Below are positions 1 through 64,000 of a stretch of DNA of 64,000 nucleotides, piece after piece. The translations under genes were made by a program, and so were the position numbers. The stretch lies in contig JAHHHJ010000023.1 in the NCBI GenBank assembly GCA_019359445.1, positions 1-64,000 of the forward strand. Reading direction: 5' to 3'. The notes beneath the pieces are model-generated. The model was given only the letters and a program-made list of their open reading frames with translations, was not told the DNA's origin and did no database searches. The stretch comes from Kastovskya adunca ATA6-11-RM4. Lineage in GTDB: Bacteria > Cyanobacteriota > Cyanobacteriia > Cyanobacteriales > Coleofasciculaceae. Positions within the stretch are counted from its first letter, which is position 1. Every line of letters begins with the position of its first letter.

Positions 1-100
1 GGTGGACCCACTCCGACCCATCCCGAACTCGGTGGTGAAACGCTGCAGCGGCGAAGATACTCTGGGGGTAACCCTACGGGAAAATAGCTCAATGCCAGGT
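1..100 (+). rRNA. rrf: 5S ribosomal RNA, 3' part
   Basis: The first 100 bases match the conserved body of bacterial 5S rRNA: the loop around CCGACCCATCCCGAACTCGG, the GAAACGCTGCAGCGGCGAAG region, and the 3' strand ending AATGCCAGGT, which would pair with the missing 5' end. The gene is cut by the left edge of the window, so a 16S-23S-5S operon should lie to the left. A terminator hairpin follows about 25 bases downstream. The 3' boundary is placed by homology and may be off by a few bases. Confidence 0.93.
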
Positions 101-123
101 CTATATTCTTTAAACAAAAGCAC

Positions 124-159
124 AAGCTCCTTTCATCCAGAAAGGGGCTTTTCTTTTTG
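124..159 (+). terminator. rho-independent terminator of the rRNA operon
   Basis: An 11-bp stem (124-134 pairing with 140-150, one mismatch) with a 5-base loop is followed directly by TTCTTTTT. It sits just after the 5S gene and should end the ribosomal RNA transcript. Confidence 0.85.
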
Positions 160-246
160 TGACACTGACGTAACTTTATTACTCTCTATGGCACTTCTTT
201 GGAGTAAGACAACTTCTAGGCTCGGTAAGGACTTATACAGCCTTTC

Positions 247-1256
247 TCAGTCAGGTGAGGTACAGTAACAGCAATTAGTGAACCAGTTTTCAATATCTTT
301 CAAGGAAACTTGCTCAAATGCCTCTTCAAGTGCTTTTTCTAAGTCAGGATAAGTCCTCGCCTCGAAGGAACGTAGTATGGACTTGACCTTTGACCAAAAG
401 TTTTCAATTGGAGAAAATTCAGGAGAGTAGGGAGGTAAATAAATGAGTCTTGCACCGACCTGACTAATCAATTTTTCAATCTCTTTTCCTAAATGAATTG
501 AGCAGTTGTCCATAATGACGACAGCTCCCTTCCATAGCTTTGGTGCTAATCTCTGGGCAATAAAAGCTTCAAATGTTAAACCATCAACGGCTCCCATAAT
601 ATTTGCACTAGCTACAACGCCCTTCAAGCCTATGGCTCCAATGATGGAAACATTTTTAACCCCGCTTTTGAGGTCGTTTTCCATAGGCTCGACTACCTTT
701 AGCTGAACGGGCATTCAATCGGGTCAAGGTCAGATATAACACCAGATTCATCCAGAAAGATCAGATTATGAACCAGTATGCCTTGAAGCAATTGCCAAAA
801 TTCTACACGCTTGAGCCGGACACGCTCACTTTCTTTTTCGTCGGCATGGAACGTCTTTTTTTTAATGTCAGATCCAATTTATTTAGTGTTCTATCAACCG
901 TTGAGCGACTGACATCAACATTTGCTTGAGCAACTAACAGATTCCACGATTCTTCTAAAGTAGCGTCATTGCGCTCTTCGACCAAACGATGAAGTATGGC
1001 AAGATGCTCATTATTCAGCTTACCCCTCTTCTGTCACTCTCCAGTTTTTCGTAGGATTAGTAATTCCCAAAGACAAGGTATGCTGAGCCATGCGGGGGTT
1101 GGCGATCGCATTTTGACCAATTTCGTATCTCCAAGAAATTCTACTCAGAAAAAATTGCGTGATCGCTTGTTCCGTCTACGCTCTAGGATTCAGAAAACAC
1201 AAGGCTTTTCGGAGAGTGACAGAAGAGGGGTAGGGTAATCTCTCATCATGCCTTAC
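247..1256 (-). pseudogene. IS630-family transposase, multiply frameshifted and interrupted
   Basis: The minus strand encodes pieces of an IS630-type DDE transposase. Residues in 803-1020 read as the N-terminal linker (LVEERNDATLEE). Bases 719-830 read in another frame as the first catalytic block (FLDESGV). Bases 247-700 read as the C-terminal half with the second Asp (VIMDNCSIH) and the last Glu (YSPEFSPIENFWSKVK). At least three frame changes (near 825, 730 and 665) break the gene. A 212-bp inverted-repeat element (1021-1232) interrupts it; deleting that element with one TA joins 1233-1256 in frame (YPK-LNNEH). The extreme N-terminus is not recognisable and no intact terminal repeats of the IS were found. 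It is certainly inactive. Confidence 0.88.
1021..1232. mobile_element. MITE-like element with 22-bp perfect terminal inverted repeats
   Basis: Bases 1021-1042 (TACCCCTCTTCTGTCACTCT...) are the exact reverse complement of 1211-1232. Both ends carry TA, the duplicated target of IS630/Tc1-mariner elements. The interior of about 168 bases has no gene and includes one HIP1 site. The element lies inside the transposase relic; its removal restores a continuous reading frame there, so it inserted later. The size, TA flanks and lack of coding capacity fit a miniature element mobilised in trans by an IS630-type transposase. The family is not identified. Confidence 0.8.
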
Positions 1257-1341
1257 TAGGACTAGATTAGCTCATAGTATGAGGTGTCAAGCCATTGGTG
1301 GTACCTCTACTGACTCTACCCAAACTTTCAAAACATTCGTA

Positions 1342-2115
1342 TTAATATCCGCTCAACATCCCCCTTCGCTTAGCTTCGCGCTCACAAACTTGGAAAATTA
1401 GTAAACCTAAGACAAAATACGCCATACCATTAGCTAGTGCTAGAGCAAACGCCAATAGATTTAATGCTTCGCCGCGTGCCATTAAACCTCGTAACAATCC
1501 GGCACCACTAGTCATTGGTAGGAACCAACTTATTACTCGTAGAGAACCAACCCAGGTTTCTGTGGGTACTGCCATGAGAAACAATAGGGCAAACTGGAAA
1601 ATACCTAGTAACTGCTGAACGCGCTTTAGCAACAAAGCTAAAGACCCCATTGCAAATGCTAGACCATAGGCTCCTAACAGTACTGTAATCAAGGGCAGAA
1701 TGATCGCTGGAGGAAAGACCAGACGACTGCCAGTCAGTACCATGATGATTAGCAAAACACTGAAAGTTAAACCTAATCGCAGCACAAGACTCGCCAAAGC
1801 ACGCATTAAAAAAACGATTGGTGCGCCAAATGGGGAGAGAAAAATCTGCTCTAAAGTACCAGTTTGAGATTCGTATTGTAGCCCTAAGGCAATGTCGTTC
1901 ATGATAAATAGAACTAAGTTCCAAAGCACATAACCGACAACGATCGCATCCAATCGATCGCCAAATTGTAAAGTTGGTCCTGCGATATAACTGGCACTAA
2001 GAAATAGTCCATAGAAGATGGAAGTGGTGATGAAGATTCCTCCAATTACCTCCACTGGGTAACGAATAAACTGAATCCAACTCCGTCGAAATTCAGCCAG
2101 AAACAATTCAAACAT
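1342..2115 (-). CDS. ABC-2 type transporter permease
   Basis: This 257-residue protein is the membrane half of an ABC exporter. It has a short amphipathic N-terminus followed by about six hydrophobic segments (roughly residues 20-42, 55-75, 100-130, 135-165, 172-192 and 225-247), the usual ABC-2 arrangement. The region after the second helix (LQYESQTGTLEQIFLSPF) is the characteristic cytoplasmic coupling stretch that contacts the ATPase. Its ATG lies inside the 3' end of the upstream ATPase gene (8-base overlap), so the two are almost certainly co-translated. The substrate cannot be deduced; relatives export polysaccharides, lipids or antibiotics. Confidence 0.9.
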   Translation of the reverse strand: MFELFLAEFRRSWIQFIRYPVEVIGGIFITTSIFYGLFLSASYIAGPTLQFGDRLDAIVVGYVLWNLVLFIMNDIALGLQYESQTGTLEQIFLSPFGAPIVFLMRALASLVLRLGLTFSVLLIIMVLTGSRLVFPPAIILPLITVLLGAYGLAFAMGSLALLLKRVQQLLGIFQFALLFLMAVPTETWVGSLRVISWFLPMTSGAGLLRGLMARGEALNLLAFALALANGMAYFVLGLLIFQVCEREAKRRGMLSGY

Positions 2116-3031
2116 CTCGTTTTTCTCGCACTAGTTTCAAGAATATTTCTGTTAAGTCGGCTTGACCTTTTTTCACCTGTAGCAATGGTAAAGGTTTAAG
2201 TATCTCTAAAACTTGATAAAGCCCTTCTGGGCTACCCAAATACATCACTTGCCCGGCTTGTAGGGTGGCTCCAAGGGCGTGTAACCTTTCAATCTGTGTT
2301 GGATTTAGTTCGCCCTCAATGACGATCGCGTAAGTATTGCCAGAAAATTGACGAATCAATTCGTGAGTGGGCGATGAGGCAATGATCTCCCCTTTTTGAA
2401 TAATTGCAACTTGGTCTGAAAGTTCTTCGGCAATATCTAACTGGTGAGTCGTCAGTAGAATTGCGCAACCTTCTTGAGCGATCGCCCGCACCAAAGCCTT
2501 GACATTCTGAGTCGCTTCAACATCCAACCCTAAAGTTGGCTCATCTAAAAGTAGCAGTCGAGGTTGGTGAGTTAAGGCAACCGCGATCGCTAACTTCTGC
2601 TGCATACCTCGCGATAGGGATTGTACTGGGGCGTGTCGTTTCGATAAAAGGTCGAATTGCTCTAAAAGTGCCAATCCTCGGCGGCGAGCTTCTTTGTGCG
2701 TCAGCCCCTTCAAAACTCCAAAGTATTCCAAATTCTCAACCGGAGTCAGTCGCCAATATAGATTGCGATTGCCTTCCAGCACCGCTCCCAACAGCTTTAG
2801 GGCTTTGGGGTTATGGTGAGGATCAACACCCGCAATCATTACTTGTCCTGCATCCGGTCTTACCAACCCAGCGATCATCTTAATGGTCGTGGTTTTGCCT
2901 GCACCGTTCGGACCCAAGAATGCCAGCACTTCTCCTGGCGCGATCGCCAGAGAAACATCTCGCACAGCTTCTAAGCGTTTGCCCCTAGAGCGGTAGGATT
3001 TCCGCAGGTTGTTCGCTAAGAGTGCATTCAT
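2108..3031 (-). CDS. ABC transporter ATP-binding protein
   Basis: This 307-residue nucleotide-binding subunit has Walker A at residues 40-47 (GPNGAGKT), a signature LSRGMQQK near 139-146, Walker B LLLLDEP at 159-165 and the switch histidine at 196 (TTHQ). The signature has Arg in place of the usual second Gly (LSRG), common in the CcmA/DrrA-type exporter ATPases. About 100 residues beyond the core form a C-terminal domain typical of that group. It pairs with the permease immediately downstream, and its start overlaps the end of the small upstream reading frame by four bases. Confidence 0.93.
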   Translation of the reverse strand: MNALLANNLRKSYRSRGKRLEAVRDVSLAIAPGEVLAFLGPNGAGKTTTIKMIAGLVRPDAGQVMIAGVDPHHNPKALKLLGAVLEGNRNLYWRLTPVENLEYFGVLKGLTHKEARRRGLALLEQFDLLSKRHAPVQSLSRGMQQKLAIAVALTHQPRLLLLDEPTLGLDVEATQNVKALVRAIAQEGCAILLTTHQLDIAEELSDQVAIIQKGEIIASSPTHELIRQFSGNTYAIVIEGELNPTQIERLHALGATLQAGQVMYLGSPEGLYQVLEILKPLPLLQVKKGQADLTEIFLKLVREKRDV

Positions 3032-3327
3032 ATCAAATCAACTACAAAAGGCGAGGATATGATCAATTGATTCGCTTCTGATTGCTCAAATTGGGGAACA
3101 TGACCACAGTTTTTGATTTTATAAAGTACAGAACCGCTCGCTTGTCCTACTTGAGGAAGGAAAATTGATTGACGCTCGATTTGTTGAGCAAGCGCAACTG
3201 CTGTTGGTTTCTTCAGTTGCGAGACCTGGGAAGGGAGAAACGTAGAGTACATAAAACTTAGCTTAACGCTCTCTAAGGATTGATGGCAGAACTCACTAGC
3301 CTCTTCTCTCTCCCTCTGCGTAGGCAT
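3028..3327 (-). CDS. small protein, possible C-terminal remnant of an alpha/beta hydrolase
   Basis: The 99-residue product has no known complete domain. Its last 40 residues (YKIKNCGHVPQFEQSEA) resemble the end of alpha/beta hydrolases, where the catalytic His lies in a D/N-C-G-H-x-P-x-x-E-Q-P motif. The N-terminal 60 residues are not recognised, and the nucleophile and acid regions are absent. It lies between an intact hydrolase gene and the ABC ATPase gene, overlapping the latter by four bases. It may be translated as part of that operon, but as an enzyme it must be inactive. A relic is the likelier reading; a genuine small gene is possible. Confidence 0.4.
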   Translation of the reverse strand: MPTQREREEASEFCHQSLESVKLSFMYSTFLPSQVSQLKKPTAVALAQQIERQSIFLPQVGQASGSVLYKIKNCGHVPQFEQSEANQLIISSPFVVDLI

Positions 3328-3343
3328 GTGGTTCGTTCCTCAA

Positions 3344-4234
3344 TTAAACCCCAGCAGACTGCAAATAACGCCACAACAGCCCAATCACTAACTCTGGCTG
3401 CTCCAAATGCGGTAGCACCCCCGTCCCCGCGATCGCCTCAAATTCCCTAATCGCTTGGGAATTCAAACTCGCCAATCGCCGACCAAGTTTGATATTAGTA
3501 AACTGTGCCTCCTCCCCCCAAAACATTACAGTGGGCACCGTTAACTGCCTGATATACAATGCTAAGTCAAAGTAAAGGTCGCCCCGAAGGAAAGCAAGCG
3601 CCGCGTATTCTGCCTTCGGTTGCTGTGCTGATGCTAAATAAGCTGCCACCATTTCATCAGAGACTCGCTCTGGGTTGGCGAAGAGAAACTGCACCAAAAA
3701 GTTACGCACTGCCAGATCGTTTGTTGCTCCTAGCGTGTAAATCAGACTGTTCAACAGTGGAGTTCTGATTACATTTAGCGGTAACCTGCGTCCCGAATCC
3801 TGTCCAAAATCAGCGAACCCTGAAGGACAAACCAAAAATAGTGATTGAAATAACTCTGGACGCTCAACAGCGAGACGAATGGCGATCGCCCCCGTTAAAG
3901 AAGACGCTACCACAGGGACTGGCGAATCAGCCGCTTGGGAAATAAACTCCGCCAATGTTATCAAATAATCATCCACCTGATAGTCCCGCACTGGGTGGGC
4001 TGATTGTCCCCAGCCAATCAAGTCAGGCGCAATGATCCGGTGAGTAGCGGCAAAAGCGGGATAAACCTTCGACCATTCGTAAGCCGAAGCCCCGCCGCCA
4101 AAATTGTGTAAAAAGATGAGTGGAGGTAAATCTTCCTCCGTTGTCCAGGGTGCAGCGGTTTGAGTGTAATACACCATCAGTCCTAAGGAGGTGTTGCTCA
4201 CCTTTTGCCCGAAACCAGGAGGTTGAAAGAGCAT
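3344..4234 (-). CDS. alpha/beta hydrolase fold protein
   Basis: The 296-residue protein has the core features of the alpha/beta hydrolase fold: an oxyanion-hole loop HNFGG at residues 43-47, the APDLIGWGQS strand-turn at 69-78, a nucleophile elbow around Ser112 and a C-terminal His at about 276 (PHLEQPE). The elbow reads A-S-S-L-T-G rather than the usual G-x-S-x-G, so the flanking small residues are Ala and Thr. No signal peptide is evident. It is the first gene of a minus-strand run leading into the ABC exporter, and lies divergently from the HCF173-like gene. The substrate is unknown; similar cyanobacterial proteins are usually annotated only by fold. Confidence 0.85.
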   Translation of the reverse strand: MLFQPPGFGQKVSNTSLGLMVYYTQTAAPWTTEEDLPPLIFLHNFGGGASAYEWSKVYPAFAATHRIIAPDLIGWGQSAHPVRDYQVDDYLITLAEFISQAADSPVPVVASSLTGAIAIRLAVERPELFQSLFLVCPSGFADFGQDSGRRLPLNVIRTPLLNSLIYTLGATNDLAVRNFLVQFLFANPERVSDEMVAAYLASAQQPKAEYAALAFLRGDLYFDLALYIRQLTVPTVMFWGEEAQFTNIKLGRRLASLNSQAIREFEAIAGTGVLPHLEQPELVIGLLWRYLQSAGV

Positions 4235-4466
4235 GAATTATGGCGATCGCGACCTTCTTATGTTCTTGTGAAACTGGTACTGTGGCAAGTTAGCAAAGTC
4301 ACAGCACAGGCAGCCTACAACGCCGTTTTTAATTATCAGAATTTATCTTCGTTTTCCTTTGTGCGTGCCCTTTGTGTCTTGGCGATTGATTAAATTTGTA
4401 TAGCCATAGAGTGAAGTTCGCCAATGTGTGACTAGATAAACTAAAAAAAACGCTGAAAAGGCGATT

Positions 4467-5969
4467 ATGACAGACAAAAATCGCTCTCAATGGGATATAG
4501 GCAGATTTTTGGATACACTGACCTATTTTGAAGTTATTCCTTTTATTAGCTGTCTGAAACGGCTTTTTACAGGTCGTGCAAACCCTAAACAAGTCAACCG
4601 AGGTGGAGAAAGACGAGTGGGAGTAATTCTAGTTGCTGGGGCAACAGGTGGTGTCGGTAAGCGAGTTGTACGGCGACTTTTGGAACGAAACTACAAAGTC
4701 CGTGCCTTAGTCAGAGATGCCAAAAGAGGACGGGAGATGCTAGGTGAAAATCTGGAACTGTTCGAGGCAGACATCTCTATCCCGGAGACACTAACACCAG
4801 AGTTGATGTTCAACGTTAGTGCCGTAATCTGCTGCACGGGAACTCGTGTTCAGCCTGTGGAAGGCGACACTCCCACCCGCGAAAAGTACTACCAGGGCAT
4901 CAAGTTTTATATGCCAGAAGTCGTTGATAGCCCAGAAGTAGTGGAATACCAAGGCATCAAAAATCTGGTACAAACGGTTGCTAAACACATAAAACCCACC
5001 AGCGATAGACTCCTGTTTGACTTCAAAAACCCTTCAGACGACCTGAAAGAAAGCTGGGGTGCTGTTGATGACGTGGTGATGGGGGGTGTTAGTGAGAGTT
5101 CTATCCGACTAATAGATAATGCCGCACTATTTACGGGTAACGTATCAACTCAGAACTCAGGCGGCTTTGTCTCCGTCCGCACTCGCAACTTTGAACCGCC
5201 GCTAAATTTAGCCGGATACGACGGTATGGAACTGCGTGTAAAAGGTGACGGTCAGCGATACAAATTCATCCTACGCACCGAAGCCCGTTGGGATGGCGTT
5301 TCCTACTGCTGTTCTTTTGATACTGAAAAAGATAGCTGGATTAATATACGTATCCCTTTTGAATCCTTGACTCCCATCTTTCGCGCCAAAACCCTGCCAG
5401 ATGCTCCGCCGTTTGATGTTCAAAACATTTACTCCGTGCAATTAATGCTCAGTAAATTTGAGTATGACGGGGCACTCAACCCGAAGTTTGAGCCGGGTAA
5501 CTTTGCTTTGCAAGTCGAGTCTATTAACGCTTATGGCGGTGCACCAAAGCCACAGTTGATCATGATTAGTTCTGCTGGCGTCACTCGTCCAGGACGTCCT
5601 GGCATTAACTTAGAAGAAGAACCGCCCGCCGTGCGGATGAACGACCAACTCGGAGGTATCCTGACTTGCAAGTTAAAGGGAGAAGAGTGCGTCCGCGACA
5701 GTGGAATTTCTTACACGATTGTCCGACCTTGTGCTTTGACGGAAGAACCCGGCGGTAAGGCGTTGAGCTTTGCCCAAGGCGACAACATTAGAGGTCAAGT
5801 CAGCCGAGAAGAGATTGCCGAACTTTGCCTGCAAGCATTGGAGGAACCTACGGCTTGCAATGTCACCTTTGAAGTCAAAGAGGTGGAAAATTCTAGTGCG
5901 ATCGCTTCTGATTGGAAAAGCCTATTTGCTGCCTTAAAACCAGACCAAGAAATGGAGCAGGCTAGATAA
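4467..5969 (+). CDS. NAD(P)-binding SDR protein with inserted CIA30 domain, HCF173-like
   Basis: The 500-residue protein combines two domains. An atypical short-chain dehydrogenase Rossmann fold starts at about residue 53 (VILVAGATGGVGKR, dinucleotide loop 58-64) and is interrupted after residue 180 by a CIA30-like domain (LLFDF near 182 to about 352, with WGAVDDVVMGGVS). The SDR fold then resumes (MISSAGVTRPGRPG near 366, YTIVRP near 412). This split arrangement is that of plant HCF173, a chloroplast protein needed for psbA mRNA translation and photosystem II assembly, and of its cyanobacterial homologues. The classical YxxxK catalytic motif is not obvious, suggesting a binding rather than enzymatic role. 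It starts at an ATG divergent from the hydrolase gene and converges on sigF. Confidence 0.85.
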   Translation: MTDKNRSQWDIGRFLDTLTYFEVIPFISCLKRLFTGRANPKQVNRGGERRVGVILVAGATGGVGKRVVRRLLERNYKVRALVRDAKRGREMLGENLELFEADISIPETLTPELMFNVSAVICCTGTRVQPVEGDTPTREKYYQGIKFYMPEVVDSPEVVEYQGIKNLVQTVAKHIKPTSDRLLFDFKNPSDDLKESWGAVDDVVMGGVSESSIRLIDNAALFTGNVSTQNSGGFVSVRTRNFEPPLNLAGYDGMELRVKGDGQRYKFILRTEARWDGVSYCCSFDTEKDSWINIRIPFESLTPIFRAKTLPDAPPFDVQNIYSVQLMLSKFEYDGALNPKFEPGNFALQVESINAYGGAPKPQLIMISSAGVTRPGRPGINLEEEPPAVRMNDQLGGILTCKLKGEECVRDSGISYTIVRPCALTEEPGGKALSFAQGDNIRGQVSREEIAELCLQALEEPTACNVTFEVKEVENSSAIASDWKSLFAALKPDQEMEQAR

Positions 5970-5976
5970 CCAATCA

Positions 5977-6804
5977 CTAACTAGCCAGCGGTTCAGACGC
6001 CTGAGACTGAAGGAGAAACATCAACTCATTAATTCCCCGTTGCAGATGTCGCGTCACCGTCATCGGACTAACTCCAATCCGCTTTGCCGCATCCTTACGT
6101 GGCAACTCCCCTAAATAGACAAGCTCAAGAGCCGCTTGGGTTTTTGCTTCTAGCTGACTCATTGCTCCCTGCAACTGTTGTCTGTCTTCTTCTACATGCT
6201 GCAAAGCTTGTCCGTAAGTATCAGGGAGTGTGTCTCCCAAAGTTAAAGAATAATCGACTTGCTGACTGACCGTTGCATCCAAACTCAAAGGCAAACGATT
6301 CTGAGCCGCTAACTTACTGTCTCGCCATTCTTGAAGAGAGACTTGAAGACTTTGAGCAATTTCAGCATCCTTGGGGAGGCGTCCCAGGGTCTCTGTTAAC
6401 TGCTTGCGAACTTTTTGACCTTCCCGTTGGAGTTCTTGCCAGCGTCGGGGAATCTTCACCGCACTGCCTTGGTCGCGCAGAAAATGCAAGATTTCACCGC
6501 GAATATAAGGAACAGCAAAAGAACTAAACGCGCAGCCTTGATGGGGGTCAAAACGTTCAATGGCACGAATCAAACCAAGATAGCCAATCTGTTCTAGGTC
6601 TTCGTAAGGCTCCGTACACTGTTGCTTTAGCCGATGAGCAATCTTCCGTACTAATCCGGCGTTGAGCTGCACCAATTGATTACGTAATTGAACGGAGGGG
6701 TTCCGGTAATAGGTAATCAAAAGTTCCATTCCCTGAAAACGTAAAGACTGAGTTGCCATCATTAAAAAAAGCCCCAGAACTAGAAACCCATCCCTGCTTG
6801 TCAC
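5977..6804 (-). CDS. sigF: RNA polymerase sigma factor, SigF-like (group 3)
   Basis: The protein (up to 275 residues) is a sigma-70 family factor of the SigF/SigB/SpoIIAC type. Region 2 is clear (DLEQIGYLGLIRAIERFDPHQG followed by FSSFAVPYIRGEILHFLRD), then region 3, and a region 4 helix-turn-helix at the C-terminus (ELPRKDAAKRIGVSPMTVTRHLQ). The longest frame starts with GTG at 6804; ATGs at 6762, 6759 and 6729 are alternatives. The last begins MELLITYYRN, where homologous conservation usually starts, and has a GGGA element in front, so the true start may be shorter. In cyanobacteria SigF controls pilus and motility genes and some stress responses. The gene converges on the HCF173-like gene with 7 bases between stops. 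Confidence 0.85.
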   Translation of the reverse strand: MTSRDGFLVLGLFLMMATQSLRFQGMELLITYYRNPSVQLRNQLVQLNAGLVRKIAHRLKQQCTEPYEDLEQIGYLGLIRAIERFDPHQGCAFSSFAVPYIRGEILHFLRDQGSAVKIPRRWQELQREGQKVRKQLTETLGRLPKDAEIAQSLQVSLQEWRDSKLAAQNRLPLSLDATVSQQVDYSLTLGDTLPDTYGQALQHVEEDRQQLQGAMSQLEAKTQAALELVYLGELPRKDAAKRIGVSPMTVTRHLQRGINELMFLLQSQASEPLAS

Positions 6805-7170
6805 CGGAATGATTGAACTATCTGGAACTTATTGTCTTCACACAGCAGCGAACAAACCATCGTTCTTCTACGGAAATAAGCACAGGGGAGTTGATCTGTC
6901 TACGCACAAACACGCAAACTGTGCTTTTTGGGGCAAAATCTGACTCATAAACCCCTTTTTATGCTTTGAGCTTTTCCCGCCTCCTATTGTCTTAAAAATG
7001 GGAGAGGGGAACCCAATTTTGTAGGACGGCTGGATTCACACGCAGCTAACAAGGCGGCAATATAGACTGGCGGTTCTCTCGACTAGCGAATCAGTCCTAG
7101 TCTCAGCCAAAATAGAAGTAATCCTCAATTTCTGCTCATAAACTACTAAATAATTATCAAAGGAAATCTC
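6805..7170. other. divergent intergenic region between sigF and the Bax-inhibitor-like gene
   Basis: These 366 bases separate divergent genes and should hold both promoters. An imperfect hairpin lies around 6974-7012 (TTCCC-rich left arm, GGGGAA right arm). No coding potential, clear -10/-35 pair or known motif could be assigned with confidence. An AAAGGAAA element just before 7171 serves as the ribosome binding site of the next gene. Confidence 0.5.
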
Positions 7171-7899
7171 ATGAGCAATACTAGTAACTTTCGTGAAGCC
7201 TTTCGGAAAGCCAAAGGTCACGAACTAGTTGGTCCTAATGTCATTGCCAATGCTCTCCCCTACGTAGGTGGCGGACTAGTCTTGACTGCTCTCGGAACCT
7301 ACGGGGGCTTAGGAGTCATCAATACGTACCCAGGGCTGTTTATGCCCACCTTCATTGGAGCGCTAATTGCCGAACTGGTACTCTTCTTTGTTGCCCGTGG
7401 TGTTGCGGAAAAAGGAAACAATGGTGTTGCACTGCCCCTGCTGGCGCTTTATAGTCTCCTCTCCGGCTACACCCTGAGCGGGATTGTCTTTCTCGCCCTG
7501 AGTTCATCGGGAGTCGGTCTGCAAGGCATTGGCATTGCCGCCCTTGGATGTGGAGTAACCTTTGTCGCCGCCCGTCAAATTGGCTCAAACCTCTCTGAGG
7601 AAGACGGCATGGCGTTGACCAAAACAATACAGCTAGGCATCATTGCGCTGCTAGTTGTTATGGTTGGTCAACTACTGTTTGCCGTGTTTGGCGGCACGAC
7701 GCCTACTTTCCTAGAAATTGCTATTTCTGGTATAGGCGTCTTTTTGTTCGCGGGTGCGGCTGTGGTTGATTTTTTTATCCTGCCACGCACTTACCGGGAT
7801 GATCAGTACTTACCTGCGGCTTTGTCGATGTATCTGACCTACATCAACTTGTTCATCTTCATTTTGCGGTTGCTCATCGCCCTGAATGGTCGCGATTAA
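7171..7899 (+). CDS. Bax inhibitor-1/YccA family membrane protein
   Basis: The 242-residue product is very hydrophobic, with about seven membrane-spanning segments between residues 28 and 237 and a soluble N-terminus of about 27 residues. The pattern and the conserved C-terminal stretch (LSMYLTYINLFIFILRLL followed by LNGRD) match the BI-1/UPF0005 family, whose bacterial members are pH-sensitive calcium leak channels or protease-interacting proteins in the inner membrane. The exact role in cyanobacteria is not established. The gene stands alone, with a strong terminator hairpin just downstream. Confidence 0.85.
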   Translation: MSNTSNFREAFRKAKGHELVGPNVIANALPYVGGGLVLTALGTYGGLGVINTYPGLFMPTFIGALIAELVLFFVARGVAEKGNNGVALPLLALYSLLSGYTLSGIVFLALSSSGVGLQGIGIAALGCGVTFVAARQIGSNLSEEDGMALTKTIQLGIIALLVVMVGQLLFAVFGGTTPTFLEIAISGIGVFLFAGAAVVDFFILPRTYRDDQYLPAALSMYLTYINLFIFILRLLIALNGRD

Positions 7900-7921
7900 C
7901 TCAAAGTTATAAAACTCAACT

Positions 7922-7953
7922 AAGAAGGGGTGCCGAAGCTGTACCCCTTCTTT
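7922..7953 (+). terminator. terminator after the Bax-inhibitor-like gene
   Basis: A perfect 10-bp stem (AAGAAGGGGT 7922-7931 with 7943-7952) and an 11-base loop follow the stop codon by 23 bases. Only a short T-run lies inside and after the right arm (CTTCTTTG), so termination may be partial. Confidence 0.7.
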
Positions 7954-8029
7954 GTCGCTAGGATAGACTCTCTCTCGTTAAGATCGATTCATTAGGACGC
8001 GCTCACAGTCGCAAGGAAGTGAAATCATC

Positions 8030-9137
8030 ATGGAAACCTTAGAAATTAAACGCGAAGTCGAAACGTTGTCAGAGCGCCTGGGTAAAACCCAGGACTATCT
8101 TTGACGTACCTGCTCTGCAAGCAAAGATTCAAGACTTGGAACAGCAGGCAGCTCAACCGGATTTTTGGGACGACCAAACCGAGGCCCAGGAGACGCTGCA
8201 AGCACTCAATGACTTAAAAACAAATCTTTTGCAGTATGAGCAGTGGCAAGCCAGCTTGGAAGACGCCAAGGCAGTGCTGGAGCTACTGGAATTAGAAGCC
8301 GACGCGGCATTACTAACTGAAGCGCAAACAAACTTAAGCACGCTTAATCAAGAACTCGATCGTTGGGAGTTGCAGCAGTTACTATCTGGCCCTTACGACG
8401 CAAAGGGAGCAGTACTGACGATTAATGCTGGCGCTGGTGGCACCGATGCGGCTGATTGGGCGGAAATGTTGCTGCGGATGTATACCCGCTGGGGAGAAAG
8501 TCATGGCTATAAGGTAACTTTGGCAGAACTTTCCGAAGGTGATGAAGCGGGGATCAAGTCTGCAACTCTAGAAATTATGGGGCGGTATGCCTATGGCTAC
8601 CTGAAAGCTGAAAAAGGAACACACCGACTGGTGAGGATTTCACCATTTAACGCTAATGACAAGCGGCAGACGAGCTTTGCTGGTGTGGAAATAATGCCCG
8701 ATGTGGATGGTTCTGTTGAGCTTGATATTCCGGAAAAGGATCTGGAAGTTACGACGTCTCGTGCTGGCGGGAAAGGTGGGCAAAACGTCAACAAGGTAGA
8801 AACTGCTGTACGCATTGTACATATTCCCACAGGTATTGCGGTGCGCTGTACCCAGGAACGATCGCAACTGCAAAACAAAGAAAAAGCCCTCGTTATCTTG
8901 AAAGCCAAGTTGTTGATAGTTGCCCAAGAGCAACGGGCAGCAGAAATTGCGGAAATTCGAGGCGATATAGTAGATGCCGCTTGGGGTAACCAAATTCGCA
9001 ACTATGTCTTCCATCCTTATCAGATGGTAAAAGACTTACGCACCAACGTGGAAACTACCGCGATCGCGGATGTGATGAATGGTGAGATTGATCGCTTCAT
9101 TGAAGCCTATCTCCGCCAGGAAAATCAGTTGGTTTGA
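8030..9137 (+). CDS. prfB: peptide chain release factor 2, with programmed +1 frameshift
   Basis: RF2 recognises UGA and UAA stop codons and triggers peptide release. The gene starts at ATG 8030; after 24 codons it meets an in-frame TGA at 8102-8104, and the remainder is in the +1 frame. The join gives [18 protein letters not shown], the normal RF2 sequence, so the full protein is about 368 residues. The SPF stop-codon-reading motif (RISPFNAND) and the GGQ hydrolysis motif ([10 protein letters not shown]) are both present. The gene heads a plus-strand group with the DUF3285-type gene and ybeY. Translation is autoregulated: low RF2 increases frameshifting and RF2 production. Confidence 0.97.
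8089..8105 (+). promoter_or_regulatory. RF2 programmed frameshift signal
   Basis: The sequence CCAGGACTATCTTTGAC contains the slippery codon CTT followed by TGA C, the classic RF2 shift site. An AGGA element lies a few bases upstream and can act as the internal Shine-Dalgarno-like stimulator. The shift moves the ribosome one base forward past TGA 8102-8104. The internal element is weaker than the AGGGGG of enterobacteria. Confidence 0.93.
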
Positions 9138-9212
9138 CCCTAGAGATTTTTAAGTCAACTGTTACATTGAAGTTGACTAGTAACTTGTGTCCCTGATTTA
9201 ACGCAGATTTCT

Positions 9213-9401
9213 ATGAGTAATTCCACCTCACCGAGTAAAATCCCTGAAAAATCAACTTCTTCCAGTGAGCCACAACCCAGTTTTATCAAACTGGCGATGC
9301 GGAATATGGTACGTAAAGGCGGCAAATCTCTACAGCACTTTTTCCTGACAACCGTGGGATTGCTCGCGGTTTTGGTGGGACTTGCCTACTTAACTCATTA
9401 A
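9213..9401 (+). CDS. DUF3285-type small membrane protein
   Basis: The 62-residue protein has a Ser/Pro-rich N-terminus (residues 1-24), a basic amphipathic stretch (LAMRNMVRKGGKSLQHF) and a single C-terminal membrane segment (about 44-60). This matches the small cyanobacterial family DUF3285, which commonly sits between prfB and ybeY as here. No function is known. It lies 75 bases after prfB and 6 bases before ybeY, so it is probably cotranscribed with both. Confidence 0.8.
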   Translation: MSNSTSPSKIPEKSTSSSEPQPSFIKLAMRNMVRKGGKSLQHFFLTTVGLLAVLVGLAYLTH

Positions 9402-9407
9402 AAACTC

Positions 9408-9953
9408 ATGACGCCGCCCCTAGATACAGAGACTTTAGAGATAGAAGTCAGCGTACAGGATTGTTTTTTTACAACAGTAAGGGATTCTGAGTTTGGCGAT
9501 CGCCCAATTTCTGAGGAAACCTGGCGCATCTGGTTGTGTCAATGGCTCAAAGCCATGCAGTCAGATCTACCAGAAGCGATCGCCTATGAACTCAGCCTTC
9601 GTCTCAGCGATGATACAGAAGTTCAGGAACTCAACGCTCAGTACCGTCACAAAAACCAACCCACCGATGTATTATCCTTTGCCGCTTTAGAGGTAGACTA
9701 CCCTCAATTTTCTGAAGAAGTTCGTTTATCAATGCCCTTGTATCTCGGCGACATTATCATTTCTGTTGAGACAGCCCTTAAACAAGCTCAACAACAAGGA
9801 CATACCTTACAAACAGAACTTGCCTGGTTAGCTGCCCACGGTTTACTTCATCTTCTAGGTTGGGATCATCCAAACGACGAGAGTTTAGAGGCGATGCTCG
9901 ACCAGCAAAAAACTTTACTGCAAACTATCGGTATTACTGCTCCCAAACAGTAG
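9408..9953 (+). CDS. ybeY: endoribonuclease YbeY (rRNA maturation factor)
   Basis: The 181-residue protein carries the zinc-binding motif [11 protein letters not shown] near residues 144-154, the hallmark H-G-x-L-H-L-x-G-x-D-H of YbeY, and the upstream block [16 protein letters not shown]. YbeY is a single-strand-specific metalloendoribonuclease involved in 16S rRNA 3' end maturation and ribosome quality control. The N-terminus is about 20 residues longer than in many bacteria, as is common in cyanobacteria. Its ATG follows the preceding stop by 6 bases. Confidence 0.93.
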
Positions 9954-10107
9954 CCTCCTATTCTGGCAGTGTCAGTGTAGGATGATTACACCCATGCGTC
10001 TAATAACTGCTATCACTACGATGTTAATGATCAACATCTACGCTAAACTTCCCTGAAAAAGGCTTGGTCTACTGATCGCCAACTCTTACCTGTTAATATT
10101 TCCGTCA

Positions 10108-10566
10108 ATGTCCCAAGAAATTTCAATGCCGACCTCAAAGCGCTCCGATCAGGCAGGGAAACCCGACCGGGATTTAGCTTGGCAGATTGCTCCCAACTTA
10201 TTGGTTAGTTTTAAATATGCCTGGGCTGGAGTCCGTTACGCCTTTATCACCCAACGCAACTTTCGCATTCATATAATAATTGGCACCTTAGCGATCGGCT
10301 TAGGTGTCTTTTTACAATTAGAACCTATAGAACTTTCAGTGATTGGGCTAACGATTGGGGGAGTACTGGCGATGGAGTTACTGAACACTGCCATTGAGTC
10401 GGTCGTTGATTTGACGGTGAAGCAGTCCTACCATGAGCTTGCTAAAATTGCGAAAGACTGTGCCGCAGGAGCCGTACTAATTTCAGCCTTAGCAGCTGTA
10501 TTAGTTGCCTGTGCATTGCTGCTTCCTCCCCTGTTTACCTTAATTGTGTCTAATTTTTTCATTTAA
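10108..10566 (+). CDS. dgkA: diacylglycerol kinase
   Basis: The 152-residue integral membrane protein belongs to the small bacterial diacylglycerol/undecaprenol kinase family, which phosphorylates lipid alcohols with ATP. It has a soluble N-terminus, the entry motif SFKYAWAGVRYAFITQRNFRIH, three membrane helices, and the signature EL-LNTAIESVVDLT-like block (MELLNTAIESVVDL near residues 90-103) that supplies catalytic Glu residues. The first ATG (10108) is used here; another at 10126 (MPTSKRS) is equally possible. It lies just upstream of trpG, with 25 bases between them. Confidence 0.9.
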   Translation: MSQEISMPTSKRSDQAGKPDRDLAWQIAPNLLVSFKYAWAGVRYAFITQRNFRIHIIIGTLAIGLGVFLQLEPIELSVIGLTIGGVLAMELLNTAIESVVDLTVKQSYHELAKIAKDCAAGAVLISALAAVLVACALLLPPLFTLIVSNFFI

Positions 10567-10591
10567 GAAGAAGACAGCAGGAGTATGAATT

Positions 10592-11179
10592 TTGATTATC
10601 GTAATTGATAACTACGACAGTTTTACTTATAACTTGGTGCAGTATCTAGGAGAACTAGGTGCTGAGTTGCCAGTTGCCTCTGAGATTCAGGTTTACCGGA
10701 ATGACCAAATTGATATTGAGAAAATCCGGCAGCTAAAACCCGATGGCGTCGTGATTTCTCCGGGCCCAGGGCGTCCGGAAGATGCGGGAATTTCTCAGGA
10801 ATTGATTCATCAACTCAGTTCCACCCTGCCTATTCTTGGTGTCTGCTTAGGTCACCAAAGTATGGGTCAAGTGTATGGCGGTAAAATTGTTTTTGCACCC
10901 GTCTTGATGCATGGCAAAACGTCAGAGGTTTATCACACAGGTGTCGGCGTCTTCCAAGGACTCCCCAATCCTTTTACCGCCACCCGGTATCATAGCTTGG
11001 TAATTGATCGCGATAGCTGCCCAGATGTCCTGGAAATTACCGCCTGGGTTGAGGATGGCACGATTATGGGTGTAAGGCACCGGAACTATCCTCACATTGA
11101 AGGCGTCCAATTTCATCCGGAAAGTATTCTGACGGCTTCCGGAAAACAGCTCCTACGAAATTTCTTGGAATCACTTTAG
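10592..11179 (+). CDS. trpG: anthranilate/aminodeoxychorismate synthase glutamine amidotransferase subunit
   Basis: The 195-residue protein is a class I glutamine amidotransferase. It releases ammonia from glutamine for anthranilate (tryptophan) or 4-amino-4-deoxychorismate (folate) synthesis. The catalytic Cys is in GVCLGHQS (near residue 87) and the His-Glu pair in VQFHPES near the C-terminus; the entry motif is IDNYDSFTYNLVQYL. The start must be TTG at 10592, because the nearby ATG at 10585 is out of frame and stops after seven codons; AGGAG lies 8 bases before the TTG. TrpG and PabA cannot be told apart by sequence alone. Confidence 0.92.
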   Translation: MIIVIDNYDSFTYNLVQYLGELGAELPVASEIQVYRNDQIDIEKIRQLKPDGVVISPGPGRPEDAGISQELIHQLSSTLPILGVCLGHQSMGQVYGGKIVFAPVLMHGKTSEVYHTGVGVFQGLPNPFTATRYHSLVIDRDSCPDVLEITAWVEDGTIMGVRHRNYPHIEGVQFHPESILTASGKQLLRNFLESL

Positions 11180-11237
11180 CGATTCCCCCAAAAGGGACAA
11201 CTGACAAGACAGACAACTGATAACGGACAAAAGTTTG

Positions 11238-12011
11238 ATGAAACGGCGAAAGTTGATACGCTACGCTGGAGCAAGCTTGCTCGCGGCGGCAGGGACAGGA
11301 TTGGCCTCAGGATTTCAGTCTTACCAGGCACAAACCAACGATAGTCTTTCAGTGCAATGGCTAGGTCATACCTGCTTCTTGTTTACGGGAGGTGGTATGC
11401 GAGTTTTGGTAAATCCCTTTCGACCCGTTGGTTGTACGGCTGGGTATCGTCCGCCAAAGGTAGCGGCAGATATCGTTTTAATCAGTAGCCAGCTTTTTGA
11501 TGAAGGGGCCGCCGAAGGATTACCAGGACAGCCAAAGCTCCTGTTTGAACCGGGTGTGTATCAGCTGGGCACCCAATTTCAAGGTATCAGTAGCGCTCAT
11601 GACCGCGAAGGAGGACGGCGCTTTGGTAATAATGTGGCTTGGAAATGGACACAAGCAGGAATTGATATCTTGCACATGGGTGGGGCAGCAGCACCAATTG
11701 AGATTGAGCAGAAGATCCTCATGGGGCGTCCTGATTTAGCGTTCATACCAGTAGGTGGTGGACCAAAAGCCTATAACTCTAGCGAAGCCAAACAGGCAAT
11801 GCAAGTGCTTAATCCTAAAATCACCATTCCTACGCATTACCGAACAGCAGCGGCTGATGATAATGCCTGTGATATTGTGGCGGTAGATGAGTTTTTAGCC
11901 TTAAGCGAAGGAACGCCCGTGCGTCGAGTCAGTAGCAGTACGCTGACTTTAAGACCTGCTGATTTGCCTCAAGATAGCTCGGTGATTCAAGTGATGAGTT
12001 ATCAGTTTTAA
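11238..12011 (+). CDS. metallo-beta-lactamase-fold protein with degenerate metal site, exported
   Basis: The 257-residue protein (ATG 11238, one codon after an in-frame TTG) has a twin-arginine-like N-terminus (MKRRKLIRYAGASLLAAAG) and so is probably exported. The body resembles the UlaG-like branch of the metallo-beta-lactamase superfamily: WLGHTCFLF at about 41-49, VLVNPF at 56-61, and a late HYR motif (IPTHYRTA). Where active members have the HxHxDH zinc motif, this protein has LISSQLFDEG (81-90), so the principal metal ligands are missing. It is probably non-catalytic or uses another site. A terminator follows at 12090-12134. Confidence 0.75.
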   Translation: MKRRKLIRYAGASLLAAAGTGLASGFQSYQAQTNDSLSVQWLGHTCFLFTGGGMRVLVNPFRPVGCTAGYRPPKVAADIVLISSQLFDEGAAEGLPGQPKLLFEPGVYQLGTQFQGISSAHDREGGRRFGNNVAWKWTQAGIDILHMGGAAAPIEIEQKILMGRPDLAFIPVGGGPKAYNSSEAKQAMQVLNPKITIPTHYRTAAADDNACDIVAVDEFLALSEGTPVRRVSSSTLTLRPADLPQDSSVIQVMSYQF

Positions 12012-12089
12012 GGAAAGAAAGAAGTTTTGAGGGTTGAATTTTAAGTCAGAACGTTTCAACTCACAACTGATCAGTTTTTAATCAATCTG

Positions 12090-12134
12090 CGCCTCCCTTT
12101 ATAAACAGCAGTGAATAGTGGAGAGGCGTTTTTT
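12090..12134 (+). terminator. probable terminator after the MBL-fold gene
   Basis: A CGCCTC arm (12090-12095) pairs with GAGGCG (12123-12128) and is followed by six T residues. The loop is long (27 bases), so this is a moderate prediction. Confidence 0.55.
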
Positions 12135-12196
12135 AATGCCCAATTTTCCTAGATAACCGTTCATTATATAGGAGTATTTAAGGCAATCAGGTCGCT

Positions 12197-13504
12197 ATGC
12201 AAGCAGAGTACAAAGCTCGTCGCGAGCAGTTGATGGAGAAGATTGGCACGGGAACGGCTGTGTTTCGCAGCGCCCCGATGGCTGTCATGCACAATGATGT
12301 TGAGTATGTGTTTCGACAGGATAGTGATTTTTTCTATTTAACGGGTTTTAATGAACCAGAAGCGGTGGCTGTATTAGCACCGCATCATGAAGAACATCAA
12401 TTTATCCTGTTTGTGCAGCCGAAAGATCCGGAGAAGGAAGTCTGGACAGGCTATCGCACGGGAGTAGAAGCGGCGAAAGAAAAATATGGGGCAGATGAGG
12501 CTTATCCGATTGCGGAACTCGACGAGAAGCTACCTCAATATTTAATTAATGCCGATCGCATTTACTATCATTTGGGACGCGATCGCGATTTCAATCAAAC
12601 TCTCCTCACTCACTGGCAACGCCTGATGATGGGCTATGCCAAACGCGGTACGGGACCAATAGCGATTGAATCCACTAACCCGATTCTCCACGCGATGCGG
12701 CTGGTCAAAAGCCCCTCAGAGTTGGAGATGATGCGGAAAGCCGCTGCAATTTCCGTAGAAGCTCATAACCATGCTAGACACTTCGCCCAGCCGGGACGTA
12801 ATGAGTACGAAGTTCAGGCAGAAATCGAACACCTTTTCCGTCTACGGGGCGCAATTGGCCCAGCATATCCTTCGATTGTGGCGTCGGGAGCAAATGCTTG
12901 TATCCTGCACTACATCGAGAACAACCGACAAATGCAGGACAATGAGTTGCTGCTGATCGATGCGGGTTGCGCCTATGGGTATTACAACGCTGATATTACG
13001 CGTACCTTCCCAGTTGGTAAGAAATTTACGCCGGAACAAAAAGCGCTGTACGAGATTGTTTTAGAAGCACAACTTCATGCAATCGCCCAAGTCCAACCCG
13101 GCAACCCCTATAATTTATTCCACGACACAGCCGTGCGGGTATTGGTTGAAGGTTTAGTTGATTTGGGAATTCTCAAAGGAGAAATTGACCAACTGATTGA
13201 AGAAGAGAAGTACAAGCCTTACTATATGCATCGTACCGGACACTGGTTAGGGTTAGATGTCCACGATGTCGGCGTCTACAAGCACGGTGAGAACTGGCAA
13301 ACCTTGCAATCTGGTCATATTGTCACCGTCGAACCGGGTCTTTATATTGGGTCTAATGTAAAACCCGCAGAAGAACAGCCGGAACCCCATGAACGCTGGC
13401 GCGGTATTGGCATTCGTATTGAAGATGATGTCTTAGTCACCCCTGAGGGACAGGAAGTGCTGACGGCTGGCGTACCTAAATCAGTGGAGGAGATGGAACG
13501 GTAG
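12197..13504 (+). CDS. pepP: Xaa-Pro aminopeptidase (aminopeptidase P, M24B family)
   Basis: The 435-residue enzyme removes an N-terminal residue that precedes proline. It has the N-terminal creatinase-like domain (FRSAPMAVMHNDVEYVFRQDSDFFYLTGF) and a C-terminal pita-bread fold with the dimetal ligands in order: LLIDAGCAYGYYNADITRTFPVG (two Asp), HRTGHWLGLDVHD (His), VEPGLYIG (Glu) and GIRIEDDVLVT (Glu). All key residues are present and the length matches PepP. It is expected in the cytoplasm. The gene ends in a zone with several hairpins that faces the convergent ycf45 gene. Confidence 0.95.
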   Translation: MQAEYKARREQLMEKIGTGTAVFRSAPMAVMHNDVEYVFRQDSDFFYLTGFNEPEAVAVLAPHHEEHQFILFVQPKDPEKEVWTGYRTGVEAAKEKYGADEAYPIAELDEKLPQYLINADRIYYHLGRDRDFNQTLLTHWQRLMMGYAKRGTGPIAIESTNPILHAMRLVKSPSELEMMRKAAAISVEAHNHARHFAQPGRNEYEVQAEIEHLFRLRGAIGPAYPSIVASGANACILHYIENNRQMQDNELLLIDAGCAYGYYNADITRTFPVGKKFTPEQKALYEIVLEAQLHAIAQVQPGNPYNLFHDTAVRVLVEGLVDLGILKGEIDQLIEEEKYKPYYMHRTGHWLGLDVHDVGVYKHGENWQTLQSGHIVTVEPGLYIGSNVKPAEEQPEPHERWRGIGIRIEDDVLVTPEGQEVLTAGVPKSVEEMER

Positions 13505-13530
13505 TTCGTGAGGTAGAGGATTGAGGTACG

Positions 13531-13547
13531 GGCGCACGCCGTGCGCC
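13531..13547. repeat. short perfect hairpin (7-bp stem, 3-base loop)
   Basis: GGCGCAC (13531-13537) and GTGCGCC (13541-13547) form a tight stem with loop GCC. A second small stem follows (AGGTGG 13554-13559 with CCACCT 13571-13576). Neither is followed by a T-run, so they are probably dispersed REP-like remnants or processing signals in the pepP 3' region. Confidence 0.55.
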
Positions 13548-13602
13548 TTCAGAAGGTGGTTGAAAAGTTGCCACCTCTTAAATAATCCTGCTCATATAAA
13601 AA

Positions 13603-13633
13603 AAGAGACGCGATAGTCGTCTCCGCGTCTCTT
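13603..13633. terminator. bidirectional terminator between pepP and ycf45
   Basis: AAGAGACGCG (13603-13612) pairs perfectly with CGCGTCTCTT (13624-13633). An A-run of seven on the left supplies the U-tract for the minus-strand ycf45 transcript, while the plus-strand side ends CTTCATTT. It serves the convergent pair, with the minus-strand direction favoured. Confidence 0.8.
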
Positions 13634-13640
13634 CATTTGA

Positions 13641-15449
13641 TTAGGCGGGGTAAATCCGCAGGCGACGGTTGGGTTCATCGCCAAAACTGTCAGATCTCAG
13701 GCGGTAGTGTTCGACTAACTCGTGTTGCATTTTCCGCACTTGTGCCGATCGCGGCAATAATTCCACCGGTTGCCCTTTGGGAATCACAATTTGTTCTACC
13801 GCCAGACGCGCTTCTTCTAGTGCTTCAATTTCGTCTTCACTGCCATTGTGGGTGAATAAGCGCATGTCAGCCGCATCTGGGATCTTCGGGTCATCCATAT
13901 CCAACAGTCGCCGCAGAGCGCGGGTAATCTGAGGGATGGTGCTAGCTTTCACCGCATGAATCGGTACCTGACGGGCTTGTGCCATCGTTCGCAGCTTACC
14001 GTGGTTTTTCACATGCGATCGCAACCCTAAAATTGCATCGGCGCTGTCTATATCCTTGGTAATCGCCACAGGCAAGTTCAGCACCCGAATCACTTGCTCT
14101 AACTGATGACGGCTAACTCCATAGGGATAAATGTGCAGGGGGAAGTCCTCGCCATTTGGCCCGGCATACCGCATCCCGCTCCCATCATCTTGCTGCTGCC
14201 AGGATTTATTCAGCAACCGATCGAAATCGCTACTCTCTGATGACCACACCGGAGTCTGACGCTCTAGGGGGCGCATTTGTCCTGATGCCCGCCAACCCGT
14301 CGGTCTAGGTGGGGCAGATGCCGCAACGCTTCTATCCGGTCGGATAGCCACCGGGGCGTTAGGAAATTCACGAGTAATGGCAACTTTACCGTTGTCATTA
14401 ACCGTCCTCACCTGCGGATTCGGCTGACGATCGCGTAGCAACTCATCCACGGTGTCAGCGACACTTTCGTGCACCACCCAGCGCTGCCGTTCCAGCATTT
14501 CCACCGCAATTTCAAACGTTGGCGGTGCCTTGCGTTCCAATACCGTTTTCTGAGAACCCCGGCGTCTAGCTTCATCATCGCCTAAGGTGACTGCCTGAAT
14601 ACCACCCACCAAATCGGATAAAGTCGGGTTTTTAATTAAGTTTTCGATCCGATTACCATGGGCAGTTCCTACCAGTTGCACTCCTCGTTCGGCAATGGTT
14701 CTTGCCGCCAAGGCTTCTAATTCTGTACCAATTTCATCAATGACGATGACTTCTGGCATGTGGTTTTCTACCGCCTCAATCATCACCTGATGCTGAAGTT
14801 CTGGACGCGCAACTTGCATCCGTCTCGCCCGACCAATCGCTGGGTGGGGAATATCTCCATCCCCCGCGATTTCGTTAGAGGTGTCAATAATCACCACTCG
14901 TTTCTGCAAATCGTCAGCGAGGACTCTGGCAATTTCTCGCAAAGCCGTTGTTTTACCAACACCCGGACGCCCCAACATCAGAATCGACTGACCTGTTTCT
15001 ACCAAGTCGCGAATCATGGCAATCGTGCCAAAAACAGCACGACCGACACGGCAGGTCAAGCCAATGATTGTCCCAGTACGGTTGCGAATAGCGCTGATTC
15101 GGTGCAGCGTTCGCTCAATCCCGGCTCGGTTATCACCGCTAAAGCTGCCAACTCTGGCAATGCAGTAGTTTAGCTGTTCCTGGGAAACAGGCGCTTCCAG
15201 GAGATACTCCGCCTGATCTTGAAAGCGCACCTCTGGCAAGCGCCCTAAGTCCATGACGACTTCAATTAAGTTGTTGCGTTGGGGGTGTTTCTCAACCGCA
15301 GCACGAATCTCATCGGGCAGAATATCGAATAATTTTTGCAGATTGTCTGTAATCTGCATTCTCCCTGAGTTGTTCGTTTCGTCCTCGGTTGGTGAGAGTT
15401 GATCGGAAAGTTGTTGATCCAAAGGGTTGATACCGTCGAAATTCACCAT
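13641..15449 (-). CDS. ycf45: Ycf45-type AAA ATPase with C-terminal nucleic-acid-binding domain
   Basis: This 602-residue protein has a SpoIIIAA-like ATPase core: Walker A GRPGVGKTT near residue 159, Walker B-like EVIVIDEIGT near 213, and the conserved DLVGGIQAVTLGDDEARRR block. A linker rich in Arg, Pro and Ser follows, then a C-terminal region (about 440-600) with IYPYGVSRHQLEQVI and a final R3H-like segment ending RLRIYPA. The same architecture is encoded as ycf45 in some algal plastids and is conserved in cyanobacteria; its role is not established, though ATP-dependent nucleic acid binding is likely. It is the last gene of the minus-strand block starting at ndhN. Confidence 0.88.
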   Translation of the reverse strand: MVNFDGINPLDQQLSDQLSPTEDETNNSGRMQITDNLQKLFDILPDEIRAAVEKHPQRNNLIEVVMDLGRLPEVRFQDQAEYLLEAPVSQEQLNYCIARVGSFSGDNRAGIERTLHRISAIRNRTGTIIGLTCRVGRAVFGTIAMIRDLVETGQSILMLGRPGVGKTTALREIARVLADDLQKRVVIIDTSNEIAGDGDIPHPAIGRARRMQVARPELQHQVMIEAVENHMPEVIVIDEIGTELEALAARTIAERGVQLVGTAHGNRIENLIKNPTLSDLVGGIQAVTLGDDEARRRGSQKTVLERKAPPTFEIAVEMLERQRWVVHESVADTVDELLRDRQPNPQVRTVNDNGKVAITREFPNAPVAIRPDRSVAASAPPRPTGWRASGQMRPLERQTPVWSSESSDFDRLLNKSWQQQDDGSGMRYAGPNGEDFPLHIYPYGVSRHQLEQVIRVLNLPVAITKDIDSADAILGLRSHVKNHGKLRTMAQARQVPIHAVKASTIPQITRALRRLLDMDDPKIPDAADMRLFTHNGSEDEIEALEEARLAVEQIVIPKGQPVELLPRSAQVRKMQHELVEHYRLRSDSFGDEPNRRLRIYPA

Positions 15450-15528
15450 GATGCTTGTATTAAATACAGCGATCGCTGTTATCGTCAGTAGGTTTATATG
15501 AGCAGGAAATTTGTTTAGCTCGTGTTTA

Positions 15529-16740
15529 TTAATCAGGTACGGACTGCGGTACAGGTGTCAATAACTTCAATTGATTGACTAGAGAACTTGCCTGCGCCAC
15601 AGCCTGCCAGAGCAACTCCGGCACCTGTTCGAGCTTACGGTGGGACAATGGGTTGGAATTTGTAATCGAATTGGTATCAACATCTTCCCCCTTGAATTTT
15701 TCTAACTCATCTAAAACTGGTGCTAAGAGAACGCGGGCATAGCTTCCATAAGCCACACCAGCGATAAAGGGATTGGGCACTAGTGATTGGTAATGGGAAA
15801 AAGAGTTCTGAGGAGTATCAATAGTTTGTTGCACTCCTGCGCCCCCATGCCCCTGCTCTCGATCCTTCAGCAATCCCGCTGACTGAAGCTTAGCAACCGT
15901 ACAATCATTGGTGCCACCAGCAAGCTGTACATATCCCGGTAAATTGGCAGCGAGGACTTTTTGACCAAGTTTGACAGCGGCGCGAGTAGTTCCCGAACCA
16001 ATATCACCGCTCATTGGACGACCATCGGTTTGCCAAATCAACGCACAAGGCAGAGGCATCATCAGCTCATGCAGAGTCCACAAATAGTCAAGCAGATTCT
16101 CGCCATCTGGACAGCTAATGGCTATCAGCTTAAGTTTGCCTACCCACGGTTTGATGCTCGACCAGAGCCGTTTAAAATCTGCTTCATGTCCGACTTTGGT
16201 GTGAATTTCCAAAGCATCAACACCGCTTTGCCAAATCAGAGGAGCGATCGCCTCTGGTGTATACACATAGGAACGAGCAAAAATTAGCTGTTGAGGACAT
16301 ACAGGGATACAACGACCGCAGCCGTAGCAGCGGCGATCGATTACTCCCGAAGCCGCAATGCCCGAATCCGAAAAGGCGATCGCTTGTGCTGGACAAACCG
16401 ACTCACAAGGGCGAGGACAGTCCGTAGGACACGCTTCTGGATCAAACTCGGCTTTGCGAAAGTGGGGGTCTTCACCATCATTCAAGCTCACCATCAGCCA
16501 CGGTAAGCTCCGGAAGCCAAAGCCTTGCGCTTGAGCAACCTGAGCAAATTTCCCAGCCGCTTGTAGGGCGTCTTTCGCCGCCGCAATTACCACCGGATCA
16601 GCAGCAACATCAATACAATCAGCCCCGGCAAGCGTATAAGCCAAGGTAAGATTCCGAACAGCAGGGAGGTGTTGAAAACTAGCTCCGCAGATTAGCTTGA
16701 ACCAGTGACCCTCTCTGAGAGAATGTAAGGGATAGTACAT
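15529..16740 (-). CDS. ldpA: iron-sulfur protein LdpA, circadian period/redox sensor
   Basis: LdpA carries iron-sulfur clusters and links the cellular redox state to the circadian clock; its loss in Synechococcus alters period response to light. The N-terminus (LREGHWFKLICGASFQHLP) and two cysteine clusters are typical: CPTDCPRPCESVCP near residues 104-117 and CYGCGRCIPVCP near 138-149, a ferredoxin-like set. The start at ATG 16740 is preferred because GGAAGG lies 9 bases upstream; the longer GTG start at 16749 abuts that element directly. The C-terminal third has insertions (near QGHGGAGVQQ and TNSITNSNPLS) that look like captured intergenic repeat DNA. The length is about 403 residues. Confidence 0.92.
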   Translation of the reverse strand: MYYPLHSLREGHWFKLICGASFQHLPAVRNLTLAYTLAGADCIDVAADPVVIAAAKDALQAAGKFAQVAQAQGFGFRSLPWLMVSLNDGEDPHFRKAEFDPEACPTDCPRPCESVCPAQAIAFSDSGIAASGVIDRRCYGCGRCIPVCPQQLIFARSYVYTPEAIAPLIWQSGVDALEIHTKVGHEADFKRLWSSIKPWVGKLKLIAISCPDGENLLDYLWTLHELMMPLPCALIWQTDGRPMSGDIGSGTTRAAVKLGQKVLAANLPGYVQLAGGTNDCTVAKLQSAGLLKDREQGHGGAGVQQTIDTPQNSFSHYQSLVPNPFIAGVAYGSYARVLLAPVLDELEKFKGEDVDTNSITNSNPLSHRKLEQVPELLWQAVAQASSLVNQLKLLTPVPQSVPD

Positions 16741-17038
16741 ATCAATCACCCTTCCATGCTAAATCTTTGCTAAGAAAATGGGGAAGTGAAATTCCCGATT
16801 CTGTCCTGAGGATGACTGCCGAACCCTCAATAACAGAGAACACTCGCCCCCAGGGCAATAAGACATTTTCACTGAACCCCACAGATGTGACGAACTATAC
16901 CTAATCTCTCCCCTAAATCTAGGAAATTTTAGCTACTTTCATTAAACGCGAAAAAACGGTAAGGAAAATTTCCCCACCGCTAATTGATCTTTGTGACTAT
17001 ATATTTACAAATACAAGATTTGAGAAAACGTTCTCCCC

Positions 17039-17641
17039 TTAGTCACTAACAGCGTTGACCAGTACCTCTACCAGCGTTAGGTTCTCCATGTCATCGAGGG
17101 TAATCGTATCGATAATATCGAACTTCGCCCCAGCACCTTGCAAGTCATCATCTAAGACCTGGAGAAATCGAGTTGCCGTTGCATCGCTACCCACCTGAAT
17201 CAGGGAAATGGCAAGTTCCTCATCCCGTTCCATATGCCGAGAAGCTTCAACAATCACTCGCATAACAGCTTTGCGGTCATCGGGTTCTCCATCGGTAATC
17301 ACCAAAATCGTTTCACCGTTAGGTTTTGTTTGTCCTGCTGCCTTACGCTGGAAATAGCTATCCGTGGCATCTTTCAGCACACTGGCAAGGTCAGTTCTAC
17401 CCATCGGGTCGTTTTCCTGAAAAATCTGGGCAACCTTATCAGACGTCACATTATCGTAGCGTTTGAAGCGGCTGGAAAACATGTAAACCGTAATGCCATC
17501 AGGGTCAAACTGTTCGCATTTACGGGCGAGTGCCAAAGTAGACTCCTGCGCCGTTTGCCAGCGGTCTTTACCCCCCGGCTGATCAGGAGTAGACATACTG
17601 CCGCTTTTGTCCAAAATTAACGTGTAATCACGGTCTTCCAC
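17039..17641 (-). CDS. von Willebrand factor A domain protein (copy 1)
   Basis: The 200-residue protein is almost entirely a vWA domain with a complete metal-ion-dependent adhesion site: DxSxS at D11-S13-S15 (LDKSGSMS), Thr83 in GRTDL and Asp117 in VITDGEPDD. It has no signal peptide or membrane segment, so it should be cytoplasmic and bind a partner through Mg2+. GTG 17641 is chosen because AGGAGG lies 8 bases upstream; a TTG one codon earlier is possible. It is about 70% identical by eye to the second vWA gene at 18392-18997, from which it is separated by the coiled-coil gene. The partner is unknown; related vWA proteins occur in tellurium/stress-resistance clusters. Confidence 0.88.
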   Translation of the reverse strand: MEDRDYTLILDKSGSMSTPDQPGGKDRWQTAQESTLALARKCEQFDPDGITVYMFSSRFKRYDNVTSDKVAQIFQENDPMGRTDLASVLKDATDSYFQRKAAGQTKPNGETILVITDGEPDDRKAVMRVIVEASRHMERDEELAISLIQVGSDATATRFLQVLDDDLQGAGAKFDIIDTITLDDMENLTLVEVLVNAVSD

Positions 17642-17775
17642 CAAGGGAACCTCCTATTCGGGATCGCTCAAAAGCCAATTGTTATGGCTACTTCATACAG
17701 GCTATACGAAATCTCACTGCATCCAGTGACAAAAAGTAAACACCATTCACAAGATAGAGCCTGGTTGTTAATACC

Positions 17776-18258
17776 CTAATTCAGGGTTTTAGTTTCTCGT
17801 AGCGCTTGCAAGTAATCAATAGCTGCTTCTAACTTGGAAGAATAGGAGTAGGAAAACTCTTCAAACCACAGCCCTTCTTCCGAATGAAGATTTAAGTTTT
17901 TTAGCCACTCCTGCGCTTGCTGAGTTAACGCCTCCCGTTTTCGTTGTTGTCGCAGTTTTGCGAGTTGTTGTTCTTCTTGAATCTGTTGTTCTTTGCGGAG
18001 TTGTGCTTGTTGTTCTTGCTGCTGTAGAGCTGTTTTTTCCGCTTGCTCTTTTTCTTCAAATTCCACTTTTACCTGCGCCAGCAAACTTTCTTCAATAGGC
18101 GACATCCAACTTTGTTCCTGCGGCTGAGGCTGATAAGTTGGGGGTGGAGTATTTAACTCTTCCTCTTTAAAAAGAGGCTGCTTTTTTGATTGTTCGGGGT
18201 TTTCGTCTTCTTGATACTCTGCCTTGACTTGCGCTAATAAGTCGTCGATTGATTCCAT
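17776..18258 (-). CDS. coiled-coil protein resembling the Slr1339 salt-stress family
   Basis: The 160-residue protein begins with SIDDLLAQVKAEYQEDE and repeats a similar motif at about 54-68 (PIEESLLAQVKVEFEEKE). A highly charged Gln/Glu-rich coiled coil follows (about 73-115), and a C-terminal domain with WLKNLNLHSEEGLWFEEFSYSYSSKLEAAIDYLQAL. This layout fits the cyanobacterial family named after Slr1339, reported as salt-stress related; I make the match from memory of the N-terminal motif, so it is tentative. It lies between two paralogous vWA genes in the same direction, and may be a partner or target of them. Confidence 0.65.
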   Translation of the reverse strand: MESIDDLLAQVKAEYQEDENPEQSKKQPLFKEEELNTPPPTYQPQPQEQSWMSPIEESLLAQVKVEFEEKEQAEKTALQQQEQQAQLRKEQQIQEEQQLAKLRQQRKREALTQQAQEWLKNLNLHSEEGLWFEEFSYSYSSKLEAAIDYLQALRETKTLN

Positions 18259-18391
18259 GTTGCAAGACCTCAGTGAACGGCGGCTTTTAGGACGACATGA
18301 TTATTGTTTTGAGGCGATCGCTCTTTACTGCAAGAATGACTAGAAGCATTGAAATCCTGCTTTCCTCCATCAAACTTCCAGCAACATTCCC

Positions 18392-18997
18392 TTAATCCGT
18401 AATTGCATTAAGTAATACTTCCGTCAACGTCATCTCCTCCATATCGTCGATGGTGACGGTGTCTACAATGTCAAACTTTGCTCCCGCCCCTTGCAGCTCA
18501 TCGTCCAAAATCTTGAGGAACTTGGTTGCATCGGGATCGTTGCCAATTTGCACAAAGGAAATCGCCAGTTCTTCATCCCGGTCTATCCGTCGCGAGGCTT
18601 CGATGATTACCTTCATCACCGCTTTCCTGTCATCGGGTTCCCCATCCGTAACCACTAAGATTGTTTCTCCGTTCGCTTGCGTCTGCTTGGCAGTTTTGCG
18701 CTGAAAGTAATTATTTGTAGCGTCTAACAGGACGCCAGCCAAGTCAGTGCGCCCAGAGGGTTCATTTTCTTTGAAAATTTGCGGTACTTTGTTAGCGGTT
18801 ACATTGTCGTACCGTTTGAAGCGACCGGAAAATAAATAGATCGTAATGCCATCAGAGTCCAGTTCTTCACACTTGCTGGCTAAAGCCAGAGTGGACTCTT
18901 GCATGGCAACCCAACGGCTTTTGCCCCCCACCTGATCCCGAACTGACATGCTGCCACTTTTATCAATGATTAACGTGTAGTCTCGTTGTTCCAGCAT
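18392..18997 (-). CDS. von Willebrand factor A domain protein (copy 2)
   Basis: This paralogue of the 17039-17641 gene has the same vWA fold and intact MIDAS residues (D12-S14-S16 in IDKSGSMS, the Thr of GRTDL, the Asp of VVTDGEPDD). The ATG at 18997 (MLEQRDYTLIIDKSG) aligns with the start of the other copy and has GGGGA six bases upstream; an in-frame ATG at 19036 would add 13 residues. The two proteins align without gaps over about 195 residues, indicating tandem duplication of the gene around, or before insertion of, the coiled-coil gene. It is probably cytoplasmic; no function is known. Confidence 0.87.
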   Translation of the reverse strand: MLEQRDYTLIIDKSGSMSVRDQVGGKSRWVAMQESTLALASKCEELDSDGITIYLFSGRFKRYDNVTANKVPQIFKENEPSGRTDLAGVLLDATNNYFQRKTAKQTQANGETILVVTDGEPDDRKAVMKVIIEASRRIDRDEELAISFVQIGNDPDATKFLKILDDELQGAGAKFDIVDTVTIDDMEEMTLTEVLLNAITD

Positions 18998-19111
18998 GAA
19001 CTTATCCCCAACTAGCTTGGTACTTTCTAAGTTCATTAAAACCTAGAATTCCAGCGCTTCGCTTTGGGGATAACGGTGAAAGGCACTAATTGTAGTGACG
19101 TGTCGTTGATT

Positions 19112-19585
19112 TTAAGGTGTACCTGCCGACATCAGTCCTGGCAAGACATCTTTAAGCGGAGTCCAGCGGAAAAAGCGATCGCCGCCCACTTCTACAACAA
19201 TTTTGACCCGGGGGTCTTGCTGAGTCAGGGTAACTAGATATTCTCCTTCTTGGCGCGACAAAACCGCACCATCTATCAGCCACAGAACCAACCCCTTCGA
19301 CTGCGGATTAATCGTCTCGAGATAATAGTCCACAATTGGGGGTCGGTAGTAAACGCGAATCTCTTTTTTTCCAAGGTGAGGCGGACGAATTCCGTGGACA
19401 CCCTTTAAATAAGCCGCAGGATCTCCCAACGACCGGGCGCTGAAGCTAAAAGAAAAGTAGCCCGCAGCCCGCAGACGCCGTTGATAGCGTCCTTCAAAGC
19501 CTCCTTCTAAAGGTGCATAGATGCCCAGCGCTCCCGATTTTTCTAAGTCGCGAATAAATCCATTACCTGTTGTAACTAGTGGCAC
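19112..19585 (-). CDS. ndhN: NAD(P)H-quinone oxidoreductase subunit N
   Basis: NdhN is a peripheral subunit specific to the cyanobacterial and chloroplast NDH-1 complex, which works in respiration and cyclic electron flow at the thylakoid membrane. The 157-residue product has the family's opening (LVTTGNGFIRDLEKSGALGIYAPLEGG) and later GRYQRRLRAAGY and VEVGGDRFFRWTPLKDVLPGL. The start is GTG at 19585, with GAGGAGG five bases upstream. It heads the minus-strand block vWA, coiled coil, vWA, ldpA, ycf45; an ndhN-ldpA neighbourhood is common in cyanobacteria, but here three genes intervene. Confidence 0.94.
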   Translation of the reverse strand: MPLVTTGNGFIRDLEKSGALGIYAPLEGGFEGRYQRRLRAAGYFSFSFSARSLGDPAAYLKGVHGIRPPHLGKKEIRVYYRPPIVDYYLETINPQSKGLVLWLIDGAVLSRQEGEYLVTLTQQDPRVKIVVEVGGDRFFRWTPLKDVLPGLMSAGTP

Positions 19586-20203
19586 CGCTACCTCCTCGCC
19601 TGGCTTAAGTTTTGTTAACCTGAATTATAGAGGGGTAAGCACTCCCCTTCAAGCCAATTTGCACGGTTAAGTTTGATCGTTGACTAGACAAGGTGATTGA
19701 GATCATTTATAGTAGACGATTGTGACCATAATGACTGTTGCTGTGGCAACTGAAGTTGGGTGAGGCTGAGGTAGGAATTACTATCAACAGGTTCTATTAA
19801 GGGAAAATATCTGATTATTCGGGTATCTATGACCTTTCTTAAGTTTAAAGCTGAGAAATACGTACAATTAATTGCCCTTATAAAAAATCTGTTCAAAATT
19901 CCTCACTAAATTCAAGACAGCTTTTGACCCAGATGCAGCACTTTTGCCTCGTTGAGATACTGAGGGATTCGCCCTTAAGTCTTAACGGTTCCAGGCAGCG
20001 CTAGTAGCCAATGCCCGACTTTAATTAGGTTCACACTTATCTGGTTACAGGTCTTGCAGGACTTCCCCTGCAGCAAGTCTTCTTGCCTATCAAGGTAAGT
20101 AGGCTTGTTAGTCACTGTCGTGACAAAGTTAATAGAGGCAAGCGGATTGTCAGGAGTTATCCTAAATATCCTGCCTCGTTGTATGTCTAAAAAGGAGAAG
20201 CCC
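19586..20203. other. leader and promoter region upstream of the ribosomal protein cluster
   Basis: This 618-base region separates ndhN (leftward) from rplC (rightward) and must hold the main promoter of the long ribosomal operon. Two small hairpins lie close to rplC: TGCAGG 20055-20060 with CCTGCA 20067-20072, then GCCTA with TAGGC around 20085-20104. They could belong to a leader controlled by a ribosomal protein, but no known leader motif was recognised. No convincing -35/-10 pair or coding sequence could be assigned; a 70-codon open frame on the minus strand near 19.7-19.9 kb has no recognisable features. Confidence 0.5.
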
Positions 20204-20839
20204 GTGTCTGTCGGTATCCTCGGCACCAAACTCGGCATGACCCAAGTGTTCGATGAAGAAGGAAGAGCCATTCCTGTCACCGTCGTTCAAGCAGGTCCAT
20301 GTACCGTAACCCAAATTAAAACCAAGCAAACCGACGGCTATACGGCTGTCCAACTTGGTTACAAAGAAGTTAAGCCCAAATCATTAACCAAGCCAGAATT
20401 GGGGCACCTAACAAAATCCAATGCCCCACCCTTGCGTCATCTGCAGGAGTATCGGTTGAGCGACACTGGCGAGTTTGAACTCGGTCAGGCGCTCAATGCC
20501 GATATGTTTACGGCTGGTCAAATTGTTGATGTCACAGGTACCAGTATTGGTCGTGGCTTTGCTGGTTTCCAGAAGCGTCACAATTTCCGGCGTGGTCCTA
20601 TGGCACACGGTTCCAAAAACCACAGAGCGCCCGGTTCTATAGGCCCTGGAACAACTCCTGGTCGCGTCTTCCCCGGTAAACGGATGGCCGGTCGTTTAGG
20701 TGGCACACAAACCACAATTCGCAAGCTGGAAGTGGTGCGGGTAGATCTTGAACGTAACTTACTGCTGATTAAAGGTGCCGTTCCCGGCAAACCAGGGGCG
20801 CTGCTGAGTATTGCCCCCACCAATCGAGTAGGACGTTAA
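20204..20839 (+). CDS. rplC: 50S ribosomal protein L3
   Basis: L3 is an early assembly protein that nucleates the 50S subunit near the peptidyl transferase centre. The 211-residue product starts [20 protein letters not shown] and contains the conserved loop [20 protein letters not shown] that reaches toward the catalytic centre. GTG 20204 is preferred over the in-frame ATG 20183 because AAGGAG lies about 7 bases before it and homologues begin at this point. It is the first gene of the cluster; rpsJ is not next to it, as is normal in cyanobacteria. Confidence 0.96.
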
Positions 20840-20989
20840 TAGCGTTCAGCAAGATAACGCAGCTACTTAGTCAACGAGTTAGCTGATCAATTGGTTCAAC
20901 AGACGCTTAGTCAAACCGACGGCGAGGAAGAATCAAAAAGCTGACTGCTGTTGAAGAGATAGCTAAGGTTGCTGTTTAGGAGAGAAAGA

Positions 20990-21622
20990 ATGGTTGATTG
21001 TGTAGTACGAAATTGGCAAGGGGAAGAAGTTGGACAAGCGACCCTAGAGCTAAAAGTGGCAAAAGAAGATAGTGCCGCTCATGTTGTCCACCGAGCACTC
21101 GTCCGGCAAATGACAAATTCCCGGCAGGGAACGGCTTCGACCAAAACCCGAGCCGAAGTTAGGGGAGGTGGACGCAAACCCTGGCGGCAAAAAGGTACGG
21201 GACGGGCACGGGCCGGTTCAATTCGTTCACCACTATGGCGTGGTGGCGGTGTCATCTTTGGCCCCAAACCCAGAGAATATGACATCAAAATGAATCGCAA
21301 GGAGCGTCGGTTGGCACTGAGAACTGCCTTCCAAAGCCGTGCTTCCGACTTAACTGTGGTTGAAGACTTTGCCGATCAGTTGTCCAGACCGAAAACAAAG
21401 GAACTAGTGGAAGCGCTAACCCGGTGGGGTATCGAGTCGGACGCCAAAGTGCTACTGATTCTGAGCGAATCCCAAGAAATGGTTTATCTGTCAGCGCGTA
21501 ACGTAGCGAATCTCAAGTTAATCGGGGCGACCAACTTGAATGTTTACGACATTCTCAATGCTGACAAAATCGTGACAACTTCATCAGCCCTTGCCAAAAT
21601 TCAGGAGGTTTACAGTGATTGA
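20990..21622 (+). CDS. rplD: 50S ribosomal protein L4
   Basis: L4 binds 23S rRNA domain I and lines the nascent peptide tunnel with its extended loop (here [19 protein letters not shown], residues about 62-80). The 210-residue product begins [16 protein letters not shown] at ATG 20990, preceded by AGGAGAGA. In E. coli L4 represses its own operon; nothing in this sequence shows whether that applies here. Its last codons overlap the start of rplW by eight bases. Confidence 0.96.
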
Positions 21623-21917
21623 ACAAGACCCCCGCAAGCTAGCGGATCTGGTACTTCGCCCCATTGTCACTGAAAAGGCGACTATGCTACTGGAACAAAA
21701 TCAGTACGTGTTTGAAGTCGTACCGAAAGCAACCAAGCCAGAAATTAAAGCGGCGATTCAAAGCTTGTTTGATGTGAAAGTTATCAGTGTCAATACCTTG
21801 CGTCCACCGCGCAAACAGCGTCGGGTAGGGAAGTTCTTGGGATATAAACCCCAGTATAAGCGAGCGATCGTGACCTTATCACCGGGAGACTCCATCACCC
21901 TCTTCCCGGAAGTTTAG
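21615..21917 (+). CDS. rplW: 50S ribosomal protein L23
   Basis: L23 sits at the tunnel exit and docks trigger factor and the signal recognition particle. The 100-residue product has [22 protein letters not shown] and the C-terminal [25 protein letters not shown] block. GTG 21615 is chosen: AGGAGG lies at 21603-21608, six bases before it, and homologues start near here. The gene overlaps the end of rplD, indicating translational coupling. Confidence 0.95.
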
Positions 21918-21997
21918 TCAGTCCTTCAAGGAAAAAACCTCGCTAACTTCCCTTTATTAATAGGCAAGCATTTAAACCTCAAATCTCTCTTTAAGTT

Positions 21998-22861
21998 ATG
22001 GGCATTCGTTCTTACCGACCATACACGCCGGGTACTCGCCAAGGCACAATTTCTGACTTTGCCGACATTACCAAGAGCGAACCGGAAAAATCCCTTACTA
22101 GATCCTCCCATCGCCCCAAAGGTCGCAATAATCGCGGTGTTATTACCAGCCGCCGTCGCGGTGGCGGTCATAAGCGTCTTTATCGCATCATCGACTTTCG
22201 CCGAGATAAGCGTAATATCCCAGCAAGAGTTGCAGCGATAGAGTACGACCCCAACCGTAATGCCAGAATTGCGCTCCTCTACTATCAAGACGGAGAAAAG
22301 CGCTATATCCTGCATCCGGCTGGATTAGCAGTTGGTACGACGATTATTGCTGGGCCTGACTCTCCTTTCGAGACGGGTAACGCTTTACCATTGAGCCGTA
22401 TTCCTCTAGGTACTAACGTCCATAACGTTGAACTCTATCCTGGACGTGGCGGACAGATTGTGCGCTCTGCCGGTGCAACCGCTCAAGTTGTTGCTAAAGA
22501 AGGTGACTATGTTACCCTCAAGCTCCCATCTGGAGAAGTGCGGCTGATACGCCGGGAATGCTATGCCACCCTCGGACAAGTGGGTAACATTGAAGATCGT
22601 AACCTGAGTTTAGGAAAAGCTGGTCGCAGCCGTCACAGAGGACGCCGACCCAAAGTTAGAGGTAGCGTCATGAACCCGGTAGACCACCCCCACGGTGGTG
22701 GTGAAGGTAAAGCTCCTATCGGTCGCAGCCGACCTGTAACGCCTTGGGGTAAGCCCACGTTGGGAGCCAAAACCCGCAAGCCGAAGAAGCAAAGCAATGC
22801 TTTGATTGTACGGCGGCGTCGGAAATCGTCTAAGCGAGGACGCGGCGGTCGTCAAAGCTAG
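21998..22861 (+). CDS. rplB: 50S ribosomal protein L2
   Basis: L2 is needed for subunit association and peptidyl transferase activity. The 287-residue product has the normal opening ([15 protein letters not shown]), the central [14 protein letters not shown] block, and the C-terminal [18 protein letters not shown] segment whose His residues lie near the catalytic centre. Length and ending (KRGRGGRQS) are standard for cyanobacteria. Confidence 0.97.
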
Positions 22862-22958
22862 AAAAAATATTCTGTGTTGTTTGGTTTGTCACTGCTCAAT
22901 GCTTTATAGACAAACAGTCAGCACCCGTTATCGCTATTGCAAGTAGGTAAGGTTTACT

Positions 22959-23237
22959 ATGGGTCGTTCTTTAAAAAAAGGTCCTTTTGTTGCAGATAGT
23001 CTTCTCAGCAAAATCGAAGTGCTCAATGCTAAAGGGGAGAAACAGGTAATCAAAACCTGGTCTCGCGCCTCAACAATTGTGCCGCAGATGGTGGGTCACA
23101 CGATTGCTATCCACAACGGACGTCAGCATGTGCCGATTTTTATCAACGAGCAGATGGTCGGGCACAAGCTAGGAGAGTTCGCTCCAACGCGGACATTCCG
23201 AGGTCATTCAAAAAGCGATCGCCGAGCTGGTCGTTAG
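22959..23237 (+). CDS. rpsS: 30S ribosomal protein S19
   Basis: S19 binds the 30S head with S13 and contacts the A-site tRNA region. The 92-residue product ([16 protein letters not shown] through [16 protein letters not shown]) is full length and typical. The gene lies 97 bases after rplB and ends in a HIP1 site (AAAAGCGATCGCCGAGCT) that is translated as KSDRRA. Confidence 0.97.
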
Positions 23238-23301
23238 GAAAGATTTAAAACGTTGAATTTTAGGTTTCCTCAAAAATCTAGAGTTTAAACAGGAGAAAAC
23301 T

Positions 23302-23664
23302 ATGGCAGTAGATACTACAGCAGAAGTCAAAGCGATCGCGCGCTACATCCGAATGTCTCCCAATAAAGTGCGGCGAGTCCTCGATCAAATTCGGGGACGC
23401 TCCTATCGGGAAGCCCTGATTATTCTGGAATTTATGCCCTATCGGGCTTGCGAACCCGTCTTGAAAACCTTGCGTTCCGCCGTTGCTAACGCCGAACATA
23501 ACCAAGGTCTAAACCCGGCGAATCTTTATGTCACCCAAGCCTATGCGGATATGGGACCTACCCTGAAGCGTTTTCGTCCCAGAGCCCAAGGTCGTGCTTA
23601 TCAAATTCGCAAGCCGTCCTGTCACATTACCGTGGCAGTTTCTCCAGAAGTAGAAGAAGCCTAA
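23302..23664 (+). CDS. rplV: 50S ribosomal protein L22
   Basis: L22 contacts all 23S rRNA domains, and its hairpin forms part of the exit tunnel near the macrolide site. The 120-residue product has [18 protein letters not shown] near the N-terminus and the tunnel hairpin region [21 protein letters not shown] clear AGGAG element precedes ATG 23302. Confidence 0.97.
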
Positions 23665-23710
23665 GGCAAGCTTTTAGAAGATGCAAACAACATTTTATTA
23701 GGAACGACTC

Positions 23711-24436
23711 GTGGGACAAAAGATTCATCCAATTGGCTTTCGCCTAGGCATTACTCAAGAGCACCGCTCTCGTTGGTATGCTGACACCAAGCGTTACCCA
23801 GAGCTGCTGCAAGAAGACTACGCTATCCGTCAATACGTCGAAAAGAACCTCAGCAACGCTGGAATTTCCGAAATTCGCATCGAGCGCAAAGCCGATCAAA
23901 TTGATTTGGAAATCCACACAGCTCGTCCTGGCGTCGTCGTCGGACGTGGTGGTAGTGGAATTGAGTCGCTGCGGACAGGTCTGCAAGACCAGTTAGGTAG
24001 CAACCGCCAAATCCGCATTAATGTCATTGAAGTAGCACGGGTTGATGCGGATGCCGCTCTAATCGCTGAGTACATCGCCCAACAACTCGAACGTCGGGTT
24101 TCCTTCCGACGAGTTGTTCGTCAGGCGATTCAACGGGCGCAACGGGCTGATGTTCAAGGAATAAAAATTCAAGTGAGCGGTCGGTTAAACGGGGCAGAAA
24201 TTGCCCGTACCGAATGGACTCGCGAAGGACGCGTTCCCCTCCATACCCTCCGGGCAAATATTGACTATTCTTACAAGACAGCGAAAACCATTTATGGAAT
24301 TTTAGGGGTCAAAGTCTGGGTCTTCAAAGGTGAAGTGATTCCGGGTCAAGAGGAAGCTCCTGCCCCGACTAATGCCCAACCCCGTCGTCGTCAACAGCGA
24401 CGCCGTCAACAGTTTGAAGACCGCTCCAACGAATGA
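23711..24436 (+). CDS. rpsC: 30S ribosomal protein S3
   Basis: S3 lies at the mRNA entry of the 30S subunit and contributes to its helicase activity. The 241-residue product (GTG start, [15 protein letters not shown]) has the KH domain with [17 protein letters not shown] and a C-terminal domain including [13 protein letters not shown]. The C-terminal tail is Arg/Gln-rich ([12 protein letters not shown]) and may vary between species. An AGGAA element lies close before the start. Confidence 0.97.
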
Positions 24437-24481
24437 AAATCGAAGGCTGAGGTGTAAAGGATGTATACCCTAAGGGTGGCT

Positions 24482-24495
24482 GCGCTGATCAGCGC
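24482..24495. repeat. 14-bp perfect palindrome between rpsC and rplP
   Basis: GCGCTGATCAGCGC is a perfect inverted repeat with no loop, about 45 bases after the rpsC stop. It could fold as a short RNA hairpin or be a protein-binding site. No T-run follows, so it is not a standard terminator. Confidence 0.6.
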
Positions 24496-24563
24496 CGTGG
24501 GGCATAGCCCAAGATGATCATGAATTAGCAAGTCATTAGTCATTCTTTAGAGTCAGAATTTGA

Positions 24564-24598
24564 CACTTCACACTTCACACTTCACACTTCACACTTCA
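24564..24598. repeat. heptanucleotide tandem repeat, five copies
   Basis: CACTTCA is repeated five times without error, just upstream of rplP. It is a short tandemly repeated repetitive (STRR-like) sequence of the kind dispersed in filamentous cyanobacteria, here inside the ribosomal operon. It is preceded by an AGTCATTAGTCATT segment of another such repeat type. Confidence 0.9.
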
Positions 24599-24612
24599 TA
24601 ACTTTTTTCATC

Positions 24613-25032
24613 ATGTTAAGTCCCAGAAGAACAAAATTCCGAAAACAGCAGCGCGGCCGCATGAGGGGTCTAGCCACTCGTGGTAGTAGCTTAAATTTTG
24701 GTGACTTCGCTCTGCAAGCCATTGAGCCAGCTTGGATTACTTCCCGTCAAATTGAAGCGGGTCGTCGAGCCATGACCCGTTATATCCGCCGGGGTGGAAA
24801 AATCTGGATTCGGATTTTCCCGGATAAGCCAGTAACGATGCGTCCGGCTGAAACCCGTATGGGTTCTGGTAAAGGTTCTCCAGAATTTTGGGTGGCCGTC
24901 GTCAAACCCGGTCGAATCCTCTATGAAATTGCTGGTGTTCCAGAAGCAACTGCCCGTGAGGCAATGCGCTTGGCTTCTAACAAGTTGCCGATTAAAACGA
25001 AGTTCATTAGCCGAGAAGGGGAACAAGTATAG
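24613..25032 (+). CDS. rplP: 50S ribosomal protein L16
   Basis: L16 helps position the A-site tRNA and is assembled late into the 50S subunit. The 139-residue protein starts [19 protein letters not shown] and contains [24 protein letters not shown]-type residues (here [14 protein letters not shown]) and [14 protein letters not shown], all standard. The spacer upstream (176 bases) is unusually long for this operon and carries repeats. Confidence 0.97.
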
Positions 25033-25035
25033 GTT

Positions 25036-25290
25036 ATGCCTTTACCAAAGATAGAAGAAGCCAGAAATTTGAGCGATCAAGAACTGGCGGATGCAATTTT
25101 AGCCGCGAAACGTGAGTTGTTTCAACTGCGGATGCAAAAGGCAACTCGCCGTCTGGAAACACCTCACCAGTTTAAGCACACGCGGCACCGCATTGCCCAG
25201 TTAATGACAGTAGAACGAGAGCGCCAACTGGCAGCCGATGCTCAAACTCAAACTGCTGGCACCCAACAATCAAGCACAGAAGAGGAGTAA
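25036..25290 (+). CDS. rpmC: 50S ribosomal protein L29
   Basis: L29 sits beside L23 at the tunnel exit. The 84-residue product has the helical signature LSDQELADAILAAKRELFQLRMQKATRRLE. The C-terminus beyond about residue 66 is a Gln/Thr-rich tail, longer than the minimal family length of about 65. The gene starts 3 bases after rplP stops. Confidence 0.95.
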   Translation: MPLPKIEEARNLSDQELADAILAAKRELFQLRMQKATRRLETPHQFKHTRHRIAQLMTVERERQLAADAQTQTAGTQQSSTEEE

Positions 25291-25296
25291 ACCCAA

Positions 25297-25548
25297 ATGG
25301 CAGTTAAAGAACGAGTGGGTTTGGTTGTCAGCGACAAAATGGACAAAACAGTCGTTGTCGCTATTGAAAACCGAGCTCCTCATCCCAAATACGGCAAAAT
25401 TGTCGTCCGAACCAAGCGATATAAAGTGCATGATGAGGAAAATCAGTGTGGAATGGGCGATCGCGTCCGCATTCAGGAAACCCGCCCTTTAAGTCGCACC
25501 AAGCGCTGGAAGGTCATAGAAATCCTGACCACCGCTGCTCAATCTTAA
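25297..25548 (+). CDS. rpsQ: 30S ribosomal protein S17
   Basis: S17 is a primary 16S rRNA-binding protein that helps fold the 5' domain. The 83-residue OB-fold product contains [36 protein letters not shown] and [20 protein letters not shown], all conserved. It starts 6 bases after rpmC with an AGAGGAG element overlapping the previous stop. Confidence 0.96.
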
Positions 25549-25637
25549 TGAGGTGTTGTTAGTTTGTAGTGTTTGGAGAACTAACAACTGAACAATACCA
25601 ACACTTAATAACTAACAACTCAACAGGAGAACCCCCC

Positions 25638-26006
25638 ATGATTCAACAAGAGTCTTACCTGAATGTCGCTGATAACAGCGGTGCCCGTAAACTAATGTGC
25701 ATCCGCGTCTTGGGCGCTGGGAATCGACGCTACGGCAGTATCGGTGATGTGATCATCGCCGTTGTCAAAGACGCTACCCCCAATATGGCTGTCAAAAAAT
25801 CAGACGTAGTGCGAGCCGTCATCGTGCGTACCCGTAAAGGTCTGCGTCGGGACAGCGGTATGAGCATTCGCTTTGATGACAATGCTGCCGTAATTATCAA
25901 CCCAGACGGTAACCCAAGGGGAACCCGCGTATTCGGACCTGTGGCGCGGGAACTACGCGACAAAAACTTCACAAAAATTGTTTCCCTGGCTCCAGAGGTA
26001 CTTTGA
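25638..26006 (+). CDS. rplN: 50S ribosomal protein L14
   Basis: L14 lies at the subunit interface and forms bridge B8. The 122-residue product begins [20 protein letters not shown] and ends [12 protein letters not shown], as in all bacteria. ATG 25638 follows an AGGAG element by about 8 bases; an upstream in-frame extension is not translated sequence. The spacer before it (25549-25637) holds low-complexity AACTAACAACT-type repeats. Confidence 0.97.
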
Positions 26007-26365
26007 TGGCAAGCAAATTGATGAGCGCGAAAAATAATAACGAGCGCTACAAAATGCACGTAAAAAAAGGCGATACCGTTCAGGTGATCGCTGGTAGTGA
26101 TAAAGGCAAAATTGGAGAAATTTTGCGGACTTTGCCAAAGCTCAGTAAGGTCGTTGTCAAAGGCGTGAATGTCAAAACCAAGCATGTGAAACCCCAACAA
26201 GAGGGGGAAACGGGTCAAATTGTCACCTTTGAATCCGCTATTCACAGCTCTAATGTCATGCTCTACTCCACCAAGCAAAAGGTGGCAAGCCGCGTTTGCT
26301 ACACCTACAGCGACGAGGGTCGTAAGGTGCGAATGCTCAAAAAAACTGGTGAAATTATTGACTAG
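26006..26365 (+). CDS. rplX: 50S ribosomal protein L24
   Basis: L24 is an assembly initiator near the tunnel exit. The 119-residue product has the KOW motif ([21 protein letters not shown]) and the [18 protein letters not shown] block. ATG 26006 shares one base with the rplN stop TGA (26004-26006). The first 20 residues extend beyond the usual start near MHVKKGD at residue 17 of this frame, so initiation at the downstream ATG cannot be excluded. Confidence 0.94.
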
Positions 26366-26478
26366 CAGCCTCAGATGTGCAGTCATTGGCGACCTTTGAA
26401 AACAGAAAAGTCAGCGCCTAGAGGCTTACCCTTAAACTCTCCCTGACCAAGCCCAGGGATTAACAGGAACTAACAGCC

Positions 26479-27024
26479 ATGACAAAACGATTGAAAAATA
26501 CTTACGAAGAAATAGTAGTCCCGAAGCTTAAAGAGCAATTTGGTTATACAAATATCCATCAAGTCCCTAAAGTCGTTAAAATTACGGTCAACCGGGGCTT
26601 AGGAGAAGCATCTCAAAACGCCAAGGCACTAGATTCTTCCTTATCTGAAATTGCGCTGATTACAGGACAAAAGCCTGTAGTAACGCGAGCCAAAAAAGCG
26701 ATCGCGGGTTTCAAAATCCGTGAAGGAATGCCCGTTGGCGTCATGGTTACCCTACGCTCAAAACGGATGTATGCGTTTTTAGACCGCTTGCTCAACTTAG
26801 CCCTCCCTAGGATTCGGGACTTTCGCGGCGTTAGCCCCAAAAGCTTTGATGGTCGGGGTAACTACAGTTTGGGAATTCGAGAGCAACTGATTTTCCCAGA
26901 AGTAGACTACGACAGCATCGATCAAATCCGGGGCATGGACATTTCAATCATCACAACGGCAAAGACTGACGAAGAGGGTCGCGCCTTACTTAAAGAAATG
27001 GGAATGCCCTTCCGAGAGCAATAA
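26479..27024 (+). CDS. rplE: 50S ribosomal protein L5
   Basis: L5 binds 5S rRNA and contacts P-site tRNA and S13. The 181-residue protein ([21 protein letters not shown] to [10 protein letters not shown]) has the conserved [32 protein letters not shown] region and the [17 protein letters not shown] block. It lies 113 bases after rplX. Confidence 0.97.
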
Positions 27025-27048
27025 GGCAGTACACCGAAAGAGGAAAAA

Positions 27049-27450
27049 ATGGCGGCAAACGACACAATTGCAGATATGTTGACTCGCATCCGGAATGCAG
27101 GGCTGGTGCGGCATCAAACAACAAACGTCCCTGCAACTAGAATGACTCATAGCATTGCCAAAGTTCTTAAAAACGAAGGCTTCATTGCTGACTTTGAAGA
27201 AACTGGCGAAGGGATCAAGCGCACCTTAGTGCTTTCCCTAAAATACAAAGGCAAGAACCGCCAACCGATCATCACCGCTTTGCAGCGGGTGAGCAAACCC
27301 GGCTTGCGAGTTTACTCCAACCGTAAGGAGTTGCCCCGAGTCTTGGGTGGAATTGGCATTGCGATCATTTCTACTTCCCATGGCATCATGACCGATCGGG
27401 AAGCACGGCGTCAGGGAATTGGCGGTGAGGTACTTTGCTACATCTGGTAG
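27049..27450 (+). CDS. rpsH: 30S ribosomal protein S8
   Basis: S8 is a primary binder of the 16S central domain and in E. coli represses the spc operon. The 133-residue product ([22 protein letters not shown]) contains the C-terminal [34 protein letters not shown] block. rpsN (S14), which precedes rpsH in many bacteria, is absent here, as in other cyanobacterial clusters. Confidence 0.97.
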
Positions 27451-27502
27451 TCATAAGTCAAAAGATAACGGACAACTGATAAAGACAAAGGACAAAGAAG
27501 AC

Positions 27503-28042
27503 ATGTCTCGTATCGGCAAACGCCCTATAGACATTCCCAATAAAGTCACAGTGACGATCGACGGTCAACAGGTCGCGGTCAAGGGGCCCAAAGGAGAACT
27601 GAGCCGAATTTTACCTGCTGAAGTCAGCGTTGAACAAGAAGGTGAAACGGTGCTAGTCTTGCGGCGCGATGAGTCAAGAACGGCTCGTCAGCGCCATGGC
27701 TTGTCTCGAACATTGGTAGCCAACATGGTAGAAGGAGTTTCCAACGGTTTTGAGAAGCGCCTACAGATCCAGGGCGTCGGTTACCGGGCACAAGTGCAAG
27801 GTCGCAATCTCATTTTGAACGTTGGTTATAGCAAACCTGTTGAGATCGTCCCGCCAGAGGGAGTTCAAGTGGCAGTGGAAAACAATACCAATGTCATTGT
27901 TAGCGGCATCAACAAAGAAATTGTCGGCAACATAGCCGCCCGGATTCGTGCAGTCCGTCCGCCTGAACCCTATAAAGGGAAGGGCATTCGGTATGCCGGA
28001 GAAGTAGTTAGACGTAAAGCTGGTAAAGCAGGTAAGAAGTAA
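27503..28042 (+). CDS. rplF: 50S ribosomal protein L6
   Basis: L6 sits near the sarcin-ricin loop and the factor-binding site. The 179-residue product starts [15 protein letters not shown] at ATG 27503 and has the C-terminal [28 protein letters not shown] signature. An upstream in-frame extension into the repeat-like spacer (27451-27502) does not resemble L6. An AAAGAAG element precedes the start. Confidence 0.97.
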
Positions 28043-28045
28043 CCG

Positions 28046-28408
28046 ATGAAACTTACGCGTAAAGAATCAGTACGGCGCAGGCATCAGCGGGTGCGTCGGA
28101 AAGTTGAGGGCACCACCGAACGACCGAGATTATCTGTCTTTCGTTCCAATCAGCATATTTATGCACAAGTGATTGATGACACTCAGCAGCAAACCTTAGC
28201 CGCTGCTTCAACATTGGAAAAAGACTTCAAATCAGAGTCAACCTCAGGCGCAACCTGTGATGCGTCTGCTGAAATTGGCAGGTTAATTGCTGAACGAGCA
28301 CTAGCAAAAGGCATCTCCCAAGTGGTCTTTGATCGCGGGGGAAACCTCTACCACGGTCGCGTGCAATCGCTGGCAGAAGCAGCTCGGGAAGCAGGCTTAG
28401 ACTTTTAA
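28046..28408 (+). CDS. rplR: 50S ribosomal protein L18
   Basis: L18 binds 5S rRNA together with L5 in the central protuberance. The 120-residue product has the basic N-terminus ([35 protein letters not shown] split over the first 35 residues) and [28 protein letters not shown] at the end. It follows rplF by 3 bases. Confidence 0.96.
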
Positions 28409-28480
28409 TTTGTGTTGTCATGAGTTAGTCGTTGGCAACAACTCACACATGACAACTGACAACTAATAACTAACAAAACT

Positions 28481-29002
28481 ATGGCAACTCGTCGAAAAAA
28501 TAGCCGCGCCAAAGAAAAAGACACCACCTGGCAAGAGCGGGTAATTCAAATCCGCCGGGTCAGCAAAGTCGTCAAAGGCGGTAAAAAATTAAGCTTCCGC
28601 GCGATCGTTGTCGTTGGCAACGAGCGAGGTCAAGTGGGAGTCGGAGTCGGCAAAGCTAGCGATGTAATTGGCGCTGTCCGTAAAGGCGTTGCCGATGGCA
28701 AAAAGCAGCTCATTGACGTTCCTCTGACCAAATCCAACTCAATTCCCCATCCCTCTAAAGGCGCGGCTGTGGGAGCAAAAGTGATGATGCGACCCGCTGC
28801 TCCCGGAACGGGGGTAATCGCTGGGGGAGCAGTGCGAACTGTGCTAGAACTTGCTGGCGTTCGCAACATCCTGGCAAAACAACTGGGTTCTAACAATCCC
28901 TTAAACAACGCTAGAGCCGCCGTCAATGCCCTAGCTTCCTTGCGGACATTTTCAGAAGTGGCAGAAGAGCGCGGTATTCCAGTCGAGAACCTTTACGGCT
29001 AA
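28481..29002 (+). CDS. rpsE: 30S ribosomal protein S5
   Basis: S5 affects decoding accuracy and lies near the mRNA entry. The 173-residue product has the double-stranded RNA-binding fold ([19 protein letters not shown] and [20 protein letters not shown]) and the second domain ending [10 protein letters not shown]. The spacer before it (28409-28480) contains ACAACTGACAACTAATAACTAAC-like low-complexity DNA. rpmD (L30) is absent after it, as expected in cyanobacteria. Confidence 0.97.
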
Positions 29003-29094
29003 ACCGCTTTCAAAAGCCTTTGAGAAAATTTCCTCCCCCAACACTACGGCTCTAGCTGAAAGACAAGCTATTTCCTTAACTTAAGTGCAAGATA

Positions 29095-29553
29095 ATGAGA
29101 CTAAACGATGCAGTGCCTCAAAAAGGCTCTAAAAAACGCCGTCGCCGTGTAGGACGGGGCATTTCTGCGGGTCAAGGCGCTAGCGCTGGCTTGGGGATGC
29201 GGGGTCAAAAGTCACGATCCGGTCGTAGTACCCGTCCTGGCTTTGAAGGAGGACAGATGCCGTTGTATCGGCGTCTGCCCAAGTTAAAGCACTTCCCCAT
29301 CATCAACCGTCGCCAGTACACTACGATTAATGTGGGTAAACTGGCATCACTCCCTGCCAATACTGAAGTAACCCTAGCTTCTCTCATGGAAGCGGGAATC
29401 GTTACTACCAATGATGGACCGCTCAAAATGCTGGGTGATGGGGAGCTGAATGTGGCATTAAACGTCAAAGCGGCTGCCTTTACAACCGGGGCTCGGAACA
29501 AAATCGAGGCGGCGGGTGGCAGTTGTGAGTCGGCGAATGCGCCCTCATCTTAA
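29095..29553 (+). CDS. rplO: 50S ribosomal protein L15
   Basis: L15 is a late-assembling protein of the 50S subunit. The 152-residue product has the basic N-terminal extension ([22 protein letters not shown]), [10 protein letters not shown] and the core [19 protein letters not shown]. It lies 92 bases after rpsE and 61 bases before secY. Confidence 0.96.
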
Positions 29554-29614
29554 TTAGACCCAGCGTATCAAGCGCTGCCAGTCCCCCTCCCCTGTTTTGT
29601 AGAGGTAGTTCTTT

Positions 29615-30958
29615 ATGGCCGTCAGTCGAGACAAAGCCCCAACGGCTCAAGAAACTTTTATGCAGATGGCACAAGCTGCCGGTCTTCGTGGTCGGCTGCT
29701 TGTCACTATCGGTCTGCTGATTTTGGCTCGCTTTGGAGTCTTTTTACCTATACCGGGAATTGACCGGTTTAGATTTGCAGCGGATATTCAAAATAGCCCC
29801 GTACTGGGATTTCTAGACATTTTCTCCGGGGGCGGTATCTCTGCCGTCGGAATTTTTGCTTTAGGAATTTTGCCCTACATTAACGCCTCAATCATTTTAC
29901 AGTTGCTGACAGCCGCTCTGCCGGCGCTGGAAAATTTACAAAAAAATGAAGGAGAAGCAGGACGGCGGAAAATTTCCCAAATTACCCGCTATGTAGCATT
30001 TGTATGGGCAATCATTCAAAGTTTGGGGATTACCCTCGGGTTGTTACGACCCTATGCCGTCGATCCTGGAATATTATTCGTTGCTGAAACGGCGCTAGCA
30101 CTGACAGCTGGCTCAATGTTCGTCATGTGGTTGTCGGAGCTAATCACTGAACGAGGAATTGGTAATGGTGCATCATTGTTGATTTTTGTCAACATTGTTG
30201 CCGTTTTGCCTCGTACTCTTGGTCAAACCATTGAACTTGCTCAAACTGGCGGCCCGGAAACGGTAAGAAATGTGATTATCTTGCTGCTGGTTTTCCTCGT
30301 CATGATTGTCGGAATCGTGTTTGTTCAAGAGGGAACTCGTCGCATTCCGATTATTTCCGCCCGTCGTCAGGTGGGTAAGCGCCTTTACCGCGAACGTACT
30401 AGTTATCTACCCCTACGCCTGAATCAGGGGGGGGTCATGCCGATCATTTTTGCCTCAGCGGTTTTGATTCTTCCGGCATCCCTAGCGGGGTTCACCGCCG
30501 GCAGAGCTACTGAAGGGCCTTTAGCTCCAGTCAATCAAGTTCTGGTGCAGCTTTCGACCTATCTGCGACCAGATGGTCCGGCTCCCTGGCTGTATGCCTT
30601 GGTCTACCTTGTATTGATTGTGTTCTTTAGCTATTTTTACGCCTCTTTGATTGTGAACCCGGTTGACTTATCCCAAAACTTGAAAAAGATGGGTTCGAGT
30701 ATTCCTGGGATTCGGCCAGGACGGGCAACGAGTGATTACGTAGAACGGGTTTTAAACAGGCTGACGTTCTTGGGCGCAATTTTCTTAGGATTAGTCGCCG
30801 TTATACCAACAGCGGTGGAAAGTGCCACGAACGTGACAACGTTTAGAGGTTTAGGCGCAACTTCTTTACTGATTTTGGTAGGCGTTGCCATTGACACCGC
30901 CAAACAAGTTCAGACCTATGTCATCTCCCAGCGTTACGAAGGTATGGTCAAACAATAG
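29615..30958 (+). CDS. secY: protein translocase subunit SecY
   Basis: SecY forms the protein-conducting channel in cytoplasmic and thylakoid membranes of cyanobacteria, with SecE and SecG. The 447-residue protein has ten hydrophobic segments, the plug-region sequence GIFALGILPYINASIILQLL, and the cytosolic loop QEGTRRIPIISARRQVGKRL that contacts SecA and the ribosome. Its length is normal. A secG gene lies 14.5 kb downstream in this window. Confidence 0.97.
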   Translation: MAVSRDKAPTAQETFMQMAQAAGLRGRLLVTIGLLILARFGVFLPIPGIDRFRFAADIQNSPVLGFLDIFSGGGISAVGIFALGILPYINASIILQLLTAALPALENLQKNEGEAGRRKISQITRYVAFVWAIIQSLGITLGLLRPYAVDPGILFVAETALALTAGSMFVMWLSELITERGIGNGASLLIFVNIVAVLPRTLGQTIELAQTGGPETVRNVIILLLVFLVMIVGIVFVQEGTRRIPIISARRQVGKRLYRERTSYLPLRLNQGGVMPIIFASAVLILPASLAGFTAGRATEGPLAPVNQVLVQLSTYLRPDGPAPWLYALVYLVLIVFFSYFYASLIVNPVDLSQNLKKMGSSIPGIRPGRATSDYVERVLNRLTFLGAIFLGLVAVIPTAVESATNVTTFRGLGATSLLILVGVAIDTAKQVQTYVISQRYEGMVKQ

Positions 30959-31051
30959 GGCACTTAGGGGTTAGCTGCTGACTATATGCAGCGGGTCAGT
31001 CCCAACAGTGGTCTTTGAGAGGCTAGCCCCTAATTGGTAATCGTTAAACTC

Positions 31052-31618
31052 ATGACAAAATTAATCTTTTTAGGACCTCCAGGAGCTGGAAAGGGAACTC
31101 AAGCGCAACTTTTGGCTGAACAGTTGCATATTCCTCACATTTCTACGGGGGATATTTTCCGGCAAGCGAGGGCGGCACAAAGCTCTTTGGGTTTGCAAGT
31201 TCAGTCTTATATGGACCGAGGGGCGTTGGTACCTGATGAGTTAACCCAGGAACTGGTGCGGGAACGTTTGAGCCAACCGGATGCTGAGAAGGGCTGGATT
31301 TTAGACGGTTTTCCGCGAACTGTTTCCCAAGCTGACTTTTTGGAGCAACTGCTTAAGGAGCTGAATCAGCCTTACAACTATGTAATCAATCTGGTGGTGC
31401 CGGAGGAGGTTTTAGTAGAGCGATTGTTGGAACGAGGACATAAGCAAGGGCGTACAGATGATACGCAAGAGGTGATCGCTCACCGCTTAAAGGTCTACAA
31501 CGAACAGACGGCTCCTGTAATTGGCTTTTATAGCGATCGCCAGCAGTTGTTATCAATCGATGGTAATCGTTCGTTAGACGCTGTTACAGAGTCTCTCATG
31601 CAACAAGTAGCGCCCTAG
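31052..31618 (+). CDS. adk: adenylate kinase
   Basis: Adenylate kinase interconverts 2 ADP with ATP and AMP. The 188-residue product has the P-loop [10 protein letters not shown] (residues 7-16), the AMP-binding STGDIFR segment and the DGFPRT motif. It is the short form without the zinc-type LID insert ([14 protein letters not shown] directly joins the flanking parts). ATG 31052 is the natural start; the longer TTG frame at 31034 adds six unrelated residues. The gene lies between secY and infA; map, often present here in other bacteria, is missing. Confidence 0.96.
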
Positions 31619-31794
31619 ACCAACTCACCAGCGGTAGTCCAACAGTCCGTTTCGGAACATAGCTCCGCTGATTGTTGTGGATATTTGATAAAATATGTTA
31701 AGGAACCCTGGACAAATCGCCAACGATCCAGGAAGTACTCAAACGTTAGCAGTACTTTTCCCAAGCATAAAAGCAGAATTGAGGTTTGAACCCA

Positions 31795-32019
31795 TTGGCT
31801 AAACAAGATTTAATTGAAATGGAAGGCACGGTCACAGAGTCCCTGCCTAATGCAATGTTTCGCGTTGATTTAGAAAATGGCTTTAATGTTCTTGCCCATA
31901 TCTCTGGCAAGATTCGCCGTAACTATATCAAAATTCTTCCTGGCGATCGCGTCAAAGTGGAACTGACTCCCTACGATTTAACCAAAGGGAGGATCACCTA
32001 TCGTTTGCGTAAAAAGTAA
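31795..32019 (+). CDS. infA: translation initiation factor IF-1
   Basis: IF-1 binds the A-site of the 30S subunit during initiation. The 74-residue OB-fold product ([19 protein letters not shown] ... [13 protein letters not shown]) is full length. The start is TTG at 31795, with GAGG 10 bases upstream; a TTG three codons earlier is too close to that element, and there is no in-frame ATG before codon 10. The use of TTG for an initiation factor gene is notable. Confidence 0.93.
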
Positions 32020-32031
32020 GCTTACAAAAAA

Positions 32032-32052
32032 ACTTATTGATGTTCAATAAGT
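32032..32052. repeat. perfect 9-bp hairpin between infA and rpmJ
   Basis: ACTTATTGA (32032-32040) and TCAATAAGT (32044-32052) form a perfect stem with a 3-base loop, 13 bases after the infA stop and just upstream of an internal promoter. It has no following T-run on the plus strand, but could protect or process the infA mRNA 3' end. Confidence 0.65.
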
Positions 32053-32064
32053 CAACTTGCTTAA

Positions 32065-32093
32065 CTGACAAAAATACCCAAAATTGCTATAAT
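32065..32093 (+). promoter_or_regulatory. consensus-like sigma-70 promoter upstream of rpmJ
   Basis: CTGACA (32065-32070) and TATAAT (32088-32093) are separated by exactly 17 bases, matching the consensus in 5 of 6 and 6 of 6 positions. Transcription would start near 32100, giving a short leader before rpmJ at 32123. It would allow rpmJ-rpsM-rpsK-rpoA to be expressed independently of the upstream spc-like genes. Confidence 0.75.
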
Positions 32094-32122
32094 ATTAAGC
32101 TTGCAGTGTTGCCAGAGAAGGC

Positions 32123-32236
32123 ATGAAAGTTCGAGCATCCGTCCGAAAAATTTGCGAAAAGTGCCGCGTCATTCGCCGTCGCGGTCGAGTTATGGTGATT
32201 TGCGAAAATCCTAAGCACAAGCAGCGTCAGGGATAA
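32123..32236 (+). CDS. rpmJ: 50S ribosomal protein L36
   Basis: This 37-residue protein ([20 protein letters not shown] at its start) is the smallest ribosomal protein. It binds zinc through Cys11, Cys14, Cys27 and His32, all present, and helps organise 23S rRNA late in assembly. A strong promoter-like sequence lies 30 bases upstream. Confidence 0.97.
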
Positions 32237-32296
32237 CTTCCTTTGACTCTTAACACTCATTTGTAGCACAAACCCTATTCAACAGGAGAAAAAAGC

Positions 32297-32680
32297 GTGG
32301 CACGGATTGCCAGTGTAGACCTCCCACGCGACAAACGCGTAGAGATTGGTCTGACCTACATTTATGGAATTGGGCTATCGCGGTCGAAAGAAATTTTGGC
32401 AGCAACCGGCGTTAATCCTGATATACGCATCAGAGATTTAAGTGATGCCGATGTAGCTACCCTGCGAGCCCACATTGATTCCAACTATCAGGTCGAAGGC
32501 GACCTCCGGCGGTTGGAATCAATGAACATCAAACGCTTAGTAGAAATTGGTACCTATCGCGGTCGTCGTCATCGCATGGGTCTACCTGTGCGGGGACAGC
32601 GGACTCGCACCAACGCGAGAACCCGTCGGGGTCGGCGTGTTGCTGTTGCCGGCAAGAAAAAGGTACCAGCTAAGAAGTAA
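32297..32680 (+). CDS. rpsM: 30S ribosomal protein S13
   Basis: S13 joins the 30S head to 50S L5 and contacts P-site tRNA. The 127-residue protein (GTG start, [20 protein letters not shown]) contains the helix-hairpin-helix region [15 protein letters not shown] and ends with the basic tail [13 protein letters not shown] followed by a Lys-rich stretch. An AGGAG element lies about 9 bases before the start. Confidence 0.97.
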
Positions 32681-32720
32681 TCCATTTGTAAGTCACACTA
32701 ACAGGAATTTTTAGAGCGAC

Positions 32721-33113
32721 ATGGCGCGACCAACCAAGAAATCAGGTACAAAAAAACAAAAACGTAACGTTCCTAATGGAGTCGCTTGCATCCAGTCCAC
32801 CTTTAACAACACCATCGTCACAATCTCAGATACCAAAGGAGACGTGATTTCTTGGGCATCGGCTGGTTCAAGTGGCTTCAAAGGTGCGAAGAAAGGAACT
32901 CCCTTTGCCGCGCAAACGGCGGCTGATGGTGCAGCTCGTCGAGCCATTGACCAGGGAATGCGTCAAATTGAGGTGATGGTAAGCGGCCCCGGTGCTGGTC
33001 GAGAAACAGCTATTCGGGCGCTCCAAGGAGCTGGGCTGGAAATTACGTTGATTCGGGATGTGACGCCAATTCCCCATAATGGCTGTCGTCCACCCAAGCG
33101 GCGTCGGGTCTAA
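32721..33113 (+). CDS. rpsK: 30S ribosomal protein S11
   Basis: S11 forms the platform of the 30S subunit at the mRNA exit. The 130-residue protein has [22 protein letters not shown] and the conserved C-terminus [20 protein letters not shown]. rpsD (S4), present between rpsK and rpoA in many bacteria, is not here; a large stem-loop occupies the spacer instead. Confidence 0.97.
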
Positions 33114-33132
33114 ACAAAACTGGCGCTTGTTG

Positions 33133-33213
33133 AGGTTCGAGGAGTGTCAGCTGGATCAACCCTGGAAAAAGCCCCATGTTTTCCAAGGCAAAGCCAGCTG
33201 AAGCCTCGAAACT
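33133..33213 (+). promoter_or_regulatory. 81-nt imperfect stem-loop just upstream of rpoA
   Basis: Three nested arms pair across the spacer: 33133-33142 with 33204-33213 (9 of 10), TCAGCTGG 33147-33154 with 33194-33201 (8 of 8), and 33160-33169 with 33179-33188 (9 of 10), capped by a 9-base loop. It ends about 100 bases before the rpoA start and has no T-run, so it is not a plain terminator. A role in mRNA processing, stability or control of rpoA translation is possible. Confidence 0.7.
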
Positions 33214-33312
33214 TTAGTGTCTAATACCAAAAAAAATCAGCTCACCGAGCAAATTACAAAGAAAGCAACAAGCATGCTTACTTTGGGTTTTATCAGTAAG
33301 GGAGGTCACTCC

Positions 33313-34263
33313 GTGGCGCAATTTCAGATCGAGTGTGTAGAGTCTAAACCTCTGAAGAATCAGAGTCAATATAGCAAATTTGTGCTGGAACCTCTAGAGC
33401 GCGGTCAAGGCACAACTGTAGGGAATGCCCTGCGGCGGGTTTTACTGTCCAATTTGGAAGGGGCCGCCGTGACATCCGTCCGCATTGCCGGAGTGAATCA
33501 CGAATTTGCTACAATCCCAGGGGTACGAGAGGACGTTCTGGAAATTCTTCTGAATATGAAGGAAATTGTCCTCAAAAGTTACTCGTCTCAACCCCAAATT
33601 GGTCGAGTAATGATTACAGGGCCAGCGACAGTCAGAGCCGCTCAATTTGACTTGCCCTCTGAAGTGGAAATCGTCGATCCTGGTCAGTATGTAGCTACTT
33701 TAGCAGAGGGTGCGAGGCTAGAGCTGGAGTTTCGCATCGAAAGAGGAAAAGGTTACAAAGCTGTAGAACGCGGTGGGCGTGATGAGGCAGCGGCACTAGA
33801 CTTTCTCCAAATCGATTCAGTGTTCATGCCTGTCAGCAAAGTGAACTACAGTGTTGAGGACATCCGCATGGATGGCTCTTCCGAAAAAGATCGACTAATT
33901 TTGGAAATTTGGACTAATGGCAGCATTGCTCCTCAAGAAGCTCTGTCTCAAGCTGCCAGCCTTATAGTAGATCTGTTCAATCCGCTTAAGGATATCACGC
34001 TGGAGTCGCTCAAGGATGAGTATCCTACGGATGACGACCCCACCAGTCAAATTCCTATAGAAGAATTACAGCTATCAGTACGGGCTTATAACTGTCTAAA
34101 ACGGGCACAAATTAACTCCGTTGCCGACTTGCTGGATTACAGTCAAGAGGATTTACTGGAAATCAAAAACTTCGGTCAAAAATCTGCAGAAGAAGTGATC
34201 GAAGCCTTACAGCGTCGCTTGGGTATTACCCTGCCCCAAGAAAAGGCGGCAAAAACCCCTTAA
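33313..34263 (+). CDS. rpoA: DNA-directed RNA polymerase subunit alpha
   Basis: The alpha dimer nucleates RNA polymerase assembly, and its C-terminal domain contacts promoter DNA and activators. The 316-residue product starts MAQFQIECVESKP and has the dimerisation motif GQGTTVGNALRRVLLSNLEG; the C-terminal helix-hairpin-helix domain spans about residues 235-305 (IEELQLSVRAYNCLKRAQI to AEEVIEALQRRLG). GTG 33313 is chosen because GGGAGG lies just before it and homologues begin MAQFQ; the frame is open 32 codons further but without similarity. A large hairpin lies upstream. Confidence 0.96.
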   Translation: MAQFQIECVESKPLKNQSQYSKFVLEPLERGQGTTVGNALRRVLLSNLEGAAVTSVRIAGVNHEFATIPGVREDVLEILLNMKEIVLKSYSSQPQIGRVMITGPATVRAAQFDLPSEVEIVDPGQYVATLAEGARLELEFRIERGKGYKAVERGGRDEAAALDFLQIDSVFMPVSKVNYSVEDIRMDGSSEKDRLILEIWTNGSIAPQEALSQAASLIVDLFNPLKDITLESLKDEYPTDDDPTSQIPIEELQLSVRAYNCLKRAQINSVADLLDYSQEDLLEIKNFGQKSAEEVIEALQRRLGITLPQEKAAKTP

Positions 34264-34316
34264 GTTCCAAATCTCTGCCATTTTTGTTCGTTTAATTTGA
34301 TAAAGGAGACAACACG

Positions 34317-34667
34317 ATGCGTCATCGACGTCGCGTGCACAAACTCGGTAAACCCGCCGATCAGCGGAAAGCATTGCTTCGAGCCTTGGCAACCGAAGTC
34401 ATCCGCCACGGTCGCATTACGACAACGAAAACTCGCGCCAAGGCAGTGCGAGCAGAAGTTGATCAGATGATCACCCTGGCAAAGGATGGTTCGTTGTCAG
34501 CACAACGCCGAGCAGTAGGCTACATCTACGACAAACAGTTGGTAAGTGCCCTGTTTTCTCAGGCAAAAGACCGCTACGGCGATCGCAATGGCGGATATAC
34601 CCGTATTCTCCGCACGGTACGCCGTCGGGGTGATAATGCCGAAATGGCAATTATTGAACTGGTCTAA
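34317..34667 (+). CDS. rplQ: 50S ribosomal protein L17
   Basis: L17 lies near the tunnel exit at the bottom of the 50S subunit. The 116-residue product ([20 protein letters not shown]) has the typical [22 protein letters not shown] block and [15 protein letters not shown] end. An AAAGGAG element precedes the ATG. Confidence 0.97.
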
Positions 34668-34686
34668 ATAGATTGACCCTCTTGGA

Positions 34687-35538
34687 ATGTCTCAAACACA
34701 AGCACCAGCCTCAAAGCGAGTTGCCCTGGTAATCCAATACCTGGGCACTCACTTTCATGGTTGGCAGCGACAACCATCCCATCGCAGCGTCCAAGAAGAC
34801 ATCGAAACTGTACTCGCGGTGGTGCAACAGCGCCCAGTCACCTTGTATGGTGCTGGTCGTACCGATACGGGAGTGCATGCAGCGGCGCAGGTCGCTCACT
34901 TTGATGACATCAGCCCGATCCCAGCGGCACGGTGGGCGGCGGTACTCAATAGCCAACTGCCAGACGACATTTTAATTCTTGCCTCAGCGTCAGTTCCTCT
35001 GACCTGGCATGCCCGCTTTTCTGCCAGTTGGCGTCGTTACCGCTACTTGTTTTACACCGACTCTCGCCCTAACTTGTTTGTTCGTCCTTTTACTTGGCAT
35101 TATTACTCTGCCCCACTAGATGAGGGGCTGATTCAATCCGCCCTAGATCCACTGCTCGGTCGCCATCATTTAGCGGCATTTCACCGAGCTGGATCAAGCC
35201 GCACTCACTCTTGGGTGGAGGTACAGGCGGTGGAATGTTCTCGCCAGGGTTCCTTCCTAAAACTGGAAATTCAAGCCAATGGATTTTTATATGGGATGGT
35301 GCGCCTCTTGGTGGGCATGCTGGTACAAGTGGGAACAAAAGAGCGATCGCCCGAAGAATTCACCCAGATCTGGGTGAACCAACGGCGAGAAGAAGTCAAA
35401 TATGCTGCCCCAGCCAAAGGATTGTGCTTATTGCGAGTAGGCTACCCGAACTCGCCTTTCCCCCGTGACATCTGGTACGACACTCAGCCAGGCTTTGTGT
35501 TACCCCCTATTGTCCCCGCAGATATTGCCTATAGCTAA
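34687..35538 (+). CDS. truA: tRNA pseudouridine(38-40) synthase TruA
   Basis: TruA converts uridines 38-40 of the tRNA anticodon arm to pseudouridine. The 283-residue product has the catalytic Asp in GAGRTDTGVHA (about residues 56-66), the opening QYLGTHFHGWQRQ and the C-terminal GFLYGMVRLLVG. Its position between rplQ and rplM is the standard cyanobacterial order. It starts 19 bases after rplQ. Confidence 0.95.
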   Translation: MSQTQAPASKRVALVIQYLGTHFHGWQRQPSHRSVQEDIETVLAVVQQRPVTLYGAGRTDTGVHAAAQVAHFDDISPIPAARWAAVLNSQLPDDILILASASVPLTWHARFSASWRRYRYLFYTDSRPNLFVRPFTWHYYSAPLDEGLIQSALDPLLGRHHLAAFHRAGSSRTHSWVEVQAVECSRQGSFLKLEIQANGFLYGMVRLLVGMLVQVGTKERSPEEFTQIWVNQRREEVKYAAPAKGLCLLRVGYPNSPFPRDIWYDTQPGFVLPPIVPADIAYS

Positions 35539-35615
35539 AACGGGAATGCCTTGGGAGCTTTCCCTAATAGCGCTAACGTTAAACTTAAGCCGATAACGCG
35601 TGTAAAAAAAGACCA

Positions 35616-36071
35616 ATGGAAAAGACTTACCTCCCTCCTCAGACATCCCTAGAACCTACCTGGTATGTCATTGATGCCAATAATCAGCGTCTAGGACGTA
35701 TGGCTAGTGAAATTGCCATGATTTTGCGGGGGAAAAACAAACCTACCTACACCCCCCACATGGATACAGGCGACTTTGTGATTGTCGTCAATGCTGAAAA
35801 AGTAGCAGTTACTGGCAAAAAGCGTACCCAAAAACTGTATCGTCGTCACTCCGGGCGTCCCGGTGGAATGAAAACGGAAACCTTCGCCAAGCTGCAAGCC
35901 CGAATTCCCGAACGGATTATTGAGAAAGCCGTTAAGGGAATGCTACCGAAAAATTCTCTCGGTAATAAACTCTTCACCAAGCTGAAAGTTTACGCTGGAC
36001 CAATTCATCCCCACGAAGCTCAAAAACCCCAAGAACTCAACATTCAAACTATTCCCGGAGGAGATAAGTAA
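35616..36071 (+). CDS. rplM: 50S ribosomal protein L13
   Basis: L13 is an early 50S assembly protein. The 151-residue product has [28 protein letters not shown] and [21 protein letters not shown], then [10 protein letters not shown]. Its stop TAA shares one base with the rpsI ATG, so the L13/S9 pair is translationally coupled as in most bacteria. Confidence 0.97.
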
Positions 36072-36487
36072 TGCAAGCTACCGAATCAACGAACGATCGC
36101 GTCGTGTACTGGGGAACAGGTCGTCGCAAAGCCTCAGTGGCACGGGTACGCTTAGTCCCCGGTAGCGGTCAGATGATTGTCAATGGACGCCCAGGCGATA
36201 ATTATTTCAACTACAACGCTGCCTACCTCACCGCTGCCAAAGCGCCTCTAGAAACCCTAGGGTTGGAAAATGAGTATGACATTCTAGTCAATGCCCATGG
36301 TGGCGGTTTGACTGGACAAGCGGACTCAGTTCGGTTGGGTGTTGCCAGAGCCTTGTGCCAGCTCGATCCCGAAAACCGTCCGCCGCTGAAGATTGAAGGG
36401 TACTTAACTCGCGATCCTCGGGCGAAAGAGCGTAAGAAGTATGGTTTGCACAAAGCTCGCAAAGCACCACAGTACTCCAAGCGCTAA
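36071..36487 (+). CDS. rpsI: 30S ribosomal protein S9
   Basis: S9 has a C-terminal tail that touches the P-site anticodon. The 138-residue product has [42 protein letters not shown], and the universal ending RKAPQYSKR that places Arg in the P site. It overlaps rplM by one base (TAATG). Confidence 0.97.
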
Positions 36488-36558
36488 ATCAAGGGTTGGT
36501 TGTTGGTTTTTAGGGATGAGAATAATTAACTAAGAATCGACAACCACGAAATCAATCC

Positions 36559-36580
36559 CTAGCGACCTATCCCTCGCTAG
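36559..36580 (+). promoter_or_regulatory. perfect 7-bp hairpin in the rpmE leader
   Basis: CTAGCGA (36559-36565) pairs with TCGCTAG (36574-36580) over an 8-base loop, about 33 bases before the rpmE start. No T-run follows. Leaders bound by L31 are known in several other bacterial groups; whether this is a counterpart is only conjecture. Confidence 0.5.
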
Positions 36581-36613
36581 AATTTAAGTACAGTAACAAT
36601 CAAAGGAGCGATC

Positions 36614-36862
36614 GTGGCTAAAGCTGATATTCATCCGGAGTGGTATCCGGACGCTAAGGTCTACTGCAACGGCGAAGTTGTAATGACCGTTGGTTCGACC
36701 AAACCAGAAATGCACGTTGATGTCTGGTCAGGGAACCATCCCTTCTTCACCGGAACCCAGAAAATGATCGACACGGAAGGACGAGTGGAGCGCTTCATGC
36801 GGAAGTATGGCATGTTGGACACAGAACCCTCGACAACCGACGCAGATTCCAAAGAAAAGTAG
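36614..36862 (+). CDS. rpmE: 50S ribosomal protein L31
   Basis: L31 bridges the 50S and 30S heads. The 82-residue product (GTG start, KADIHPEWYPDAKVYCNGEV, later VDVWSGNHPFFTGTQKM and VERFMRKYGM) is the organelle/cyanobacterial type. It keeps only one Cys (Cys18) of the zinc-binding set, so it is the C-minus form that does not hold zinc. AAAGGAG lies 6 to 8 bases before the GTG. It sits 126 bases after rpsI. Confidence 0.95.
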   Translation: MAKADIHPEWYPDAKVYCNGEVVMTVGSTKPEMHVDVWSGNHPFFTGTQKMIDTEGRVERFMRKYGMLDTEPSTTDADSKEK

Positions 36863-36965
36863 CGGCTTGACTTGTGCGGCGATCGCCCGGTAACTTGGCG
36901 TGCTGGGTCGATAGTAATTTTTGTAAGCCAAAACACTATTTTTCTTTTGGAGCATTGCACAAGTC

Positions 36966-38075
36966 ATGGCTGAATCTTACTTACTGGAGAAACTAACATC
37001 GGTTGAGCAAACCTTTCATGAGTTGACGCGGCGTCTGGCAGATCCAGATATTGCTACGAATCCAGACGAGTTGCAACGGGTAGCAAAAGCCCGTTCCTCT
37101 CTGGAGGAAGTAGTAAATACTTATGACGTCTGGAAAGCGACTCAAGAGGAGTTGGCAAATACCAAACAAGTCCTCAAGGAAACTAACAGCGATCCAGAGT
37201 TGCACGAGATGGCAGCGCTGGAAGTTGAGGAACTGGAGAATAAGCTAGAAGAGCTAGAAATACACCTAAAACTTTTACTGCTGCCCCGCGACCCCAATGA
37301 TGATAAGAACATCATGCTAGAAATTCGGGCAGGTACTGGGGGAGATGAAGCCAGTATCTGGGCTGGAGATTTAGTACGGATGTACTCTCGTTACGCCGAA
37401 GGTCAGAGCTGGCGGGTAAAGCTGTTGAGCGAGTCCCTGGCAGATATGGGTGGATTTAAAGAAGCAATTCTGGAAATTCAGGGCGATCAGGTTTACAGCA
37501 AGCTGAAGTTCGAGGCGGGGGTGCATCGGGTGCAGCGAGTCCCTGTAACCGAAGCTGGCGGACGGGTTCACACCTCTACTGCAACGGTCGCTGTGATGCC
37601 GGAAGTAGATGAGGTGGAAGTGGAAATCGATCCAAAAGAGTTGGAAATTTCTACAGCCCGTTCTGGTGGTGCAGGTGGACAAAATGTCAACAAGGTAGAG
37701 ACAGCCGTTGACTTGTTTCATAAGCCAACCGGAATTCGGATTTTCTGTACCGAAGAGCGATCGCAATTACAAAACCGTGAACGTGCAATGCAGATTTTGC
37801 GGGCGAAGTTGTACGAGCTGAAGTTGCAGGAACAGCAAGCCGCTGTAACTTCAATGCGGCGATCGCAAGTCGGTACAGGTTCTCGCTCTGAAAAAATCCG
37901 CACCTACAATTACAAAGATAATCGCATCACTGACCACCGTTTAGGACAAAATTTTAGTCTTACTCCCGCTTTGGAAGGTGACATTGATACGATGATTCAA
38001 TCTTGCATTTCTCAAGATCAGCAAGAGCGATTGGAGGAGCTAGCCGCTTCGACTTCAGCCCCCACATCGGTTTAA
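36966..38075 (+). CDS. prfA: peptide chain release factor 1
   Basis: RF1 reads UAA and UAG and hydrolyses the peptidyl-tRNA bond. The 369-residue product has the GGQ motif ([13 protein letters not shown]) and, where RF2 has SPF, the sequence [15 protein letters not shown], consistent with the PxT tripeptide of RF1. No in-frame frameshift is needed, unlike prfB earlier in this window. prfA closes the ribosomal cluster and is followed by a terminator. Confidence 0.97.
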
Positions 38076-38104
38076 TAAGTAGATAAGTAATTAAATATCA
38101 GTCA

Positions 38105-38134
38105 GCGAGGTGCAGCGATCGCCTCGCTTTTTTT
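38105..38134 (+). terminator. terminator of the ribosomal protein cluster
   Basis: GCGAGG (38105-38110) pairs with CCTCGC (38122-38127) and is followed by seven T residues. The loop contains a HIP1 core (GCGATCGC). It lies 30 bases after the prfA stop. Confidence 0.85.
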
Positions 38135-38566
38135 GTGGCGATCTCCTTAATACTTCGTTGGAAAGACGCAATCACACTCCTGCCTCCCTAAGATCGCAGG
38201 AGTTAAAAGGACAATCTCGGCAGATTGTCTGGTAGCGAGACAGCAGCGAGTCCTGGCAAATAAGCGTGGTAGTCCTACAGATTGAACAGTTATGAACAAT
38301 GTGTGACCCGCCCCAATATTTTGCTGCACTCCCTTTTTGAGGGGCTACGCAATAAATTGAAAGGCACAAACATCACCATCACCGCACTCATATCCGGCTG
38401 CTCGCCTAGAGATTCTGGATACTGGCGTCCGATGTTTTAACCAACACAGTATGGCGACAAAGCTGGTTTGCGTAGATTTGGCGAGATTGCCACAACCGAA
38501 GGTCAATCCCCTTGGGGATGAGCAATCGCCAATAGCTATTAGAAAGTAATAAAAAAGGAAAAAACA
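38135..38566. other. intergenic region with two adjacent hairpins
   Basis: These 432 bases lie between the prfA terminator and the alcohol dehydrogenase gene. Two perfect 8-bp hairpins stand side by side: ACTCCTGC 38176-38183 with 38196-38203, and GACAATCT 38210-38217 with 38222-38229 (4-base loop). A HIP1-free, weakly coding stretch follows. No gene or clear promoter was identified, and AAAAAGGAAAAAAC serves as the ribosome binding site of the next gene. Confidence 0.55.
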
Positions 38567-39733
38567 ATGAAAGCAGTGTGCTGGCAAGGTACTCATAAAG
38601 TAGAAGTCGAAACCGTACCTGATCCCCAAATTCTTAATCCGCGTGATGCGATCATTAAAATCACGTCAACGGCAATTTGCGGTTCTGATTTACATCTTTA
38701 TGACGGCTACAATCCCACGATGCAACAGGGTGACATCCTGGGTCATGAATTCATGGGGGAAGTTGTTGAGCTGGGCAGTTCCGTCAAGAATGTGAACGTA
38801 GGCGATCGCGTAGTCGTCCCCTTTACCATTTCCTGCGGATCGTGCTTCTTCTGCAACCGCGACCTATGGTCTTTATGCGATAACTCCAACCCCAACGCTT
38901 GGATGGCGGAAAAAATGATGGGTCATTCCCCATCAGGTCTTTTCGGCTACTCCCATCTAACGGGAGGCTACGCAGGCGGTCAAGCTGAATATGCCCGCGT
39001 TCCCTTTGCCGATGTCGGCTTGTTCAAAATTCCAGATGGACTGACAGACGAACAAGTCGTGTTTCTCACCGATATTTTCCCCACCGGATATATGGCAGCA
39101 GAAAACTGCGATATCCAGCCTGGAGATACCGTCGCCATCTGGGGTTGCGGCCCAGTGGGGCAGTTTGCTATTCGCAGCGCCTTTATGCTAGGTGCTGAGC
39201 GTGTGATCGCCATCGACCGCGTTCCCGAACGCCTCCAGATGGCGAAAGACGGCAAAGCAGAGGTTCTCAACTTTGAGGAAATAGAAGTGGGTGAAGCCCT
39301 CAAAGAAATGACCGGGGGTCGTGGCCCTGATTCGGTGATGGATGCCGTCGGTATGGAAGCACACGGCATGGGTCTGGAAGGCTTCTACGACAAAGTGAAG
39401 CAAGCAGCACGTTTAGAGACAGATCGACCCAATGTTCTGCGACAAGCGATCGTTGCCTGCCGCAAAGGCGGCACAGTATCCGTTCCCGGTGTTTATACTG
39501 GCTTTATTGACAAAATGCCGATGGGCGCTTTCATGAACAAAGGCTTAACCATGAAAACAGGACAAACCCATGTGCATCGGTATTTGCGTCCGCTAACTGA
39601 ACGTATCCAAAATGGCGAGATCGATCCATCATTTCTGATTACTCATAGCCTGCCACTCGATCAAGCACCCCATGGCTACGATATCTTCAAGAACAAGCAG
39701 GACAACTGCGTCAAGGTCGTGCTCAAACCCTAA
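38567..39733 (+). CDS. zinc-dependent alcohol dehydrogenase (MDR family)
   Basis: The 388-residue enzyme is a medium-chain dehydrogenase/reductase. Catalytic zinc ligands are Cys38 and His60 (GHE at 59-61); the structural zinc lobe has Cys90, Cys93, Cys96 and Cys104. The Rossmann motif [10 protein letters not shown] lies near 192-201, with an acidic Asp in VIAIDRV that favours NAD(H). Length and pattern fit the formaldehyde-dehydrogenase-like or threonine-dehydrogenase-like branch, which act on small alcohols or aldehydes. It is a single-gene unit, with degenerate DNA downstream. The true substrate is unknown. Confidence 0.9.
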
Positions 39734-41120
39734 AACAATCCGTAGAAATGGCAATAGCCAGGAACCCTCTCATCTAGGCGCTTGCAGTCTGACCGACTTC
39801 AGGGAGCGCTTGTCGCCCCCTGGAGTGCAGAACAAGAGCCTATCACCTGTCACAGAGCAATTCTTATTAGTAAGTACTTAAAAAATACTAAATTAGATAT
39901 TAGGCATATCCTTAAAACTAGTGATTTAGAATTGCATGAGTGTTTAGAGCAAAGACTTCTAAAGCACTCTAAAATTAATAAAATTAAGTATATTTATCTC
40001 TTTGATTTAGTACTAATAGAAAATATTTTAAATAAATACATAAAAAAGCGATTCCTGAGCGTTTAGATAGTGAGTGTTTACGGTGCAGTGAAGCAAAATC
40101 TCACTATTGTCATCACCACCTGATGGCTGAATACTGACGGTAGAAACTTGATGCTGTCATTAAAGTTGATCATCTTTAGTCACAGGGTGGGAAGAGTAGG
40201 CTCAACGCCAATACACCTCAAGCAAAGTAATTGCTGTCTGTGGTCTAAAAGTTATTGCTAATTTTGCCCGAACTGAAACGCCAGCCAAACGTTAGCGAAT
40301 CGCAGAACAAGCAATTTACCAAGTTGTCACCTCAAAGGTTCTCATTCCGCCGTGGCTGGCGGTGAGACAGTAGATGTAATCGATGCTAACTGACCTCAAA
40401 GCAGCACTCAAGCAAGAGCATTGACAACCCAGGGAGGTGGAATGTTCATGCCACAGCAAACCTTGCTGAACTGACGGCAATACTCGTCATAAATCCGTTC
40501 GTGAACGGTTGATTGATGTTTCATGACTTATCTAAGATTGCAGTAAGTAGGACGAAGTCAATACTTGAAGGTTTGTAGTGAGGTCTTCAGCCCTCAAAAT
40601 AGAGCCTAAGCTCTGACTATGAACCGATTCAAAATGTTTTACATGGCAACACAAAGTTTGATTTATTCCGGATCTACACCTGAATCTCTAAATGAGCTAT
40701 CTTTATTCCTGTACCTTTGAGTTGGCAGTCAGCGAGCAATCAATTGTTGTTGTCTTTAATGATTTCTACACTTTTGGTCTGAGCTTTTCTAAAGTTCATC
40801 GTGTTTGGATAAACCTGTAGATGTCAGTTTTAAAGGCAGATATTACTTATTTTGATATCTGCTTTGAAACCTTTCTTTATTCTCAAATGTTTAAGGCTGG
40901 GGATGAAGGTGAAAGAAATTAATCAATGCCGCACCCAAAGATGAAACAAATCATATAAAATAGTAGCTGATTAATTTCTGAATTTTTTAAATGATTTAAC
41001 CGCAATTACTGTTTACTGAATAACGGCTTTTGAAAAGCTATTTCCTTGAGTTTTCAACAAACGAGATAATAATCGAGTAAACCGCAAAAACTGTGCTTGG
41101 TTTTTAGAGGAGAGATGGGG
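39734..41120. other. long degenerate intergenic region
   Basis: About 1.4 kb shows no credible intact gene. A 94-codon AT-rich open frame at 39782-40066 (+) encodes a Lys/Ile-rich sequence without recognisable similarity. A frame at 40242-40373 is open except for one stop and looks like a decayed gene fragment. CCGTTCGTGAACGG (40495-40508) is a palindrome. Around 40569-40626 a long imperfect inverted repeat (GGTTTGTAGTGAGG... to ...GACTATGAACC) resembles dispersed hairpin repeats of cyanobacterial genomes. The whole region looks like decaying accessory DNA. Confidence 0.6.
40569..40626. repeat. imperfect inverted repeat, dispersed-repeat-like
   Basis: The outer arms GGTTTGTAGTGAG and GACTATGAACC, and inner arms around GGTCTTCAGCCCTC and GAGCCTAAGCTC, fold back on each other with several mismatches. 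The pattern resembles GGTTCGTAGTGAGGACTTAA-type repeats common in cyanobacterial intergenic DNA. Assignment is by resemblance only. Confidence 0.45.
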
Positions 41121-41603
41121 ATGAATCTACGCAATCTACCGTTGGACTGGGAAACTAATCCCAAAAGCTCTTATATACCAATTTTGTATCAAGGCGAAAT
41201 AGTAGGGTTTTGCAAGCCTAAACATGCAAGTCGAATTGTTGAGGCTCTCAATGAAGATGAAAAACTTCGCAAGGCTCTAAAGTTAGCTTGTTTAGATTTA
41301 CTCGATGAAATAAATGGCGATATTACCCAAGCTGAAGCATTAATGAAAAAATACATGAAAGTTGTCAGTCGTCCAAAATATGGAACTGCTGCAATCGCAG
41401 CTTTACTACGAGATCGACAAAAGGAACTAGATTTAAGCGATCAAGAATTTTTCAGTTTTTGTGATTCTTACCGATTATATTCAAAACAGCTAGGAAAGAT
41501 ATTTGCTGGCACTCCGGTTGAGGATGACTTACTGTTACCACTATCTAGAATTTTAGGGTTATCAATTGACAGAATAATTAGTATACGTGATGGCAATGCT
41601 TAG
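41121..41603 (+). CDS. hypothetical protein with possible C-terminal helix-turn-helix
   Basis: The 160-residue protein is not recognised. Its N-terminal part (SYIPILYQGEIVGFCKPKHASRIVEALNEDEKLRKAL) could be a small alpha/beta unit followed by helices. The C-terminal 60 residues (FFSFCDSYRLYSKQLGKIFAG then PVEDDLLLPLSRILGLSIDRI) have the look of an XRE-like helix-turn-helix. ATG 41121 is preferred over ATG 41115 because AGGAG at 41107-41111 lies 9 bases from it. Base composition is more AT-rich than in the core genes, and it lies beside the degenerate region, so horizontal acquisition is plausible. Confidence 0.6.
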   Translation: MNLRNLPLDWETNPKSSYIPILYQGEIVGFCKPKHASRIVEALNEDEKLRKALKLACLDLLDEINGDITQAEALMKKYMKVVSRPKYGTAAIAALLRDRQKELDLSDQEFFSFCDSYRLYSKQLGKIFAGTPVEDDLLLPLSRILGLSIDRIISIRDGNA

Positions 41604-41866
41604 CAAATTTTTGTTTGGTTGTGAAAATGATCGATGAAGCGGCTAAGTCAACAATATGGAGAATTGCTAGAGACGATTGTTTTTTACAAACAACCAAAAA
41701 TTATTAAAAAGGAGATACAAGTAAGGTTTGAACTTAGTAGTAGAATCACTAATTTTATATTTGTCATTAAATTTTGTTACGATTAGCTTTGGATAGTGAG
41801 CCATTTACGACTGTAATCTAGGTCTGACGCTCAACTTCCCTAGATGCAATTCTTGGAGACATAGTA

Positions 41867-43564
41867 ATGTTGCGACTTGAACACATTAGTAAGATTTATC
41901 CCACAGGCGAAGTTCTCAAGGATGTTAATTGGGAAGTTAAGCCAGGCGATCGCATCGGCTTAGTCGGCGTCAACGGTGCCGGAAAATCTACCCAACTGAA
42001 AATCATCGCCGGAGAAATGGAACCCACATCGGGGGAAGTAATTCGTCCTGCGAGTTTGCACATCGCCTACCTCACCCAGGAATTTGAAGTTGATCCCGGA
42101 CGCACGGTTCGAGAAGAATTTTGGACAGTATTTAAAGAAGCCAACGAGGTACAGCAAACCTTGGCACAGGTGCATCGGGAGATGGAATCAGCCGATCCGG
42201 AAGAATTAGACAAACTGATTCATCAAATGGATCGACTCCAGCGTCAATTTGAAGCCCTTGATGGCTATGGCTTAGATGCACAGATTGAGAAAATCTTGCC
42301 AGAGATGGGGTTTGAAATGGAAGATGGCGATCGCCTCGTCAGTGCCTTTAGTGGTGGCTGGCAGATGCGGATGAGTTTAGGCAAAATTTTGCTACAAAAA
42401 CCCGACTTGTTGCTGTTAGACGAACCAACTAACCATCTGGATTTAGAAACCATCGAATGGTTGGAAAATTACCTCAAGGGGCTGAAAACGCCGATGGTAA
42501 TCGTTTCTCACGACCGGGAGTTCCTCGATCGCCTCTGCACCCAAATTGTAGAAACTGAACACGGTGTCTCTACAACCTATCTCGGTAACTACTCGGCTTA
42601 CCTACAACTCAAAGCCGAAAATGCTGCCGCCCAACTGAGTGCTTACGAACGTCAGCAAAAGGAACTAGCTACTCAGCAAGCCTACGTGGATCGGTTCCGC
42701 GCCAGTGCAACCCGCAGTACCCAGGCAAAAAGCCGCGAGAAGCAACTAGACAAAATCGAACGCATTGAAGCCCCTACGGGGGGACTGAAAACCTTGCACT
42801 TCCGCTTTCCCCCCGCACCTCGCAGCGGACGGGAAGTAGTAATTATCAAAGATTTGGTGCATACCTACGACGATAAGATTCTGTTTTTAGGGACAGACTT
42901 GTTGATTGAACGAGGCGATCGCGTTGCCTTTCTCGGCCCCAATGGCTGCGGAAAATCCACTCTCCTGCACCTGATGATGGGGATGGAAAAGCCCACTGAA
43001 GGCAGCATTGTGTTAGGAAATCATAATGTTATTCCAGGTTACTTCGAGCAAAATCAAGCCGAAGCTTTGAACTTGGACAGAACAGTTATGGAAACGATCC
43101 ACGACGAAGTGCCAGACTGGAAAAATCAAGAAGTCCGGACATTACTCGGTCGTTTCCTCTTTAGTGGCGACACCGTCTTTAAAAAAGTTGCCGCTCTTAG
43201 CGGGGGCGAGAAAGCGCGGCTAGCATTGGCTAAAATGCTGCTACAACCCGCTAATCTGCTGATTCTCGACGAGCCAACCAATCACCTCGACATTCCGGCA
43301 AAAGAAATGCTGGAAGAAGCGATCCAGAACTATGACGGTACAGTGATTATCGTCTCCCACGACCGTTACTTTATCTCCCAGGTTGCCAATAAAATTGTTG
43401 AAATCCGCGAGGGGGAATTTCGGGTTTATCTAGGTGATTATCAGTATTATTTAGAGAAAATTGCTGAAGAAAAGGAGCAAGCAAGATTAGCCGCCATCTC
43501 CGCCGCCAAAGCTGCCAAAAAAGCCGCCAAAGCTGCTAAGAAAGACACCGCTAAACAGAGCTAA
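41867..43564 (+). CDS. ABC-F family ATPase (ribosome-associated)
   Basis: The 565-residue protein has two ABC cassettes and no membrane part: Walker A GVNGAGKST (34-42) and GPNGCGKST (near 358), signatures FSGGWQMRM and LSGGEKARLA, and two LDEPTNHLD Walker B motifs. Between them lies the linker that in ABC-F proteins reaches into the ribosomal E site (YLQLKAENAAAQLSAYERQQ region). The C-terminus is an Ala/Lys-rich tail (AAKKAAKAAKK). Homologues act in translation quality control, 50S assembly or antibiotic protection. The subfamily (Uup-like or YdiF-like) cannot be fixed here. Confidence 0.93.
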   Translation: MLRLEHISKIYPTGEVLKDVNWEVKPGDRIGLVGVNGAGKSTQLKIIAGEMEPTSGEVIRPASLHIAYLTQEFEVDPGRTVREEFWTVFKEANEVQQTLAQVHREMESADPEELDKLIHQMDRLQRQFEALDGYGLDAQIEKILPEMGFEMEDGDRLVSAFSGGWQMRMSLGKILLQKPDLLLLDEPTNHLDLETIEWLENYLKGLKTPMVIVSHDREFLDRLCTQIVETEHGVSTTYLGNYSAYLQLKAENAAAQLSAYERQQKELATQQAYVDRFRASATRSTQAKSREKQLDKIERIEAPTGGLKTLHFRFPPAPRSGREVVIIKDLVHTYDDKILFLGTDLLIERGDRVAFLGPNGCGKSTLLHLMMGMEKPTEGSIVLGNHNVIPGYFEQNQAEALNLDRTVMETIHDEVPDWKNQEVRTLLGRFLFSGDTVFKKVAALSGGEKARLALAKMLLQPANLLILDEPTNHLDIPAKEMLEEAIQNYDGTVIIVSHDRYFISQVANKIVEIREGEFRVYLGDYQYYLEKIAEEKEQARLAAISAAKAAKKAAKAAKKDTAKQS

Positions 43565-43743
43565 CGCGATACTGACTGAGGGGGAAGATAGAGTGGACTA
43601 AATAGTAATATTTCTGTCTTAAGATCCCCCCAAATTTCCGCGAAAATGCCTAGTAAGGCAGATCAACGGTAAAAACTCGTTGCCAATCTAAGCCCCAGTG
43701 GTATCATTGCGGTGAAATTCTTATGTAAAGAGAAGGCAACACT

Positions 43744-45342
43744 ATGGCGCAAGCACCTGTTTCTCCTGTGGTGCTAGTCATCTTAGACGGATGGGGATAC
43801 CGCGAGGCAACGTACGGTAACGCCCTTACCACCGCAGGAACACCCGTGATGGATAGCCTCTGGGCAGCTTATCCTAGTACATTAATTCGTACTTCTGGTA
43901 AAGATGTAGGACTCCCAGAAGGACAAATGGGCAACTCAGAAGTCGGTCACTTGAACATTGGTGCCGGACGAGTTGTTCCACAAGAATTAGTGCGAATTTC
44001 TGATGCTGTCGAAGATGGTTCCCTTTTGAGCAATAGTGCTCTGTTGCAAATTTGCCAGGATGTCAAAGTCCGGGGCGGCAAAATGCATCTAGTCGGGTTG
44101 TGTTCAGAAGGAGGAGTTCATTCCCATCTCGATCATCTCTTGGGATTGTTGGATTTAGTCAAGTCGCAAAACCTTAGAGATGTCTGTATTCACGCCATCA
44201 CAGATGGTCGCGACACCAAGCCCGTTGATGGCGTTAAAGCCATTCAAAGAATTGAAGACCACCTGGAAAAAATAGGCATAGGACGAATCGTCACCATCAG
44301 CGGTCGTTACTACGCCATGGATCGCGATCGCCGTTGGGATCGGATTCAAAAAGCTTATGAGGTGATGACTCAAGATGCACCCGGTGATAGTCGTTCCGCT
44401 GTCGAATTGCTCAAAGCCTCCTACGAAATAGATCTAACCGACGAGTTCATTTTGCCCACCCGCCTGACTAGCGGTGCTATAGAACCCGAAGATGGAATCA
44501 TTTTCTTTAACTTCCGTCCCGATCGATCGCGGCAACTAACACAAGCCTTAGTTGACCCCAACTTTGATGGCTTTGAGCGGGAGCAAATCCAACCTCTAAC
44601 CTTGGCAACGTTTACCCAGTATGACCCCAGCTTACCCGTCTTGGTGGCATTTGAGCCGCAAAACTTGACGAATATCCTCGGAGATGTCATTGCCAATCAC
44701 GATCTGCGGCAGTTTCGCACCGCCGAAACCGAGAAATATGCTCACGTCACCTACTTCTTCAACGGTGGTTTAGAGCAGCCCTTCCCTGGGGAAGACCGTC
44801 AACTTGTATCAAGCCCGATGGTGGCTACCTACGACCGCGCCCCCGCCATGTCTGCTGAAGAAGTAACAGATATAGCGATCGCGGCACTCAAAAAACGTAT
44901 TTACTCCCTGATCGTCATTAACTACGCCAACACCGACATGGTGGGACATACAGGCAACATCGAAGCCTGCGTGGAAGCCGTTAGAACCGTTGATACCTGT
45001 GTTGGACGCTTGGTAGAAAGCATTAACAAAGCAGGTGGTGCCGCGTTAATTACGGCGGATCACGGCAACGCCGAATGTATGCGCGATGAAGACGGTAACC
45101 CCTGGACAGCGCACACCACCAACCCTGTACCCTTCATCCTCATAGAAGGTGAAGGTTTGAAAATCCCCGGACACGGCACAGAAATTCGGCTTCGTAACGA
45201 TGGACGGCTGGCGGATATTGCCCCGACGATTCTTGAAATCTTGAAACTGCCCCAACCGCCAGAAATGACGGGACACTCGCTGCTAGAACCTGCAGGTATT
45301 GAAGTTAAACCGAACCGGACTCCTGTGCGAGTGGCTTTGTAA
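43744..45342 (+). CDS. gpmI: 2,3-bisphosphoglycerate-independent phosphoglycerate mutase
   Basis: iPGM interconverts 3- and 2-phosphoglycerate using two Mn2+ ions and a serine that carries the phosphate. The 532-residue protein has metal ligand Asp15 in LVILDGWGYRE, the phosphoserine Ser65 in GQMGNSEVGHLNIGAGR, the substrate region GGVHSHLDHLLGLLDL, and late metal motifs NYANTDMVGHTG and TADHGNAE. All catalytic residues are present and the length is normal. It precedes secG by 150 bases, a gpmI-secG order seen in other cyanobacteria. Confidence 0.97.
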   Translation: MAQAPVSPVVLVILDGWGYREATYGNALTTAGTPVMDSLWAAYPSTLIRTSGKDVGLPEGQMGNSEVGHLNIGAGRVVPQELVRISDAVEDGSLLSNSALLQICQDVKVRGGKMHLVGLCSEGGVHSHLDHLLGLLDLVKSQNLRDVCIHAITDGRDTKPVDGVKAIQRIEDHLEKIGIGRIVTISGRYYAMDRDRRWDRIQKAYEVMTQDAPGDSRSAVELLKASYEIDLTDEFILPTRLTSGAIEPEDGIIFFNFRPDRSRQLTQALVDPNFDGFEREQIQPLTLATFTQYDPSLPVLVAFEPQNLTNILGDVIANHDLRQFRTAETEKYAHVTYFFNGGLEQPFPGEDRQLVSSPMVATYDRAPAMSAEEVTDIAIAALKKRIYSLIVINYANTDMVGHTGNIEACVEAVRTVDTCVGRLVESINKAGGAALITADHGNAECMRDEDGNPWTAHTTNPVPFILIEGEGLKIPGHGTEIRLRNDGRLADIAPTILEILKLPQPPEMTGHSLLEPAGIEVKPNRTPVRVAL

Positions 45343-45492
45343 GCAAGGGAAGCGATTAACTGTTAGCATTATAGTTATCTCATTCTCTTGAAACTGGTCA
45401 AGAGCTAAACTGAAAAGTGCTAATTCTCAAGGCGCAAGCTTTCAATTAGGCTCATCACCAGTCACCTTTAAACTGCATTTAATGTTCTCGCT

Positions 45493-45720
45493 ATGACGAT
45501 CAATCAAGTCATCCAAATCATTTGGGCAGTGTCTGCTCTTGGGTTAATTGTTTTAGTATTGCTGCACAGCCCAAAAGGCGATGGTATTGGCGGTATCGGC
45601 GGTCAAGCCCAGCTCTTTACCAGTACCAAAAGTGCAGAGACAGCCCTGAACCGCGTTACTTGGGCGCTAGCCATTACGTTTATTGGCTTGACGATCGTCT
45701 TAAGTGCAGGTTGGGTGTAG
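45493..45720 (+). CDS. secG: preprotein translocase subunit SecG
   Basis: SecG is the small accessory subunit of the SecYEG channel. The 75-residue product has two membrane segments (about 4-24 and 52-72) joined by a Gly-rich cytosolic loop (LLHSPKGDGIGGIGGQAQLF), as in the family. A terminator follows. Confidence 0.93.
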   Translation: MTINQVIQIIWAVSALGLIVLVLLHSPKGDGIGGIGGQAQLFTSTKSAETALNRVTWALAITFIGLTIVLSAGWV

Positions 45721-45752
45721 TAACCACCACTGTGCTTAACTCAGACTTCTCT

Positions 45753-45780
45753 CGCGCCTAGGCAACTTGGCGCGTTTTCG
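45753..45780 (+). terminator. terminator after secG
   Basis: CGCGCC (45753-45758) pairs perfectly with GGCGCG (45769-45774) over a 10-base loop and is followed by TTTTCGCTT. It lies 33 bases after the stop. Confidence 0.7.
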
Positions 45781-45906
45781 CTTATTGAGGGCGAGGGCAT
45801 GTTTTCAAACTAACCATAAGCAAGAGGGATACCCGCCGCTGATTCGAGCTGTTGGCTGGCTCTAGCCTATCTGTAAGACCTCCCAGACTACCTGCTAGTC
45901 CCAGAC

Positions 45907-46413
45907 TCAGAGTGAGTCAATCTCGTCAATTTCATTAACAAGCTGTAAAACGCTGTTGTATAGAGGTTCTGCAACCCAAAATCCAGCGTCGTTGACCAAA
46001 GCATCCAATAAAGGCTTTACCTCAGCAATCAAGCCTTGACTTTTAGCTTCGACCAAGATTCCCAAAATACCTGTATATCGAAGGTTTAACCTAGTTGCTA
46101 CTAGCCGACCCCGGCGCTCATCAATTAAAACTTGCTCGGCTTGGCTCTCGACTGCTAGGGCGATCGCCTCAGCTTCTCCAATGTCAAGTTCGTTACTTAG
46201 TGCTTCGACAAGAGTGCGATCGCTAACAGCACGAGTTTGAATCCACTCAATGGTTTGTACTTCGGTTGCGCCTGCAATGGGAAAATTTGGATCAGTTAGT
46301 TCCCGATAAACGGCTTCAGGAATAAGAACTGTTCTGTAAAGTTGATGGAGAAGATGAAGCTGATTTATTGCGGCAAGATTGTTAAGGGGTGATGTATCGC
46401 TAACAACAATCAC
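45907..46413 (-). CDS. DUF3368 PIN-like toxin
   Basis: The 168-residue protein matches the DUF3368 branch of the PIN-domain superfamily, whose members are ribonuclease toxins. Acidic active-site positions are seen in VVSDTSPLNNL (Asp6), ELDIGEAEAIALA (the central Glu pair) and VLIDERRGR (Asp). It starts with GTG at 46413, overlapping the upstream antitoxin stop by four bases (GTGA). The order antitoxin then toxin and the overlap are typical of type II modules. Confidence 0.87.
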   Translation of the reverse strand: MIVVSDTSPLNNLAAINQLHLLHQLYRTVLIPEAVYRELTDPNFPIAGATEVQTIEWIQTRAVSDRTLVEALSNELDIGEAEAIALAVESQAEQVLIDERRGRLVATRLNLRYTGILGILVEAKSQGLIAEVKPLLDALVNDAGFWVAEPLYNSVLQLVNEIDEIDSL

Positions 46414-46655
46414 AATCTGCCCATGTCCCGCAGATTTTGAATGTCTTGCTCAAAATCTTCCACCCCGTAATGCACTGGAATGCGGCGACTAGCAAGTAGG
46501 TGCTGAAATGCAACACGGTGCATTCCTGCAAAACGGCTGGCTTGAGCGTGGGTAAGCTTCTCACGCTGAAAGAGCATGACAGCGATTTCTTGACGCATTT
46601 CAGCCTCAGTCATGCGAGTTGCAGTTAAAATTTCGTTGGGGACAACAACACTCAT
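46410..46655 (-). CDS. UPF0175 family antitoxin
   Basis: The 81-residue protein is of the UPF0175 type, a small DNA-binding protein usually paired with DUF3368 toxins. It has the pattern MTEAEMRQEIAVMLFQREKLTHAQASRFAGMHRVAFQHLLASR, with a predicted helix-turn-helix in the middle, followed by a C-terminal VHYGVEDFEQDIQNLR that should bind the toxin. It is first in the pair and probably autoregulates it. Confidence 0.88.
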   Translation of the reverse strand: MSVVVPNEILTATRMTEAEMRQEIAVMLFQREKLTHAQASRFAGMHRVAFQHLLASRRIPVHYGVEDFEQDIQNLRDMGRL

Positions 46656-47027
46656 GGCTAAACTCCTCGCTACGTCTATTATTCTAATCCCCCTGAGTCA
46701 GCAAATATCTGTGTCCTGTCCGAGCTAGCTAACACTGCGTTGGTAAGGTTTTGGTATCTGAAAATTCTTTACAGATTGAAGGAATCAGAGAAGATAGCAG
46801 TAAGACAGCCAGGAGCGATCGCACTCCCTCTCACAGAGTCAAGGATAGCCATTTTTTCACGCCTCTGTCCCAGTTTCGCATCTAAATTGAGAGCGATCGC
46901 TGTTGACTAACCATCTTGGTAACCTGGTGTTGTCTATGGACAATCAGAAAATGTGTTGTGTAATTTAGTTGTTGGGGCGCTTTATTCTGCTCGCAAACTA
47001 TCCTAAAATTGGGATCGAATCACAACC
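46656..47027. other. intergenic region holding one copy of a duplicated gene tail
   Basis: The 372 bases between the toxin-antitoxin pair and the YaaW-like gene contain several HIP1 sites and, at about 46843-46905, a segment that matches the 3' tail of the decayed oxidoreductase found on the other side of the YaaW-like gene (47687-47749). The rest has no recognised feature. Confidence 0.6.
46843..46905. repeat. direct repeat copy A (decayed oxidoreductase 3' tail)
   Basis: About 50 of 63 bases match copy B at 47687-47749 in the same orientation. On the minus strand it reads SDRSQFRCETGTEA-stop, parallel to GDRSQFSYATGRET-stop in copy B. This shows that the repeat is a piece of a gene end and not random low-complexity DNA. 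Confidence 0.7.
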
Positions 47028-47681
47028 ATGCAAGAGTTTCATAAAATTGTCAGTTTGGTTACGGAAGAGCAACGACAGAACATGGCCCAGCTGACCGATT
47101 CAGCATTTGGTAATTCCCCGGAAACTCTTTGCAATCATATACGCTATCTCAGGGCTGGAAGTATTGGTCAACTTTTCTGGAATAACTCTTGGAAGCAAGT
47201 TGTGACAGATGTTGCTGACCACATTGATATTGATTGGTTTAGCACATTAAAAGGTCGTAGTTGGCATAACTTGGAATCTCAAGAAATAGAAACTGCTGTT
47301 GTTGCCAAATTATTTCAAAACATGCTATCTCAACTCTCACCAGAGCAGCGACAACAGATTGTCATGGAGATGAAAAAAGAGACTGATGACCCACATCTTG
47401 AAGGCTTGCTACTAGGTGGTAGTGCAATGGCTGTTGCAAGGATGAGTGGTTTTGGGGTGTATTTGTTAGCAAGTACTGTACTGGGCAGCCTTACTAATGC
47501 TCTGGGAATCACTCTGCCTTTTGCAGTTTACATGGGCATGAGTCAAACTATTGCGTTTATCCTGGGGCCTGTGGGATGGGTAGCACTAGCTGGGAGCATT
47601 CTCTTTACGCTTAACCAACCCAACTGGAATCGTCTATCGTTAGCTGTCGTGTATGTCTCAATGCTTCGACATTCAACGTAG
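47028..47681 (+). CDS. YaaW-like (UPF0174-type) protein
   Basis: The 217-residue protein has a soluble helical N-terminal half, including ETLCNHIRYLRAGSIGQLFW and EIETAVVAKLFQNMLSQLSPEQRQQIVMEM. A Gly-rich hydrophobic C-terminal half follows (about 133-200), with two or three possible membrane segments. This layout resembles E. coli YaaW and related uncharacterised proteins, some of which are linked to stress or toxin functions. The match is by overall pattern, so it is tentative. The gene is flanked by imperfect 63-bp direct repeats and lies beside a toxin-antitoxin pair, so it may have come in by transfer. Confidence 0.5.
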   Translation: MQEFHKIVSLVTEEQRQNMAQLTDSAFGNSPETLCNHIRYLRAGSIGQLFWNNSWKQVVTDVADHIDIDWFSTLKGRSWHNLESQEIETAVVAKLFQNMLSQLSPEQRQQIVMEMKKETDDPHLEGLLLGGSAMAVARMSGFGVYLLASTVLGSLTNALGITLPFAVYMGMSQTIAFILGPVGWVALAGSILFTLNQPNWNRLSLAVVYVSMLRHST

Positions 47682-47686
47682 TTGAA

Positions 47687-47749
47687 GGTAGCCACATTTT
47701 CACGTCTCCCGCCCGGTTGCATAGCTAAACTGAGAGCGATCGCCCAACA
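47687..47749. repeat. direct repeat copy B (decayed oxidoreductase 3' tail)
   Basis: This is the partner of 46843-46905. It includes a HIP1 site and forms the 3' end of the minus-strand pseudogene at 47693-47990. Confidence 0.7.
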
Positions 47750-47990
47750 TCTGACCCTGTACTAGAAGTTGGTTTCCGTAGGCGAGTTGAGCAAGTTCCC
47801 AAGCTTTCAGTGCCTTGACGACATCATGGTTATGCTTAACGAGAGCATCTGCAAGAGCGATCGCGTATTATTCCAGTTCTTTAACTTCCTCAATACCTTC
47901 ATCAGACAAAAGGGAAGCTTTCGCTTTTTCAGCATCTATTCCAAACTCAGCCGTGAGATTAGCTAGAGTTTTGACATCAACTAATAACAG
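47693..47990 (-). pseudogene. decayed DsbA-like / FAD-monooxygenase gene fragments
   Basis: One minus-strand frame, broken by a single TAA at about 47869-47871, encodes two recognisable pieces. The first (VDVKTLANLTAEFGIDAEK and SDEGIEEVKE) resembles the C-terminal part of DsbA/FrnE-like oxidoreductases. The second (ALADALVKHNHDVVKALKAWE then LAYGNQLLVQGQMLGDR) resembles the C-terminal end of FAD-dependent aromatic monooxygenases. The two belong to different families, so this is a joint left by deletion between two neighbouring genes, not one decayed gene. Assignments rest on motif resemblance. Confidence 0.6.
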
Positions 47991-47998
47991 CACGGTAA

Positions 47999-48817
47999 GT
48001 GATTCGTTTTCAACAGTCTCCCAGAAGCTATTCAAACCGCCGTCAGAAGCCTTTGCTGGCGAGACGGCTAATAATCATTGCTGTGGCGATCGCCACTAGC
48101 CTAGGAGTCATTTTCACGCAACTGCAGCCCGGACAAAGCCTCGATCCCTCTCAATTTCTGCCTACCCTGCAAGCACACTCCTTGCCCCCTCACCTCAGCC
48201 AATGGCAAGACACAAATAGTAGAGGGGATTACTTTGAGGAAATCCAACCTACCCCAGTTGGCTATCTAATCTGGTCGCAATTTCCCCTCAAGCTCTACAT
48301 TGAGCGCCCCGTTAATGCCTCCTTGTCAGCCAGTAGCCAGCAGCGCTTCCAGGAGTGGGTTGAGGCGGTCTTGCCAGCGGTAGAAGCATGGAGTGCCTAC
48401 CTGCCTTTAGAAGTCGTGGAAGACTCCGCCGCCGCTGATATTAAAATTTGGCGATCGCGTCCTCCCCTTATAGCCTCCCTTGACCGGGAAAACGGCAAAT
48501 TTCAAATTCCTCGCGCTCGTGCTGCTGAGACACGCTACGAATTTTACCTGCGCCCAACATCAAACAATGCCACTGTCTTGTCCCATCGCTGCACCATTCA
48601 CCTCAGCCCAGACCAAAGTAACGAGTACACCGCCGCCACAGCTCGTCACGAACTCGGTCACGCTTTGGGGATCTGGGGTCATAGTCCTGTAGAAACCGAT
48701 GCCTTGTATTTTTCCCAAGTGCGGAATCCGCCGCCAATTTCTCCCAGAGACATCAATACCCTCAAGCGCATCTATCAGCAGCCAACGCGCTTAGGATGGG
48801 CAATGCCTGAGAATTAA
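47999..48817 (+). CDS. membrane-anchored metzincin-like zinc peptidase
   Basis: The 272-residue protein (GTG start) has a basic N-terminus and a membrane anchor or signal segment (about 23-42), so the rest should lie outside the cytoplasm. The zinc motif HELGHALGIWGH spans residues 217-228: His217, Glu218, His221 and His228. The third His is one residue further away than in the classical HExxHxxGxxH. The position of the metzincin Met-turn is probably TDALYFSQ (233-240), with Leu in place of Met. The segment RNPPPISPRDINTLKRIYQQPTRLGW follows, as in other cyanobacterial members. Its substrate is unknown. Confidence 0.8.
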   Translation: MIRFQQSPRSYSNRRQKPLLARRLIIIAVAIATSLGVIFTQLQPGQSLDPSQFLPTLQAHSLPPHLSQWQDTNSRGDYFEEIQPTPVGYLIWSQFPLKLYIERPVNASLSASSQQRFQEWVEAVLPAVEAWSAYLPLEVVEDSAAADIKIWRSRPPLIASLDRENGKFQIPRARAAETRYEFYLRPTSNNATVLSHRCTIHLSPDQSNEYTAATARHELGHALGIWGHSPVETDALYFSQVRNPPPISPRDINTLKRIYQQPTRLGWAMPEN

Positions 48818-48944
48818 CCGTTAAACTACTGCCAGGCGTTCTCTTCCATCTGTACAAGTAGCGGCAACTAGGACGAGACAGAGAGTAGCGATCGCCAAAT
48901 GCCTTCTATCGCCAAAACCTGCCAGTTAGGTAAATTTGTAACCG

Positions 48945-50099
48945 CTAGGATAAAGCATGACCGCTCAACGGCAACTGCTGCTGCTGTAATACATCGACGT
49001 AAAGCTTTTCTAGCTGAGTGATATTACGACTAAGGGTGTAGCGTTCTAGAACGCGGGAGCGGGCTTTTTTCCCCAATAACTTTGTCCATTCGCAGTGATC
49101 GCGCAGGAGGGGGAAAAGGGTTTGTAGCTGGGTGGCAACGCGATGAGTGTTGAGAATCACACCTGCGCCATCTTCCAGGACTTCGCCATCCGCCCCGGCA
49201 TCGGTGGCAACGCAGGCAACACCACACGCCATTGCCTCTAGTAACGACAACGATAACCCTTCTAAAAACGACGGCAAAATAAAAACATCAGCGGCACGAA
49301 GAATCTCAATTCGTTGGTGTTCATCCTCAACAAATCCCAGCCAAATGACGCCGTACTCGGAGTCGTAGAAAGGCTCTAGAGAAGGCTTTAAAGGGCCATC
49401 ACCGACAATAACTAACTTGCACTTTGGGCCCATATCCGAGTGCTTCCAGGCGCGTAGCATGGCCTCTACGTTCTTTTCTGTAGAGATGCGTCCTTGGTAA
49501 ACAAATAAGCGTTCGGCATCAAATCGGGCTTTGAGATTGTTGATACCAGGGGAATATTTTTGCACATCAACTCCGTTGGGAATGATTGCCACTCGCTCTG
49601 GTGGCACACCTAATTTCACCAGGAAGTCCCGTTGCAGTTGGGAGAAGATCACCACACGGTTGTAATGCGCCAGGAAGGGTGCGTACAACTGATAAGTAAA
49701 CAGTTGAGTTCCTGACTTGAGATTGCGCCGCTTGCCATCAAAGGGCGGATGGAAAGTAGCGACTAAGGGAAGATTTAACTCTTCACAAATGTCTGGCAGG
49801 AGAAAGTCTAAAGGAGAAAGAGTCAGGGATGCATGGACAACGTCAGGCTTGAGTCGTTGGAGCGATCGCGCCAAAACTTTACTCGCCTTCAAGGTCGGAA
49901 TTGTATAAATCTGAGACTTGTACAAGAAAGGCAGAGAAACTTCTTGACATCCTGACCAAGTACCGGGGTCAGATTCCTCTTGAGCAAAGTGCAGGAAACT
50001 GACTTGATTGTTCCGCTCTAGGAGCGCATTTGTAACTTCACGACCGTAGGTAACATTGCCACAAAACGGTGATTTTTTTCCGAGCCAGGCGATATGCAT
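48945..50099 (-). CDS. glycosyltransferase family 4-like protein
   Basis: The 384-residue protein has the GT-B fold of retaining glycosyltransferases: an N-terminal acceptor domain (FCGNVTYGREVTNALLERNNQVSF) and a C-terminal nucleotide-sugar domain beginning near VAIIPNGVDVQKYSPG. The E-x7-E motif reads EGLSLSLLEAMACG, with the donor-binding Glu residues present. It probably transfers a hexose in cell-envelope, glycolipid or exopolysaccharide synthesis. The MFS transporter gene lies upstream in the same direction with a 134-base gap. Confidence 0.9.
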   Translation of the reverse strand: MHIAWLGKKSPFCGNVTYGREVTNALLERNNQVSFLHFAQEESDPGTWSGCQEVSLPFLYKSQIYTIPTLKASKVLARSLQRLKPDVVHASLTLSPLDFLLPDICEELNLPLVATFHPPFDGKRRNLKSGTQLFTYQLYAPFLAHYNRVVIFSQLQRDFLVKLGVPPERVAIIPNGVDVQKYSPGINNLKARFDAERLFVYQGRISTEKNVEAMLRAWKHSDMGPKCKLVIVGDGPLKPSLEPFYDSEYGVIWLGFVEDEHQRIEILRAADVFILPSFLEGLSLSLLEAMACGVACVATDAGADGEVLEDGAGVILNTHRVATQLQTLFPLLRDHCEWTKLLGKKARSRVLERYTLSRNITQLEKLYVDVLQQQQLPLSGHALS

Positions 50100-50233
50100 T
50101 TAGCTTTTAGCAAGTTTAGCGTTCAGCAGTTAGCGTTGGAATTGTCGAGGTCAGATAGAATATACGAATTTTTGTCTATCCTGGAAACCCACTGAATCAA
50201 CTTGCCAACAGCTAACAGCAAATGTTTTCACTC

Positions 50234-51730
50234 TTATTTGTCAGCTTTAGTTGATACCGTTGATCCTGTACCGGAAATATACCAGGTTAAGAACCCTCCC
50301 GCGATTGCTAATGCCGCTAAACCTAATAAAACGGCTTTCAATCCCAGTAATGTCTCCGCTACCCCGGCTAAAGCTAACGGCAAGCTTAAGGCAATGTTAA
50401 TTGCATTATTTTGCAAGCCGAACACCTTGCCGCGCATTTCTTCGGGAGTCTCTGCCTGAATTGTGGTTTGCATGGGAATCCCCACCAAAGCCGCAAAAAT
50501 CCCCAGTACGGCAGTGAAAAACAATGCCATCCATAGCTGCTGATTAAAAAATGCCAGACCTACCAATGAAATGCCGACCCCCCATGACCCAATTAAACTG
50601 AGTCGTGTATTGGAAAACTGCTGTTCCCTGTGACCAAGAACTGCGGCTCCGGCTGCCATTCCGACACCGCCAGCCGCGAGTAAAAATCCGAACTGGGACG
50701 CCTTCAAACCGGGAATAATTTCCGCCAAGCGCACCGCTAGCACGGATAGAGCGGCAAATACAGAGAATAAAATCACGAGTTGAACCAGAGCATTGCGAAC
50801 TCGGTGATGTTCTTTTAAGTAGCGGATACCATCGCGGATGTCTTCCCAAACGTGGGGTGTTTCTCCTACAGGAGCATTCGTTTGTTCGCCTGTTTTTAGG
50901 AACAGCAGCAGCACTCCTGCGATCGCATAACTGCCCCCAACGATTAGCTCTTTACCAAAATTAAACCCAATTCCTAAAAGGTCTGCCGCTTTGTCGGCGA
51001 GTGCTAAGAGCGGATCGCCCACGGCGAAGCCAATAATCAACGACGCCATCATTGTCGTTGTATATAGGGAATTTGCTGGTAGTAGGTGCTGTCGCTTCAC
51101 AATTAACGGAATCACCGTCTGCTCGGCAGGGGCAAAAAATTGCGTCAGTGTTGAAACTAAAAAAGTAATCAACAAAAGCAGATAAAAGCCGACAGGCAAC
51201 CCGGCAATCGGTGCCAAATCTTGAGATAACCAGAGTAAAAACGGCACCGCGAACACCAAGATGCCGCGCAGGAGGTTGGTTGATACCAAAACAGCTTTTT
51301 TTGGCCAACGGTCTACAAATACCCCGGCAACCGAACCAAACAGTACCGCCGGAATTGTGAAGGCAATCATAATCGCCGACACCCAGCCGCTAATCGTCTG
51401 GTTCACGTCCTGAAAGTGACTGGCAATCAAGGCAATCATTAGCACCAGATAAATCTTATCTGCCAGCTGGGAAAAAACCTGACCGCTCCACAGGGTTAGG
51501 AAGTTACGGTTTTTGAGAACCGGTATAAACCCTCGTGATTCCGGTAGGCTGGCTGACAAATCAGTTAGTGGGCGATGGGACTTATCGTCCGGTTGTAAAT
51601 TTTTGTCTGTACCGGGTGACGGGGAAGTCCCGCTCGACGGCTGCTTTTTAGGAAGGGATTTTTCCGTCACACCAGAAGACTGTTTGTTAACTGGATATTG
51701 TATAGGTCGTTCAAATTCAGATAATTGCAT
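50234..51730 (-). CDS. MFS transporter
   Basis: The 498-residue protein has a hydrophilic N-terminal region of about 70 residues, rich in Ser, Pro and Lys, then about 12 membrane segments from residue 75 onward (FLTLWSGQVFSQLADKIYLVLM). Motif A-like GVFVDRWPKKAVL follows the second to third helix. It is of the MFS group often annotated as enterobactin exporter/multidrug efflux, but its substrate is not known. The gene is followed by a glycosyltransferase gene. Confidence 0.9.
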   Translation of the reverse strand: MQLSEFERPIQYPVNKQSSGVTEKSLPKKQPSSGTSPSPGTDKNLQPDDKSHRPLTDLSASLPESRGFIPVLKNRNFLTLWSGQVFSQLADKIYLVLMIALIASHFQDVNQTISGWVSAIMIAFTIPAVLFGSVAGVFVDRWPKKAVLVSTNLLRGILVFAVPFLLWLSQDLAPIAGLPVGFYLLLLITFLVSTLTQFFAPAEQTVIPLIVKRQHLLPANSLYTTTMMASLIIGFAVGDPLLALADKAADLLGIGFNFGKELIVGGSYAIAGVLLLFLKTGEQTNAPVGETPHVWEDIRDGIRYLKEHHRVRNALVQLVILFSVFAALSVLAVRLAEIIPGLKASQFGFLLAAGGVGMAAGAAVLGHREQQFSNTRLSLIGSWGVGISLVGLAFFNQQLWMALFFTAVLGIFAALVGIPMQTTIQAETPEEMRGKVFGLQNNAINIALSLPLALAGVAETLLGLKAVLLGLAALAIAGGFLTWYISGTGSTVSTKADK

Positions 51731-51800
51731 TCGCTAATTTTCGGGTGATTAATAGAACCCATCTTTACTAAACATCAGTTATATGTTGTGTTGATCTCAC

Positions 51801-52706
51801 TCATTCGGGCAAAGCGATCGCATCGACTAAAGTTGCCGAGCGAATCGAGCGACCGAACTGATACTGAGCATAATCTCGCAGGAGCCGCTCAATCGTCACC
51901 CAGCCTCTTTGGGTAGACGGCTGTCCCCCTGATACCTGCTCAATTTGCGGTAAATCTGCCTCCCCTAACTGCTGCAGTAGCGCTAATTCTACGGCATTCA
52001 GTTTGACGTTAATCTTGGGGGGTATGGGGGCAGGAATGACTTGGTAACTGTTGGTAGCTTCTGCCACCCGTCCTTCTCTAACAGCCATAGGAGACAAGCC
52101 TCTCAATCCAGACTCATTTCCTGACAAAGTGACTGTTCCGCCCGCATCCATGCTGAATCCGACTCGCCAGTCCGGGTCGAGAAAATTCGGCTTGAGCGGA
52201 TGTTGGGTGACACAGCAAGCTTGCACCTGAGGAGCAACACCTCCTAGGGCAAGTAGGTGAAAGACACCTTGAGAAAGATGAGCAAACACCCCTGTTCCTG
52301 AAGCCTGAAGGCTTTTTGTGTTTGGTAAAACGGCAATTCGCCGCAGATGTTCGCTCAACAATTCATAAAGCTCTACTTGCGGCTGCTCGCTCAATGCTTG
52401 GTAGAGAACGATTTCTGCTAAGTACTGACTGGCAGCCAACTTACCCAAATCTTGGCTCAAACCCGGATAGGATTCCAAGGTTTCCGCCTGAGTAATTTTA
52501 TCGAGCGATCGCCCCTTTGCCAGCAGTAACTCATTAACCACAAACAAACCAGTTCTTCCCCCTAGCTTCGAGTTTTGCTTCCGCGCTCCCGGTGCTACAA
52601 CTCGAATCAAGCCACACTCCCGCGTCAAAATCGTTACCAATCTATCCGCCTCACCTAGAGGCATACTTTTAAGATTGATTCCAGTAGCTTTGTAAGTTCG
52701 GCTCAT
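51801..52706 (-). CDS. recO: DNA repair protein RecO
   Basis: RecO helps load RecA onto SSB-coated single-stranded DNA in the RecFOR pathway. The 301-residue product begins [32 protein letters not shown], the OB-fold N-terminal domain, and has the helical C-terminal part. The Cys zinc-finger of many RecO proteins is absent here. ATG 52706 is the natural start because the longer frame adds 39 residues that resemble no RecO. deoC lies just upstream, and the two are probably cotranscribed. Confidence 0.92.
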
Positions 52707-52782
52707 TGAGACTAGAGATGAAGGAGTGATGATCGAAAGCAACAGGCAAAAGTAAAACTGTAATATTTTTAACTTTTTACTC

Positions 52783-53454
52783 CTACTCCAGCATATCGAG
52801 TTGTTGCAACAATTCAGGGCCACGAGATGTTCCTAAGCGTGTTGCTCCTGCCGTCACCAACTCAAAGGCTTGCTGAATTGTCCGAATACCTCCTGATGCC
52901 TTAATGCCAATTTGTCCATGAGTGAGTTCCTTGAGCAAGCGAACGTCAGCAACTGTTGCACCGCCCTGCCAGCCCGTGCTAGTTTTCACGAACTGTGCCC
53001 CAGCATCTTTACAGATTTCCACAGCCAGTTGCTTTTCCGCATCTGTCAGCAGGGCAGTTTCCAAAATCACTTTCACCAGTTTCCCGGTTTCTTCACAGAT
53101 TTGGGCAATCTCCCGATATAACTCATCCGTTTTCCCCGCTTTCAACCCTCCCAGATGCATCACCACATCTAATTCTGTTGCGCCATTTTCTACCGCCTCT
53201 TGGGCTTCATAGAGCTTGGTAGCGGAAGTGGTTGCCCCTGCGGGAAACCCAATCACAGTACAAACTTGAGGCGATTTACCATGCAGTAGTTCCGCTGCTT
53301 GTTTCACATAAACCGGATACACGCACACCGCCGCAAACTGGTAGCGGTCTGCCTCTTCACAACACTTTCTCACTTGCTCTGGTGTTGCCGTTGGATTCAG
53401 CAGTGCGTGATCGATTAGTGGAGCAATATCTATCTCTGGATAGGCTTCAGCCAT
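52783..53454 (-). CDS. deoC: deoxyribose-phosphate aldolase
   Basis: DeoC reversibly cleaves 2-deoxyribose 5-phosphate into glyceraldehyde 3-phosphate and acetaldehyde. The 223-residue TIM barrel has the opening [14 protein letters not shown], the Schiff-base Lys in [10 protein letters not shown], the second conserved Lys in [10 protein letters not shown] and the phosphate loop [10 protein letters not shown]. All catalytic residues are present. It is divergent from the phnD-like gene, and upstream of recO, a common cyanobacterial order. Confidence 0.95.
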
Positions 53455-53719
53455 TATTTATTTTGTCTTTTTGACAACGTTTTATCTTAGTTATCTTTGA
53501 TCAAACTCTTCAGAAAAACTAGATAGTCAGTTATTTGTAAGCTTCCCCGTTCTCTCATAGACAAGGCTTCCCGCTTCGGAGGTGCCCTCGTGAACTGTTT
53601 AGAGCAGGAGCGATCGCTGAAGGCTGAAGGATAAAATTAACAGGAGGTTGCCTCAGAGTTAATGCTGACTAAGTTTTATCTTTTTATCCCTTGCTTCTTT
53701 TTTGAGAAATCACTAATAA

Positions 53720-54637
53720 ATGAGAAAATTTTTCTTCCCCGGGCTGCTGCTACTGCTCTTATTGCCCATTACCGCCTGTACTCCCTCACAAAACACCACC
53801 TCCTCTAGTGGAGAGAAAACTCTCCAACCCTTTACTACAGGGGCTATTCCTGACCAAGATCCAGAAAAATTACAGCGGCTGTATAGCAATCTGGCAGATT
53901 ACCTGGAAGCGGAGTTAGGTGTTCCGGTAGAGTACAAACCCGTTACCGATTATGCAGCGGCGGTTACAGCCTTCCGGGTAGGGGATTTAGACATGGTTTG
54001 GTTTGGCGGCTTAACAGGAGTGCAGGCGCGATCGCAAGTTCCCGGTGCTGAAGCGATCGCCCAACGAGACATTGACGAGCGCTTTAGAAGCGTATTCATC
54101 GCCAACAAAAATAGTGGTATTTCCGCCATCAAAGACATTCAGGATTTACAGGTTTTGAAAGGACACACCTTCACCTTTGGTAGTGAGTCGTCTACCTCTG
54201 GGCGGTTGATGCCGCAATATTTCTTGCAACAAACAGGCGTTAAACCCGAAGACTTCAAAGGAATTACCGGATTTTCCAGTTCCCACGATGCCACAATTCA
54301 ATTTGTACAAGCGGGAACCTATGAAGTTGGGGCGTTGAGCGAGCAGGTGTGGAAAAGTCGCTTAGAAGCCGGGGAAATCGATCTAGACAAGGTTCAGGTG
54401 ATTTGGCAAACACCACCTTACTATGACTACCACTGGGTGATTAACCCTCGCGTCAAAGAGCGCTACGGCGAGGATTTCACCGAACGAGTGCAGGCGGCAT
54501 TATTAAAGCTTGACCCCAATAATCCCGAACAAAAGGAAATTCTCGATTTATTCGGAGCCGCAAAGTTTATTCCTACAAAAAACTCTAACTACGCCAACAT
54601 TGAAGCCATAGGTCGAGATATCGGCAAGATTAAGTGA
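53720..54637 (+). CDS. phosphate/phosphonate-type ABC transporter substrate-binding lipoprotein
   Basis: The 305-residue protein has a lipoprotein signal (LLLLLLPITAC, Cys near residue 20) and then the PhnD-like type 2 periplasmic-binding fold: TTGAIPDQDPEKLQRLYSNLADYLEAELGV, DLDMVWFGGLTGVQARSQVPGAEAIAQRD and TFTFGSESSTSGRLMPQYFL. It should be attached to the outer face of the plasma membrane. It overlaps the ATPase gene by four bases. No permease gene follows, so the system is incomplete locally. Substrates of such proteins are phosphonates, phosphite or other oxyanions. Confidence 0.88.
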   Translation: MRKFFFPGLLLLLLLPITACTPSQNTTSSSGEKTLQPFTTGAIPDQDPEKLQRLYSNLADYLEAELGVPVEYKPVTDYAAAVTAFRVGDLDMVWFGGLTGVQARSQVPGAEAIAQRDIDERFRSVFIANKNSGISAIKDIQDLQVLKGHTFTFGSESSTSGRLMPQYFLQQTGVKPEDFKGITGFSSSHDATIQFVQAGTYEVGALSEQVWKSRLEAGEIDLDKVQVIWQTPPYYDYHWVINPRVKERYGEDFTERVQAALLKLDPNNPEQKEILDLFGAAKFIPTKNSNYANIEAIGRDIGKIK

Positions 54638-55407
54638 GCGATTCCGTGCCAATTTTTGAGCTGAAACAGGTGTCTCAGCAATTTAATTCCCTAAGTGCCT
54701 TGAGTGAGATCAATCTGCAAATTTCCCCTGGAGAACGGGTAGCCTTAGTGGGATCGAGTGGTGCGGGAAAAAGCACGCTGATTAACCTTCTCAACGGCAC
54801 CCTCTTCCCCACCTCCGGGGAGGTTTGGGCATTGGGACACAATCTTAGTCGCCTCTCTCCCCAGCGGTTGCGGCAAGTACAGCAGCAAATCGGCACAGTC
54901 TATCAGCAGTTTCATCTGGTCGATAGTTTACGGGTGATTCATAACGTTAACGCGGGACATTTAAGCCGCTGGTCATTTTTAAAAGCGGCAGCTTCTTTAA
55001 TTTTTCCCTTGGAAGTAGAAACCGCCGCCAAAGCACTTGCAAGAGTGGGAATTCCGGAAAAGCTCTATGCCAGAACGGATCAGCTTTCAGGCGGACAGCA
55101 GCAACGAGTTGCCCTAGCGCGGGTAATGGTACAAAATCCGCTGGTAATTCTGGCAGATGAGCCAATTTCTAGCCTTGATCCGGAACACAGCCGGGAAATC
55201 ATGGATTTGCTCCGGAAATTGAGCCAGGAAACAGGCAAAACCCTAGTCATTAGTCTCCACGCGATTGAATTTGCCCGGACTTATTGCGATCGCCTGATTG
55301 GTTTGCAACAGGGAAAAATTTTGTTTGACGCTCCTGTGGCGGCGGTATCACCAGAAATGATTGAGCAGTTATATCGGCTGGAAAAGTCAGGTTGGCGATC
55401 AAACTAA
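54634..55407 (+). CDS. phosphonate-type ABC transporter ATP-binding protein (PhnC-like)
   Basis: The 257-residue ATPase (GTG start at 54634, overlapping the phnD-like stop) has Walker A GSSGAGKST near residues 38-46, signature LSGGQQQRVALARV near 150, Walker B VILADEP and the switch His in SLHAIEFA. It is closest in form to PhnC-type importers. The partner permease PhnE is not encoded downstream; the next gene encodes a GIY-YIG protein. It may work with a permease encoded elsewhere. Confidence 0.9.
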   Translation: MSDSVPIFELKQVSQQFNSLSALSEINLQISPGERVALVGSSGAGKSTLINLLNGTLFPTSGEVWALGHNLSRLSPQRLRQVQQQIGTVYQQFHLVDSLRVIHNVNAGHLSRWSFLKAAASLIFPLEVETAAKALARVGIPEKLYARTDQLSGGQQQRVALARVMVQNPLVILADEPISSLDPEHSREIMDLLRKLSQETGKTLVISLHAIEFARTYCDRLIGLQQGKILFDAPVAAVSPEMIEQLYRLEKSGWRSN

Positions 55408-55533
55408 CCTCTTAGCCAAAGCTTAAGTTATATCAAGGCATAACGCGAATATTGGGAAAAGTTGATGGCGGATGCAGTACCCTACCCTAGAGGGAAAGGG
55501 AATTCTGAGAAAAAGTTAATGGAGATGACGTAG

Positions 55534-56181
55534 ATGGAAACAAATAAAAACGTGCCAATTGATAACCAGAATGTACCTGAAGGACACCGGGGGCTGCACG
55601 ATTTTTTGTATGGCTCCGACGACGAACACACCGCTACTGAGACGACTCTACAGAATCTTGACAATGATGCCGGAGTGATGCCCCGTGGCGAGTGGTGCGA
55701 ACAAGCGGCAAATGCAAAAGTCGCTGGGGTTTACGCGGTGCTAGATAGCGATCGCCACACCCAGTACATCGGCTACTCCCGCAATGTCCGGCTTACCCTG
55801 GAGGGACACGTTGCTCAAAATGGGGAATCAACCTGTGCTTTCGTACGGGTGAAAGTATTCAAATTTCCAAAGCGTACTGAAATGGAAGCCTTGCGGGATC
55901 AGTGGCTTGCCGAACTCGACAGCCTACCACTGGGTAATGCCGACAATAGCGGTATGTGGGCGAGTACTGTTGGTGAAGCATCACGCGCCGTCATGTCAGA
56001 TGCAGAGCGCAATGCCTACGAAGAGAAAAAGCTCAAACTCCGCAAAGCCATGGCGGATGGAGCGTTGAGCAAAGAGACAGACACAGCGGATGCAGGTGAT
56101 GCCGAACGGCGACAGCAGCTTGATGCAGCGGTGAATAATGACGACTGGAGTGCTGTAATTAATCATCAGTCGCAGCAGTAA
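55534..56181 (+). CDS. GIY-YIG nuclease-family protein
   Basis: The 215-residue protein has a GIY-YIG-like core: G-V-Y at residues 65-67, Y-I-G at 78-80 (TQYIGYSRNV), and an Arg at 83 in the expected position. The catalytic Glu of the family is not certain; candidates lie at 90 (LEGH) or later. The N-terminal 60 residues are acidic and not recognised. The C-terminal third is charged and helical (AERNAYEEKKLKLRKAMADG). Similar proteins are widespread in cyanobacteria, and their role is unknown. GGAG lies 9 bases before the ATG. Confidence 0.8.
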   Translation: METNKNVPIDNQNVPEGHRGLHDFLYGSDDEHTATETTLQNLDNDAGVMPRGEWCEQAANAKVAGVYAVLDSDRHTQYIGYSRNVRLTLEGHVAQNGESTCAFVRVKVFKFPKRTEMEALRDQWLAELDSLPLGNADNSGMWASTVGEASRAVMSDAERNAYEEKKLKLRKAMADGALSKETDTADAGDAERRQQLDAAVNNDDWSAVINHQSQQ

Positions 56182-56230
56182 AGCTTTCCCTGATTTGACG
56201 AAACCCCTCCGCTCTCATCGGTGAACTAAT

Positions 56231-56430
56231 CCCAAATAGCACTAACTCCAGAAACTTCATCAAAACCGATCAAACCTTGTGCAGGGGGTCTGGGGGAGGC
56301 ACTCATCCCCCCGCTGGGGGATTGGGGGGAAGCCCCCCCAAGCTGGGTTTTTCTCAAAAACAACTATCTTTCGCTTAAATCAACAACACTCAGCTAATGC
56401 CAGTCCTTTTCAGCTTGCTCTAGTACGTAT
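56231..56430. repeat. 200-bp tandem duplication, copy 1 (petJ 3' end and downstream DNA)
   Basis: This segment is nearly identical to 56431-56628 and lies directly before it, with a period of exactly 200 bases. On the minus strand it contains an extra, detached copy of the last codons of petJ (YVLEQAEKDWH-stop) followed by a G-rich hairpin region. It arose by duplication of the gene end and its 3' flank. Confidence 0.9.
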
Positions 56431-56628
56431 CCCGAATGGCACTAACTCCAGAAACTTCATCAAAACCGATCAAACCTTGTGCAGGGGGTCTGGGGGAGGC
56501 ACTCATCCCCCAGTGGGGGGATTGGGGGGAAGCCCCCCAAGCTGGGTTTTTCTCAAAAACAACTATTTTTCGCTCAAATCAACAACACTCAGTTAATGCC
56601 AGTCATTTTCAGCTTGCTCTAGTACATA
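56431..56628. repeat. 200-bp tandem duplication, copy 2
   Basis: This is the copy attached to the intact petJ gene. It includes the real petJ stop codon near 56593 and a C/G-rich inverted repeat (GGGGGG...CCCCCC around 56525-56545) that may act as the petJ 3' hairpin. Confidence 0.9.
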
Positions 56629-56952
56629 AGCGGCAACATTTTCAATTTCCTGCTCATTCAAGCGGTCTTTGTAAGCTGGCATATTGTTTTTGCCATTAGC
56701 GACTAACGAGGCGATCGCTTCCACCGAATCCCAACCATTTCTGCTCAATGCTCTCTTTTTCAGGTTTTTTCCCCAGCGAATAATATTGCCGCCACCAGCA
56801 TGACAAGCCGCACATTGAGCGCTGAAGATTTGTGCGCCGTTGATGGTATCTGCGGCTAAAGCTGTAGGGCTAAAGGCGATCAGCCCAATAAGCATCACTA
56901 GCACAACCGTTAATCGCTGCTTCAAAAATCTTCCCCCTACCCTAATAGTCAT
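56593..56952 (-). CDS. petJ: cytochrome c6-like protein
   Basis: The 119-residue precursor has a signal peptide (positively charged start, hydrophobic core to residue 30, cleavage after TALA at 33) and a mature class I c-type cytochrome. Haem is bound at Cys47, Cys50 and His51 (CAACH), with Met91 as axial ligand (NNMPAY). It should reside in the thylakoid lumen and carry electrons between cytochrome b6f and photosystem I or oxidase. The segment after the haem site (GGGNIIRWGKNLKKRALSRNGW) departs from typical PetJ, so a c6B/c6C-type role is possible. The 3' end is duplicated downstream. Confidence 0.85.
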   Translation of the reverse strand: MTIRVGGRFLKQRLTVVLVMLIGLIAFSPTALAADTINGAQIFSAQCAACHAGGGNIIRWGKNLKKRALSRNGWDSVEAIASLVANGKNNMPAYKDRLNEQEIENVAAYVLEQAENDWH

Positions 56953-57026
56953 CCCAGCCTACTCTTTTAGTAAATCAAACCGCAGATTAGCGTTGCCAAA
57001 AAACATCTCTGGCAAGACAACCATCA

Positions 57027-57767
57027 CTACTCTGTTGGGAGGTCAAACAAAACTGTCGTCATGTAATGTTCTGCCCAATCAGCACCGAAAGCTTTTTCTA
57101 GGACGCGGCGGGTTTTGTCGTTCTTCTGTTGCTTAGTGCAGTAGTATTTTTGACCTGCAAGCGTTAATGCGCGTTGTTCTGAATCCCCTGGTACAGCATC
57201 AACAGCATGACAGACATGAACTTCTAAAAATGCCGCCACACGGTCAAGAAACCAGGATTCTTCCTCAGCACTACCCGGTCGTACAAAAATGCAAAAGTTA
57301 GAGAAGATGTCTGCCCACTCAGGAAGGTCGCGAGGTTGGGAAAACGCTCGGTTCGGTATGGATTTAAGGGAGTATTGATAGTTGTCGGGTAAGGTATGCT
57401 CTAGATTAACTGGGGAAAGGTCAGCGATCGCTGCACTAATTTTTCCCCGTCCTCCTACCAAGTCACAGCCAAATATGGGTAGCGCGTATTCTGGGCGAGG
57501 AAACATGACGCAATGCAGAATATCCAGCGTATTCCCCACCCGCGCCAGCTCTAAATGCAACTTACGAAACTGGGGCGTTTGGTAGCAGCGATTTTCAATT
57601 CTGAGTTTTTCCCCATCCAAGCGTCCTTCCACATATCCCAACTCTGTAGGGAGAGGATAGGGGGAAAGGTCTAGATACCCATGCCAAACCGCTTCAATAC
57701 AGTCAGCCAGTTTGTGAATTAGGGGATGTTGTTGTTCTCGTAGCGAGGGACTAGAAGTGGAAGACAT
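57027..57767 (-). CDS. pcyA: phycocyanobilin:ferredoxin oxidoreductase
   Basis: PcyA reduces biliverdin IXa to phycocyanobilin by four ferredoxin-supplied electrons, giving the chromophore of phycobilisomes and phytochromes. The 246-residue protein contains the catalytic Glu (RIENRCYQTPQFRKLHLELA), His (LDILHCVMFPRPEYALPIFG) and Asp (GCDLVGGRGKISAAIADLSP). Length and ending are normal. The presence of pcyA implies phycobilisome pigments in this organism. Confidence 0.95.
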   Translation of the reverse strand: MSSTSSPSLREQQHPLIHKLADCIEAVWHGYLDLSPYPLPTELGYVEGRLDGEKLRIENRCYQTPQFRKLHLELARVGNTLDILHCVMFPRPEYALPIFGCDLVGGRGKISAAIADLSPVNLEHTLPDNYQYSLKSIPNRAFSQPRDLPEWADIFSNFCIFVRPGSAEEESWFLDRVAAFLEVHVCHAVDAVPGDSEQRALTLAGQKYYCTKQQKNDKTRRVLEKAFGADWAEHYMTTVLFDLPTE

Positions 57768-57929
57768 GGGTTGATCGACAGGATAAGAATAACTGATGCA
57801 GGCGAAAAGCCTTGTAGATTAAGGATAACAGCTTGTTATCCGGCAGACCTTACAAAGATTTGTAGCACGACAATGAGAGCGGTTGCTCTCTGACTCTGTA
57901 GCTCAGAATTGGAAAGGCGATCGCTTCTC

Positions 57930-58679
57930 TCACCTCTCCGGCTCAATTCCCGCCGCCCGTAACTGCGCCGCTAACGCTTCAGCACGCTGTCGTTCCTGTT
58001 CAGCACGTTGCCGTTCCTGTTCTACACGTTGTCGTTCCTGTTCTACAGACTCTACTCCCCACGGCAAAAGTTGCCCATTTTCATCCCACCACCGCAACCA
58101 ATAGCCTGTGCGATTTCCCTTGCTTCCTTGCCATACACCCAGAAATAGCTTCAAGGCTTCAACCCAATAGTGATTACTATCATTCGACTGTTGCAAGTCA
58201 TAACGCCCTGTATTGTTGAGCTGATAAACCTCTAGCACTCCTGCTCGTGGTTCAAAAATCGCGTATTGAGAAACTTGCAATACCTGCTCATAAAAAAACC
58301 ACTTACCAGGGGGATAAGTCGGTTTAATAGAATATTCGCCGCCTTCTGTTTCTGAGAGAAACTCCATGACAATTGCCGGAATTTCTCCCTGTAGTTGTGG
58401 CGTATAACTGCGACGGATTTCCTCTCGCGACACCCGAATATGAGGCACATACATCCAATCAGGCGCTTTGACAACAATTTTGCCTTCTAGGGTGGCACAG
58501 ACCCCGTAATTAGTAGCAATTAATACATTCTCTTGCAATTGCCCACCCTGTTCCAAACTCTCGCTTAACGCGGCTGCAAGTAAAGGCTGGTCGATATTAT
58601 CCACTGGCTCATTCGGTAAGGGAAAATCATCCGGTAGCTTTTCCCAAGTAATGTTGTAATTGGCTGTAGTGATTGGCAT
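57930..58679 (-). CDS. Uma2 family nuclease-fold protein with coiled-coil tail
   Basis: The 249-residue protein is of the Uma2 (DUF820) family, a PD-(D/E)XK nuclease fold very abundant in cyanobacteria. The core includes VVKAPDWMYVP, PAIVMEFLSETEGGE and GKWFFYEQVLQVSQYAIFEPRAGVLEVYQL, with Asp and Glu of the active site in APDWMYV and MEFLSE. The C-terminal 40 residues repeat EQERQRAE as a coiled coil, encoded by a 24-bp DNA repeat. Its biological role is unsettled. It begins the small accessory block before chlN. Confidence 0.88.
   Translation of the reverse strand: MPITTANYNITWEKLPDDFPLPNEPVDNIDQPLLAAALSESLEQGGQLQENVLIATNYGVCATLEGKIVVKAPDWMYVPHIRVSREEIRRSYTPQLQGEIPAIVMEFLSETEGGEYSIKPTYPPGKWFFYEQVLQVSQYAIFEPRAGVLEVYQLNNTGRYDLQQSNDSNHYWVEALKLFLGVWQGSKGNRTGYWLRWWDENGQLLPWGVESVEQERQRVEQERQRAEQERQRAEALAAQLRAAGIEPER
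57978..58046. repeat. 24-bp tandem repeat inside the Uma2 gene
   Basis: CGTTCCTGTTCAGCACGTTG-like units recur about three times and encode EQERQRAE/EQERQRVE on the minus strand. Such a repeat can expand or shrink by slippage in multiples of eight residues. Confidence 0.75.
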
Positions 58680-58824
58680 GGCGCACTTTCTCGGTATCGT
58701 AAGCCTTAAGGAAATTGTAGATAATTGAGAGCGCGATCGCTTTTTTCTAACAGATGATTATTCCTGACTAGTCAACACTGCTAATAAATTAAACTGAATT
58801 AACTGGTTACGTAGAGCGATTACC

Positions 58825-59043
58825 ATGCAAGTTAAAGACCTCACCATTGACGAACTGAAAACTCTGATTCGAGAAACTGTCATGGAAGCTTTAGAGGAGC
58901 TTTTGCCCGATCCAGATGAAGGTAAAACAGTTAAAGAGGAGTTCAAGCGAGAACTTCTAGAAACTCGCAAGCGCCGAGAGACGGGAGTTCGAGCCATTCC
59001 AGCAGAAGAGGTAATGCAAAAACTGGGATTAGGAGGCAAATGA
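58825..59043 (+). CDS. RelB-type antitoxin-like small protein
   Basis: The 72-residue protein (MQVKDLTIDELKTLIRETVMEAL) starts with a helix seen in cyanobacterial antitoxins and ends with AIPAEEVMQKLGLGGK. It is the first of a pair with a RelE/ParE toxin gene (four-base overlap ATGA). The antitoxin role follows from that context and the size; the sequence itself is not one I recognise firmly. Confidence 0.75.
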   Translation: MQVKDLTIDELKTLIRETVMEALEELLPDPDEGKTVKEEFKRELLETRKRRETGVRAIPAEEVMQKLGLGGK

Positions 59044-59300
59044 GCTATTTGGTTGAATATGAACCAGAAGCCTTTGCTGATTTAGAGAGGTTGACTCAGG
59101 CAGTTCGGGAGCGAGTCATCAATAAGATTAATTGGTTGGCTGAGAATTTTGACCAGATTACACCGCAACCTTTGACGGCTGATTTATCAGGTTTCTTCAA
59201 ACTGAGAGTTGGAGATTACCGAGTGATTTACGAATTTAACCGCGAAGAAAGAGTAGTTTTTATTGACCGAATTAGGCATCGACGAGAAGTTTACAATTGA
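59040..59300 (+). CDS. RelE/ParE family toxin
   Basis: The 86-residue protein fits the RelE/ParE superfamily: YLVEYEPEAFADLERLTQAVRERVINKINWLAENF, LTADLSGFFKLRVGDYRVIYEFN and the C-terminal RIRHRREVYN with basic residues near the active surface. RelE members cleave mRNA in the ribosomal A site, while ParE members poison gyrase; this sequence cannot decide between them. It overlaps the antitoxin gene and is probably translated with it. Confidence 0.9.
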   Translation: MSYLVEYEPEAFADLERLTQAVRERVINKINWLAENFDQITPQPLTADLSGFFKLRVGDYRVIYEFNREERVVFIDRIRHRREVYN

Positions 59301-59465
59301 GCCTGTCTTGTTACTTCGCGCTTATATCCTTGGCAATGCCATTTTAACCAAGCTTCAACTAAGAAATCGCAGCTATTTGACCATAACGAAGAATATTAAG
59401 ACATCAGTAATAGTCTAATTTTTGCAATATAGTAAAACAGTAAACACTCCACCGATATTTTTCCT

Positions 59466-60347
59466 ATGAGCTTAGAGCGCTCGATTCGTAAGTTGGCCGC
59501 TGTAGCCAATGCCTTGTCATCAATGGAAATATGTACGACATCAGGATGTAACCAACTCGTCTCAAAACCCGGTTACAAATTATGCTATGAATGCTGGAAG
59601 ACAAACAACTTAACGTCTCGATCAACAGCGACACCTAAACCCCAGCCAAAACCTAAAATATCGTCCTCTCCTTCAATTCCATCGCTGCTGTCTGCTACCA
59701 AGATTAGTGAGAAACTGGCTCTACACAATCACATCATCCACCGCAATAATGTCAATCGTATTTTGGCAGAATTAGGATTACTAAGTAAGGAGAAAAATGG
59801 CTGGGTGGCGACACAGCGAGGAACTAGTTTCGGTGCTGTACAGAAAACTCATTCAGAGACTGGTAATTTCTACGTTGTCTGGTCAGAATCTATCTTAGAA
59901 AACAAAATTTTTATCCAAACTCTTGCTGATTATGCTACTAGTAACAACCCAGAACAAAATGCTTCACAAGTAATTGAGGAGCAAGGATTCCGTCAGAAGT
60001 TTCGTACTCAGGCAAATCTACGGACAACGGATGGGCATTGGGTACGCTCGAAAGCTGAAGTCCTAATTGACAATTGGTTGTACATGGCAGAATTAGTTCA
60101 CGCTTACGAACGCCGACTACCAATCGAAGAAGAAATGTATTGTGACTTTTACGTGCCTGCGGGAAAGGTATATATTGAATACTGGGGATTGGAAAATAAT
60201 CCAGAGTATGCAGAACGCAAGAAAGTTAAAAAAGCTCTGTATCAAAAGTATGAATTCAAACTGATTGAATTATCTGATACAGAAATCAAAAATTTAGACG
60301 ATTATTTACCTAAAATGTTGTTAAATTTCGGCGTTGTCGTCAGTTAA
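59466..60347 (+). CDS. uncharacterised protein: zinc ribbon, winged-helix-like and PD-(D/E)XK-like nuclease regions
   Basis: The 293-residue protein shows three parts. A zinc-ribbon-like N-terminus has Cys23, Cys28, Cys40 and Cys43. A Pro/Lys/Ser linker (about 51-72) leads to a middle segment (78-140: KLALHNHIIHRNNVNRILAE then GWVATQRGTSFGAV) that resembles a KilAC/antirepressor-type winged helix. The C-terminal part (about 193-285) resembles a PD-(D/E)XK nuclease: SKAEVLIDNWL (Glu198), CDFYVP (Asp227) and KVYIEYWG (Glu238), with the usual Lys after Glu replaced by Trp. It lies in an accessory block between a RelBE pair and chlN. It could be a defence or repair nuclease; no homologue with known function is known to me. 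Confidence 0.7.
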   Translation: MSLERSIRKLAAVANALSSMEICTTSGCNQLVSKPGYKLCYECWKTNNLTSRSTATPKPQPKPKISSSPSIPSLLSATKISEKLALHNHIIHRNNVNRILAELGLLSKEKNGWVATQRGTSFGAVQKTHSETGNFYVVWSESILENKIFIQTLADYATSNNPEQNASQVIEEQGFRQKFRTQANLRTTDGHWVRSKAEVLIDNWLYMAELVHAYERRLPIEEEMYCDFYVPAGKVYIEYWGLENNPEYAERKKVKKALYQKYEFKLIELSDTEIKNLDDYLPKMLLNFGVVVS

Positions 60348-60387
60348 CTTCTTTGATTACACCGTTATTACAACAACTTATAAAAAA

Positions 60388-60408
60388 GGCGATCGCATTT
60401 TGATCGCC
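60388..60408 (-). terminator. probable terminator of chlN
   Basis: GGCGATC (60388-60394) and GATCGCC (60402-60408) form a perfect 7-bp stem with a 7-base loop. On the minus strand it is followed by TTTTTTATAAG, which fits termination of chlN. It is about 60 bases beyond the chlN stop. Confidence 0.75.
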
Positions 60409-60433
60409 CTTAAATCCTATTCCATTTCTTACT

Positions 60434-60456
60434 CCCCTCTCCTCGCAGGAGAGGGG
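60434..60456. repeat. perfect 10-bp hairpin, dispersed-repeat-like
   Basis: CCCCTCTCCT (60434-60443) pairs with AGGAGAGGGG (60447-60456) over a 3-base loop. Such CTCTCC hairpins are commonly dispersed in cyanobacterial intergenic DNA. It lies between chlN and its terminator. Confidence 0.7.
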
Positions 60457-60468
60457 TAGGGAGAGAGG

Positions 60469-61872
<1,404 letters not shown>

Positions 61873-62027
61873 TTAAAACTTTTTCTCCTCTTCTCTGGCA
61901 TCAAATCACTAAGAATCCAAAATAGAGAGCCTCGTCTCCATCTCAATTAATTTTCTTAAAGCCTGCCTACACAGGCTTTGAACGCAATCGCCCCAGCCTC
62001 CAGGCTGAGGACAAAATAAAATCGTTC

Positions 62028-62894
62028 TTAAACCATCATCAGATCGATTTTCTCTTCCTCAGTCGCGGCTTGCGGCGTTGTGGGATTGAGGTAGAAGTCA
62101 GACAGCAAAGAGAACAACTCTCTATCTGGAGAATCATTCGGGACAACACCTTCCGGCTGTGCCAAAATTTGGTCAGCAATGTTCAGGTAGTAGTCGCAAA
62201 CCCAATTTAAAGAAGGGTCTTTCTCTGCCATCTCGAACAATGTCTTGCCCTTGACACGGGAGACGCGGATGTCCTCAATCAAAGGCAGAATTTCCAAAAC
62301 AGGCATGGGTACGGATTCAATATACTTGTCGATCAAATCGCGCTTTGAGGTGCGGTTGCCAATTAATCCTGCTAGACGCAGAGGATGGGTACGCGCTTTC
62401 TCACGCACAGAAGCCGCAATCCGGTTTGCCGCAAACAGCGCATCAAAACCGTTATCCGTGACGATCATGCAGTAATCAGAGTAGTTCAGCGGTGCTGCAA
62501 AGCCACCACAAACTACGTCACCGAGAACGTCAAATAAAATCACATCGTACTCATCAAAAGCGTTGAGTTCTTTTAGCAGCTTCACTGTCTCGCCGACGAC
62601 ATAGCCACCGCAACCCGCACCCGCCGGAGGGCCACCTGCTTCTACGCAGTCAACGCCGCCATAGCCTTTGTAGATGACATCTTCAGGCCAGACATCTTCG
62701 TAGTGATAGTCCTTTTCCTGAAGGGTGTCAATAATGGTGGGAATTAAAAAGCCTGTGAGGGTAAAGGTGCTGTCGTGCTTCGGGTCACATCCAATTTGCA
62801 ATACCTTTTTACCGCGACGAGCTAAAGCTACTGAGATATTACAGCTTGTTGTAGATTTGCCGATTCCGCCTTTTCCGTAAACTGAGAGTTTCAC
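62028..62894 (-). CDS. chlL: light-independent protochlorophyllide reductase iron-sulfur ATP-binding protein
   Basis: ChlL is the NifH-like dimer that passes electrons to ChlN-ChlB with ATP hydrolysis. The 288-residue protein has the P-loop GKGGIGKST (residues 7-15), the cluster-ligand cysteines Cys95 (GAGCGGYV) and Cys129 (DVVCGGFA) and the Switch [12 protein letters not shown]. It starts with GTG at 62894, with AGGAG about 13 bases upstream. It is followed by chlN after 155 bases, so the two form an operon. Confidence 0.96.
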
Positions 62895-63089
62895 GCTTCT
62901 TATTCTCCTATCGTTGGGATTAAAACCTGATTTCTATTTGCCGTTAAGCAGGGCGGGTAGGGAGCTACTGCTCTAGGGTGCCAGTCGTCTTTCGCCTGTC
63001 GTCAGCTTATGACTTGCATTATTGTGCAACTACCCAGCAAAAGAAAGGGGTGTTAAGGATAAGTTAGGGCTTAAATGTTCCTAAAAACG

Positions 63090-63431
63090 CTATATGAATA
63101 CATTTATTAATAAAAAAGCACCAAAAATCAATCCGAAAGCTAAAAATTCAGTTTTAATTAGTTTTAGGATATTTAATCTATAAAAAGTGGTACAAAAGAC
63201 AAAAATAAGATTTACCAAAAAAAGACCCAGAATACTTGGTATGCCAATGTTGCAGCAATAGGTAATACCCTTGTCCTTGACCTCAGAGAGCTTTGTTAGC
63301 TTGTAGAGCTGGCTCAGAAGCGGTTTGTCCCGTGAAACTCTGGTGGTATAGCCAAGTAGCCTAAAGTCGGGTGGGTAGTCTGGGCTAGGAGTTTTATAAA
63401 GAATGATTAATTTTGGGGTGAGTGCGGACAT
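63090..63431 (-). CDS. hypothetical small membrane protein
   Basis: The 113-residue protein is not recognised. The first 60 residues are soluble and contain TPSPDYPPDFRLLGYTTRVSR, and the C-terminal part has two hydrophobic segments (about 63-85 and 93-113) with little between them. It lies just upstream of chlL in the same orientation, but 195 bases separate them. The AT-rich composition of the C-terminal part differs from its neighbours. It may be a minor or recently acquired gene, or a chance frame. Confidence 0.4.
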   Translation of the reverse strand: MSALTPKLIILYKTPSPDYPPDFRLLGYTTRVSRDKPLLSQLYKLTKLSEVKDKGITYCCNIGIPSILGLFLVNLIFVFCTTFYRLNILKLIKTEFLAFGLIFGAFLLINVFI

Positions 63432-63593
63432 TCACTAGAGCTAGGTAGCGATCGCCACCTCATAGATTGACAGCGCAACTTTTGCAAAATAGGTCAGTTA
63501 GGTGCTGCGGCTTTTGGCAACTGGGGTAGAGGCGATCGCTCATACTGGAAGAAATAGCGAATCGAATCCTTGCGTAAATTTGCTCCTATCCCC

Positions 63594-64000
63594 ATGAGTT
63601 CTGCTATTACACCTCCAGATTTAACCACTCCTCTACCTGACCATACTGAGTTACCAGAGTCAGACGGCACCTTTGTGAAAAACTTTCAAGAACATCCTCA
63701 AAGTATCCTGCTGACTGACTCCATTCAACCTGTATTGCAGCAGCAGCATCCCGATGGGCAATACTGCATCGGGCAAGATTCCGGCATTTACTGGCGCATC
63801 ACTGAACCACCAGAACGGGGTGCAGAAGCACCTGATTGGTTTTACGTGCCAAATGTGTCGCCAACGCTGAATGGTGAAGTACGACGTTCCTATGTTTTAT
63901 GGCAAGAATACGTTGCACCGTTGATTGTCTTGGAATTTGTTTCTGGGAATGGCTCCGAGGAGCGAGATAGAACACCAATTACAGGGAAGTTTTGGGTTTA
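63594..64000 (+). CDS. Uma2 family nuclease-fold protein, 5' part only
   Basis: The reading frame from ATG 63594 runs off the right edge of the window, giving 135 residues. The sequence matches the Uma2 family: LPESDGTFVKNFQEHPQ, GQDSGIYWRITEPPERGAEAPDWFYVPNVSP and YVAPLIVLEFVSGNG, in which the Asp of APDWFYV and the Glu of VLEFVS are the expected active-site acids. It differs clearly from the Uma2 protein at 57930-58679 and is a separate member. Its C-terminus is not visible. Confidence 0.88.
   Translation, partial: MSSAITPPDLTTPLPDHTELPESDGTFVKNFQEHPQSILLTDSIQPVLQQQHPDGQYCIGQDSGIYWRITEPPERGAEAPDWFYVPNVSPTLNGEVRRSYVLWQEYVAPLIVLEFVSGNGSEERDRTPITGKFWV

Follow-up and report, generated by a model that had tools for sequence, protein, structure and literature searches.

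The locus analysed here raises the question of what is done by a 293-residue protein whose gene lies near the end of a 64,000-nucleotide stretch (the window) of contig JAHHHJ010000023.1 from the cyanobacterium Kastovskya adunca ATA6-11-RM4. A preliminary description, made from the sequence alone, had placed the reading frame and picked out the motifs SKAEVLIDNWL, CDFYVP and IEYWG, and all of these are found in the ORF (Table 1). The stop-free run at this position is 303 codons long, whereas 300 shuffles of positions 59301-60460 gave no run above 161, and the orthologues of the gene have dN/dS values of 0.11-0.35. The gene is under purifying selection. The length, far above that of the shuffles, together with the dN/dS values indicates that the ORF is a genuine gene under selection. 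It is present as a single copy within its own genome.

Table 1. Positions in the window of the gene, of the parts of its predicted product and of its neighbours.
Feature	Position	Strand	Basis or remark
PDC-S69-family gene, 293 aa	59466..60347	+	ORF, ATG start; ribbon, winged helix, nuclease
Putative zinc ribbon, C23-x4-C28-x11-C40-x2-C43, residues 23-43	59532..59594	+	Column counts
KilAC/ANT-like winged helix, about residues 71-150	59676..59915	+	AlphaFold block, pLDDT 74-91
Predicted PD-(D/E)XK nuclease, Vsr / EDxHD / DUF559 type, residues 160-293	59943..60344	+	Domain model, PDB matches
Predicted catalytic E198 (motif RSKAE)	60057..60059	+	E in 18/18 cyanobacterial and 35/37 proteobacterial sequences
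Predicted catalytic D227 (CDFY)	60144..60146	+	D in 55/55 sequences having the region
Predicted catalytic E238 (YIEYWG)	60177..60179	+	E in 18/18 cyanobacterial and 28/37 proteobacterial sequences; Q in the Vibrio-type branch
Predicted migrated catalytic lysine K255	60228..60230	+	Invariant in the domain alignment, including helicase-borne domains; lost in 8/8 E238Q sequences
Stem-loop 3' of the gene, before chlN; GGCGATCG...CGATCGCC, octamer GCGATCGC inside	60388..60408	+	Fold -11.9 kcal/mol, z -3.9
chlN, convergent neighbour, 467 aa ORF	60469..61872	-	Context only
Small ORF plus ParE/RelE-type toxin pair	58825..59300	+	Context only; PF05016, E 4.6e-13, for 59040-59300

The protein matches a family that is already catalogued. 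The PADLOC profile PDC-S69 (PDLC05067) matches residues 73-291, the winged helix and nuclease regions, with an E-value of 1.3e-75; the match spans profile positions 78-287 of 289, leaving the N-terminal positions 1-77 unmatched. The nuclease end has weaker PADLOC matches to HEAT_CxxC_PDDEXK and PDC-S68. On the strength of the profile match, the protein belongs to the candidate phage-defence family PDC-S69 as one of its cyanobacterial members, and the earlier suggestion of an undescribed function does not hold. The designation PDC marks candidates that were picked for their embedding in defence systems and that for the most part have no experimental validation (PMC12988326); that paper cites as their source the embedding screen by Payne et al. 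2024 (doi 10.1101/2024.01.29.577857). Searches with the window protein against Pfam, NCBIfam and PDB sequences gave zero matches, phmmer and hmmsearch against PDB sequences gave no meaningful match, and a literature search for the name PDC-S69 found no paper, nor any functional test of this family. New here are the ribbon variant of the cyanobacteria, the placement by structure, the prediction of K255, the helicase partner and the fixed site beside chlN. For a named candidate defence family, the analysis thus supplies an anatomy by computation, predicts the active site and points to a helicase partner.

The cyanobacterial branch differs from the proteobacterial members of PDC-S69 at the N-terminus. 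The proteobacterial relatives lack the ribbon and have instead a first winged helix that is homologous to the second (hhalign probability 98.9, from a repeat alignment in which one row, L144, was trimmed at a wrong position), whereas residues 23-43 of the window protein form a putative zinc ribbon with four Cys/His ligands in two pairs. A ribbon had been proposed from the window sequence, and the pattern C-x4-C-x11-C-x2-[CH] is indeed kept in all 18 cyanobacterial copies having the region. Cys23, Cys28 and Cys40 are each present in 18/18, and the fourth ligand is Cys in 7/18 and His in 11/18. The full-length AlphaFold model gives the ribbon region at low confidence. The exchange of ribbon and winged helix points to the part of the protein that may choose the target.

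The middle of the protein had been described as KilAC-like, and this is borne out through the relatives and the model of residues 71-150. Pfam KilAC/ANT (PF03374) recognizes the winged-helix domain in 10 of 15 relatives, with a best E-value of 3.5e-9. For the window protein there is no Pfam match, and a PF03374 search of 94 genomes returned none. The full-length model matched mainly winged helices in the PDB, including those of RacA (Z 5.3) and BldC (Z 4.3). Phage antirepressors join the KilAC/ANT domain to an N-terminal domain of the Ant or Bro kind; in the window protein its partner is a nuclease.

The nuclease came out too weakly in the full-length model (pLDDT 63.8) and was therefore folded as a separate domain, using a domain alignment that took in helicase-borne paralogues. 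The stand-alone model (pLDDT 84.8, pTM 0.77) has the alpha-beta-beta-beta-alpha-beta core of PD-(D/E)XK enzymes, which also make up most of the top PDB matches. The matches are I-Bth0305I (Z 10.7), mitoribosome proteins that we take to be RAP domains (10.6), Vsr (9.4), NGO0050, presumably a DUF559-type protein (9.4), TnsA (8.7) and Bax1 (8.1). The Foldseek E-values against the PDB are weak, with a best value of 6e-3. Viral matches in BFVD are largely uncharacterized, and several are named as restriction, homing, Vsr or DUF559 endonucleases. Comparison with DUF559 by hhalign gave a probability of 77 over 63 columns, and the window protein has no match to Pfam DUF559 (PF04480) above the curated cut-off. 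The C-terminal domain is predicted to belong to the Vsr / I-Bth0305I / DUF559 / TnsA branch of PD-(D/E)XK enzymes, and the nuclease-like end proposed at the outset is upheld, since structure prediction gave a nuclease fold. The window protein shares with Vsr, the EDxHD homing endonuclease I-Bth0305I and DUF559 both the fold and the order of acids (E in a helix, D in a strand, E in a strand), and its third acid, the strand E, is as in DUF559. It differs in having YWG after the third acid and K255 in the next helix in place of DG..H, and in the added ribbon and winged helix.

From the alignments, E198, D227, E238 and K255 constitute the predicted active site. All four are present in 18/18 cyanobacterial and 27/37 proteobacterial sequences, and one or more are lost in 10/37 proteobacterial copies. 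The Vibrio-type branch (L023, L024, L025 and L155-L159) has E238Q with K255 lost in 8/8 sequences, which are kin and do not represent eight independent losses; E198 is lost in L160 and L161. The joint loss of E238 and K255 in all eight sequences suggests that the two residues work together, and a branch that has lost the pair offers a natural test of their part in catalysis. The preliminary description had staked the nuclease on the acids at 198, 227 and 238. That proposal stands for the cyanobacterial copies but not for the minority of relatives in which an acid has been lost. The members of the Vibrio-type branch, several of which lie in conserved synteny, are possibly non-cutting DNA-binding proteins.

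These losses bear on whether the window protein itself is a DNA-binding regulator in which the nuclease domain is structural or inactive. Such a role would suit the KilAC-like winged helix, which is in tandem in proteobacteria, and it would suit a Vibrio-type branch that retains the whole protein, often with its synteny, yet has dispensed with two of the predicted catalytic residues, as well as the two copies without E198. The cyanobacterial copies argue otherwise, for every one having the domain, the window protein included, keeps E-D-E-K, and a regulatory role is improbable.

The family is found in 18 of 389 genomes of the order and in 17 of 299 Pseudomonadota. The genes next after the window gene, which we take to be chlN and chlL from their sequences, agree with a phylum search in pointing to a cyanobacterial host. 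The gene adjoins chlN in 11 of the 18 cyanobacterial loci, across five family groups, and its identity between genomes tracks that of chlN (rho 0.80), consistent with apparently vertical inheritance beside chlN. The neighbours in the remaining cyanobacterial loci are aconitase, priA, gidA or transporter genes, save on a mobilizable Nostoc plasmid (L021), where the homologue lies beside PDC-S02/YhcG. The gene is dispensable, as indicated by decaying copies that are truncated in G506, split in G334 and interrupted by a stop codon in G469. Related genomes without the gene have varied ORFs at the chlN-adjacent site. On the 3' side of chlN (window 60472; L110-L138) the sequence varies among related cyanobacteria, with many different ORFs, and accessory genes may be gained and lost there.

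Occupation of one site beside chlN in many cyanobacteria could also be the mark of a homing-type endonuclease, free-standing and driving its own spread. The closest solved fold is that of a homing endonuclease, I-Bth0305I, a resemblance of fold only, and in homing enzymes domains of this type occur fused to zinc fingers and HTH modules (PMC3943268). However, the gene lies outside any intron or intein, the inheritance at the chlN site looks vertical, other lineages use different sites, and no match to the family was found in 50,697 phage records. A homing role is very improbable. In IMG/VR, one distant ribbon-nuclease protein was found (L026 5849-6412), which is 187 aa long and shares the nuclease domain; it has a four-Cys ribbon but no winged helix.

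The neighbours of the gene had been read as an accessory context compatible with defence. They were correctly named, in that the toxin pair is of the ParE/RelE type and the other neighbour is a Uma2 gene. As evidence for defence, both the toxin genes and the Uma2 gene were considered and rejected. A Uma2 gene beside the window gene means little because the host genome has 47 copies, and the usual cyanobacterial neighbour is chlN, so the defence context fails in this genome. No defence genes lie beside the family member in the window or in most other cyanobacterial loci.

The proteobacterial relatives give a varied picture. One homologue (L079) is within a type I R-M locus that also contains SoFic. 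Others have, in or beside the locus, SEFIR/TIR-NACHT genes (L005), an OLD-like ATPase (L007), a Schlafen-type PDC-S41 (L003), a weak nSTAND match (L004) or an Mrr-type nuclease (L165), although this closeness to defence genes is the impression given by a selection of neighbours. A role in defence is possible because these relatives occur in defence loci. In six methanotroph loci (L007, L009, L012, L013, L014 and L022), a gene for a UvrD/HelD-like helicase lies 34-58 bp upstream of the homologue. The helicase is about 970-990 aa long, with an inserted PD-(D/E)XK domain and Top1-type zinc ribbons at the C-terminus; it is frame-broken in L012 and shorter in L007. The methanotroph helicase and the PDC-S69 homologue probably form an operon. 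The nuclease domain with E, D, E and K is common to the window protein and the UvrD/HelD-like helicases, among them both the methanotroph partner and plasmid UvrD genes, but in the latter it is inserted in the helicase, and no such helicase is encoded beside the window gene.

The methanotroph helicase, with its Top1-type zinc ribbons and a nuclease insert paralogous to the PDC-S69 domain, also speaks for a genome-maintenance nuclease, one that nicks abnormal host DNA (mismatched, branched or unmethylated) as do Vsr and some solitary Vsr-like proteins, sometimes with a UvrD/HelD-like helicase. This is the main rival of defence. The nearest folds, I-Bth0305I, Vsr, TnsA and Bax1, are in keeping with it, and a study of Caulobacter reports a chromosomal Vsr-like protein (PMC12907096). 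The stable place beside chlN in 11 of 18 cyanobacteria is consistent with maintenance, as is the conserved housekeeping synteny of most of the Vibrio-type branch and of other marine gammaproteobacterial copies. Set against this, the gene is missing from about 95% of related genomes, the three decaying copies suit a maintenance function poorly, and several proteobacterial copies lie within defence loci. Maintenance is a serious candidate, albeit a doubtful one.

Defence is plausible, although unproven, and the best explanation, held tentatively and at a little short of even confidence, is that the window protein is a DNA-tethered Vsr-like endonuclease that cuts foreign DNA. The zinc ribbon and the KilAC-like winged helix would tether the protein to DNA, and the Vsr/DUF559-type domain would use E198, D227, E238 and K255 to hydrolyse the phosphodiester backbone with metal ions. 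Foreign DNA, from a phage or a plasmid, would thereby be nicked or cut, with recognition by sequence, structure or modification state. By analogy with the relatives encoded behind a UvrD/HelD-like helicase gene, the substrate of the enzyme may be DNA that a helicase has opened or processed. More broadly, the protein is best read as a Vsr-like endonuclease directed at DNA that is foreign or abnormal. The analysis shows the family, the order of the domains, the predicted nuclease fold, the conservation of the predicted catalytic residues and the purifying selection; from these we infer the cutting of DNA, the target recognized and the benefit to defence. In favour of this explanation are the PDC-S69 match, the fold, the E-D-E-K residues of all 18 cyanobacterial copies, the KilAC matches of 10/15 relatives, the dN/dS values, the relatives in defence loci and the patchy distribution. 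The housekeeping neighbours, the vertical-looking inheritance, the catalytic losses in 10/37 copies, the literature search that turned up no paper on PDC-S69 and the weak Foldseek E-values against the PDB count against it. The preliminary description had also offered a sequence-guided nuclease, for which, as for a guide of any kind, nothing was found in support. A more specific version of the foreign-DNA endonuclease is rather unlikely: an immune enzyme free of guide and methylase, held at a fixed place beside chlN, with an exchangeable recognition end and a Vsr-like cutter, of which the vibrio branch has turned non-cutting. If true, it would mean a compact immunity inherited at a fixed site instead of in a defence island.

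Three further features of the window were observed. The product of the Uma2 gene (57930-58679, minus strand) has a C-terminal seven-residue repeat (EQERQRA-like), with a 21-bp tandem repeat at 57978-58043. An ORF of 215 aa at 55534-56181 (plus strand) matches GIY-YIG weakly, with an E-value of 0.0017 that does not reach the Pfam cut-off. The start of the window (1-100, plus strand) contains a 5S rRNA gene (Rfam RF00001).
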